A DNA stretch of 33,497 nt from Candidatus Roizmanbacteria bacterium CG_4_9_14_0_2_um_filter_38_17 (GCA_002788855.1 PFSB01000003.1:1-33497), one strand, 5' to 3'; shown: positions 1 through 33,497, counted from the stretch's first letter. Program-made: numbers and translations. Notes: generated from the letters alone by a model not told the origin.

Positions 1-1
1 A

Positions 2-877
2 AGCTCTCCTATTTTATTTTTGGACGAAATTCATCGCTTCAATAAAGCTCAACAAGATTTTTTGCTTCCCTTTGTTGAAGATGGTACGATTATATTTATT
101 GGAGCAACGACCGAGAACCCTTCCTTTGAAATAATTTCCCCCCTTCTTTCACGTTGCCAAGTTTTTGTACTTAAGGAGCATACAGATGCCGATGTGGCAA
201 AGATTGTTCAAAGAGGCTTAAAGGAATTGAGACTAAAAACTAAGCCGTCAAAATCTGCCCTTGATCTCTTGGGTTCGTTTGCTAATGGTGATGGCAGGCA
301 AGCCTTAAATCTGCTTGAGACAACTGTAAAGCTATATGGAAAAGTTACAATTAATTCACTTAAAGAATCATTACAATCCAAGCATCTTCGCTACGATAAA
401 AAAGCAGAAGAACACTACAACACTATAAGTGCCTTCATAAAATCGATGCGGGCCTCTGATCCAAATGCTGCTCTCTATTATTTAGCTCGTATGGTGGATA
501 GTGGAGAGGATCCACAATTTATAGCGCGTCGCATGGTGATATTTGCCAGTGAGGACGTGGGAATGGCCCAGCCCACCGCGCTGGTGGTAGCAAATGAGGT
601 GTTTAGATCGGTGGAGATAATTGGATATCCTGAGTGTGCGATAAATCTTGCGCATGGAGTGGTTTATCTGGCAACGGCCAAGAAAGATCGAGGGGCTTAT
701 GATGGGTTAAGAAGCGCACAGGAGGATGTAAAAAAATATGGAAATTTACCTATTCCAATGAGTCTAAGAAATGCTCCGACTAAGCTGATGAAGAATTTAG
801 GGTATGGCAAAGGTTACCAAAAATATTCCAAAGAGAGTTTATTGCCAGATAAGCTAAAAGGGGAAAAATACGTTTAG
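2..877 (+). CDS. rarA: Replication-associated recombination protein A (RarA/MgsA), 5' end outside window
   Basis: AAA+ ATPase of the RarA/MgsA/WRNIP1 family, which acts at stalled or collapsed replication forks. The reading frame is open from base 2. It begins in the Walker B strand (ILFLDEIHRF), so the Walker A part lies upstream of the window; the TTG at base 20 is the Leu of this motif and not a start. Visible after it are sensor 1 (GATTENPSF), the arginine finger region (SPLLSRC), sensor 2 (NGDGRQALNLLE) and the family-specific C-terminal tetramerisation domain with SGEDPQFIARRMVIFASEDVG, GAYDGLRSAQEDV and LRNAPTKLMKNLGYGKGY. The C-terminus looks complete. Identification is secure; only the 5' end is missing. 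Confidence 0.96.
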   Translation, partial: SSPILFLDEIHRFNKAQQDFLLPFVEDGTIIFIGATTENPSFEIISPLLSRCQVFVLKEHTDADVAKIVQRGLKELRLKTKPSKSALDLLGSFANGDGRQALNLLETTVKLYGKVTINSLKESLQSKHLRYDKKAEEHYNTISAFIKSMRASDPNAALYYLARMVDSGEDPQFIARRMVIFASEDVGMAQPTALVVANEVFRSVEIIGYPECAINLAHGVVYLATAKKDRGAYDGLRSAQEDVKKYGNLPIPMSLRNAPTKLMKNLGYGKGYQKYSKESLLPDKLKGEKYV

Positions 878-910
878 AATTGGTTTTGTATGATTATTTT
901 ACTATAAGGT

Positions 911-918
911 GATATAAT
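911..918 (+). promoter_or_regulatory. Extended -10 promoter of the gene at 928
   Basis: TATAAT at 913-918 is preceded by TG one base upstream (extended -10), and the start codon follows after 9 nt. The transcript should start at or within a base or two of the ATG. Confidence 0.6.
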
Positions 919-927
919 AATCGTACA

Positions 928-1188
928 ATGGCAAATCGAAAAGATGTTTACAGAGGTTGTAGAGAAACTGCTTATAAAGCTGTTGGTGCTTGTTTGGTGG
1001 CGGGAGGAACTATTTGGGCATTAAATGAAGGTCTTGATTACTTAAGGGATGCATATGGTAATCAACCACCATCACTTTCAGTTCCCAATGTAATAGAAAA
1101 TGCTGCGCTTACGCCTGGAGCTGTACATGCTACTCAGGCTGAAGCTACGAGAGCTGCAGAACTTGGCACACCAACACCAGATCGTTAG
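928..1188 (+). CDS. Small single-TM hypothetical protein
   Basis: Eighty-six residues that I do not recognise. A moderately hydrophobic Ala/Gly/Val segment at about residues 15-33 could be a membrane anchor or signal; the rest is polar and Ala/Thr/Pro-rich and ends in TPTPDR. The start is supported by TATAAT 9 nt upstream. It converges on the TrmH gene, with a shared terminator hairpin between them. Confidence 0.6.
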   Translation: MANRKDVYRGCRETAYKAVGACLVAGGTIWALNEGLDYLRDAYGNQPPSLSVPNVIENAALTPGAVHATQAEATRAAELGTPTPDR

Positions 1189-1206
1189 CATAACTAAATA
1201 ACATAT

Positions 1207-1222
1207 AAAGGCTTCGCCTTTT
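1207..1222. terminator. Bidirectional terminator hairpin
   Basis: AAAGGC-TTC-GCCTTTT forms a 6-bp stem with a T tail on the plus strand and an A run before the stem (a T run on the minus strand). It sits between two convergent stop codons. It is a short relative of the AAGGC hairpins elsewhere in the window. Confidence 0.65.
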
Positions 1223-1229
1223 AATGTTC

Positions 1230-1772
1230 CTATTTGCGCTCCAAACTCCTATAACACACTATAGCTAAAGATATGAGGACATTCAGGGATTTGTTGACTC
1301 CGTGCATAGGTATTTCAACTATCTGATCTGCTAACTTTAATCCTTCAGAGCCCACTCCCCTAGTTTCGTGACCGACTATTAGAGCCAAGGGTTCCTTCAA
1401 GTCCACTTCTGTATAAGGGGTGCTTTTTTTGTCTTGCTCTATGGCAACTATTTTTGTTTTAGGATTTATTTTATGAATTTCCAATACAGCTTGTTTAATA
1501 GTCTTATGATGGGACCAGGCTACCCAGCGGTGAGTACCCACACTAGCTTTGTGAATTTTATGCCCTACCTTAACATCATCCGGCGTATCGGTACTACCGA
1601 TCAGATACATATGTCTACAGCCAACCGCATCAGCCAACCGAAACATACTGCCGGTATTAAAGGTGTCAAGAACATTATCTACAATAATAAATAGATCACG
1701 CCTCGGTATAGATTCAACTTCTTTTTGTGTAGGAATTTTATCTCTGAGCACTTTGGCGTCTAACCTTAACAT
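1230..1772 (-). CDS. TrmH/SpoU family RNA 2'-O-methyltransferase
   Basis: SPOUT-superfamily methyltransferase, 180 residues, predicted to 2'-O-methylate tRNA or rRNA using S-adenosylmethionine. The three family motifs are present: motif 1 around residues 32-51 (DNVLDTFNTGSMFRLADAVG, with the conserved Arg), motif 2 at 131-141 (LIVGHETRGVG) and motif 3 at 153-174 (EIPMHGVNKSLNVLISLAIVCY), which together form the knotted cofactor site. There is no extra N-terminal substrate-binding domain, so the exact RNA target cannot be named. The start is set by TATAAT at 1780-1785 (minus strand), 7 nt before the ATG. Confidence 0.9.
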   Translation of the reverse strand: MLRLDAKVLRDKIPTQKEVESIPRRDLFIIVDNVLDTFNTGSMFRLADAVGCRHMYLIGSTDTPDDVKVGHKIHKASVGTHRWVAWSHHKTIKQAVLEIHKINPKTKIVAIEQDKKSTPYTEVDLKEPLALIVGHETRGVGSEGLKLADQIVEIPMHGVNKSLNVLISLAIVCYRSLERK

Positions 1773-1787
1773 AACCTATATTATAGC

Positions 1788-2081
1788 TTAGAAAGCGGTA
1801 AACCCTTCAGGAGTTCCCTCCAGATTGGCCGGAGGAGTTGCAATATCATCAGGGATAACTATATCAAAATTGTAAGGCTCCGCTGTTGGTTTTGGAGCTT
1901 GGGAAGCAGACATAGCTGGTTTTTCGTCTCCAATCGGTGGCTTAGTATCCTTAAAATCACTACCTCCCCGAAAAATTAGAAATATCAAGCCAAGAGTACT
2001 TGCAAAAAGGGCAGAAATAATGATAATCAAAAACGCGGAGTTTGTTGTCTCAGGACCTTCGGGTTGTTGATGAGTTGCCAT
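1788..2081 (-). CDS. Small single-TM hypothetical protein with Pro-rich tail
   Basis: Not recognised. I start it at MATHQQPEG (97 residues) because a minus-strand TATAAT at 2091-2096 lies 9 nt upstream of that ATG; an in-frame ATG 21 nt further out would lie upstream of that -10 box. A strong TM helix occupies about residues 17-37 (AFLIIIISALFASTLGLIFLIF), followed by a polar, proline-rich tail, probably outside the cell. It precedes the TrmH gene, which has its own -10 box in the gap. Confidence 0.6.
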   Translation of the reverse strand: MATHQQPEGPETTNSAFLIIIISALFASTLGLIFLIFRGGSDFKDTKPPIGDEKPAMSASQAPKPTAEPYNFDIVIPDDIATPPANLEGTPEGFTAF

Positions 2082-2101
2082 ATAATGTATATTATATACC
2101 A
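2079..2101. promoter_or_regulatory. Overlapping divergent promoters
   Basis: TATAAT at 2081-2086 (plus strand) and ATTATA at 2091-2096 (TATAAT on the minus strand) are separated by 4 nt and form a near-palindrome between two divergent start codons. The minus box is 9 nt from its ATG and the plus box 14 nt from the ATG at 2101; an alternative plus box, TATATT at 2088-2093, is 7 nt from that ATG. Confidence 0.55.
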
Positions 2102-2817
2102 TGCTTGAAAATATTTTGGCTCTTCTTATCGCTTTGATATCATTACTTTCTCCTCTCTCGTATAGCTCTCCAGCGGCCGCCCCCTCAATTGAATTTTCAG
2201 GAGATTTAGTAGAACTTAATTCATACCGTATTTACCTTACACCAGTTAAAGAAAGTGATGTATTACTAATTCCTAACTATTCCCAAAAAATGTCATCAGC
2301 TTTACTTATTAAAGATAATAACTGCAAAAAGGCAGTAAATGGCGGTTTTTATGATACGGATAATAGCCCACTAGGATTGTTAGTAGTAAACAGTAAACAG
2401 TTAGCAGATAGTAGTAACTCAAAATTATTTAATGGCTATGTCTGGTCTGAGAGAAACGGCCTTAACATAAGCTCTATTAAAAACTCAGTTTTTAATAAGG
2501 CTGATTTTGCCTTCCAAACAGGTCCCTACATGCAAAAAGATCTGCCAACAAAATTTGATAATACCAAATATGCACGGCGCATGTTGCTAACTAAAAGCGC
2601 TGATGAGACCGTGTATATGCTTGCAATTGTTGGTAAGGAAAATGATTTTGACGGGCCGACACTCGACCAGTTACACGAGCTTATATTTAAAGATTTGGGC
2701 AAATATAATTTTGTTTCGGCCATAAATTTGGATGGAGGATCAGCCTCTGCTTTTTATTTGGATGGGTTTATACTCCCCGAATTCTCCCCTGTTGGAGCTC
2801 TTATATGTATTAAGTAG
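2101..2817 (+). CDS. Exported phosphodiester glycosidase (NAGPA) domain protein
   Basis: Protein of 238 residues with an N-terminal hydrophobic segment (about 3-20) that should act as a signal peptide or anchor. The remainder matches the NAGPA-type phosphodiester glycosidase family seen in exopolysaccharide and sporulation-associated proteins: a conserved AVNGGFYDTDNSPLGLLV block at 78-95 and the diagnostic INLDGGSASAFYLDG block near 208-222. Family members cleave phosphodiester-linked sugars or related bonds at the cell surface. The substrate here is unknown, and a role in envelope glycopolymer turnover is inference. It is divergent from the gene ending at 1788. Confidence 0.8.
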   Translation: MLENILALLIALISLLSPLSYSSPAAAPSIEFSGDLVELNSYRIYLTPVKESDVLLIPNYSQKMSSALLIKDNNCKKAVNGGFYDTDNSPLGLLVVNSKQLADSSNSKLFNGYVWSERNGLNISSIKNSVFNKADFAFQTGPYMQKDLPTKFDNTKYARRMLLTKSADETVYMLAIVGKENDFDGPTLDQLHELIFKDLGKYNFVSAINLDGGSASAFYLDGFILPEFSPVGALICIK

Positions 2818-2823
2818 TATAAT
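2818..2823 (+). promoter_or_regulatory. -10 box of the gene at 2833
   Basis: TATAAT directly follows the TAG stop (2815-2817) of the preceding gene and lies 9 nt before the ATG. Confidence 0.55.
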
Positions 2824-2832
2824 ATTTGCTGT

Positions 2833-3066
2833 ATGACAATGGGTGCAAAAATAAAACTGGTCCTTACAATAATAGTTCTTGCGTTACTGGGGGTTATTAT
2901 TGCGGTTAGTACTAGTCAGCGTGATTTAGTTAAGCCATACCCCAGGGAAGCTGATGTGCAGGTAATCTTTACCACGCCTTCAGAAAAAAAGGCGCAAGTG
3001 AAAGTAGTTGAGCCAACAGCAGAGCCAACTGAAAAATCTAAAGAAGCCTCCCCCTCAGCTACTTAA
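2833..3066 (+). CDS. Small single-TM hypothetical protein
   Basis: Seventy-seven residues, not recognised. One TM helix at about 6-26 (IKLVLTIIVLALLGVIIAVS), then a polar tail rich in Glu, Pro, Thr and Lys ending EASPSAT. It has the same anchor-plus-tail design as several neighbours. It converges on the next gene with only 8 bases between the stop codons and no room for a terminator. Confidence 0.6.
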   Translation: MTMGAKIKLVLTIIVLALLGVIIAVSTSQRDLVKPYPREADVQVIFTTPSEKKAQVKVVEPTAEPTEKSKEASPSAT

Positions 3067-3074
3067 GTAAATTA

Positions 3075-3617
3075 TTAATGAGAATTACCCTCTCCGCTAT
3101 CCGTGCAATAGCTTAATGGATAAGTCACACCCTCCACTGCTACTGTGATACTAATTCTGCATGCATTGATTTTATCCAGACCTAATTCCTTTACTAGCTG
3201 TTCTTCTGCAAGTTCTTTGTATCGTTTGTCTGATACAACTATTTCAAATAGTTCTTTATTTTTTGTGAACAAGATTGTATAGTTATCCGTTTTTTCGATA
3301 ACTGCATTCCCATTATTATCTACAGACTCAGAAGTATCATAAAAATTATTTACAGCAATTCCACTAAGAATAATGTCCCCATCCTCTGGAATGGGAGTAG
3401 GTGGTGATGTAGGGATTTCTTCATCAGGAATTACAGATATTTTTCCCAATTGATTGCCTGGATAAGGCGTAATTGTTGGTACAGATATAATTAATGGTTC
3501 CCCGTTTTCATTGGCTTTTTGATTCCTTGAAAGAAGCACGCTTAGCGTTGCAATCAAAAGGACCATGAAAAGAAATATACCCGTAGCTAAATATTTAAGT
3601 TTATTATCTTTTATCAT
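3075..3617 (-). CDS. Single-TM exported hypothetical protein
   Basis: Protein of 180 residues, not recognised. A TM helix lies at about 9-29 (YLATGIFLFMVLLIATLSVLL), followed by a Pro-rich linker (TPYPG, PTSPPTPIPEDGD) and a C-terminal globular part of about 100 residues with two Cys that could pair outside the cell (INACRISI and LSYCTDS). It follows the amidase gene by 19 nt on the same strand. No good -10 box precedes it, so it may be co-transcribed with the amidase gene. Confidence 0.6.
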   Translation of the reverse strand: MIKDNKLKYLATGIFLFMVLLIATLSVLLSRNQKANENGEPLIISVPTITPYPGNQLGKISVIPDEEIPTSPPTPIPEDGDIILSGIAVNNFYDTSESVDNNGNAVIEKTDNYTILFTKNKELFEIVVSDKRYKELAEEQLVKELGLDKINACRISITVAVEGVTYPLSYCTDSGEGNSH

Positions 3618-3636
3618 TAATATTCATTTACACAAA

Positions 3637-4881
3637 TTAACATTCATTCATTACTCTTTCTTTAAACATTTTTAAATAATTAATTCCCGGATCACTTTTT
3701 CCCTCCTGGAGCTGATAGTGTCCATAAACCTCCGTCTTAGAAATATTATAACGCTTAATTAAATCACAAGTAACCCTGATAGCCTCGTTCGTCTCGGCTT
3801 CAAGTTTTTTAAACTGTAAAGAGCCAGGATTTTCTAAAGTTCGATCAAACCAAGCTCCTGAAATCTCTAGATTAAAAGATCCAATATTATTATCTCCCCC
3901 CGCACACCAACCCATCTGAACTGTATTTGGATTTGAATAAAGGTCTAGCATTTGTATGGTTTCATTTTCATCAATCGCAAACTGACACGACCTTCTGGAC
4001 TCAATTGGATTCCCATTTCTGTCCGTATCCCCTCTGTGCTTTAGTAAGTTCAGTTCGTTATACGTATCTTGAGCAGTAGACCAACCTCCTGACCAATGTA
4101 CAACAATTACTCTTGGAGTCGAACATCTAAATTGATGTTCTAGATGCAAGTATCTGCTCTTATCTATAAATATCCTTTCGGAAGAAGGTGGGCATCCTTC
4201 TATCTGATATGCTTCTGTACTGAGGGTTATAATCGGTGAAGGATTGATACCATCTGGTATGGTATCATCTCCCCCATCTTCTCCAGGGCTGTAGGCAATA
4301 TCATTACATAGCTCATATGGTAAGCCTAGGCCTCCTGGGCCTGAGCAATCTGCAATATCCTTATGAGATTCTAAAGCTCCTTTTCCACTACTGCCTGACA
4401 ATAGCTCATTCGGGAAATAGCCTCTAAGGCCACCCGTATTGCTCTGGGTCCCAAGAAGATTATTTATAATACTTAATGGATTGGAAGCTTGCGAATACAC
4501 ACGTGTCCCCTGGTTTTGAGTGGTAGCATCCTTCACCTGGTCATGCAAAGCATATGGTAAATTATTTTTTTGTACGTGCTTACCCGACTCTCCCCAGCGA
4601 CAAAATATTCCAATCGTACCACATATTCCACTAAACGCTTTATCTATAAAGCTTTCTTCCTTTGAAATAATTGGCCCACAGCCTCCCTCTTTGTTTCGCA
4701 ACTCTTCGGGGCAGGATAAAGCGTCTGCACACTCTGTATCACCCGTTGCCTGGCGCTCACTTTTAATACCAACAATACCACTACACCGGTCTGTGCCTGG
4801 GTTGTATTCCTGAGCTAAGATTAGACTTGGATAGACAAAGATAGTGATTAAAAAAATAAAGATAAGGAGCTTCTTACTCAT
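3637..4881 (-). CDS. Exported N-acetylmuramoyl-L-alanine amidase (Amidase_2/PGRP fold)
   Basis: Protein of 414 residues predicted to cut the amide bond between muramic acid and the stem peptide of peptidoglycan. A signal peptide spans about 1-23 (hydrophobic LLIFIFLITIFVYPSLILA, then QEY). Residues 25-230 are Cys/Gly-rich and unassigned. The C-terminal catalytic part (about 255-410) has the family signatures: zinc ligand His262 in VIVVHWSGG, the central NIGSFNLEISG strand, and GHYQLQEGKSDPG with His388, Lys395 and Asp397 matching the usual GH...K.DPG. TATACT at 4889-4894 lies 7 nt upstream of the start. Likely used in wall remodelling. Confidence 0.85.
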   Translation of the reverse strand: MSKKLLIFIFLITIFVYPSLILAQEYNPGTDRCSGIVGIKSERQATGDTECADALSCPEELRNKEGGCGPIISKEESFIDKAFSGICGTIGIFCRWGESGKHVQKNNLPYALHDQVKDATTQNQGTRVYSQASNPLSIINNLLGTQSNTGGLRGYFPNELLSGSSGKGALESHKDIADCSGPGGLGLPYELCNDIAYSPGEDGGDDTIPDGINPSPIITLSTEAYQIEGCPPSSERIFIDKSRYLHLEHQFRCSTPRVIVVHWSGGWSTAQDTYNELNLLKHRGDTDRNGNPIESRRSCQFAIDENETIQMLDLYSNPNTVQMGWCAGGDNNIGSFNLEISGAWFDRTLENPGSLQFKKLEAETNEAIRVTCDLIKRYNISKTEVYGHYQLQEGKSDPGINYLKMFKERVMNEC

Positions 4882-4886
4882 GGTCT

Positions 4887-5837
4887 TTAGTATAGCAAGA
4901 TTCTTACCACCTCCACAAATCCAAAAACAGCCAAGATGATAAAGGCAACTGTGCCAACGTAGGCTATAAATGAGTTTCGAACAAAGGAAATAGTGTGGCG
5001 AGGAGAAACAAACAAAGCTATATTAAGCAAAGCGTGAGCACCAAATATTCCAACAGCAAATCCGTAGATAGTAACTAAACTAAAGGCAGGCACATATCCA
5101 GCAAAGTCATCAGCCCCCAACAGAATAGGAATAGTGAGCGAAAACATTAATAATTTACCCCAGGAAACTGCTAACTTCTCCCCTGTCTCCTCATCTTCAA
5201 GCCCCCTAAACACCTCCCCTAGTCCAGGTAAAACGCGCCGTAAAAGAGGGCCTTGGATTTTATTAATGAAGCTTAGTGGTTTTTCAACTAGATTATATAA
5301 AAACCCTAAAATTGAGGCCTCTTCTTGCCAATGGTTAAAATGCTCCAGTCCCACGAATGCCAGTTCAAGTAAAACTAATGAAGAAAACGCAATCATAAAA
5401 GCTAGAAGAAAATTTATTTGAGCTACGAACAACCAAAGCAAGAGTATTGCTATGGTACCAAGAGCATTTCCAAGGGCTGTTCCAAGCTCAATTGCAATGC
5501 GATTCTTCCAGCCTGGGTATAGATGCATTAAGCGGCCAATAAAAATTCCAAAATCTACTGAAGTCTTAAAATAAATAAGCGCTCCAAAGACAATAGATGA
5601 AATATGCAGCGATAAATCCAGATTAAATCCGTGAACGCTATTTACCCAAGTTAACAGGTCGTGCAAACCAAGGGAAAGCAAAATAAATAATATTACAGCG
5701 AGTGTTATGGGAACCACCTGCCTTAAAAAAATATTATTAGTGATTTGTTCATTGTGAACTGCTTCCTCTTTCCTATTTAAGTGTGCACTTCTAGTATATC
5801 CAGATGAATACGAAGGCGCCTGATTATCTAAGTCCAT
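4887..5837 (-). CDS. Polytopic membrane protein, function unknown
   Basis: Protein of 316 residues with a polar N-terminus (about 1-38) and about seven hydrophobic helices, for example PITLAVILFILLSLGLHDLL, TIAILLLWLFVAQINFLLAF and FIAYVGTVAFIILAVFGFVEVV. The stretch ILLGADDFAGYVP lies next to a helix, the way acidic residues do in TerC-like or cation-transport families, but the similarity is too weak for a family call. The start is supported by TATGAT at 5844-5849, 6 nt upstream. It is divergent from the coiled-coil gene at 5903. Confidence 0.7.
   Translation of the reverse strand: MDLDNQAPSYSSGYTRSAHLNRKEEAVHNEQITNNIFLRQVVPITLAVILFILLSLGLHDLLTWVNSVHGFNLDLSLHISSIVFGALIYFKTSVDFGIFIGRLMHLYPGWKNRIAIELGTALGNALGTIAILLLWLFVAQINFLLAFMIAFSSLVLLELAFVGLEHFNHWQEEASILGFLYNLVEKPLSFINKIQGPLLRRVLPGLGEVFRGLEDEETGEKLAVSWGKLLMFSLTIPILLGADDFAGYVPAFSLVTIYGFAVGIFGAHALLNIALFVSPRHTISFVRNSFIAYVGTVAFIILAVFGFVEVVRILLY
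4889..4894 (-). promoter_or_regulatory. -10 box of the amidase gene
   Basis: Minus-strand TATACT overlaps the last codons and the TAA stop of the upstream membrane-protein gene and lies 7 nt before the amidase ATG. Confidence 0.5.
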
Positions 5838-5843
5838 ATGTAT

Positions 5844-5849
5844 ATCATA
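5844..5849 (-). promoter_or_regulatory. -10 box of the membrane-protein gene
   Basis: Minus-strand TATGAT, 6 nt before the ATG at 5837; no convincing -35 seen. Confidence 0.45.
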
Positions 5850-5866
5850 ATCTATTTTTCAGTGCC

Positions 5867-5896
5867 TTGACATATCTTTCATAAATTTAGTATTAT
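5867..5896 (+). promoter_or_regulatory. Sigma70-type promoter, copy 1 of a duplicated promoter
   Basis: TTGACA at 5867-5872, an 18-nt spacer and TATTAT at 5891-5896, then 6 nt to the ATG. The 32 nt at 5865-5896 match 7115-7146 with a single mismatch. Confidence 0.75.
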
Positions 5897-5902
5897 CCGA
5901 TT

Positions 5903-6313
5903 ATGACAAAAGCATCAACCAAGAAAAGTAACAAAGTTCTTACAGAAGCCCGTGTAAGAAAAATTGTTAAAGAGGAAATACAGCATCTGGCTACTAAGGA
6001 TGATATCAAGAATATGGCTACTAAGGATGATATCAAGAATATGGCTACTAAGGATGATATCAAGAATATGGCTACTAAGGATGATATTCGACGACTAGAT
6101 AATAAAATCTGGATGACTGAGCAAAACTTTGACCAGAAGCTTGATGATAAGTTTCGCCATTACATGGATATGATATTAAGAAGTCAAGATAAAGTAGTCA
6201 AAGAGCTCGCGGATATGCGCGATGAATTTGACACAATGGTTGGCTACAGAGATCAACTTGAAGATCATGAGACTAGAATAGAATCCCTTGAAAGTCGAGT
6301 CTTAATCCAGTAA
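5903..6313 (+). CDS. Coiled-coil protein with 9-residue tandem repeats (paralog 1 of 3)
   Basis: Protein of 136 residues, highly charged and predicted to be mostly coiled coil. It opens with a basic segment followed by LTEARVRKIVKEEIQHL, which the second paralog shares. A perfect tandem repeat ATKDDIKNM (three full copies and a partial one, about residues 30-62) follows, and the protein ends with EDHETRIESLESRVLIQ. Proteins of this style are common and unannotated in CPR genomes; no enzymatic motif is visible. It is followed by the AbrB/PIN pair and two further paralogs that keep the same C-terminal ending. Confidence 0.7.
   Translation: MTKASTKKSNKVLTEARVRKIVKEEIQHLATKDDIKNMATKDDIKNMATKDDIKNMATKDDIRRLDNKIWMTEQNFDQKLDDKFRHYMDMILRSQDKVVKELADMRDEFDTMVGYRDQLEDHETRIESLESRVLIQ
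5991..6087 (+). repeat. 27-nt in-frame tandem repeat, about 3.6 copies
   Basis: Three identical 27-nt units (5991-6017, 6018-6044, 6045-6071) and a partial fourth (6072-6087). They encode repeated ATKDDIKNM. Perfect identity points to recent slippage or expansion. Confidence 0.95.
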
Positions 6314-6360
6314 TCCCCTACTTATAAAGACCCGATCTTTATATACAAATGTAATACTGA

Positions 6361-6389
6361 TTGACAAAAGTAATACATTGTATTATAAT
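6361..6389 (+). promoter_or_regulatory. Consensus promoter and likely operator of the AbrB/PIN module
   Basis: TTGACA (6361-6366), a 17-nt spacer and TATAAT (6384-6389) match the sigma70 consensus exactly, with the start codon 8 nt later. GTAATAC occurs at 6351-6357 and 6370-6376, and the second copy pairs with GTATTAT at 6380-6386 as an inverted repeat around ATT overlapping the -10. This is a plausible site for autorepression by the antitoxin. Confidence 0.8.
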
Positions 6390-6397
6390 CGTTACAT

Positions 6398-6652
6398 ATG
6401 CAATTAAGCACAATAACACAAAAAGGTCAGGTTACAATTCCTATTCAAATCAGAAAGTTTTTACAAGTAACAGCAGATAGCCAAGTGGTGTTTATTAAGG
6501 TGGCTAACAAAGTAGAGCTTCACAAAGCCGTAGATATTGTTCAGCTTAAAGGTTCCATAGATACGACTAAAAAGTATTCAGATAAAGAGGCGGATAAGTC
6601 GGTTGCAGATTATCTGTCAAAAGATCATGCAGACAAAATCAAAACTTCTTGA
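6398..6652 (+). CDS. AbrB/MazE-type antitoxin (SpoVT-AbrB domain)
   Basis: Protein of 84 residues. The N-terminal half is a swapped-hairpin AbrB DNA-binding domain with the typical TITQKGQVTIPIQIRKFLQV pattern (residues 5-24), then a strand VVFIKVANKVEL. The C-terminal tail (KYSDKEADKSVADYLSKDH) should wrap the toxin. It overlaps the PIN gene by 26 nt, so the two are translationally coupled. In this family the antitoxin blocks the toxin and represses the shared promoter; the inverted repeat over the -10 box fits that. Confidence 0.88.
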   Translation: MQLSTITQKGQVTIPIQIRKFLQVTADSQVVFIKVANKVELHKAVDIVQLKGSIDTTKKYSDKEADKSVADYLSKDHADKIKTS

Positions 6653-7028
6653 TGCAAATATAATTCTTCGCCTGTTGACGGAAGATAGCTCAAAACAAGC
6701 TGAGGCGGTTGCCAGTTTGATTAGAGATGCTCGTCCAAATGAACTAGAATTACCCGATGTTGTTTTGGCAGAAATCGTCTGGGTATTGCAGTCATATTAC
6801 AGCCTTAAAAAACCTGCAATAATTACTAGTCTTCGGGCTCTTATTGAAACAAAGGGCATTAAATTAAATCGTGAACTGCTTGGGCTTATAATTTCTATAT
6901 ACCAAGATAATAATATTTCTTATATTGACGCTTACCTTGCCGCCAGATCAAAGCTGGAGAATAAACTTTTATATACATTTGATCAGCGCCTAGAGCAAAT
7001 TACAGGCTCCAAAGGCAAAACACCATAA
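6627..7028 (+). CDS. PIN-domain toxin (VapC-like endoribonuclease)
   Basis: The start at 6627 (MQTKSKLLDANIILRLL, 133 residues) puts the conserved N-terminal Asp at the usual position; an in-frame ATG at 6603 would add eight residues with no counterpart in the family. The acidic PIN residues are visible: Asp in LLDANIILR, Glu in LAEIVWVLQ, Asp in YIDAYLAARS and Asp in YTFDQRL. These coordinate Mg2+ for single-strand RNA cleavage. It overlaps the antitoxin gene by 26 nt and is followed by a 37-nt hairpin terminator. Confidence 0.88.
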   Translation: MQTKSKLLDANIILRLLTEDSSKQAEAVASLIRDARPNELELPDVVLAEIVWVLQSYYSLKKPAIITSLRALIETKGIKLNRELLGLIISIYQDNNISYIDAYLAARSKLENKLLYTFDQRLEQITGSKGKTP

Positions 7029-7036
7029 GTAAGTAC

Positions 7037-7074
7037 AAGACTAAGCCTTCCATTTCATGAAGGGCTTAGTCTTT
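7037..7074. terminator. 37-nt hairpin (family A) after the PIN gene
   Basis: AAGACTAAGCCTTC pairs with GAAGGGCTTAGTCTT (one bulged G) around a CATTTCAT loop and is followed by TTTT. It is one of four 37-nt hairpins of common design in this window. Confidence 0.75.
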
Positions 7075-7116
7075 TACGATAAAATCCCACGACTGCCCCG
7101 GATATAAATAAAATCC

Positions 7117-7146
7117 TTGACACATCTTTCATAAATTTAGTATTAT
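7117..7146 (+). promoter_or_regulatory. Sigma70-type promoter, copy 2 of a duplicated promoter
   Basis: TTGACA at 7117-7122 and TATTAT at 7141-7146 with an 18-nt spacer, 6 nt before the ATG. Nearly identical to the promoter at 5867-5896. Confidence 0.75.
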
Positions 7147-7152
7147 TTAGTT

Positions 7153-7539
7153 ATGATAAAAACACTTACAGAGGCTCGGGTGAGAAAAATTGTTAGAGAA
7201 GAAACAAGTCATCTAGTCACGAAAGAAGATGCTAAACAGTTTTTAACTAAGGAAGATGGAGAGAAATTTGCTACAAAAAAAGATTTAATTGGTTTAGCTC
7301 GAGGAACAGAGCTTGATGAGTTAAAAATTGAATTTAAAGATAACCTTGCTAAGTGGAAAGACGAATTATTTACTAAAATTGATGCCGTGTTAGGAAGGTT
7401 TGATAAAGCGGAGACCGAGAGAATTATTCTGCAGGAGCGCGAGCGATCAAACAGCAAGAAAAATGGCCACCTCAAAGCTCAGGTTCATGATCATGAGAAT
7501 AGAATTGAAATCTTCGAAAAACAGGTGTTAATCCAGTAA
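7153..7539 (+). CDS. Coiled-coil protein (paralog 2 of 3)
   Basis: Protein of 128 residues, charged and helical. It shares the N-terminal LTEARVRKIVREE block and the C-terminal HENRIEIFEKQVLIQ block with the gene at 5903, and the middle has TKEDAKQFLTKEDGEKFATKKD, a degenerate form of that gene's repeats. Conserved ends with a divergent middle, together with the duplicated promoter, indicate a tandem duplication. Molecular role unknown. Confidence 0.7.
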   Translation: MIKTLTEARVRKIVREETSHLVTKEDAKQFLTKEDGEKFATKKDLIGLARGTELDELKIEFKDNLAKWKDELFTKIDAVLGRFDKAETERIILQERERSNSKKNGHLKAQVHDHENRIEIFEKQVLIQ

Positions 7540-7554
7540 CCAATAAGCGAGTAT

Positions 7555-7592
7555 AAGGCTAAGCCCTTCATGTAATGAAAGGCTGAGCCTTT
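7555..7592. terminator. 37-nt hairpin (family A) after paralog 2
   Basis: AAGGCTAAGCCCTTCAT pairs imperfectly with ATGAAAGGCTGAGCCTT around GTA, followed by a short T run. Confidence 0.7.
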
Positions 7593-7622
7593 AATATTTA
7601 TAAGCGTCTGTTGAAAATTACT

Positions 7623-7639
7623 ACAGGGTCAAACCCTGT
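7623..7639. repeat. 17-nt palindrome ACAGGGTCAAACCCTGT (copy 1 of 3)
   Basis: Seven-base arms around CAA. Other copies are at 31572-31588 (opposite orientation) and 31796-31812. This copy lies between a terminator and the start of paralog 3; the TTGACT at 7640-7645 immediately beyond it may serve as a -35. Confidence 0.85.
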
Positions 7640-7674
7640 TTGACTAATCCGTAAAACAAAGTTAATATAGTGTA

Positions 7675-7962
7675 ATGTTGACTAAAAAAGATCTTAAATT
7701 AATAGCCGAGCTCTATAATGAGTCTCGCAAGGAGTTCGCGCGTGGATTTGGTCAGTTGAAAGAGGAAATGAGTCAGTTGAGAGAGGAAATGAGTCAGTTG
7801 AGAGAGGAAATAAAAGATCGAATCTATAAATCTGAAGATAAAATACTCAAAGAACTTGCTGATATGCGAGATGAACTAATAATAACTTCAGGCTATTCCG
7901 ACCGCCTGGAAAATCACGAAGAAAGAATTGAAAGTCTTGAGAAGCAGGTGTTAATCCAGTAG
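7675..7962 (+). CDS. Coiled-coil protein (paralog 3 of 3)
   Basis: Protein of 95 residues, nearly all helical. The N-terminus differs from the other two (MLTKKDLKLIAELYN), the middle contains the seven-residue repeat EEMSQLR, and the C-terminus LADMRDEL...RLENHEERIESLEKQVLIQ closely matches the gene at 5903 (LADMRDEF...ETRIESLESRVLIQ). A heptad repeat is direct evidence for a coiled coil. The promoter is unclear: possible TTGACT at 7640 with a weak -10 near 7662-7667. Confidence 0.68.
   Translation: MLTKKDLKLIAELYNESRKEFARGFGQLKEEMSQLREEMSQLREEIKDRIYKSEDKILKELADMRDELIITSGYSDRLENHEERIESLEKQVLIQ
7751..7813 (+). repeat. 21-nt in-frame tandem repeat, three copies
   Basis: Units at 7751-7771, 7772-7792 and 7793-7813 encode a heptad containing SQLREEM. 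Only single-base differences separate them. Confidence 0.9.
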
Positions 7963-8014
7963 TCCTCTACAGTTGAGTTTAGAGTGGGTTTTAGGTAAAC
8001 TATGAAACAATTGA

Positions 8015-8020
8015 TATGAT
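8015..8020 (+). promoter_or_regulatory. Possible -10 box of the gene at 8033
   Basis: TATGAT, 12 nt before the ATG; no clear -35. Confidence 0.35.
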
Positions 8021-8032
8021 ATGTAAAGTCCT

Positions 8033-10048
8033 ATGTCACAAGAAACCGCTGATCCTATAATAAGTCATCAGGCTGATCTGGATTTTCAGGCTCTACAGGG
8101 TTTGAATTTAAACCCAGAAATAGCTAAACCACTCGGTGCTCTCCCGTTTACCAGGGGTGATGATTATCCAAATGTTGAGATAGCTGTGATGGAGTTGCCT
8201 GGTGGACCAAATCAAAAAGAATCTGCAAGTGCAGTCGTGCAGGCTGCAGATGCTCTTTCATCAGATAACAATAGGCCGGTGGTGGTAGTAGATTTAAGAA
8301 GTTTTGGTCAATCTCATGGAGCATTCGCTTCTTCTTTTGATGGGAAGGGTATCCACTATCTTGCACCAGGATATGAAACTCGCTACAGGGCAACGATGGG
8401 GAAAAAATCAAGTACGCCAACAGATTTCTATCAAGAAGATGTTTACAAAGATGTTGATGAATATATTCAACAACTACCAGTAACTATAGCCACACATTTC
8501 AGTAACCAAGAAATGAAGACACGCACTGACATGCAAGTTAAAGCAGTGGTTAATCACTCAAGAGTTATTATTCTGGCAGATGAAAAGGCAGCAAGTGAGT
8601 ATGCTGCTCACTTAAAACAGAGAGTTCAAGACAAGCCTGAAAATACTCATAGAATCAATTCAGATAATATTTGTCATAGTTGTGGTAATGCTATTTATCG
8701 TGGAAGAGCACCAGTTTGCCCCGCCTGCGCAACGTTAGTAATTACTCTAGATCAGTTGGATGCAGAGTTAGGAGCTAAATCAGCTCCTCCCCAACCAGAT
8801 GAAAGAGAATGGGTAAGAGGAATGGGCATACATGCTATGGATGGTGGATTTTCAATGGCAGGGATTGATATTCCATCAAGACCTGAACTAGACTCTGATC
8901 CAACTACTTTCGCTACTGATAGGTTTGCAGGTATTATTCAGTGGGATGGGAATGCAAGACAAGTTCTTGGAAAGCAAAGCTTTACTGATTATCTTGATAA
9001 TATTTATGACGAAGCTAATGCAGGCGGTATGAATCCGCATAGCGCACTAGAACATGCAATTTCAGAGTTAAGCAAAGCAATGCCTGGAGTCAATATAGTT
9101 ATGAGCTTGATTAGTGATGGCTATGGTTCAATAATAGGAAGTACGGGTACGATGATGGATTCGGTGATATTTAGTGATCACAATATGCCTCATTATCATA
9201 GTAAGTATTCAGGAAAGCCAAATCCAGCTAAGGTTGTATACTCAATAGGAGGCGCAGTCGATAAACTTCCAGTTACGAATATTATTATGTTTAGTAGCTC
9301 AGCAAGAAATTTAATCCAAGCAGAACTTGATTCTCAACAATTTAGAAACCTATTTACTAATCCAGCGAAGGGGGAGAATATTTCTAGTCCTATGCATCAC
9401 TTGGCAGATGTACTTAAGGTAGCTAAGCTTGACCAGCCAACAGCAATTGTAGGAATGTCTAATTCTGAAAGATTATCAGTTGCCCCAGCTATAGCCCTCG
9501 AACCCTCCCCCACCCCAGAGCTGTTGACTAAACATATTGAAGGCTGGCAAATGTTGTTTCAAACGACAGAGGGGCCATGGGAATCTCTTGGAGAGGCAAG
9601 GCAAGCTGAATTAGAAGAAAGATTTATGGAAACCATTAGAACATATACTGCTCTAAGCAGTGCCCCTGAAGCAGAGAGACCCGCAAGTGATCTTATGGCA
9701 TCAGCAGTTAATACCCTTGCCGCTGTTGCTGCTTTTCGCCCTGAGCTGGCAGGCAAACTTGCCCAGAGGGTGGTTGATGGGATTGAGCTTGTACTCGGTA
9801 ACCCAACAGATGCGGATCTTAATACAGCAATCGTTTATGTAAATGATGTTACAAAGCAGATTGCCCAGGACCCAACACGCGCAGCTACTCTTGTATCTTC
9901 AAACCTGCAACTAAGCTTTGCAAGAACTATGGTTATATTGGCAGATAGGCTTAAAAATGTCCCAGCTCAAGATCGGATTACATTTGCTAAAAATCAGCTG
10001 GCCAGTCCTCTGTATTACATTCCTGGATTGCTAGAGGGTGTTATTTAA
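8033..10048 (+). CDS. Zinc-ribbon protein with a degenerate PP2C-like domain
   Basis: Protein of 671 residues with no signal peptide, so probably cytoplasmic. In order: an alpha/beta N-terminal region (about 45-200) that I cannot assign; a four-cysteine zinc ribbon (CHSC at 214-217, CPAC at 229-232); a region at about 258-476 that follows the strand order of PP2C phosphatases; and a helical C-terminal part (about 490-671). PP2C-like landmarks are DRFAGIIQWDG where active enzymes have DGMGG, NIVMSLISDGYGSIIGSTGTM where they have GDSR, IIMFSSSARNLI for the SDGL strand, and DQPTAIVGMSN for the DN strand. Most metal-binding Asp are replaced, so I infer a pseudophosphatase. It heads a four-gene plus-strand cluster. 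Confidence 0.55.
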   Translation: MSQETADPIISHQADLDFQALQGLNLNPEIAKPLGALPFTRGDDYPNVEIAVMELPGGPNQKESASAVVQAADALSSDNNRPVVVVDLRSFGQSHGAFASSFDGKGIHYLAPGYETRYRATMGKKSSTPTDFYQEDVYKDVDEYIQQLPVTIATHFSNQEMKTRTDMQVKAVVNHSRVIILADEKAASEYAAHLKQRVQDKPENTHRINSDNICHSCGNAIYRGRAPVCPACATLVITLDQLDAELGAKSAPPQPDEREWVRGMGIHAMDGGFSMAGIDIPSRPELDSDPTTFATDRFAGIIQWDGNARQVLGKQSFTDYLDNIYDEANAGGMNPHSALEHAISELSKAMPGVNIVMSLISDGYGSIIGSTGTMMDSVIFSDHNMPHYHSKYSGKPNPAKVVYSIGGAVDKLPVTNIIMFSSSARNLIQAELDSQQFRNLFTNPAKGENISSPMHHLADVLKVAKLDQPTAIVGMSNSERLSVAPAIALEPSPTPELLTKHIEGWQMLFQTTEGPWESLGEARQAELEERFMETIRTYTALSSAPEAERPASDLMASAVNTLAAVAAFRPELAGKLAQRVVDGIELVLGNPTDADLNTAIVYVNDVTKQIAQDPTRAATLVSSNLQLSFARTMVILADRLKNVPAQDRITFAKNQLASPLYYIPGLLEGVI

Positions 10049-10075
10049 AAACTGGTATGAGAACTGTATTTGAGA

Positions 10076-10081
10076 TATAAT
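10076..10081 (+). promoter_or_regulatory. -10 box of the gene at 10089
   Basis: TATAAT with the start codon 7 nt later. Confidence 0.55.
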
Positions 10082-10088
10082 TTAGATA

Positions 10089-11363
10089 ATGGTACAAGAA
10101 ACTGTTGAAGCTATTCCCCAACCTCATAATGAGCTATTAAGCTCTGCATTTTCTTATGGCTCTGCCACCCCCGGCTCCCAGTTGTTTTGTGATGGAGCCA
10201 GACTTGCTGATGATAGCTTGATTAGGGATGCCTACTATGGAAATCTGTTTCGAGGTTCTGTAGACACCATGCGTCAAGTTGGAGCATTGGATGATGCAGT
10301 TTTTATTCATAGCCCCAGTGGCGAAGCTCAAGCTGAAGATCATCCAGGTATTGACCTGTTGGTAAGTAAATATAAGGAAGCTGCAATATTGGCTGCGCGG
10401 GGAAGTAGCCGTGGAAAAAGATTTGAATGGGACCTATCAAACTACTATGACAAAGATAAAGACCCACTCAAAAATTCTGATCTAGCTTGTGCTGATGTTC
10501 GAGATGATCTTGCAAATGTGGCCTTAAAGGGAAATGCTAAAGCTGTCCACGTATCAGAAGGCGGGGCAAGTTTTGTTAGTACAGATGAACCCGATGAAAA
10601 ATCAGGAGTATCTGTAAATAGTGAGAGTATACAGCTGAAAATGGGAGATAGGATACTACTTATTACTGGTTCTGCAGTTGAGAAAGTTACAGCAATGACG
10701 GGAGCTCAGATTGCCGAATTATCTAGCTCTCCACAAAAAATAAAAGCTCTAGTTGCCGAGCTTGGTGAAAGCCAGGGAGCAATTACGGTTATCGAGAATA
10801 GGTTTGATGGTACCCCAGCTATTCTAAAGCAATTTGAAAAAGTAATTGAAAAGGGCGAACAATGGGCAGAGTTACCGGACGCGGATAAACGCACTGCCAC
10901 AGGCGCACTTATGCGCACTCTTGAATTGGCAAACTTAGATAAAGAAAAAGGACCTGACCAGGCAGCCCAAATAATAGGTAAATTTATCCAGCTGGGTAAA
11001 GGAGCTCTGCCTGACTTGATGGTTCAATTAGGAATAAGGTGGGAAATACCAAGTCAGGATGAATTTGATTTTGCTACAAACTTATATCATGCTGGTCAGC
11101 TTGATGCCGTTATGGCCTATGCTACTGCCAATCAGATTACTGATGTGAATAGACTTCCGGAAACAATGAGAACAGCATTTACAACAAACTTTAGTATGTT
11201 TTTATTGGCAATGGAAAATGTGGACAGACAAGACCAAGCAGTAGGTGCGTTTGGAGCTGTACTTGGGACTTTTCCGGCTTATATTAAGCAAATGGCTGAT
11301 AGAAATTTATTGCGTAGTAGTTGGAATAATAAGCTGAGATATTTGAATAATCCATTAGGTTAA
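10089..11363 (+). CDS. Second degenerate PP2C-like protein with helical C-terminus
   Basis: Protein of 424 residues, no signal peptide. Residues about 140-240 align by eye with the C-terminal half of PP2C phosphatases: ANVALKGNAKAVHVSEGGASFVS corresponds to the strand pair carrying GDSR, IQLKMGDRILLITGSAVEKV to the GDRLLLCSDGL strand, and IAELSSSPQKIKALVAEL plus GAITVIENRF to the closing helix and DNITVVV strand. The catalytic Asp are absent (GSA for DGL, EGG for GDS). Residues 245-424 are helical. The architecture mirrors the C-terminal two thirds of the gene before it, suggesting distant paralogs that may dimerise. Catalytic inactivity is inferred from the sequence alone. Confidence 0.58.
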   Translation: MVQETVEAIPQPHNELLSSAFSYGSATPGSQLFCDGARLADDSLIRDAYYGNLFRGSVDTMRQVGALDDAVFIHSPSGEAQAEDHPGIDLLVSKYKEAAILAARGSSRGKRFEWDLSNYYDKDKDPLKNSDLACADVRDDLANVALKGNAKAVHVSEGGASFVSTDEPDEKSGVSVNSESIQLKMGDRILLITGSAVEKVTAMTGAQIAELSSSPQKIKALVAELGESQGAITVIENRFDGTPAILKQFEKVIEKGEQWAELPDADKRTATGALMRTLELANLDKEKGPDQAAQIIGKFIQLGKGALPDLMVQLGIRWEIPSQDEFDFATNLYHAGQLDAVMAYATANQITDVNRLPETMRTAFTTNFSMFLLAMENVDRQDQAVGAFGAVLGTFPAYIKQMADRNLLRSSWNNKLRYLNNPLG

Positions 11364-11365
11364 GA

Positions 11366-11371
11366 GATAAT
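11366..11371 (+). promoter_or_regulatory. -10 box of the gene at 11379
   Basis: GATAAT, 7 nt before the ATG and 2 nt after the previous stop codon. Confidence 0.45.
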
Positions 11372-11378
11372 AAAATAT

Positions 11379-14300
11379 ATGAGTGATCGAGAACCACAAC
11401 CAGCAGGAGCACCAATATTTACTTTCGGTGGTGCTAGTGAGGAGACCAGGACAGGTATAGCTGGAACAACTGAGGCAGTAGGCGCTGGAAATCCATTTAT
11501 GAATCTTTCAAATAGCACTGCAGCTCCGTCAATTCCAGATAGTGAGCCTGTGGTTACTACAAGTCCACAACAACCAGCTGTCAATGCGGCGCCTCGGCCA
11601 CAGCATCCAATTTGGGCTTCTGATCCAGCAGATAGGAATACCCCGCCAGTTCGAGAAAAAAAATCTTGGAAGGATTGGAGGCCTTGGAAAAAGAGTGAAC
11701 CTTCTTCAGCTTCAGAAGTTCAACCAGCTCTTGCTCCCCCAGCTCCTGCTACAGGTGGTTTGGGTATAGGTGTGGATGTTGTTAAGGCAGTTGGTGTTGA
11801 ACTACCCAAACGAACAGCGCTACTTATTAATGAAGCCATTACAAGAATAACTCTGGCTGGTGAAGGCAGATATCAACTGGCTGGAATTGCAACTGGAGTT
11901 CTTGCAGATGTAGGTGCTGAACTGGCTGGTCAATATTTGCAACAATATGGAGTCAATACAACTGCGATTAGGATGTGGAAAAATGCTGCAGCTTTAAGTT
12001 TAAGCACTGTAGTACATTCTGTTTTTAATATGGAAGGAATGAAAGCTGCTGCTGCTGGTGATATGATGAGACTATCACAGATAGAAAATCGTCGTGGTAA
12101 GGTTGCATCATTTCTGGGTGGACTTGCGGTGGAGTCAGTTGGGTCAGCTGCCCAAATGGCAGGTTCTAGATTTATCGACCAAGTTCAACATACGGGTGCT
12201 GGTGAATGGCTTGCTCGTGCAGTTGATTTATCTCCAAACTCTGAGTTTTCTCAAGGTGAAAATGGTGTAATTCATGTGGGTGCTGTTGGTGGTAATGATG
12301 CAACATTGGGCGAGTTGGCTGCTAATCTGGATGGCAACTATCGTAATAACTTCTCTGCCGAAGAGCTAGGTGGTGTCATTCATCAAAATTCAGAAGCTAT
12401 AAATGGAGCAATTAATGAGCTAAATGATGTGACGGATACTGAACCAATCAGAGGTGCGTTTGATCGTGTGATGGGTTATTCTGGGGAATTTACGGAAGAC
12501 TATACAGAAAGTATGTACAAGAATGATCTTAGATTGTTAGCAAATGGTGTGTCATTAACATCAATAGATTTCACACCTCCAGCTTTGCCCGAGCCAGCAG
12601 CAGAACCAGAACAGGCTAAGGCACCTGAACCTGCAGCGACAGTTGCACCAGTACAGTCTACAGAAACAGCTACACCTGAACCAACTGCTACTACGCCAGT
12701 AGAAGAAGATATTGAGCCTCCAGCAGGAGAACCTGCAGACAAAGTAGTTATAGAATCTACTACCTCAACTGGAGCATCTGTAGAGCGGGCTGAGGTAGGA
12801 CCTGCGATTGAAGTCTTTCAAACAGAGGGTGATGAATGGATGAAATCTACTGAGAGTCTTATTAATAAACTCGATCAAATTTTTGTCGATCAAGATAATG
12901 GACTAACTGACGACCAACGTGCACAGGTTAATTATCATAGAAATAATCTGCGTGAATTTGTTACAGGAACCGCATTACCTGATGCTGATTACCGAACTGG
13001 AGTGGGATCACCTGTTGATCTTCCAACTTTGGTTTCATCGATTGATAACCCTGAACTTGCACAGATAGCAATTGCTAATGAAGGAGAGAGACTTGATGCC
13101 TTAGGTGCAATGCAGGACATGTTAATACAAGATCTTGAGGCAGACCTATCTGAAGCACAAAGCGGTACACAAGCTATAACTGTTGCAGAAAATCAGACTG
13201 CTGCTCAAGCACTAGAGCAGTCCAAAGGTGATGCATTTAATCCAACTGATTCTAATTCCCTGCCTCAGGGTGGAAATGATTCATACATTGCTCAGATTCA
13301 GGAAAGGCTGGATCTTGAACGCGAGATTAAGACTGAGATAGATCAACGACAGATTGCATTAGAACAAGTCAAAAACTCAAGTCCGGATAGTACAAAGCAA
13401 GCAGATAACTGGTTCCAAGCTATACATGGTAGCCCAGCAGAACCAGAACAGGCTAAGGCACCTGCTCCCGCTGAAGCGGTTATTCCTGCTGTTGATGTAG
13501 CAAAAGCAGATGCTTCGGGGGTTACTGTAACAGAAAATACAGATGGAGTTACACAGGTAGAGGTTACTACTGATGACAAAACTTTATCAGACGTGCGGGC
13601 AAGGGTAGGGGCTAATGCTAGTTTTGATTCACAAGTTAATTTCATAGTAGCAAATCAGGAAGCCATTCGGGCTGAGATAAATGAATTACCCGATGGATCA
13701 CAGGAGCGCGTTGCCGCGCAAACTGCCCTAGACAGAGTTATAGCTAACCCACCATGGGGAGGTGATGGTGATCCTAGGGGTACAGATTTTCAGACTTTGG
13801 GGCAACTTCCTCTGGAAAAAGGAGATACTTTTGTAGCACCAGCAGCGGCCGTAGAGGCTAATGCAGCGCCTGCACAATCCATAGTTGCAGAGTCTTCTAA
13901 ACTAGATGATCAAGCAATTAGGATATCAGAGCAAGATGGACAACAAAAAGCAGAAGTTGCTGGAGAAGATGGAGCGACACTAGCCACGCTACGTGAAACT
14001 GCCCTACCGGATGCGGACCTTGCTGGGAAAGTAAATTTTGTAGAAGCAAACTTTGATACAATTCTAGAAGAGATTGCTGAAATGCCAGAAGGCTCAGATA
14101 AAGAAGAAGCCAGACAAGCGCTTTTCGGTATCTTAGCAAATGATATGGTTGATAAAGATGAAAGTGAATTTTTATCAGATCTTCAAATTCTTGATCAAAT
14201 TCAGCTGGAAAAGGGTGATGTTCTAGTAGCGCCTACCAATGTAGAAGCTAATCCACAAACGGTTGCTCCTGTAACTGCTGAACAACCCATAGTAGAAACT

Positions 14301-14663
14301 TCAGCAACAGCTAGTGCTGATGGATTAAGTGTTGAGGTTAGTGCTTCAGGTATGACAACTGTTACAGTTGAAGCTGGTCACCCTATGACTTTCACAAATG
14401 TTATTGAACAAGTAAGAACAGAACAAGGATTAGGATCAATAAATCCAAATAATAGAGCCGATCAAGTATGGTTAAGTACTGTGATTGCTCAAAACTTCGT
14501 TGCTTTAAATACTGCGGCTGCAAATTCTCATAATGGAATGCTTCAGACATTCCTTGTTTCTGTATTTCATCAGACAACAATGGCTGCTCCAGCTATAAAA
14601 GCTGGGTATGAAGGAGTGATGAACTTAGTGCTTAGTGGAGTAACTTTAACATTTAGTAAATAG
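11379..14663 (+). CDS. Giant (1094 aa) repeat protein with LysM-like domains
   Basis: The largest gene here, not recognised as a whole. Residues 1-120 are disordered, rich in Pro, Ala and Thr with a basic KKSWKDWRPWKKSE patch. About 125-275 is an Ala/Gly-rich helical region that could be amphipathic or membrane-associated; no classical signal peptide is seen. Low-complexity Pro/Ala/Glu linkers (AEPEQAKAP occurs twice) separate further domains. Residues about 715-818 and 847-953 are a repeat pair, each with a TL.. start, VNFI.AN or VNFVEAN in the middle and LEKGD.(L/F)VAP at the end, resembling an expanded LysM fold; a third, weaker unit may lie at 985-1094. LysM domains usually bind GlcNAc polymers such as peptidoglycan. 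Confidence is high in the gene and low in the domain name. Confidence 0.6.
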   Translation: MSDREPQPAGAPIFTFGGASEETRTGIAGTTEAVGAGNPFMNLSNSTAAPSIPDSEPVVTTSPQQPAVNAAPRPQHPIWASDPADRNTPPVREKKSWKDWRPWKKSEPSSASEVQPALAPPAPATGGLGIGVDVVKAVGVELPKRTALLINEAITRITLAGEGRYQLAGIATGVLADVGAELAGQYLQQYGVNTTAIRMWKNAAALSLSTVVHSVFNMEGMKAAAAGDMMRLSQIENRRGKVASFLGGLAVESVGSAAQMAGSRFIDQVQHTGAGEWLARAVDLSPNSEFSQGENGVIHVGAVGGNDATLGELAANLDGNYRNNFSAEELGGVIHQNSEAINGAINELNDVTDTEPIRGAFDRVMGYSGEFTEDYTESMYKNDLRLLANGVSLTSIDFTPPALPEPAAEPEQAKAPEPAATVAPVQSTETATPEPTATTPVEEDIEPPAGEPADKVVIESTTSTGASVERAEVGPAIEVFQTEGDEWMKSTESLINKLDQIFVDQDNGLTDDQRAQVNYHRNNLREFVTGTALPDADYRTGVGSPVDLPTLVSSIDNPELAQIAIANEGERLDALGAMQDMLIQDLEADLSEAQSGTQAITVAENQTAAQALEQSKGDAFNPTDSNSLPQGGNDSYIAQIQERLDLEREIKTEIDQRQIALEQVKNSSPDSTKQADNWFQAIHGSPAEPEQAKAPAPAEAVIPAVDVAKADASGVTVTENTDGVTQVEVTTDDKTLSDVRARVGANASFDSQVNFIVANQEAIRAEINELPDGSQERVAAQTALDRVIANPPWGGDGDPRGTDFQTLGQLPLEKGDTFVAPAAAVEANAAPAQSIVAESSKLDDQAIRISEQDGQQKAEVAGEDGATLATLRETALPDADLAGKVNFVEANFDTILEEIAEMPEGSDKEEARQALFGILANDMVDKDESEFLSDLQILDQIQLEKGDVLVAPTNVEANPQTVAPVTAEQPIVETSATASADGLSVEVSASGMTTVTVEAGHPMTFTNVIEQVRTEQGLGSINPNNRADQVWLSTVIAQNFVALNTAAANSHNGMLQTFLVSVFHQTTMAAPAIKAGYEGVMNLVLSGVTLTFSK
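12598..12627 (+). repeat. 30-nt direct repeat inside the giant gene (copy 1)
   Basis: Identical to 13435-13464 and in the same frame, encoding the AEPEQAKAP linker. It may have arisen by duplication of a domain-plus-linker unit. Confidence 0.85.
13435..13464 (+). repeat. 30-nt direct repeat inside the giant gene (copy 2)
   Basis: Second identical copy of 12598-12627; it precedes the LysM-like repeat pair. Confidence 0.85.
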
Positions 14664-14669
14664 TATAAT
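14664..14669 (+). promoter_or_regulatory. -10 box of the gene at 14676
   Basis: TATAAT directly follows the TAG stop (14661-14663) of the giant gene and lies 6 nt before the next ATG. Confidence 0.55.
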
Positions 14670-14675
14670 TAAAAC

Positions 14676-15062
14676 ATGACCACCAACCAAACAACGCCAG
14701 ATAGTTTCAGGGATTATGTAGCAGAAGTTCTAAAAACCCTGTATGAAGCTGGACATAAGCCAGAGCAGGTTCAGCCACTCCTCAAAGAATGGATTAAGAT
14801 TGCCCATGCTAAGGTATACAGTGATTTAGTATTGGCTTTTACAGATCAAGAACTTGAAGAGGCAGAAAGAGTGGCTAGAGAAGAACAGCGTTCAAAAGAA
14901 GAAATGCAGGGCATGCTGAAAGATCTCTATATTAAAAAGACAGGAAAGAATCCAGATGATTTGGCCAAAGAGTGTCTAAATACCCTTGCTCGTGCTTTCA
15001 TGGAAACATATGACAAAAATCAAGCTAGAGCAGAAATCGAGAAAATAAAACCAGTTCAATAG
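14676..15062 (+). CDS. Small helical hypothetical protein
   Basis: Protein of 128 residues, almost entirely charged helix with no TM segment or signal. Motif-like stretches are VAEVLKTLYEAGHKPEQVQPLLKEW and YSDLVLAFTDQELEEAERVAREEQ. It resembles in style the small acidic helical proteins of CPR genomes, but I cannot name a family. As the last gene of the 8033-15062 cluster it could be a partner or regulator of the larger proteins. It ends only 6 bases from the stop of the convergent gene. Confidence 0.6.
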   Translation: MTTNQTTPDSFRDYVAEVLKTLYEAGHKPEQVQPLLKEWIKIAHAKVYSDLVLAFTDQELEEAERVAREEQRSKEEMQGMLKDLYIKKTGKNPDDLAKECLNTLARAFMETYDKNQARAEIEKIKPVQ

Positions 15063-15068
15063 GCAGAT

Positions 15069-15803
15069 CTACTCCGTATTCTCTCCTCCAGTTGTTGTTA
15101 CTTGGACTGTTGACGTGGCTGAAACGGCGCCTAAGCAACTGCCGCCTGTATATAGTTTAGCGGTATGACCCTGTAAGACAACACTAAATGCTGGATTGTT
15201 ACCTGGAATCATAGATGAGCTATTGCCTGTATTACTTGTTGTAATAGCGTTACAATTTAAGGTTGTAGCTCCAGTTTGGTCTTCTGTTTTATAACTATAT
15301 CCAGTGTTAATATTTCCAGTTATTACAATTCTAATACCTACTGGTGAATTTGGGCTCGGTGGCGTTGCTTGAAGATATATTTTCGTTACTCCTATGCTCT
15401 CTGGAACTGGTGTTGCGGTTGGCGGTTGAGGTGCTATGGTTGCCGTTGGACCAGCAGGTGGGGTTGTTGGGGCTACCACTGGTGGGGTTGTGGAGAAATC
15501 TGGGGCTATTATTGCTGTTGGGCTGCCTAAGAAGATCCAGCCAATAAAGGCCGCAAACACAAAGCTAGCTACAATTAAGAGTAACCCTATGAGCGACTTC
15601 CAGATGCTCCCCCACGCCTCAGATATAGCATCGGGGTTTTCCCCAGCTTGCATAAACTTATATCCTGCTACAACAAAATTCCAGGTTGCAAATAGCCCCC
15701 CAATGACTGTTATTAAACGGATAATAAAACTGGCAAGATTTGCAAACCCACCCTGTAAGATTGGAGAAGCGGGCGGCGTTACTCCTGTCCCAATAAATTC
15801 CAT
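15069..15803 (-). CDS. Two-TM pilin-like (TrbC/VirB2-style) protein with long exported tail
   Basis: Protein of 244 residues. The N-terminal 90 residues carry two TM helices (about 27-46 and 69-92) joined by a short loop containing QAGENPDAISEAWGSIWKS; this two-helix pattern with a Gly-Gly in the first helix is typical of VirB2/TrbC-like pilin proteins frequent in CPR genomes. A Pro/Thr linker (about 100-135) leads to a roughly 100-residue Ser/Thr-rich domain with two Cys (LNCNAI and GGSCLG) that may be displayed outside. The extra domain is not part of usual pilins. TACAAT lies 6 nt before the start and TTGCCA 18 nt further up. The pilin-like call rests on topology only. Confidence 0.55.
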   Translation of the reverse strand: MEFIGTGVTPPASPILQGGFANLASFIIRLITVIGGLFATWNFVVAGYKFMQAGENPDAISEAWGSIWKSLIGLLLIVASFVFAAFIGWIFLGSPTAIIAPDFSTTPPVVAPTTPPAGPTATIAPQPPTATPVPESIGVTKIYLQATPPSPNSPVGIRIVITGNINTGYSYKTEDQTGATTLNCNAITTSNTGNSSSMIPGNNPAFSVVLQGHTAKLYTGGSCLGAVSATSTVQVTTTGGENTE

Positions 15804-15809
15804 ATGTTT

Positions 15810-15839
15810 ATTGTAATACTATCTGTATCTTTCTGGCAA
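15810..15839 (-). promoter_or_regulatory. Promoter of the pilin-like gene
   Basis: Minus-strand TTGCCA (15834-15839), an 18-nt spacer and TACAAT (15810-15815), 6 nt before the ATG. Confidence 0.6.
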
Positions 15840-15845
15840 GCTCCC

Positions 15846-15870
15846 GCTCGTATTAAAGGCTAAGCCTTGT
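15846..15870. repeat. 25-nt hairpin repeat containing AAGGCTAAGCCTT
   Basis: The palindrome AAGGCTAAGCCTT at 15856-15868 is part of a 25-nt segment that recurs inverted at 29462-29486 with one mismatch. It lies downstream of rsmI on the minus strand and may act as a terminator. Confidence 0.75.
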
Positions 15871-15876
15871 TTCGCG

Positions 15877-15914
15877 CCCACTCCTGGAGTGGGTTAGGTT
15901 GACACCTAAGGAAT
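15877..15914. repeat. 38-nt double palindrome (copy 1 of 2)
   Basis: Two adjacent palindromes: CCCACTCC-T-GGAGTGGG and TTAGGT-TGAC-ACCTAA, then GGAAT. An identical 38-nt copy is at 32976-33013. This copy touches the first base of the rsmI stop codon. Confidence 0.9.
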
Positions 15915-16573
15915 TATCTGTGCCAGAGGAGAGTTATTTCTCCTTTGAGGCTAGTTAGTTTAATGTCCTTAATTGCTCCTCTGATAAACTCTTCATGCAG
16001 CTTAGTTAGTTCTCTGCCAATACAAACCTGGGTATCCTCTCCCATAATTTCTGTCATTAATTTTAAAGTTTCTTCGATCCTACTATTTGCTTCATAAGCA
16101 ATATAAGTAATTTTAGGTTCTGAATATCTTGTTAATTCGTCTTTTAGTTTATTTTTTTTCTTGGATAGAAATCCCACAAACATAAATGGGTAAGGAGGTA
16201 AACCACTTGCGGTCAAAGCTGATAATAAGGCGCTAGGACCAGGAATTGGAATAACTTTAATCCCCTGTTTTATAGCTCGCTTTACAAGCTTATATCCTGG
16301 GTCGGAGATTAAAGGAGTTCCTGCGTCTGAAATTAAGGCAATGTTAGCCCCATGCTCAAGCTTTGTGATGAGGTTTAATAGCTTTCTTTGCTCATTATTA
16401 TCGTTAAGTGAGATTAATTGTTCTGCTTTGATACTGTGTTCTTTTAGTAGTACGCCGGAAGTTCTAGTATCTTCGCACGCTACAATATCTACCAACTTTA
16501 AAATTTCCAAAGCACGAAGTGTGATATCTTTAAGATTCCCTATTGGTGTTGAAACAATATACAATGTCCCCAT
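15914..16573 (-). CDS. rsmI: 16S rRNA (cytidine-1402 2'-O)-methyltransferase RsmI
   Basis: Tetrapyrrole-methylase-fold enzyme that 2'-O-methylates C1402 of 16S rRNA in the decoding centre using S-adenosylmethionine. Diagnostic stretches are GTLYIVSTPIGNLKDITLRA (2-21), ACEDTRTSGVLL, SDAGTPLISDPGYKLV, IPIPGPSALLSALTASGLP and FVGFLSKKK. At 219 residues it is shorter than the approximately 280 usual in other bacteria and lacks the C-terminal extra domain, in line with CPR gene trimming. It starts 3 nt after the stop of the aminotransferase gene and has no obvious -10 of its own, so the two are probably co-transcribed. Confidence 0.95.
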   Translation of the reverse strand: MGTLYIVSTPIGNLKDITLRALEILKLVDIVACEDTRTSGVLLKEHSIKAEQLISLNDNNEQRKLLNLITKLEHGANIALISDAGTPLISDPGYKLVKRAIKQGIKVIPIPGPSALLSALTASGLPPYPFMFVGFLSKKKNKLKDELTRYSEPKITYIAYEANSRIEETLKLMTEIMGEDTQVCIGRELTKLHEEFIRGAIKDIKLTSLKGEITLLWHR

Positions 16574-16576
16574 CTC

Positions 16577-17407
16577 TTATCTAGTTATTTTGCGAAATTC
16601 GGCTATAAGCTTTGTGGTCATAGGGCCCACAGACCCATCTCCGATTTGTAGGTCATCGATATGATGGACTGGCATTATTTCTTTGTTGGATGCCGTAACA
16701 AAGCATTCTGTAAAGTTTGATATTTGGGACATAGTTGGGAAACGCTGTTCTAATTCAATATTAAGCGCGGGAACCAGTTCATCAAGGATGACTTTTCTTG
16801 TTATCCCGTCCAGAATTCCCTCATTTGCCGTAATAAGCTTTCCATCCATAACAGCAAAGAAGTTACTCGTCATTCCCTCATATAAGTTTCCTTGTGGATC
16901 AATGTGAATAAGTTCAATGGCATTATCTTTCCTTGCTTTTGCCAATGCACCTACTCCTGCCATATAGTTTAGGGACTTGGCGTTTGGGATCTGGCGTTCC
17001 ACTTTGAACGTGGCTACTTTCACCCCTTTTTCATAAAACTCCATAGGATATTCATGACACGGAGCAAATATCACGATCAGACTCCCCTTTCCCACGCTAA
17101 TACTGTCTTCGCTGATTCCACCAGTAACCACTATACGTATATTAAATTCCGGAGTTTGGGTACTATTTTTACTGATTCCTTCCTTGATTATTGAGTTTAA
17201 TTCTTCAGCGGTTGCTGGGACTGTCATGGAAAGCGCACGTGCTGAATTATGAAGACGATTTAGATGGTCTTGCAGACGAAAGGGAATTTGGTTATATGTG
17301 CGTAGAAAATCGAAAACACCAAATCCACGAAGGACACTAATATCAAAAGCGGAGATTTTAAGCTCCTCCTGGCTTACCCACTGATTGTCTAGATAATGCA
17401 CTAGCAT
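16577..17407 (-). CDS. Class IV PLP-dependent aminotransferase (IlvE/Dat/PabC-like)
   Basis: Protein of 276 residues of fold-type IV. Family features are RGFGVFDFLRTYN (27-39) near the substrate pocket, the PLP lysine Lys144 in NAKSLNYMAGVGALAKA, Glu177 in NLYEGMTSNFFAV that contacts the pyridine nitrogen, and GILDGITRKVILD (197-209) holding the phosphate. The family covers branched-chain aminotransferase, D-amino-acid aminotransferase and aminodeoxychorismate lyase, and these motifs do not decide between them. A D-amino-acid role in peptidoglycan supply would fit the gene content but is a guess. TATAAT at 17416-17421 lies 8 nt upstream of the start. Confidence 0.85.
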   Translation of the reverse strand: MLVHYLDNQWVSQEELKISAFDISVLRGFGVFDFLRTYNQIPFRLQDHLNRLHNSARALSMTVPATAEELNSIIKEGISKNSTQTPEFNIRIVVTGGISEDSISVGKGSLIVIFAPCHEYPMEFYEKGVKVATFKVERQIPNAKSLNYMAGVGALAKARKDNAIELIHIDPQGNLYEGMTSNFFAVMDGKLITANEGILDGITRKVILDELVPALNIELEQRFPTMSQISNFTECFVTASNKEIMPVHHIDDLQIGDGSVGPMTTKLIAEFRKITR

Positions 17408-17415
17408 ATATCTAT

Positions 17416-17421
17416 ATTATA
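17416..17421 (-). promoter_or_regulatory. -10 box of the aminotransferase-rsmI pair
   Basis: Minus-strand TATAAT, 8 nt before the ATG at 17407. Confidence 0.55.
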
Positions 17422-17435
17422 CACCACCAAGGGAC

Positions 17436-17843
17436 CTACTGTCCTTGACCAAAGCCAGGGGGAGGTTCGTTGCTATCTTGATCCAGACCAATAAATACTA
17501 TTTCCAGGTTTGTTGTGTCTATATTATATTCAGTTAATAGCTGTTGCACCTTCGCTTCCGCACTGCTTTTTTCTCCGGAAAAGTCCACTCTCAAAATTGT
17601 TCCCATATTATTCAGCTCAAGATTTAAGTCTTGATATGTAAAAGGATAATCCGGTAGTTGACCATATTGCTGTTGCTCAGAGATATTGTCAGTTGGTATA
17701 ATTTCCGGCGCCGTTATTGGTATAACTCTTGTACCTGGAGAATTTGTTTTGTTTTTACCAAACACGCTCACTCCAATAAGAATTAGCAGAACCACTACCA
17801 ATACTCCTAGTATAGTTTTTGCTTTTAAGAATTTAGTATCCAT
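17436..17843 (-). CDS. Single-TM hypothetical protein
   Basis: Protein of 135 residues from the start MDTKFLKAKTIL, chosen because a minus-strand TATTAT at 17851-17856 lies 7 nt before it; an ATG 33 nt upstream is in frame but lies before the -10. A TM helix spans about 9-29 (KTILGVLVVVLLILIGVSVFG), then a linker and an extracellular part of about 100 residues with an alternating pattern and a Pro/Gly-rich end (NEPPPGFGQGQ). Not recognised. Its 5' end overlaps the 3' end of the lytic transglycosylase gene by 11 nt. Confidence 0.6.
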   Translation of the reverse strand: MDTKFLKAKTILGVLVVVLLILIGVSVFGKNKTNSPGTRVIPITAPEIIPTDNISEQQQYGQLPDYPFTYQDLNLELNNMGTILRVDFSGEKSSAEAKVQQLLTEYNIDTTNLEIVFIGLDQDSNEPPPGFGQGQ

Positions 17844-19098
17844 AGTTTTGATAATACCACCAAACATATTCATCATACGTCATATTTTCAAGTCTGGGAT
17901 ATCTTATTGTATTGTTCCCATAATACCTATACCCTGCTTCTTTTGTTTGTGCTTTTGTCCAGTTCAGGCTTGTTTCACCCGTTCCACTGTCGTGCTTGAG
18001 CTTGGCTGCGGATCCATAAATATTATCACGCAGATTGCAGACATTTGAAGTGTGGGTATAGTCCCCAAAATCTTTAACCGCATTTTTATATCCACTCCAG
18101 GCATTAGGGCAAAATCCAACTCCACAGCCTGGACAAGTTGTATCTCCATTTGCATCTTTTCCGATAGTCATCTGCATGGGGCCAGTTGCTGAGCAGACAT
18201 TTGGTCCACAACCGGGAATTTTGTTACCGGGGGTGGTGTATTGGGATATCTGAGCTGGAGTATATGTAAAGGTCGTAGACATCTCAATTTTTGCCACAGC
18301 CTCCAAAATTGCCGCCGGAACAAAAACCTTACCTTCAATCTCTTTAAATAATACTCTCAAAGATTTAATATTTTCTGTAACTGGCAGTGGTGTGGGGGTT
18401 GGAGAACCCACTCCTGGAATGGGTGTTGGAGCAGACTGACAGCTTCCTTCAACTCCAGACCAGCTACACGTTAAGGAGCAACCTGGGGTTAAGGATATTT
18501 TCTGCGAGACCCTTAGTGCTCCCTCATCAAGTCCCCCATCACACTGGGCATGAGTTCCATTGGCGGATTCACAAGCAGCGCAGTGATACAGCTCACAGCT
18601 AACTTCAAATGTTTTACTTGAGGTATTAGTGATTGTTGTTTTTCGACGCGCACCTGTTCCTAAGGAACACGCAACATCACTCGCTCCATCTCCATCAAGG
18701 TCGCGATTTACTAAATCTGCTCCCCCCTCGTGGGGAGTATAGCTACATTGATCCCCACTCCAGGCTGACCAGCAACGACCAACATCAGCGTATACCCAGT
18801 CAACTTGTTGAGTTACTTTACCAGCCGCAATTGGCGGCATTGCGATTGATCCCCCACTAGGTGTGGGAGTTATAGAACCCACTCCTGGAGTGGGTGTTGT
18901 TGAGGGAGTTAAGGATGGATCAAAAGAGCCAAGCTGAGGCGACCCTTGCTGGGAGTAAACTGTAGCAGACAGGACGTCTCTTTCTGGGTCAGTTAATAAA
19001 AAAATTCCAATTAGGATTACAGCAAATAGCAATATCCACGAAGCCATCAGAGCAGTTTTTTGTTTGTTCATCCAGGTAAGCTGATGTACCATATCCAT
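17833..19098 (-). CDS. Membrane-anchored, Cys-rich lytic transglycosylase-like protein
   Basis: Protein of 421 residues. A TM anchor at about 16-35 is followed by a Pro/Thr linker (60-90), a Cys-rich domain (about 94-220, with Trp/Cys motifs suggesting several disulfides outside the cell), a second Pro/Thr linker (223-240) and a C-terminal lysozyme-like domain (about 245-421). The domain has the SLT pattern: candidate catalytic Glu272 in ILEAVAKIEMS, the ATGPMQ motif at 304-309, then a helix-rich part with NLRDNIYGSAAKLK and AGYRYYG. Such enzymes cleave the glycan strand of peptidoglycan non-hydrolytically. The linkers contain the CCCACTCC palindrome in frame. TATATT (19105-19110) is 6 nt upstream of the start. 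Confidence 0.75.
   Translation of the reverse strand: MDMVHQLTWMNKQKTALMASWILLFAVILIGIFLLTDPERDVLSATVYSQQGSPQLGSFDPSLTPSTTPTPGVGSITPTPSGGSIAMPPIAAGKVTQQVDWVYADVGRCWSAWSGDQCSYTPHEGGADLVNRDLDGDGASDVACSLGTGARRKTTITNTSSKTFEVSCELYHCAACESANGTHAQCDGGLDEGALRVSQKISLTPGCSLTCSWSGVEGSCQSAPTPIPGVGSPTPTPLPVTENIKSLRVLFKEIEGKVFVPAAILEAVAKIEMSTTFTYTPAQISQYTTPGNKIPGCGPNVCSATGPMQMTIGKDANGDTTCPGCGVGFCPNAWSGYKNAVKDFGDYTHTSNVCNLRDNIYGSAAKLKHDSGTGETSLNWTKAQTKEAGYRYYGNNTIRYPRLENMTYDEYVWWYYQNYGY
17851..17856 (-). promoter_or_regulatory. -10 box inside the upstream gene's 3' end
   Basis: Minus-strand TATTAT, within the last codons of the lytic transglycosylase gene, 7 nt before the ATG at 17843. Confidence 0.45.
18407..18423. 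repeat. Palindrome B variant inside coding sequence
   Basis: CCCACTCCTGGAATGGG, one base from the perfect palindrome at 18878-18894. It encodes part of a PIPGVGS linker on the minus strand. Confidence 0.7.
18878..18894. repeat. Palindrome B (CCCACTCC-T-GGAGTGGG) inside coding sequence
   Basis: Perfect 8+1+8 palindrome identical to the first half of the 38-nt repeats. It encodes part of a TPTPGVGS linker on the minus strand. Confidence 0.8.
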
Positions 19099-19104
19099 GT
19101 ATCC

Positions 19105-19110
19105 AATATA
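19105..19110 (-). promoter_or_regulatory. -10 box of the lytic transglycosylase gene
   Basis: Minus-strand TATATT, 6 nt before the ATG at 19098. Confidence 0.45.
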
Positions 19111-19132
19111 TCACATTTATTCACTAGAACTT

Positions 19133-19169
19133 AAGGCAAGGCCTTCCATTGCATGTAGGGCCTCGCCTT
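19133..19169. terminator. 37-nt hairpin (family A) after the NMN adenylyltransferase gene
   Basis: AAGGCAAGGCC pairs with GGCCTCGCCTT (one mismatch) around a loop containing CATTGCATG. It begins 1 nt past the minus-strand stop codon at 19171. Confidence 0.75.
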
Positions 19170-19170
19170 A

Positions 19171-19659
19171 TTAATGGAGGAGCTTTTTGGTTTGAACTGC
19201 CAGATACTTGGGAACACGGCTCATCCAAGATTTACCGGTGCGGAATAAATTTCTAATCCTTCGGCCTTCATAGAGCTCTCTTTTAAAAAATGGGACTTCG
19301 ATTATTGGATACCCCTTTGCTTTCAAAATGCGATTGGTCCAGTCATTATTGCTTATAATAACGTCAAAGGGAGACAGCTTCTCTTCAACAAAGTCTCCCC
19401 ATTTTTTATCGTTAAAAAAATCTGGTATTCCGTATATTCCAACTAACTTTTCTTCTAACTTTTCTTCCTTGAAAAATGTCTCTAACAGAGATTTTACGTG
19501 CTCAAAACCAATTGGGTTATCCTTATTATCCTGATTAATGCTTCCTATTCCAATAATAACCTTTTCAGCTTGTTTTAATCCCTCCAAAATAAGATAGCGG
19601 TGGCCTTTGTGAAACGGCTGAAACCTCCCAACTATTAGAGCTACTTTATATTTTTGCAT
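19171..19659 (-). CDS. Nicotinamide-nucleotide adenylyltransferase (NadM-like)
   Basis: Protein of 162 residues of the nucleotidyltransferase alpha/beta-phosphodiesterase superfamily, predicted to join NMN or a related mononucleotide with ATP to make the dinucleotide (NAD synthesis). It has the signature GRFQPFHKGH (11-20, including the HxGH motif), an acidic loop, and the C-terminal phosphate-binding region YEGRRIRNLFRTGKSW in place of ISSTxIR. Length and order match the archaeal-type NadM. It lies 21 nt downstream of topA on the same strand; a possible -10 (CATTAT) is 12 nt upstream, so it may be transcribed both with topA and alone. Confidence 0.8.
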   Translation of the reverse strand: MQKYKVALIVGRFQPFHKGHRYLILEGLKQAEKVIIGIGSINQDNKDNPIGFEHVKSLLETFFKEEKLEEKLVGIYGIPDFFNDKKWGDFVEEKLSPFDVIISNNDWTNRILKAKGYPIIEVPFFKRELYEGRRIRNLFRTGKSWMSRVPKYLAVQTKKLLH

Positions 19660-19680
19660 ATTGATAATGTGATAATGGGG

Positions 19681-21681
19681 TCAGCCACCATTTTTTGTTT
19701 TTTCGGGTTCTTTGCCGATGTCTGTTTTTTTCCAAGCAGCGTAGTCACAGTCTGGGTAATTAGAACACCCAAAGAACTGCTTACCCCGTTTGGTTCGGCG
19801 AACTATGATTTCACCTTTGCACTTGGGACAATCTATTCCAACCTTTTCCTTGTAGTTTTTGGTATATTTACATTCTGGAAATTTGTCACAAGATAAAAAC
19901 TTACCAAACCGACCTATGCGAATAATCACGTCTCCCGTTGTGCAGTCAGGGCACTTCTCCCCCGTTTTCTCAACAGGAATCTTAACCTTCTCAGCTTCAG
20001 TCTGTACTTTGTTCACGGTAGTCTTGAACGGTTCATAAAAAGCCCCAATTACTTTTTTCCACTCTGCGGCCCCATTGGCAATTTCATCTAAACTATCCTC
20101 CATTGATGCTGTAAATTTAAGGTCCAATACAGCTGGAAAATGTTCTACCAGAAAATCTGTGACGGTGATGCCAATTTTAGTCGGTGAAAAACGTCCTTCT
20201 TCTTTTTCGATATAGTGGCGATCTTGAATATTAGAGATAATAGGAGCATATGTTGAAGGGCGGCCCACTCCTTCACTTTCAAGTTTTTTAATTAGCGAGC
20301 TTTCAGAGAAACGTGCGGGTGGCTGCGTAAATTTCTGCTCGCCATCCACATTAATAAGTTTGAGGTTTTCCTTTTGACTAACTTCTGGTAGAAGCACCCC
20401 TTCTTGCATGGACTTTGTTATACCAATCACCTTGAGGTATCCATCAAACTTTAAAATTTCTCCACGAGCAATAAGTGTATATGTGTTTGTTTTAGCTGCT
20501 TTAGCTTCTACCTCTATCTTGGTGCGGTCAAAGATAGCGCTCTCCATCTGAGTGACTACAAAACGACTCCATATCAGGTCATAAAGACGTGCATCATCGC
20601 GACCAAATTTTGTTGAATCTGGCGAAGCGCCGCTTTTGTTTTTAGCTACATTGGTTGGTCTAATAGCTTCATGTGCTTCTTGAGCTACCTTAGATTTGGT
20701 CTTAAAAAGCCGCGCCTTTCCAACTAAATATTTTTTGCCATATTCTTTCTCAATATATGCTCTTACCGAAGTAACAGCTTCTAGGGAGATACTCAGGGAA
20801 TCGGTACGGTGATAAGTAATTAGACCTTGTTCATACAGCTTCTGGGCATGCATCATTGTTTTTTTACTGGACCAACCTAAGCGATTTACGGCTGCTTGCT
20901 GAAGAGTTGATGTGGTAAAAGGAGGATTAGGTGAGCGTTTGGCTTCTTTCCTCTCAATATTAGATATTATGTAATTTGAGAGTCTTAGCTGGGCCAAAGC
21001 CACGCCTGCGTCCTTTTGGTTATTAACTTCGCCACTTTCACCATTTATTTTATCTAAAATAACCTTGAATTTATCACCTCTAGGAGTTTTCACCTCTGCC
21101 TCAATGACCCAGAACTCTGTTGGTTTAAATGCGTCTCTTTCTTTTTCACGGTCTACTACAAGTCTAACTGTAACTGACTGCACACGACCAGCAGATAATC
21201 CTGCTCTAACTTTTCGCCAAAGCAATGGTGACAATTTGTAGCCAACGAGCCTATCTAGTACTCTGCGGGCTTGCTGGGCATCCACTAAATTTTGATCAAT
21301 TTCTTTTGGACTTTTTAGCGCTGCCTCAATTGCGGATTTAGTTATTTCATGAAATACAATACGCTCAATCTTCATGCCTTTCTTTTTTAAAAGTAAGGCA
21401 GCATGATAAGCAATTGCCTCCCCTTCACGGTCTGGGTCAGTTGCCAATATAATACTGTCAGCGGCTTTTGCTAGTTTTTTAAGCTCGGCTACTTTTTTGG
21501 TTTGGCGCTTAGGAATAACATATTCAGGCTCAAAATCTTTTCTTGTATTCACACCGAGCTTTTTTTCTGGTAAGTCGCGTATATGACCATATGTTGCCTC
21601 AATACTCAAATCCTTGCCAGCTTTTAAGAAGCGAGTTAGGGTCTTAGCTTTGGTTGGTGATTCAACTAGTATTAGTTTCAT
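19681..21681 (-). CDS. topA: DNA topoisomerase I (type IA)
   Basis: Protein of 666 residues that relaxes negative supercoils by single-strand passage. The Toprim domain is complete (LILVESPTKAKTL at 3-15; ATDPDREGEAIAYHAALL with the metal-binding Asp/Glu). The active-site tyrosine is Tyr290 in GLITYHRTDS, where most homologs read YMRTDS. GVGRPSTYAPIISNI and the cap domains follow. The C-terminus carries two four-cysteine zinc ribbons (CPDC...CDKFPEC and CPKC...CSNYPDC), probably for single-strand DNA binding. TATAAT at 21690-21695 is 8 nt before the ATG. Confidence 0.97.
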   Translation of the reverse strand: MKLILVESPTKAKTLTRFLKAGKDLSIEATYGHIRDLPEKKLGVNTRKDFEPEYVIPKRQTKKVAELKKLAKAADSIILATDPDREGEAIAYHAALLLKKKGMKIERIVFHEITKSAIEAALKSPKEIDQNLVDAQQARRVLDRLVGYKLSPLLWRKVRAGLSAGRVQSVTVRLVVDREKERDAFKPTEFWVIEAEVKTPRGDKFKVILDKINGESGEVNNQKDAGVALAQLRLSNYIISNIERKEAKRSPNPPFTTSTLQQAAVNRLGWSSKKTMMHAQKLYEQGLITYHRTDSLSISLEAVTSVRAYIEKEYGKKYLVGKARLFKTKSKVAQEAHEAIRPTNVAKNKSGASPDSTKFGRDDARLYDLIWSRFVVTQMESAIFDRTKIEVEAKAAKTNTYTLIARGEILKFDGYLKVIGITKSMQEGVLLPEVSQKENLKLINVDGEQKFTQPPARFSESSLIKKLESEGVGRPSTYAPIISNIQDRHYIEKEEGRFSPTKIGITVTDFLVEHFPAVLDLKFTASMEDSLDEIANGAAEWKKVIGAFYEPFKTTVNKVQTEAEKVKIPVEKTGEKCPDCTTGDVIIRIGRFGKFLSCDKFPECKYTKNYKEKVGIDCPKCKGEIIVRRTKRGKQFFGCSNYPDCDYAAWKKTDIGKEPEKTKNGG

Positions 21682-21689
21682 AATTGTTT

Positions 21690-21695
21690 ATTATA
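21690..21695 (-). promoter_or_regulatory. -10 box of topA
   Basis: Minus-strand TATAAT, 8 nt before the ATG. Confidence 0.55.
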
Positions 21696-21707
21696 ACAGC
21701 TAAACTA

Positions 21708-21744
21708 AAGGCAAGGCCATTCATTACATAAAAGGCCTCGCCTT
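21708..21744. terminator. 37-nt hairpin (family A) between dprA and topA
   Basis: AAGGCAAGGCC pairs with GGCCTCGCCTT around a loop with CATTACATA. It lies 8 nt past the dprA stop codon and just upstream of the topA promoter, followed on the plus strand by GTTTCGC as after the repeat at 15856. Confidence 0.75.
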
Positions 21745-21752
21745 GTTTCGCA

Positions 21753-22616
21753 TTATAACAGGGTTTCTATAATGTTCTGTGCTGATGTAACCGGTGTAGC
21801 ACCAATACTAATCAAGTAATTTGGCCCATCGCTTAAGTCACTGGTAATGGGGCCAGGGACAGCGTAAACATCTTTCCCCTGCTCTAATGCAAAGCGCGCC
21901 GTAATCATAGTTCCACTTTTTCTAGCCCCCTCAATTACAATAATAGCTTTTGACAAGCCGGAAACTATGCGGTTTCTAGTAATTATTCCAGCTCTGGTAA
22001 TATCCGCTCCTGGTGCAGTTTCAGAAACTACCACCCCAGCTTTTATTATTTCGTTATATATAGCCTGATGACTTCTTGGATAGCAGATATCTACTCCACA
22101 CCCCAAGACCGCGATCGTAGGCTTTTTGCTTTTTAGTACAACTTTGTGAGCAACTGTATCGATTCCCAGTGCTAGTCCCGAGGTAATAATATATCCTTGT
22201 TTGATAAGTCCAGCTACTAACTGTTGGGTTGAGCTAATACCATAGGCAGTTGGTTGGCGAGTTCCGATGACGGCAATTTGGGGTCTATTTAATAGCTCAA
22301 TATTACCTTTAGCATAGAGAACTATGGGAGGATCTGGTATTTGCAGAAGGTTCTTGGGATACTTTTTATCTGCCTGAGTCAAAAAGAAAATCTGTTGCTG
22401 TTTTAGCTTTTCTATCTGACGATCTGGGTTAAAACTTTTTCGAAACTTAATAAAGTTGTCATATATTTTTAATCCCAAAATATGTTTAAGTATAGAGTCT
22501 TTTGCTAAGTATGCAGCGCCTGCCGATCCGTATTCTTTCAAGAGCGCTTTAGCCCGCATAGGTCCAATACCTGGGGCAAAACTCAACCCAATAAAACCCT
22601 CTTCCTCACTAACCAT
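21753..22616 (-). CDS. dprA: DNA-processing protein DprA
   Basis: Rossmann-fold DNA-binding protein that protects incoming single-stranded DNA and loads RecA during natural transformation. An N-terminal helix-hairpin-helix region (FAPGIGPMRAKALLKEYGSA) precedes the DprA core: GTRQPTAYGI, ITSGLALGIDTVAHK, VLGCGVDICYPRSH, SETAPGADITRAGIITRNRIVSGLS and EGARKSGTMITARFALEQGKDVYAVPG. There is no C-terminal winged-helix domain. I place the start at MVSEEEGF (287 residues) because TATAAT at 22623-22628 lies 6 nt upstream; an ATG 30 nt earlier is in frame but lies upstream of the promoter. CPR cells are thought to import DNA, which fits. Confidence 0.93.
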   Translation of the reverse strand: MVSEEEGFIGLSFAPGIGPMRAKALLKEYGSAGAAYLAKDSILKHILGLKIYDNFIKFRKSFNPDRQIEKLKQQQIFFLTQADKKYPKNLLQIPDPPIVLYAKGNIELLNRPQIAVIGTRQPTAYGISSTQQLVAGLIKQGYIITSGLALGIDTVAHKVVLKSKKPTIAVLGCGVDICYPRSHQAIYNEIIKAGVVVSETAPGADITRAGIITRNRIVSGLSKAIIVIEGARKSGTMITARFALEQGKDVYAVPGPITSDLSDGPNYLISIGATPVTSAQNIIETLL

Positions 22617-22622
22617 ATGAAT

Positions 22623-22628
22623 ATTATA
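22623..22628 (-). promoter_or_regulatory. -10 box of dprA
   Basis: Minus-strand TATAAT, 6 nt before the ATG at 22616. Confidence 0.55.
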
Positions 22629-22646
22629 CAGGTTTGGAATATTCAC

Positions 22647-22677
22647 TATTTATTTAAGGACGGTCCTTAAATAAATA
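22647..22677. repeat. Perfect 15+1+15 nt palindrome
   Basis: The arm TATTTATTTAAGGAC (22647-22661) is exactly mirrored at 22663-22677 around a single G. It lies 7 nt past the protease stop codon and about 20 nt upstream of the dprA -10 box. It could be a terminator (AT-rich ends, GGAC core) or an operator for dprA. Confidence 0.85.
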
Positions 22678-22684
22678 TTAAGGT

Positions 22685-23041
22685 TTACATCCTCAAATTT
22701 GCTTGGTGAAGAGTGCGGGATAAGGGATTTAAAGTTAACCCTAGAGCTTCCAGTGTAAAAGCTCCAAGCAGTAAACTGTCTCCCTTTTTTCCGAATAAAA
22801 TAGGTGCAGCTGACTCCTTTCCTTCAAATTCATACATTGCACTTCCCACTTTACGTTTAATAGTAGAACCATCCGCTAGCGAAAATTCCTCTTCTCTTTG
22901 TGGTTTAATTCCAATGCGTTTTAAAATACTGGCTGGAACTACAGTATAAGTTGCTCCGCTGTCGACCAAGAATCTGCCTTGATATTCCCTCTCTGGGTTT
23001 TGTGGATTTTTAATTTTTAGTCTAACATTTGTCATTCCCAT
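22685..23041 (-). CDS. Retropepsin-like (clan AA) aspartic protease
   Basis: Protein of 118 residues. GRFLVDSGATYTVVPASIL (23-41) contains the DSGA active-site triad of retroviral-type aspartic proteases with the flanking hydrophobic residues, and the second conserved strand appears as SLLLGAFTLEALGL with the usual hydrophobic-Gly pattern. Such single-domain proteins work as dimers. There is no signal peptide, so the substrate is probably cytoplasmic and unknown. TATACT at 23052-23057 lies 10 nt before the first ATG; a second ATG two codons in is also possible. Confidence 0.8.
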   Translation of the reverse strand: MGMTNVRLKIKNPQNPEREYQGRFLVDSGATYTVVPASILKRIGIKPQREEEFSLADGSTIKRKVGSAMYEFEGKESAAPILFGKKGDSLLLGAFTLEALGLTLNPLSRTLHQANLRM

Positions 23042-23051
23042 GGTGAAATAC

Positions 23052-23057
23052 AGTATA
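23052..23057 (-). promoter_or_regulatory. -10 box of the aspartic protease gene
   Basis: Minus-strand TATACT, 10 nt before the ATG. Confidence 0.45.
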
Positions 23058-23081
23058 TCACATTGAAATTGTTAATTTATT

Positions 23082-24767
23082 TTAAAACCGGGTTTTAAAA
23101 TACTTGTCCAGGATTTGTTTGGCGATGGGGGCAGCGTCATCTGATCCAGCTCCTCCACCTTCCAATAAAACCGTGACTACTATTTCTGGATTAGAAGCTG
23201 GTGCAAAAACTGTAAACCAAGCGTGGGTTTTATCTTTGTTTCCAAATTCCGCCGTTCCGGTTTTGCAAGCAACTTTAACTTTGTAATTAAAAAACGGGTA
23301 ACCGGTTCCTCCAGGTTCACAAGCTTTAGTCATGCCAGCTGTAATTAGATCTATAGTCTTTGGTGCAAGCTTTAAGTCAGTGCAATCTGGCTTAGCTTTG
23401 GTAAGGAGCGGTTTACAGAGTTTACCTTGGCTTGCTATCACAGAGGTAAAAAGATTTACCTGAATTGGAGTAGTTAAAATATCTCCCTGCCCTATTGCAG
23501 TAATATATGTATCGCCCAAGTACCAGCGGTCTTTTTTTGTGCTTAGTTTCCACTCAGGATCTGGCATACGACCAGGCAGTTCACCAGGAAGCGCGATGCC
23601 TGTAAGCTGACCAAGACCAAAGAGCTTAGCATAGGTGACAAGCTCTTCAATTCCAGTTACACCTCCTAGTTCATAAAAATATGTATCAACAGAGCGTGCC
23701 AAAGCTTTTACTATATCTACTTCTCCTTCCGTACGACCATACTGAGTAAAATACCAGTTGCGGTAGATAAATCTGCCGATCTGGATAAAGCCATTGTCAG
23801 TAAATATTGTGTCCGCGTTTATGGCGCCACCTTCAAGACCTGCCGTGGCAGTAATTATCTTGAAGGTAGAGCCCGGTGGATAAAGACCTCCCACTGCACG
23901 ATTGAACAAGGGACGCCGATTGCTTTCAAAATATGAATTGATTAAAGTTACATTACTACGATCAACAAATGTATTGGGATCAAAACTAGGATTAGAATAT
24001 ATTACAAGAACTTCACCAGTAGTTGGTATGGTAACAATCACGGCGCCTGGTTTATCTCCTATGGCTTCGGCCGCAACGATTTGAAGGGAAATATCTAAAG
24101 TTGTGTAAAGATTTGCTCCAGGAACTGGATCAATGCGGTCAAGTTCTTTTAAATTCTCCCCAACCGCATTGGTTTCTCTAAGCACTTTTCCCTCGTGTCC
24201 ACGCAAACCATTATCATAAATCTTTTCCAATCCAGACTTGCCAATTAAACTGCCGATCTGTTTTCCAGATTCTACCTCGTCAATATCTACTTCACCTACA
24301 TAACCAATACTGTGCGCAAATGTTGAGCTATATGGATAATAGCGAGTGACAAATTCCTCGATTCCCTCACTCTCATCTGCAGCTTCAAGTTTAATATATT
24401 CTTCCTGTGTATAATACACATACGACTGACCCTTCTCTTTTGACCAGCTACCACGCCTATAAATAGGCTTATTAAGAGTAAGCTCCTCATTGTTCCGATC
24501 ATAAATAACACCCCGCTCGGCCCAGATTATTTCTTCATTTACTCGATTGCCGTCGGCAAGGTCTTTATAGTAAGCACCCCGAACTAAGGTAACCCAAAAT
24601 AGGCGTATAAATAGAATACCTAAAATAAGGGTAAACAGAATAAATAATGGAATAACGCGTGGAGCAACCATGCTTTGTTTTAAGCCGTGTTCAAAGCTGG
24701 CAACCTGCCCGTGGTGCTGTTCACTTCTTACAAAATCACTAAAACCTTTCCCGAGTCGTACAGTCAT
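23082..24767 (-). CDS. mrdA: Penicillin-binding protein 2 (peptidoglycan transpeptidase)
   Basis: Class B PBP of 561 residues that cross-links peptidoglycan during elongation. A TM anchor lies at about 37-60 (VIPLFILFTLILGILFIRLFWV), then the dimerisation domain (ERGVIYDRNNEEL, GLEKIYDNGLRG) and the transpeptidase domain: nucleophile Ser300 in PPGSTFK, the SxD/N motif in ARSVDTYFYELG, and KTGTAEF near residue 500. It starts 4 nt after the mreC stop codon, so the two are co-transcribed. Confidence 0.93.
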   Translation of the reverse strand: MTVRLGKGFSDFVRSEQHHGQVASFEHGLKQSMVAPRVIPLFILFTLILGILFIRLFWVTLVRGAYYKDLADGNRVNEEIIWAERGVIYDRNNEELTLNKPIYRRGSWSKEKGQSYVYYTQEEYIKLEAADESEGIEEFVTRYYPYSSTFAHSIGYVGEVDIDEVESGKQIGSLIGKSGLEKIYDNGLRGHEGKVLRETNAVGENLKELDRIDPVPGANLYTTLDISLQIVAAEAIGDKPGAVIVTIPTTGEVLVIYSNPSFDPNTFVDRSNVTLINSYFESNRRPLFNRAVGGLYPPGSTFKIITATAGLEGGAINADTIFTDNGFIQIGRFIYRNWYFTQYGRTEGEVDIVKALARSVDTYFYELGGVTGIEELVTYAKLFGLGQLTGIALPGELPGRMPDPEWKLSTKKDRWYLGDTYITAIGQGDILTTPIQVNLFTSVIASQGKLCKPLLTKAKPDCTDLKLAPKTIDLITAGMTKACEPGGTGYPFFNYKVKVACKTGTAEFGNKDKTHAWFTVFAPASNPEIVVTVLLEGGGAGSDDAAPIAKQILDKYFKTRF

Positions 24768-24771
24768 GGAA

Positions 24772-25470
24772 CTACATTACCACAAATACAAAGGTAAGTA
24801 GCTGATAGTCAATTGATGGAGAAATTACTGCTTGCTGGTAGACCTCTACCTTATCATCAAGAAGCTGATTTATTACACCTATAAGGATACCACCAGGCAA
24901 CCCCTCTGCACCGGAAGTTCCTACAAGATCGCCTATTTTTAATGTTTCTGACTGCAATATGCGAGTAAGCATTAACTTGTTATCTCCCCCTTGCAAAAGA
25001 CCCAGTGCCCCACTTTGAGTTCGCACAGGTATCTTTGATTCGGGATCTGTGAGAACTTTAATCTTTGAGGAGTGCTCCCCCACCTCCATTACAGTGCCAA
25101 TTAATATTTCTTGACTAACCACAGCGCTTCCTGCTTTAACACCACTTGCCTTTCCCTGGTCAATAAACAAATAACGACTGTTTCCTACTATGCGAGCTGG
25201 TAATAATCCCAATTCTGGTGAAAGTGGAGCTTCCAATTGCATACGCAAAGCCGCGTTTTCATTTCTTAGCTTTACTATTTCAAATTTAAAGGCATATAGC
25301 TGTTCTTGCAAAGTCTGTTTTTCTTCATTGGAGAGCGTGGTTTTTTGTTTCCAGATAAAACTTCGCAAGGCATTGGCTTGAGACGAAATGGTAGAGCGAA
25401 CTAGGTAGATAACAACGATGACAAGAATGGTGGAGATAATAAGATAAAGACTATTTGAGCGCAAGTTCAT
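24772..25470 (-). CDS. mreC: Rod shape-determining protein MreC
   Basis: Protein of 232 residues that links the MreB cytoskeleton to the wall-synthesis enzymes. It has an N-terminal TM helix (about 7-25), a coiled coil (about 40-80, EEKQTLQEQLYAFKFEIVKL) and the MreC beta-barrel domains with LGLLPARIVGNSRYLFIDQG, SKIKVLTDPESKIPVRTQ and LVGTSGAEGLPGGILIGVI. No mreD follows; mrdA comes directly after. It begins 4 nt after the stop of the O-antigen-ligase-like gene. Confidence 0.92.
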   Translation of the reverse strand: MNLRSNSLYLIISTILVIVVIYLVRSTISSQANALRSFIWKQKTTLSNEEKQTLQEQLYAFKFEIVKLRNENAALRMQLEAPLSPELGLLPARIVGNSRYLFIDQGKASGVKAGSAVVSQEILIGTVMEVGEHSSKIKVLTDPESKIPVRTQSGALGLLQGGDNKLMLTRILQSETLKIGDLVGTSGAEGLPGGILIGVINQLLDDKVEVYQQAVISPSIDYQLLTFVFVVM

Positions 25471-25474
25471 ATTA

Positions 25475-27562
25475 TTATTTCTCTAGTTGCATGAGGTAAT
25501 CTGCTGCTTCCTGGTCATTACTGTTAATATTATTTATGACATACTCAAATTGAAGCTTAGCCAACTCTGTTTGATCAGCCTGGAGATAGAATAATCCCAA
25601 GAGAATGCGTGCGTCTCGATAATTAGATTTTAGCTCAATTGACTCCCTCAGGGTTGGAATGACCAAGTTGCTTAGCTCTCCATCTCCAGAATAAAGAAGC
25701 GCAAGATTATATAGTAACTTAGGGTCATTGGGAGATAAGTCTAAAGCTTCTTTGATTTCGGATATGGCAAGACTTAGGAGCTTTGGATCTGTTTCTGATA
25801 GAAGATAAAGCAAGCGCACACTGTCTTTGGCTAGGTTTAAGTTATTAGGAGAAATAGAGCGCGCCACAGCCTGAAAAGAAATAGCCTCAGCTTTAAGTTG
25901 AGCAGCCCGGCTAGATTCTTCTCTCTGGTAGGCACTTCGGGACAAAAGCCCCTCAGCATACGCTAGCTCACTCCAGTAGCGCGGTTCATCTGGTCTAAGA
26001 CTTAAAGCTTTGGCTAATTTACGTCTACCCTCCAGTGAATATCCACTACTAACCAAATTTTGCCCTTTGGAATATAGTACATCCGCATACCAAAATCTAG
26101 CAAGTAATGTCAGCAGCAATCCTGACAGCAGCAAGATGAATATAATTAAGACCCGCCTAAGCCAGATGCTCATTCCAGGGATGTGAAGCACATTCCTGGA
26201 ATGGGAACCAATAAGCACCATAAAACTTGCAGGAATAAGCCAGAAAAATATACTAATTACCACAACAGAAAAGCCAAAGAAGTTAGTAACAAGAATACTT
26301 ATCCAAGAGGCAAAAAGGCCAGCTAGTAAAGAGCGAAGAGCAAAGTGTGAAGAGCTTTTTAATATAAAACACACAGAGTAAAATATGAAGATGGAAATCA
26401 GCAAAAGATAAGTTCCTAGTCCAACGTATCCTGTTGTTGCTAGGAAGTTTAAGTATTCGTTGTGTGCCTTATTGTACAAAAAATCCCACTCACTTGTTAA
26501 GTTATGTTCAACTGGTCGATATTTATAAAAAGCCCAGGCAAAAGTTTCGACACCTGTTCCAAAAAATGGGTTAGCATTTGCAGCATTTAAGGCCCCTTGC
26601 CAAACATATTTTCGAATCTGGCTCGACTCGGTACCTCCCAGACTCAACACTGTTCCTGGTCCACGATTTATGATCGTTTCGTCAATTTGGCTCGACCTAT
26701 ATTTGCTCACAATGCCAGGAAGAGTAAATCTGTGCAAAGGAGTGTCATTAAGCCCAGTGATAAATGATAGGAGCAAAAGAACTACGTGAAAGATAATAAT
26801 GATTTTTTTTATCCTACTCTGCCTAAATATTAATAGCCAAAATGTGGCGTCGGCAATAATAAATCCTAGTAAGCCTGAGCGGGATTTAGTGTAAAGAATT
26901 GTTAAAAAAAAGATAGTAGGCAAAATATACATGAGAATAATGTGGTTGAGTTTGTTTTGAGGTTCCTTTTGTTTGTAATAATTTAGACCCAGCCCTAAAG
27001 AAAGAAAAAGCAAAATATTCATATATGCCGCCAACCAGTTTGGTTGACCAATAGATGAAAAAACACGCCGCGCCACGTCCTGCACCCAGAGATGTTTATC
27101 TATTCCAAAATGCTGTAAGACTCCGTATGTCGCAACTAAAGCTCCAGAAAAAATAGCAAGTTTTAATATCTTAAGAAGTGCTTCTTTAGTTACATTGCTA
27201 ATAAACCCGTAGTACAGCAGGATAAAACTAATAACAGATAAAAGCCCCCCATGTTGCCGGGAATAATAACCCCAGATTGAGACGTGTCTGTCAATCGAAA
27301 CAAAGCTTGAGATGGCTAATGTTAAAAGAAAAAGTGCAATAGGAATATCTAAAGGGCTCCTTTTAATCTGCAGCTTGCCACTTAAAATTACTTTGAGTAG
27401 CCATGTTATAAACACCACAATCGTAAGACCGTAGACTAAAAACATTTTGTTAAATTCAAATAACTCAGAAGTATAAGGTACGACCAAAACTGGCGTTGCA
27501 ACCACCAGGACGTAGTAAGCGTAGATAAGTATCTTTGATGTGAGGCTAAAGCATCTCTTCAT
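25475..27562 (-). CDS. O-antigen ligase/polymerase-like membrane protein with TPR tail
   Basis: Protein of 695 residues with about 12-14 TM helices. The Wzy_C/WaaL-type signature is seen near 330-375: GTGVETFAWAFYKYRP, then KAHNEYLNFLATTGYVGLGTYL, which normally forms the periplasmic loop for joining glycan chains on a lipid carrier. After the membrane part, residues about 510-690 are tetratricopeptide-like helices (SLEGRRKLAKALSLRPDEP, AISEIKEALDLSPNDPKLLYNLALLY). Its place next to mreC and mrdA, where rodA often is, hints at a role in envelope glycan assembly, but its family differs from RodA. A coding copy of the CATTCC palindrome lies at 26171-26203. A possible -10 (TAAGAT) is 9 nt upstream of the start. 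Confidence 0.82.
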   Translation of the reverse strand: MKRCFSLTSKILIYAYYVLVVATPVLVVPYTSELFEFNKMFLVYGLTIVVFITWLLKVILSGKLQIKRSPLDIPIALFLLTLAISSFVSIDRHVSIWGYYSRQHGGLLSVISFILLYYGFISNVTKEALLKILKLAIFSGALVATYGVLQHFGIDKHLWVQDVARRVFSSIGQPNWLAAYMNILLFLSLGLGLNYYKQKEPQNKLNHIILMYILPTIFFLTILYTKSRSGLLGFIIADATFWLLIFRQSRIKKIIIIFHVVLLLLSFITGLNDTPLHRFTLPGIVSKYRSSQIDETIINRGPGTVLSLGGTESSQIRKYVWQGALNAANANPFFGTGVETFAWAFYKYRPVEHNLTSEWDFLYNKAHNEYLNFLATTGYVGLGTYLLLISIFIFYSVCFILKSSSHFALRSLLAGLFASWISILVTNFFGFSVVVISIFFWLIPASFMVLIGSHSRNVLHIPGMSIWLRRVLIIFILLLSGLLLTLLARFWYADVLYSKGQNLVSSGYSLEGRRKLAKALSLRPDEPRYWSELAYAEGLLSRSAYQREESSRAAQLKAEAISFQAVARSISPNNLNLAKDSVRLLYLLSETDPKLLSLAISEIKEALDLSPNDPKLLYNLALLYSGDGELSNLVIPTLRESIELKSNYRDARILLGLFYLQADQTELAKLQFEYVINNINSNDQEAADYLMQLEK
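26171..26203. repeat. Two palindrome B variants inside a coding region
   Basis: CATTCCAGGGATG (26171-26183) and CATTCCTGGAATG (26191-26203) are related to the CCCACTCC palindrome and fall in a loop between two membrane helices. Confidence 0.55.
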
Positions 27563-27603
27563 GTAGTCTCTATCTTAACATTTTTTTGAGCTGGTGTGTG
27601 CTG

Positions 27604-27609
27604 TATAAT
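27604..27609 (+). promoter_or_regulatory. -10 box of mreB
   Basis: TATAAT, 7 nt before the ATG at 27617. It shows that the in-frame GTG at 27596 is not the start. Confidence 0.6.
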
Positions 27610-27616
27610 TGTAGGT

Positions 27617-28681
27617 ATGTTAAAGTATATTTTTGGTGCGATGTCCCACAACTTAGCCATAGATCTAGGTACAGCAAATGTATTGGTATATGTTGAAGGT
27701 AAAGGAATAATGATTCGAGAGCCATCTGTGGTGGCTAGACATAGAAAGAGTAGAAGAGTTTTAGCTATTGGAGACGAAGCCAAGGCTATGGTTGGCAAAA
27801 CTCCCAGAACAATTGAAGCATTTCGCCCCTTAAGACATGGAGTTATATCTGACTATGACGCAACTAAATTTATGTTGCAGGAATATATTAAAAAAGTTCA
27901 CTATCGCCCACCCGGCACATGGCAATCATATTTACCAAACGTTCCAAGACCCAAAGTAATCGTAGCAATCCCCTCTGGAGTAACCGAGGTGGAGCGCCGC
28001 GCTGTGTGGGAAGCCTGTTTGGAATCTGGAGCGCGCGAAGCATACCTGATTGAAGAACCAATGGCTGCGGCAATTGGCGCGGGACTCCCCATAGAAAAGG
28101 CTCGTGGGTTGATGGTTATTGATATTGGAGGTGGTACAACAGAAATTGCGATTATTTCACTGGGAGGAATTGTATTAAATAGCTCAGTGAGAATTGCCGG
28201 AGACGAAATGAATGAAGCAATAATTAGCTATGTACGACTTCGACATTCATTAATAATTGGAGAAAATAGCGCGGAAGAAATTAAGATCGCCATAGGATCT
28301 GCATACCCAGACGAAGGCAAGCGGAAACATCATGTGCTTCGTGGAAGAGGTTTTGAAAGAGGTTTACCAAAGTCTGTAAAATTATCATCAGATCATGTGC
28401 GAGAGGCTTTAGATAGTGTAATAAATAAAATTATACGGAGTATCAATGAGATTGTAGAGGAGATTCCTCCAGAGTTGGTGGGAGATATTATGGAGCATGG
28501 TGTTGTTTTAACTGGTGGTGGAGGTACACTTCGGGGATTAGATAAGAGAATCTGCGAGGCAATTAGGATGCCAGTATGGGTAGAGCCCGATGCGCATACA
28601 GCAGTTGTTCGTGGAGCTGCAAAACTTCTAACTAATCCAAAACTCCTAGAAAAAGTTAGAGTAACCAGCGGTCTTCAGTAA
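27617..28681 (+). CDS. mreB: Rod shape-determining protein MreB (actin homolog)
   Basis: Protein of 354 residues of the bacterial actin family, an ATP-dependent filament that guides lateral wall synthesis. Visible are phosphate 1 (NLAIDLGTANVLVYVEGKGI), REPSVVA, connect 1 (PKVIVAIPSGVTEVERRAVWEA), phosphate 2 (MVIDIGGGTTEIAIISLGGIV), IKIAIGSAYP and the adenosine motif (GVVLTGGGGTLRGLDKRI). The start at 27617 is preferred over 27596 because of the TATAAT at 27604-27609. It is divergent from the mreC-mrdA operon, so the cell-shape genes form one locus read both ways. Confidence 0.96.
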   Translation: MLKYIFGAMSHNLAIDLGTANVLVYVEGKGIMIREPSVVARHRKSRRVLAIGDEAKAMVGKTPRTIEAFRPLRHGVISDYDATKFMLQEYIKKVHYRPPGTWQSYLPNVPRPKVIVAIPSGVTEVERRAVWEACLESGAREAYLIEEPMAAAIGAGLPIEKARGLMVIDIGGGTTEIAIISLGGIVLNSSVRIAGDEMNEAIISYVRLRHSLIIGENSAEEIKIAIGSAYPDEGKRKHHVLRGRGFERGLPKSVKLSSDHVREALDSVINKIIRSINEIVEEIPPELVGDIMEHGVVLTGGGGTLRGLDKRICEAIRMPVWVEPDAHTAVVRGAAKLLTNPKLLEKVRVTSGLQ

Positions 28682-28693
28682 TACAAGGTTCTT

Positions 28694-28726
28694 GTCAAAC
28701 GCCGGACGTTTGACACGACGTTTGAC
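28694..28726. terminator. Hairpin downstream of mreB
   Basis: GTCAAACG pairs with CGTTTGAC around CCGGA (28694-28714); a second CGTTTGAC at 28719-28726 allows an alternative pairing. There is no long T run, so termination is probable but not certain. Confidence 0.5.
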
Positions 28727-28759
28727 ACTGAGGAGAGTTGAATTTGTTAAAATTATGAT

Positions 28760-28849
28760 TTATTCAATAACTTCTTCAGATTCGTAGACTGTGCTGTTTC
28801 CCAAGATAAAAGCCAGTCATTTAGTTTTTTATATTTTGTCGATTTTTTC
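28760..28849 (-). pseudogene. Truncated duplicate of the gene at 29512-30120
   Basis: The minus strand reads KYKKLNDWLLSWE, matching KYKKLNDWLKSWE of the intact gene (26 identical nt in a row), and then jumps to TVYESEEVIE and a stop, matching TIYEAEEVIE at that gene's C-terminus. The stretch between (about 75 residues in the intact copy) is missing and the frames no longer agree. The 5' part is replaced by the RelE/antitoxin pair, whose last stop codon directly abuts the remnant. Confidence 0.75.
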
Positions 28850-29119
28850 TCAACGACCCCATTTGTTATAGTCATCATGACTACCAACATTCACTAGGAT
28901 AACTGTATTTTTAGCTTCAAAATCAAAAAGCACCCTATGACCATTTTTCAAATAGAAGGAATAGTAGTCTGCTAAATTTCCCTTAAGTTTGTGAGTATGC
29001 AAGGAGGGACTAAATGGGTTGTTAAAAAATATCTTTATTTTTTGCTCAAAATCCCTTTTTATCTTAGTCGACAGTTTCTTAAAAGACCGTTTAAATTGAG
29101 AAGAACGGTTGATCTTCAT
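28850..29119 (-). CDS. RelE/YafQ-type mRNA interferase toxin
   Basis: Protein of 89 residues, strongly basic. The RelE-fold pattern is clear: an N-terminal strand and helix (INRSSQFKRSFKKLSTKIKRDFEQKI), FFNNPFSPSLHTHKLKG, DYYSFYLKNGHRVLFDF and the final VILVNVGSHDDYNK with the His/Asp typical of the family. Such toxins cleave ribosome-bound mRNA. It follows the antitoxin stop codon by 6 nt. The two genes replace the 5' part of a duplicated gene, suggesting arrival by insertion. Confidence 0.88.
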   Translation of the reverse strand: MKINRSSQFKRSFKKLSTKIKRDFEQKIKIFFNNPFSPSLHTHKLKGNLADYYSFYLKNGHRVLFDFEAKNTVILVNVGSHDDYNKWGR

Positions 29120-29125
29120 GCTATG

Positions 29126-29362
29126 TTAAGAATATAATTCTTTAATTAGCTCATCAGCTGAAGTAAACGTTTTACTTTTCCCCATGGCATATTCTAGCCT
29201 AGCTTCAGCAACCATCTCATCAATAGTATTTGGGTCATTAACTTTTTTCATAGATTTAACATCTACTTCCACAACAAGCTTCCTCCCCCGATCACTGCTA
29301 TAAAGAGGCCTCAAACTGGTTAAAGGAAAAGAAACTGTCGCTGGGATAATTTGTATACTCAT
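29126..29362 (-). CDS. Antitoxin partner of the RelE-type toxin
   Basis: Protein of 78 residues from MSIQIIPATVSFPL, chosen because AGGAG lies 8 nt upstream; a longer reading frame from 29416 would start at the -35 box. The N-terminal part (to about 40) could be a DNA-binding strand region; the C-terminal part, EARLEYAMGKSKTFTSADELIKELYS, resembles the toxin-wrapping helix of RelB/ParD-like antitoxins that pair with RelE. Promoter: TTGTCA (29411-29416), 17-nt spacer, TAACAT (29388-29393). TGTTAACA overlapping the -10 may be an operator half. Confidence 0.82.
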   Translation of the reverse strand: MSIQIIPATVSFPLTSLRPLYSSDRGRKLVVEVDVKSMKKVNDPNTIDEMVAEARLEYAMGKSKTFTSADELIKELYS

Positions 29363-29370
29363 AATATTTA

Positions 29371-29416
29371 CTCCTTTTATTGTTTGTATGTTAACACAAG
29401 TTGAAAAAATTGACAA
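29371..29416 (-). promoter_or_regulatory. Promoter and Shine-Dalgarno of the RelE/antitoxin operon
   Basis: Minus-strand TTGTCA, 17-nt spacer, TAACAT, then about 17 nt to AGGAG (29371-29375), 8 nt before the ATG. This is the only clear Shine-Dalgarno leader found in the window. Confidence 0.65.
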
Positions 29417-29461
29417 TAGACGATATGTATCTATTCACAATTTAACAAAGTAGCGAATACA

Positions 29462-29486
29462 ACAAGGCTAAGCCTTTAATACGAGC
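29462..29486. repeat. 25-nt hairpin repeat, inverted copy of 15846-15870
   Basis: AAGGCTAAGCCTT (29464-29476) plus flank; one mismatch against the other copy. It lies downstream of the minus-strand gene ending at 29512 and may terminate it. Confidence 0.75.
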
Positions 29487-29511
29487 TATTAAGCTGGACT
29501 AGAAAAAAGAT

Positions 29512-30120
29512 TTACTCAATAACTTCCTCTGCTTCGTAGATTGTAGTATCAATTGTCCCACTCTCTGGTGAGCGGGACTCAGGTAGGTCTAGTTTAAAGC
29601 TTTGAATGATTAGTTCGAAGAGCTTTCTGGTTTCAGGTTCCTGGTTCATGGTTTCGATCAGATAGAGCACATCGTGGTCAATCGCGGCGGTAAATAGCTG
29701 ATTCTCGGTTGTGTAGTTGCTGGCAGCAATGTTGCCAAGGGCGGTGGTACCGGAAAGCTTAGCTGTCACACTTGCTTCTTTTTCCCAAGATTTCAGCCAG
29801 TCATTTAGTTTTTTATATTTCGTATCAATAAGCTTAATCTGGATTAGTTGTTTTTTGTCTTTATCTATAACAGATAATAGTGAGTAGTGTTCGTCGTCGT
29901 CAGGTGTAATATCCGCAACAGTTAGGTCATTGTAGTACTTAAAAGAAAAACCGGCTTCGTCTTCAAATAGTACTGCTTCTCTGGTAGAAGTCTTAATGGT
30001 TTCTAGTATTGGGGTTATATCCTCATTTGTTGTTGCTTGCCTTCTAATTAAGAGCGCAGCTATTACAACCACTACAATTATGAATAAGAATACAAGATAG
30101 ACGCGTTTTTCCTTTGACAT
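29512..30120 (-). CDS. Single-TM exported hypothetical protein
   Basis: Protein of 202 residues from MSKEKRVYLVFLF; a longer in-frame start (at 30273) would run through the divergent gene and its promoter. A TM helix lies at about 6-24 (VYLVFLFIIVVVVIAALLI), followed by an extracellular domain with FEDEAGFSFKYYNDLTVADI and TKYKKLNDWLKSWEKE, ending TIYEAEEVIE. Not recognised; the pattern resembles small lipoprotein-like proteins that follow a beta-sheet fold. A truncated second copy is at 28760-28849. TATACT at 30134-30139 is 13 nt upstream. Confidence 0.65.
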   Translation of the reverse strand: MSKEKRVYLVFLFIIVVVVIAALLIRRQATTNEDITPILETIKTSTREAVLFEDEAGFSFKYYNDLTVADITPDDDEHYSLLSVIDKDKKQLIQIKLIDTKYKKLNDWLKSWEKEASVTAKLSGTTALGNIAASNYTTENQLFTAAIDHDVLYLIETMNQEPETRKLFELIIQSFKLDLPESRSPESGTIDTTIYEAEEVIE

Positions 30121-30133
30121 AAGCCTACCACCC

Positions 30134-30143
30134 AGTATATCAT
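30134..30143. promoter_or_regulatory. Overlapping divergent -10 boxes
   Basis: Minus-strand TATACT at 30134-30139 and plus-strand TATCAT at 30138-30143 overlap. The plus box is 9 nt from its ATG and the minus box 13 nt from its ATG. Confidence 0.45.
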
Positions 30144-30152
30144 GTAGCCATA

Positions 30153-30593
30153 ATGAAAAAAATAATTTTGTTTCTGATTTTATTGAGAGCTTTGTCACTG
30201 CCCGTGACTGTGGATGCAAAGCGACTATTACCACAGGTTGCCGCGGCAAATCGACCAGCTGTTCGATCCGCACCTATCAGTAAATCAAAAGGTGTGTCTG
30301 CAAAGGTAAGTTTTGGTAGTGATCACAAAGCCTTGAATATTACGTTTAGTAATTTAATCGTATCTAAAAAAGTAGATTACGCTTTAACATACAAAAGCAA
30401 CGGCAGAAAAGAAGCGGTCATTGGAGTAGTCAACCCCAGTGAAGGAGATGGAGCCGAGCGGGAGCTCTTATTTGGAACTTGTTCTAGCGGAGTATGTACC
30501 TATCATACGAGAATAACCGAAGCTAAGCTAATTATAACAACCACACTTAGTAATGGACGCAAAGTATTAAAACCCTATCGCCTCAAAGTATAA
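30153..30593 (+). CDS. Exported hypothetical protein
   Basis: Protein of 146 residues with a signal peptide (about 1-22; KKIILFLILLRALSLPVTVDA). The mature part looks beta-rich with a final pair of Cys (FGTCSSGVCTYHT) likely forming a disulfide. Not recognised; an Ig-like or adhesin-type fold is possible. It lies directly before murB, whose -10 box overlaps its stop codon. Confidence 0.62.
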   Translation: MKKIILFLILLRALSLPVTVDAKRLLPQVAAANRPAVRSAPISKSKGVSAKVSFGSDHKALNITFSNLIVSKKVDYALTYKSNGRKEAVIGVVNPSEGDGAERELLFGTCSSGVCTYHTRITEAKLIITTTLSNGRKVLKPYRLKV

Positions 30594-30594
30594 T
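30589..30594 (+). promoter_or_regulatory. -10 box of murB overlapping the previous stop codon
   Basis: TATAAT contains the TAA stop (30591-30593) of the preceding gene and lies 8 nt before the murB ATG. Confidence 0.55.
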
Positions 30595-30602
30595 CATAAG
30601 TC

Positions 30603-31532
30603 ATGAATATTAGTAATAATGCAAAGCTGCAAGATTATAGTAATTTTGGTCTGGGTGGGATTGCAGATAAAATTATTACTGTAAGCACTTCAGATGAATT
30701 GGTTAGTGCTTTAACATCGCTCGAGCAAGATAAAGAGCCCTATAGAGTTTTTTCAGGTGGAACAAATGTGGTATTTCCAGATGAAGGATTAACTGAAACG
30801 CTTGTGCATATTAAAGCTGGAAATATAGAAGTAAATAAAACAGATCTAGGGCTTACCACAGATTCTGGAGTGTTACTTATGGATGTGGTAAAAAAAACAC
30901 TAGAGTTAGGTTGGATGGGAATGGAAAACTTATCTGGTATTCCTGGCACCATAGGTGGAGCTATCTATGGCAATGCTGGAGCATATGGAACAGAGCTTAA
31001 AGACTTAGTAGATGAGGTTGAGATTTATGACCAAGGAGCAAGAAAGTGGCTTAGCAATACAGATTGTCAGTTTGGATATAGGACAAGTGTTTTTAAACAC
31101 TACAGTGGAGTCGTGCATAGTACCATCTTAAGAGTTAAACTAAAACTAGCTGGGAAAGGTTCTATAAGTGAATTGACAAAAAAGTCACAAGAAATTATAC
31201 GAGCCAGAGAGCAGAAATATTTGCCCGTTCTCAAGTGTCCAGGCAGCTACTTTAAGAATATATTAGTCAGCGAGCTAACCACAAAACAACTTTCAGGCAT
31301 TCCCCAGGATAAGATTATGTTTGGGAAAGTTCCAGCTGGATATTTGCTGGAAGAAGTAGATGCTAAGAGTAAATCTGTGGGAGATATAAAAGTAGCAGAT
31401 TTCCATGCAAATCTTATCTATAATGCAGGTAATGGAACTGCCAGAGAGGCAAAAGAATTAGCAGAGATATTAAGACAGCTAGTTCTGGATAAGTTTGGAA
31501 TTAGACTGGAAGAAGAAGTGAGGTATTTTTAG
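30603..31532 (+). CDS. murB: UDP-N-acetylenolpyruvoylglucosamine reductase MurB
   Basis: FAD-dependent enzyme of 309 residues that reduces UDP-GlcNAc-enolpyruvate to UDP-MurNAc with NADPH, the second committed step of peptidoglycan precursor synthesis. It has the FAD-binding motifs FSGGTNVVFPDEGL and GMENLSGIPGTIGGAIYGNAGAYG, the substrate loop FGYRTSVFKHY, the proton donor Ser in CPGSYFKNI and a C-terminal Glu in IRLEEEVRYF. Length is normal. TATAAT lies 8 nt upstream of the ATG. Confidence 0.95.
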   Translation: MNISNNAKLQDYSNFGLGGIADKIITVSTSDELVSALTSLEQDKEPYRVFSGGTNVVFPDEGLTETLVHIKAGNIEVNKTDLGLTTDSGVLLMDVVKKTLELGWMGMENLSGIPGTIGGAIYGNAGAYGTELKDLVDEVEIYDQGARKWLSNTDCQFGYRTSVFKHYSGVVHSTILRVKLKLAGKGSISELTKKSQEIIRAREQKYLPVLKCPGSYFKNILVSELTTKQLSGIPQDKIMFGKVPAGYLLEEVDAKSKSVGDIKVADFHANLIYNAGNGTAREAKELAEILRQLVLDKFGIRLEEEVRYF

Positions 31533-31571
31533 CTCTGCAAACCTATTGATCCACATTTTGGACATATATTT

Positions 31572-31588
31572 ACAGGGTTTGACCCTGT
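31572..31588. repeat. 17-nt palindrome ACAGGGTTTGACCCTGT (copy 2 of 3)
   Basis: Reverse orientation of the copies at 7623-7639 and 31796-31812. It encodes TGFDPV in the frame of the antitoxin remnant. Confidence 0.85.
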
Positions 31589-31766
31589 GATTTTATATTC
31601 TACTGAACAAGGTAACTGGAAATCTATACGAATAACTTTTCGAGTTAATCAAGGAGATCTAGTCAAACTTAAAGCTAAGGCTATGGAAAAAAATATCCCC
31701 TATCAAACTTTACTTAGCACCTTAATTCGTAGTTATGTTGAAGAAGGATATTCATTCAGACTGTAA
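31587..31766 (+). pseudogene. Remnant of a small antitoxin (BrnA/CopG-like)
   Basis: The frame reads GNWKSIRITFRVNQGDLVKLK and then AKAMEKNIPYQTLLSTLIRSYVEEG before its stop. IPYQTLLSTLI is typical of CopG/BrnA-like antitoxins that are common in CPR genomes. There is no ATG; a GTG at 31587 is the only plausible start, and the segment usually found between GNWKS and the ribbon-helix-helix part appears deleted. It could still be a short functional gene. No toxin gene accompanies it. Confidence 0.55.
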
Positions 31767-31779
31767 TTAGTTCAGGCCG

Positions 31780-31899
31780 TTACCAAGCGCTATTTACAGG
31801 GTCAAACCCTGTAATTTCAACGCGAAACTCCAGATTATAATCTGTTTCTCCGTGGCGAACAAGGTATATTGTACAGGGGTTAGAAAGCTTCTTCTTCAT
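31780..31899 (-). pseudogene. Truncated histidine phosphatase (phosphoglycerate mutase-like) remnant
   Basis: A 39-residue frame starts at an ATG overlapping the TGA of the upstream gene (ATGA). It reads MKKKLSNPC, then TIYLVRHGETDYNLEFRV, which is the catalytic N-terminus of the histidine phosphatase superfamily (RHGET), and then EITGFDPVNSAW and a stop. TGFDPV is encoded by the palindrome at 31796-31812. The other roughly 150 residues of the family are missing, so the gene is broken. Confidence 0.75.
31796..31812. repeat. 17-nt palindrome ACAGGGTCAAACCCTGT (copy 3 of 3)
   Basis: Lies within the histidine phosphatase remnant, shortly before the point where its reading frame ends. Confidence 0.85.
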
Positions 31900-32957
31900 T
31901 TATCACTTCCCATGAGTTTTTCAACTTTTTGGAGCTCTTTTTGGATAGCAACTAGTTTTGAGGCAGTTGAGTAGTCTTCGTCTTTGACAAAGTACACCAC
32001 TGGCTTATTGAGGGCTTCGGCTATCTCTTCAAGGGTATTGAGGGATGGCTCTGCTCGTCCTACTTCCCAGGCACTAACTGTCTTATCTGAAACTTTTATA
32101 GCCTTACCTAGGTCTCGCTGAGAGAGTCCTGCGTCCTTACGGGCCTGTTTAATGTGAGAAAGGACATATTCACTTAACTTTACTTCGCGCTTAGTGCTTG
32201 ACATATTAGTTATATCAACCGTTACATATTTATTAGTAAATAATAAGTGAAATGCGGTGTGCAATTCATCAACTGACTTAGTGCTATACATTATTGCTTT
32301 ATCTATCTTATTACCAGCCTGTGGCGCTAGGAATACTAATACATCTTGCCCTTTCCAGTCAAAACTGTCTATGATAGTTAATTTTTTATCAGGGACAAGT
32401 ATAGGATAATTCCCTATCTGTAGTTTATAGAGAGCAATGCCAATTGCCAATTCTATTCCATATAAATTTCGGTCCCTGCCACGACGAATATACTGCTTAT
32501 TATGAGTGAGAGCATACTTGTATAATTCGGCCTCAACAAGGTATGACATACCAATGGGTAGTTTTATTCCGGTGTCGCGTGGAATTGCTTTATATGCTGT
32601 AACCAAATGGTCTCCCCGATCACTAAAAAGAAGTCCCCCGATGTATTGATTCCCCTTATATACGCTCACAGCTTTATAGGGATAGCTATGAGGAGGTTTG
32701 GTAATTATTTTGTATTTAACATCATGCACTTGTCCGCCAATGCTCTGGATGTGACGGGTGTATATCTTGATAAAGTTATCTATAAATTCTTCGTTAACGT
32801 CGTCAACTTTGATATTGTAGTTGTTTTCAGCTAGATGTTGCTCCGCTTTGTGGATTTTCTTGCGGGTTTTACCACCAAAAGGAGCTAGATAATTATCATA
32901 GTCAGATATATCTATTCTCCAGCTAATTTTCTGAGGGTAATCACCGTTAATATTCAT
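31896..32957 (-). CDS. Acyltransferase-like (FemAB/GNAT) protein fused to an XRE HTH domain
   Basis: Protein of 353 residues from MNINGDYPQKISW, with TATAAT (32967-32972) 9 nt upstream; a longer in-frame start would read through the promoter. Residues about 15-240 resemble FemAB/GNAT-type transferases: YDNYLAPFGGKTRKKIHKAEQ, YKAVSVYKGNQYIGGLLFSDRG and TAYKAIPRDTGIKLPIGMSYLVEAEL. Residues about 265-322 form an XRE helix-turn-helix (IKQARKDAGLSQRDLGKAI, SDKTVSAWEVGRAEPSLNTL). The donor and acceptor of the transferase are unknown. The 15-nt palindrome over its own -10 suggests autoregulation. It once ran into a histidine phosphatase gene, now truncated. Confidence 0.7.
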   Translation of the reverse strand: MNINGDYPQKISWRIDISDYDNYLAPFGGKTRKKIHKAEQHLAENNYNIKVDDVNEEFIDNFIKIYTRHIQSIGGQVHDVKYKIITKPPHSYPYKAVSVYKGNQYIGGLLFSDRGDHLVTAYKAIPRDTGIKLPIGMSYLVEAELYKYALTHNKQYIRRGRDRNLYGIELAIGIALYKLQIGNYPILVPDKKLTIIDSFDWKGQDVLVFLAPQAGNKIDKAIMYSTKSVDELHTAFHLLFTNKYVTVDITNMSSTKREVKLSEYVLSHIKQARKDAGLSQRDLGKAIKVSDKTVSAWEVGRAEPSLNTLEEIAEALNKPVVYFVKDEDYSTASKLVAIQKELQKVEKLMGSDK

Positions 32958-32960
32958 ATG

Positions 32961-32975
32961 TGTTATATTATAACA
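32961..32975 (-). promoter_or_regulatory. Palindromic operator candidate over the -10 of the XRE fusion gene
   Basis: TGTTATATTATAACA is a perfect 7+1+7 palindrome that contains the minus-strand TATAAT (32967-32972). Symmetry and position fit binding by the dimeric HTH protein encoded next to it. Confidence 0.6.
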
Positions 32976-33013
32976 CCCACTCCTGGAGTGGGTTAGGTTG
33001 ACACCTAAGGAAT
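32976..33013. repeat. 38-nt double palindrome (copy 2 of 2)
   Basis: Identical to 15877-15914. Here it fills the spacer and -35 region between two divergent promoters and brings a TTGACA (32998-33003) toward def, although 20 nt from its -10. Confidence 0.9.
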
Positions 33014-33021
33014 AAACTGCT

Positions 33022-33029
33022 GATATAAT
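33022..33029 (+). promoter_or_regulatory. Extended -10 promoter of def
   Basis: TATAAT at 33024-33029 preceded by TG one base upstream; the ATG follows after 6 nt. Confidence 0.6.
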
Positions 33030-33035
33030 AACCTT

Positions 33036-33497
33036 ATGCGTGTAATACAAGTTCCAGCTCATGTCTTAACTACTAAAGCTGAGACAATAGTCAAATTTGA
33101 TAATAAACTGCTCAAGCTAGTCGAGGAAATGATAGACACTTTAGAAAAAACCAAGGATCCGGAGGGTGTGGGATTAGCGGCTGTCCAAGTGGGAATTGCA
33201 AAGCGCATTTTTGTCATGAACACTCGTCCGGAAAGCACTAGAGGTGGTAAATATGAGTCTTTTATAAATCCAAAAATTATAGAAAAAGAGAAGGATAAGG
33301 CTGACAAAGTATTAGAAGGTTGTTTGTCTATTGAGAATATTTGGGGGTATCCAGAAAGAGCAAGTGGTGTAAAACTAGTTTACCAGGATCTTAAAGGTAA
33401 AAAGCATATCAAAAAATTTATAGGATTTGGAGCAGTCATTGTTCAACACGAAGTCGACCACTTACAAGGAAGACTTTTTACACACCGAGTAATTGAG
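33036..33497 (+). CDS. def: Peptide deformylase, 3' end outside window
   Basis: Metalloprotease that removes the formyl group from the N-terminal Met of new proteins. All three motifs are visible: GVGLAAVQVG (the usual Pro before Gln is Val here), EGCLSIENIWGYPERA with the metal-binding Cys, and QHEVDHLQGRLF with the two metal-binding His and catalytic Glu. A total of 154 codons are inside the window, and only the C-terminal tail is cut off. The start MRVIQVPAHVL is set by the extended -10 box 6 nt upstream. Confidence 0.95.
   Translation, partial: MRVIQVPAHVLTTKAETIVKFDNKLLKLVEEMIDTLEKTKDPEGVGLAAVQVGIAKRIFVMNTRPESTRGGKYESFINPKIIEKEKDKADKVLEGCLSIENIWGYPERASGVKLVYQDLKGKKHIKKFIGFGAVIVQHEVDHLQGRLFTHRVIE

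Follow-up and report, generated by a model that had tools for sequence, protein, structure and literature searches.

A conserved gene pair of a large protein and a small helical protein, with a suggestive T4SS link, in a Candidatus Roizmanbacteria locus

In secretion chaperone-substrate pairs the gene of a small helical protein lies directly beside the gene of a very large one. A similar arrangement is described here from Patescibacteria, bacteria that live on other cells and for which the T4SS is thought to be important in that lifestyle (PMC12102498). VirB, TrsD, PrgI and pilin homologues are described there for the Patescibacteria T4SS, and the same source cites work in which several T4SS genes are essential for the epibiotic growth of Ca. 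S. epibionticum (PMC12102498). A conserved and still unnamed gene pair lying near T4SS genes in several genomes would be a concrete candidate for a component of this machinery that is lineage-specific and so far missing. In this study we analysed a stretch of 33,497 nucleotides (PFSB01000003.1:1-33497, hereafter the window) from an ultra-small bacterium, Candidatus Roizmanbacteria bacterium CG_4_9_14_0_2_um_filter_38_17 (GCA_002788855.1), in which four genes, P1 to P4, had been proposed as a new system built around two pseudo-PP2C proteins. The explanation that we prefer overall, with a probability of roughly 0.45, is that P3 and P4 form a conserved module linked to the envelope and the T4SS, and that P1 and P2 are its lineage-specific companions.

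The ORF reading of the window places four consecutive genes, all on the plus strand, at 8033-15062, exactly where the earlier note had put them. That note described the surroundings as mostly minus-strand, which holds downstream but not upstream, where the ORFs at 5903-7962 are on the plus strand as well. Since the gaps between P1 and P2, P2 and P3, and P3 and P4 are only 40, 15 and 12 bp, co-transcription of the four genes is likely. A promoter scan of the locus returned a count near chance expectation, and terminator-like sites numbered 14 against 6.3 expected by chance; they are scattered within genes and were set aside. The source genome (1.09 Mb in 28 contigs) is the sole member of its family and order in the genome set searched. 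Genome sizes in the class, together with the T4SS genes, are in keeping with the CPR lineage that the earlier note assumed. The features of the locus are as follows.

8033..10048, plus strand: P1, 671 aa, an orphan with an alpha/beta-looking N-terminus, a four-cysteine ribbon, a middle domain (claimed as pseudo-PP2C) and a helical C-terminus
8672..8728, plus strand: zinc-ribbon-like CxxC-x11-CxxC motif of P1, residues 214-232
10089..11363, plus strand: P2, 424 aa, an orphan with a possible degenerate PP2C-like N-terminal half and a helical C-terminal half
10614..10754, plus strand: P2 segment beginning VNSESIQLKMGDRILLITGS, aligned to the PP2C 'GD-LLL-(T/S)DG' strand and helix, pairwise P=0.0048
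11379..14663, plus strand: P3, 1094 aa, large and acidic, with disordered-looking linkers, a Gly-rich hydrophobic region and LysM-like repeats
11754..12158, plus strand: hydrophobic Gly-rich region of P3, containing GRYQLAGIATGVLADVGAELAG, borderline alignment
13497..14282, plus strand: two tandem LysM-like repeats of P3, 37% identity, E=3e-20, each ending LEKGD(T/V)xVAP
14676..15062, plus strand: P4, 128 aa, small and helical-looking, of an unnamed class-wide family
15069..15803, minus strand: T4SS pilin gene (PF18895-like, Pfam E=4e-5), convergent with P4, with 6 bp between their ends

P4 belongs to a family that is found across the class. A single-sequence search of the class recovered relatives with E down to 1e-10, and a profile of nine members found matches in 15 of 374 genomes of the class. 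P4 lies directly downstream of a large protein, 415 to 1031 aa long where complete (two are cut by the contig end), in each of the 14 other loci examined in the class, and the P4 of the window shares both the profile match and the place right behind a large protein. The family has no name in Pfam or NCBIfam, where no chaperone family matched either. When the P4 profile was compared with the PDB, the best matches were de novo designed helical proteins, confined to one helix and lacking any stretch that passed by itself, and these were taken as an effect of composition. Outside the class, a phylum-wide search gave weaker P4 matches (E 1e-5 to 1e-10) with less clear neighbourhoods, which are excluded from the argument. 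RsmI, tried as a synteny anchor, matched in distant phyla only and had no close relative. The earlier note named as refuting its proposal the case that the four genes never occur together elsewhere. In the genomes searched no second occurrence of P1 or P2 came up, so that the four-gene unit fails this test there, although the order of the source genome is represented by this one genome. The P3-P4 pair is conserved. As judged from the gene neighbourhoods, the conserved signal of the locus is the P3-P4 pair, which the earlier note had treated as partners.

The large proteins upstream of P4 are themselves related in part. Alignment places those of six loci (L117, L118, L119, L121, L123 and L124) in one family. 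Its members have two hydrophobic segments rich in Gly, and their C-terminal domain starts with 'GDTVGQ(I/L)L...G' and ends with 'LHW(I/V)P.GG.FK(V/L)L'. In a model of the L119 protein, made from an alignment of seven sequences, the block-mean pLDDT of this domain is mostly 82-91, and its predicted order is strand-helix-helix-(helices)-strand-helix with strands at residues 232-236 and 334-338. The modelled domain fits a LysM-like domain carrying an insertion. The LysM model of Pfam matched neither the P3 of the window nor its homologues, and a Foldseek comparison of the L119 model with the PDB gave no fold match, so that the LysM assignment is unconfirmed by structure; the top matches, Bcl-2-like, had E about 1 and are meaningless.

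Whether the P3 of the window belongs to the same family was considered separately. It is not among the matches listed at E<=10 for a profile built on the P3 proteins of the other loci. Its segment GRYQLAGIATGVLADVGAELAG lines up with the family's first hydrophobic segment in the correct register, at a borderline level, 1 of 60 shuffles being as good, and the last of its two clear tandem repeats scores just above 60 shuffles when aligned to the family. Homology of this protein to the other large proteins is likely, with marginal sequence evidence, mainly because it is placed directly before P4 and has a similar layout, to which the borderline alignments are added.

T4SS genes lie near a minority of the P4 loci. 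Of 15 loci, the window included, 6 have a T4SS gene no further away than about 10 kb: these are pilins in the window and in L122, and a VirD4-like ATPase in L118/L147, L123, L124 and L146, identified with Pfam and a pilin profile. The distance is about 1 kb or less in L123, L124 and the window, and in L146 the order is P3-P4-VirD4 on a single strand. The N-terminal part of the window pilin matches PF18895 just below the curated cut-off. Among the pilins compared, the one closest to it comes from L122 (46% identity, E=6e-24); the pilin profile was built partly from the pilins of the window and L122 and is biased toward them. Elsewhere in the source genome VirB4 is encoded on contig C1 and VirD4 on contig C17. 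Against assumed background rates of 8% and 12%, the frequency of 6 in 15 has P=0.0007 and P=0.006 respectively, and against 1 of 13 PP2C control loci (T4SS pilins) Fisher P=0.06. None of P1 to P4 matched a T4SS protein family in Pfam or NCBIfam. Taken as a whole the link of P3-P4 to the T4SS is suggestive, not proven.

The same loci may be read as those of a cell-wall or division pair of the envelope, having no functional tie to the T4SS, whose genes would then lie nearby merely through scatter in small genomes. The LysM-like features suggest contact with peptidoglycan, 9 of the 15 P4 loci are free of a nearby T4SS gene, and several neighbours, judged from ORF sequences, look like a penicillin-binding protein (L117), divIC/xerC (L118/L147) or mraZ/mraW/ftsI (L146). 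We regard this explanation as doubtful, however, in view of the single run of P3, P4 and VirD4 in L146 and of the T4SS genes at about 1 kb in the three loci named above. A further form of the T4SS hypothesis is also rather unlikely in our estimate: here P3-P4 would be an accessory module, not yet described, of the T4SS in Patescibacteria, consisting of a large envelope-spanning or exported protein and its small partner, to which each lineage attaches partners of its own, in the present case including at least one degenerate PP2C reused for binding.

P1 and P2 present a different picture from the conserved pair. Many other P3-P4 loci carry different large proteins alongside, with no family matches; those of L117 and L121 are related to each other, those of L123 and L124 weakly so, and the rest have no or marginal mutual likeness. 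None of them is like P1 or P2. Because these neighbours vary between loci and none resembles P1 or P2, we take the two proteins to be neighbours specific to this lineage, and do not count them among the fixed components of a system of four genes. Relatives of P1 were found neither in 280 class genomes, the genome contig collection and viral contigs nor among all ORFs of the P4 loci. For P2, the search of 380 phylum genomes, viral contigs and phage records gave no real relative, and neither did all ORFs of the P4 loci; the weak matches inspected were PriA and other unrelated genes. Neither protein has a meaningful match in Pfam, NCBIfam, PHROGs, PADLOC or the sequences of the PDB, and anti-phage system models match none of P1 to P4. 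With P1 and P2 in no other locus, their link to P3-P4 rests on one genome.

The four cysteines of P1 are its only ones and all sit inside the single CxxC-x11-CxxC ribbon, a feature absent from the earlier note. At their helical C-terminal ends P1 and P2 resemble each other weakly (BLAST E=0.015; with hhalign the score is above all 40 shuffles), and because of this likeness the two may be distant paralogues. The class proteins of L172, L175 and L178, which combine PP2C with a helical part, were considered as kin of these ends and dismissed, their C-terminal ends being unlike.

Both proteins had been claimed as degenerate PP2C domains, and this claim now divides between them. PP2C family profiles from Pfam, NCBIfam and PHROGs matched neither P1 nor P2. 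We also built PP2C profiles seeded with B. subtilis PrpC, the sequence used matching annotated PP2C genes in a plasmid collection, together with members of the PP2C family that PF13672 identified in the class. The PF13672 model scores above its cut-off in 24 of 137 class genomes searched and has no match in the genome of the window, a result that cannot count against decayed domains. With hhalign and the class-derived profile, residues 176-222 of P2 align to PP2C so that 'GDRILLITGS' falls on 'GDKLLLCSDG'. In local mode P2 beats 60 of 60 shuffles, and 100 of 100 with a broader profile; in global mode it beats 99 of 100. The signal is weak in absolute terms, with an hhalign probability of 4-7% beside the pairwise P given above. 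Within the aligned segment the DG of the SDG motif is replaced, and the remaining metal-binding motifs have no reliable alignment. A model of P2 from its single sequence (pLDDT 41, pTM 0.24) is too poor for a fold search. P1 behaves otherwise: in the same two tests 10 of 60 and 19 of 100 shuffles score as high, making it indistinguishable from shuffles. Read by eye, its strand order may be fitted to that of PP2C. Judged on sequence, PP2C ancestry is weakly supported for P2, which beats all 160 local shuffles, and unsupported for P1. If the claim were true, a decayed enzyme would serve here as a building part, for which the present evidence is thin.

These results bear on the original proposal of P1 to P4 as one system for signalling or assembly, with two pseudo-PP2C proteins as sensors or scaffolds for the giant P3. 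The tight spacing of all four genes, the PP2C-like segment in P2 and the weak likeness between the helical ends of P1 and P2 speak for it, while P1 lacks a PP2C signal and both proteins are absent from every other P3-P4 locus, where the neighbours are unrelated. We consider it improbable that the four genes constitute such a unit, and the 'pseudo-PP2C system' is only partly supported. Equally hard to credit is the proposal of P1 and P2 as cargo or effector-like genes that were recently inserted next to P3-P4, other genomes carrying other cargo at this place. The adjoining large orphan proteins do vary by lineage, as such a proposal would have it, but no known effector domain was found in P1 or P2 with Pfam, NCBIfam, PHROGs and anti-phage models, and differing neighbours also fit simple genome shuffling.

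The explanation that we prefer, a conserved P3-P4 module with lineage-specific companions, may be pictured as follows. In this CPR-type class P3 and P4 would make up a module of two genes, for the large protein and for its small helical partner encoded right behind it. The most likely role of P4 would be that of a chaperone or adaptor dedicated to P3 and binding it in the cytoplasm, and P3 would reach the envelope by insertion or export, in a process tied to the T4SS. P1 and P2, probably co-transcribed with the pair, fast-evolving, lineage-specific and cytosolic, would also bind to this complex. P2 is probably the remnant of a PP2C domain that serves for binding instead of catalysis. What the data show of this picture is the P4 family, the adjacency of P3 and P4, and T4SS genes near a minority of loci; the chaperone or adaptor role, the export, the complex and any role of P1 are inferred.

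Compared with known systems, the locus shows partial likeness to four. The homologues of P3 share with LysM (PF01476) a 'GDT(V/L)..I' start, an asparagine after the second helix and an end strand of the form '(W)(I/V)P.G..', and their predicted beta-alpha-alpha...beta order agrees; they differ in that several additional helices separate the second helix from the last strand. With PP2C/PPM phosphatases (PF13672; B. subtilis PrpC), P2 appears to share the 'GD-ILLIT-' strand and the next helix at the right place as well as a weak global likeness. It differs from them in having no curated family match, no DG of the SDG motif and no confident structure, and P1 gives no signal. Secretion chaperone-substrate gene pairs offer an analogy for P3-P4, in that a small helical protein is likewise encoded beside a very large one, although P4 has no match to a known chaperone family in Pfam or NCBIfam. 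As for the Patescibacteria T4SS, a pair like P3-P4 is absent from the components described in the part of the source drawn upon here (PMC12102498), and P3 and P4 differ from those components in having no component match in Pfam or NCBIfam. The points of agreement are that the pilin of the window adjoins P4, that the genome has both VirB4 and VirD4, and that several genomes have T4SS genes close to P3-P4.

PP2C-like sequences in other arrangements were seen in stretches taken from other genomes. Large proteins at L142:2756-4441 and L200:8264-10279 have a PP2C-like N-terminal half, a segment that would span the membrane, and a C-terminus that resembles a propeller and, in the L142 protein, has an NHL match. 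Both adjoin smpB-like and comF-like genes (two genomes of the class Microgenomatia; genes named by eye), and the L200 protein has an array of T4SS pilins at a distance of 3-6 kb. The PP2C family profile PF13672 also marks domains within very large proteins:

L160 (genome G091), open frame of 1597 aa
L180 (genome G103), open frame of 2633 aa

At L174, L177, L181 and L183, PP2C-like proteins of approximately 245 aa have partly altered motifs, TAGCGNYLT replacing the TDG motif in one example, and stand beside relatives of the same size whose motif looks intact; together they look like PP2C proteins at successive stages of decay.

The window itself contains the following features outside the four-gene run that begins with P1:

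6398-7028, overlapping AbrB/MazE-like and PIN-domain ORFs
7153-7539 and 7675-7962, two small tandem coiled-coil ORFs immediately 5' of P1
28850-29119, YafQ/ParE-like toxin ORF flanked by mreB and a PsbP-like gene
31896-33062, protein in which one stretch weakly resembles FemAB and the C-terminal domain is a helix-turn-helix of the Cro/C1 type

The AbrB/MazE-like and PIN-domain ORFs are likely a toxin-antitoxin pair, and both coiled-coil ORFs terminate in the residues LEKQVLIQ. The joining of FemAB-like and helix-turn-helix parts in one protein is an unusual combination.
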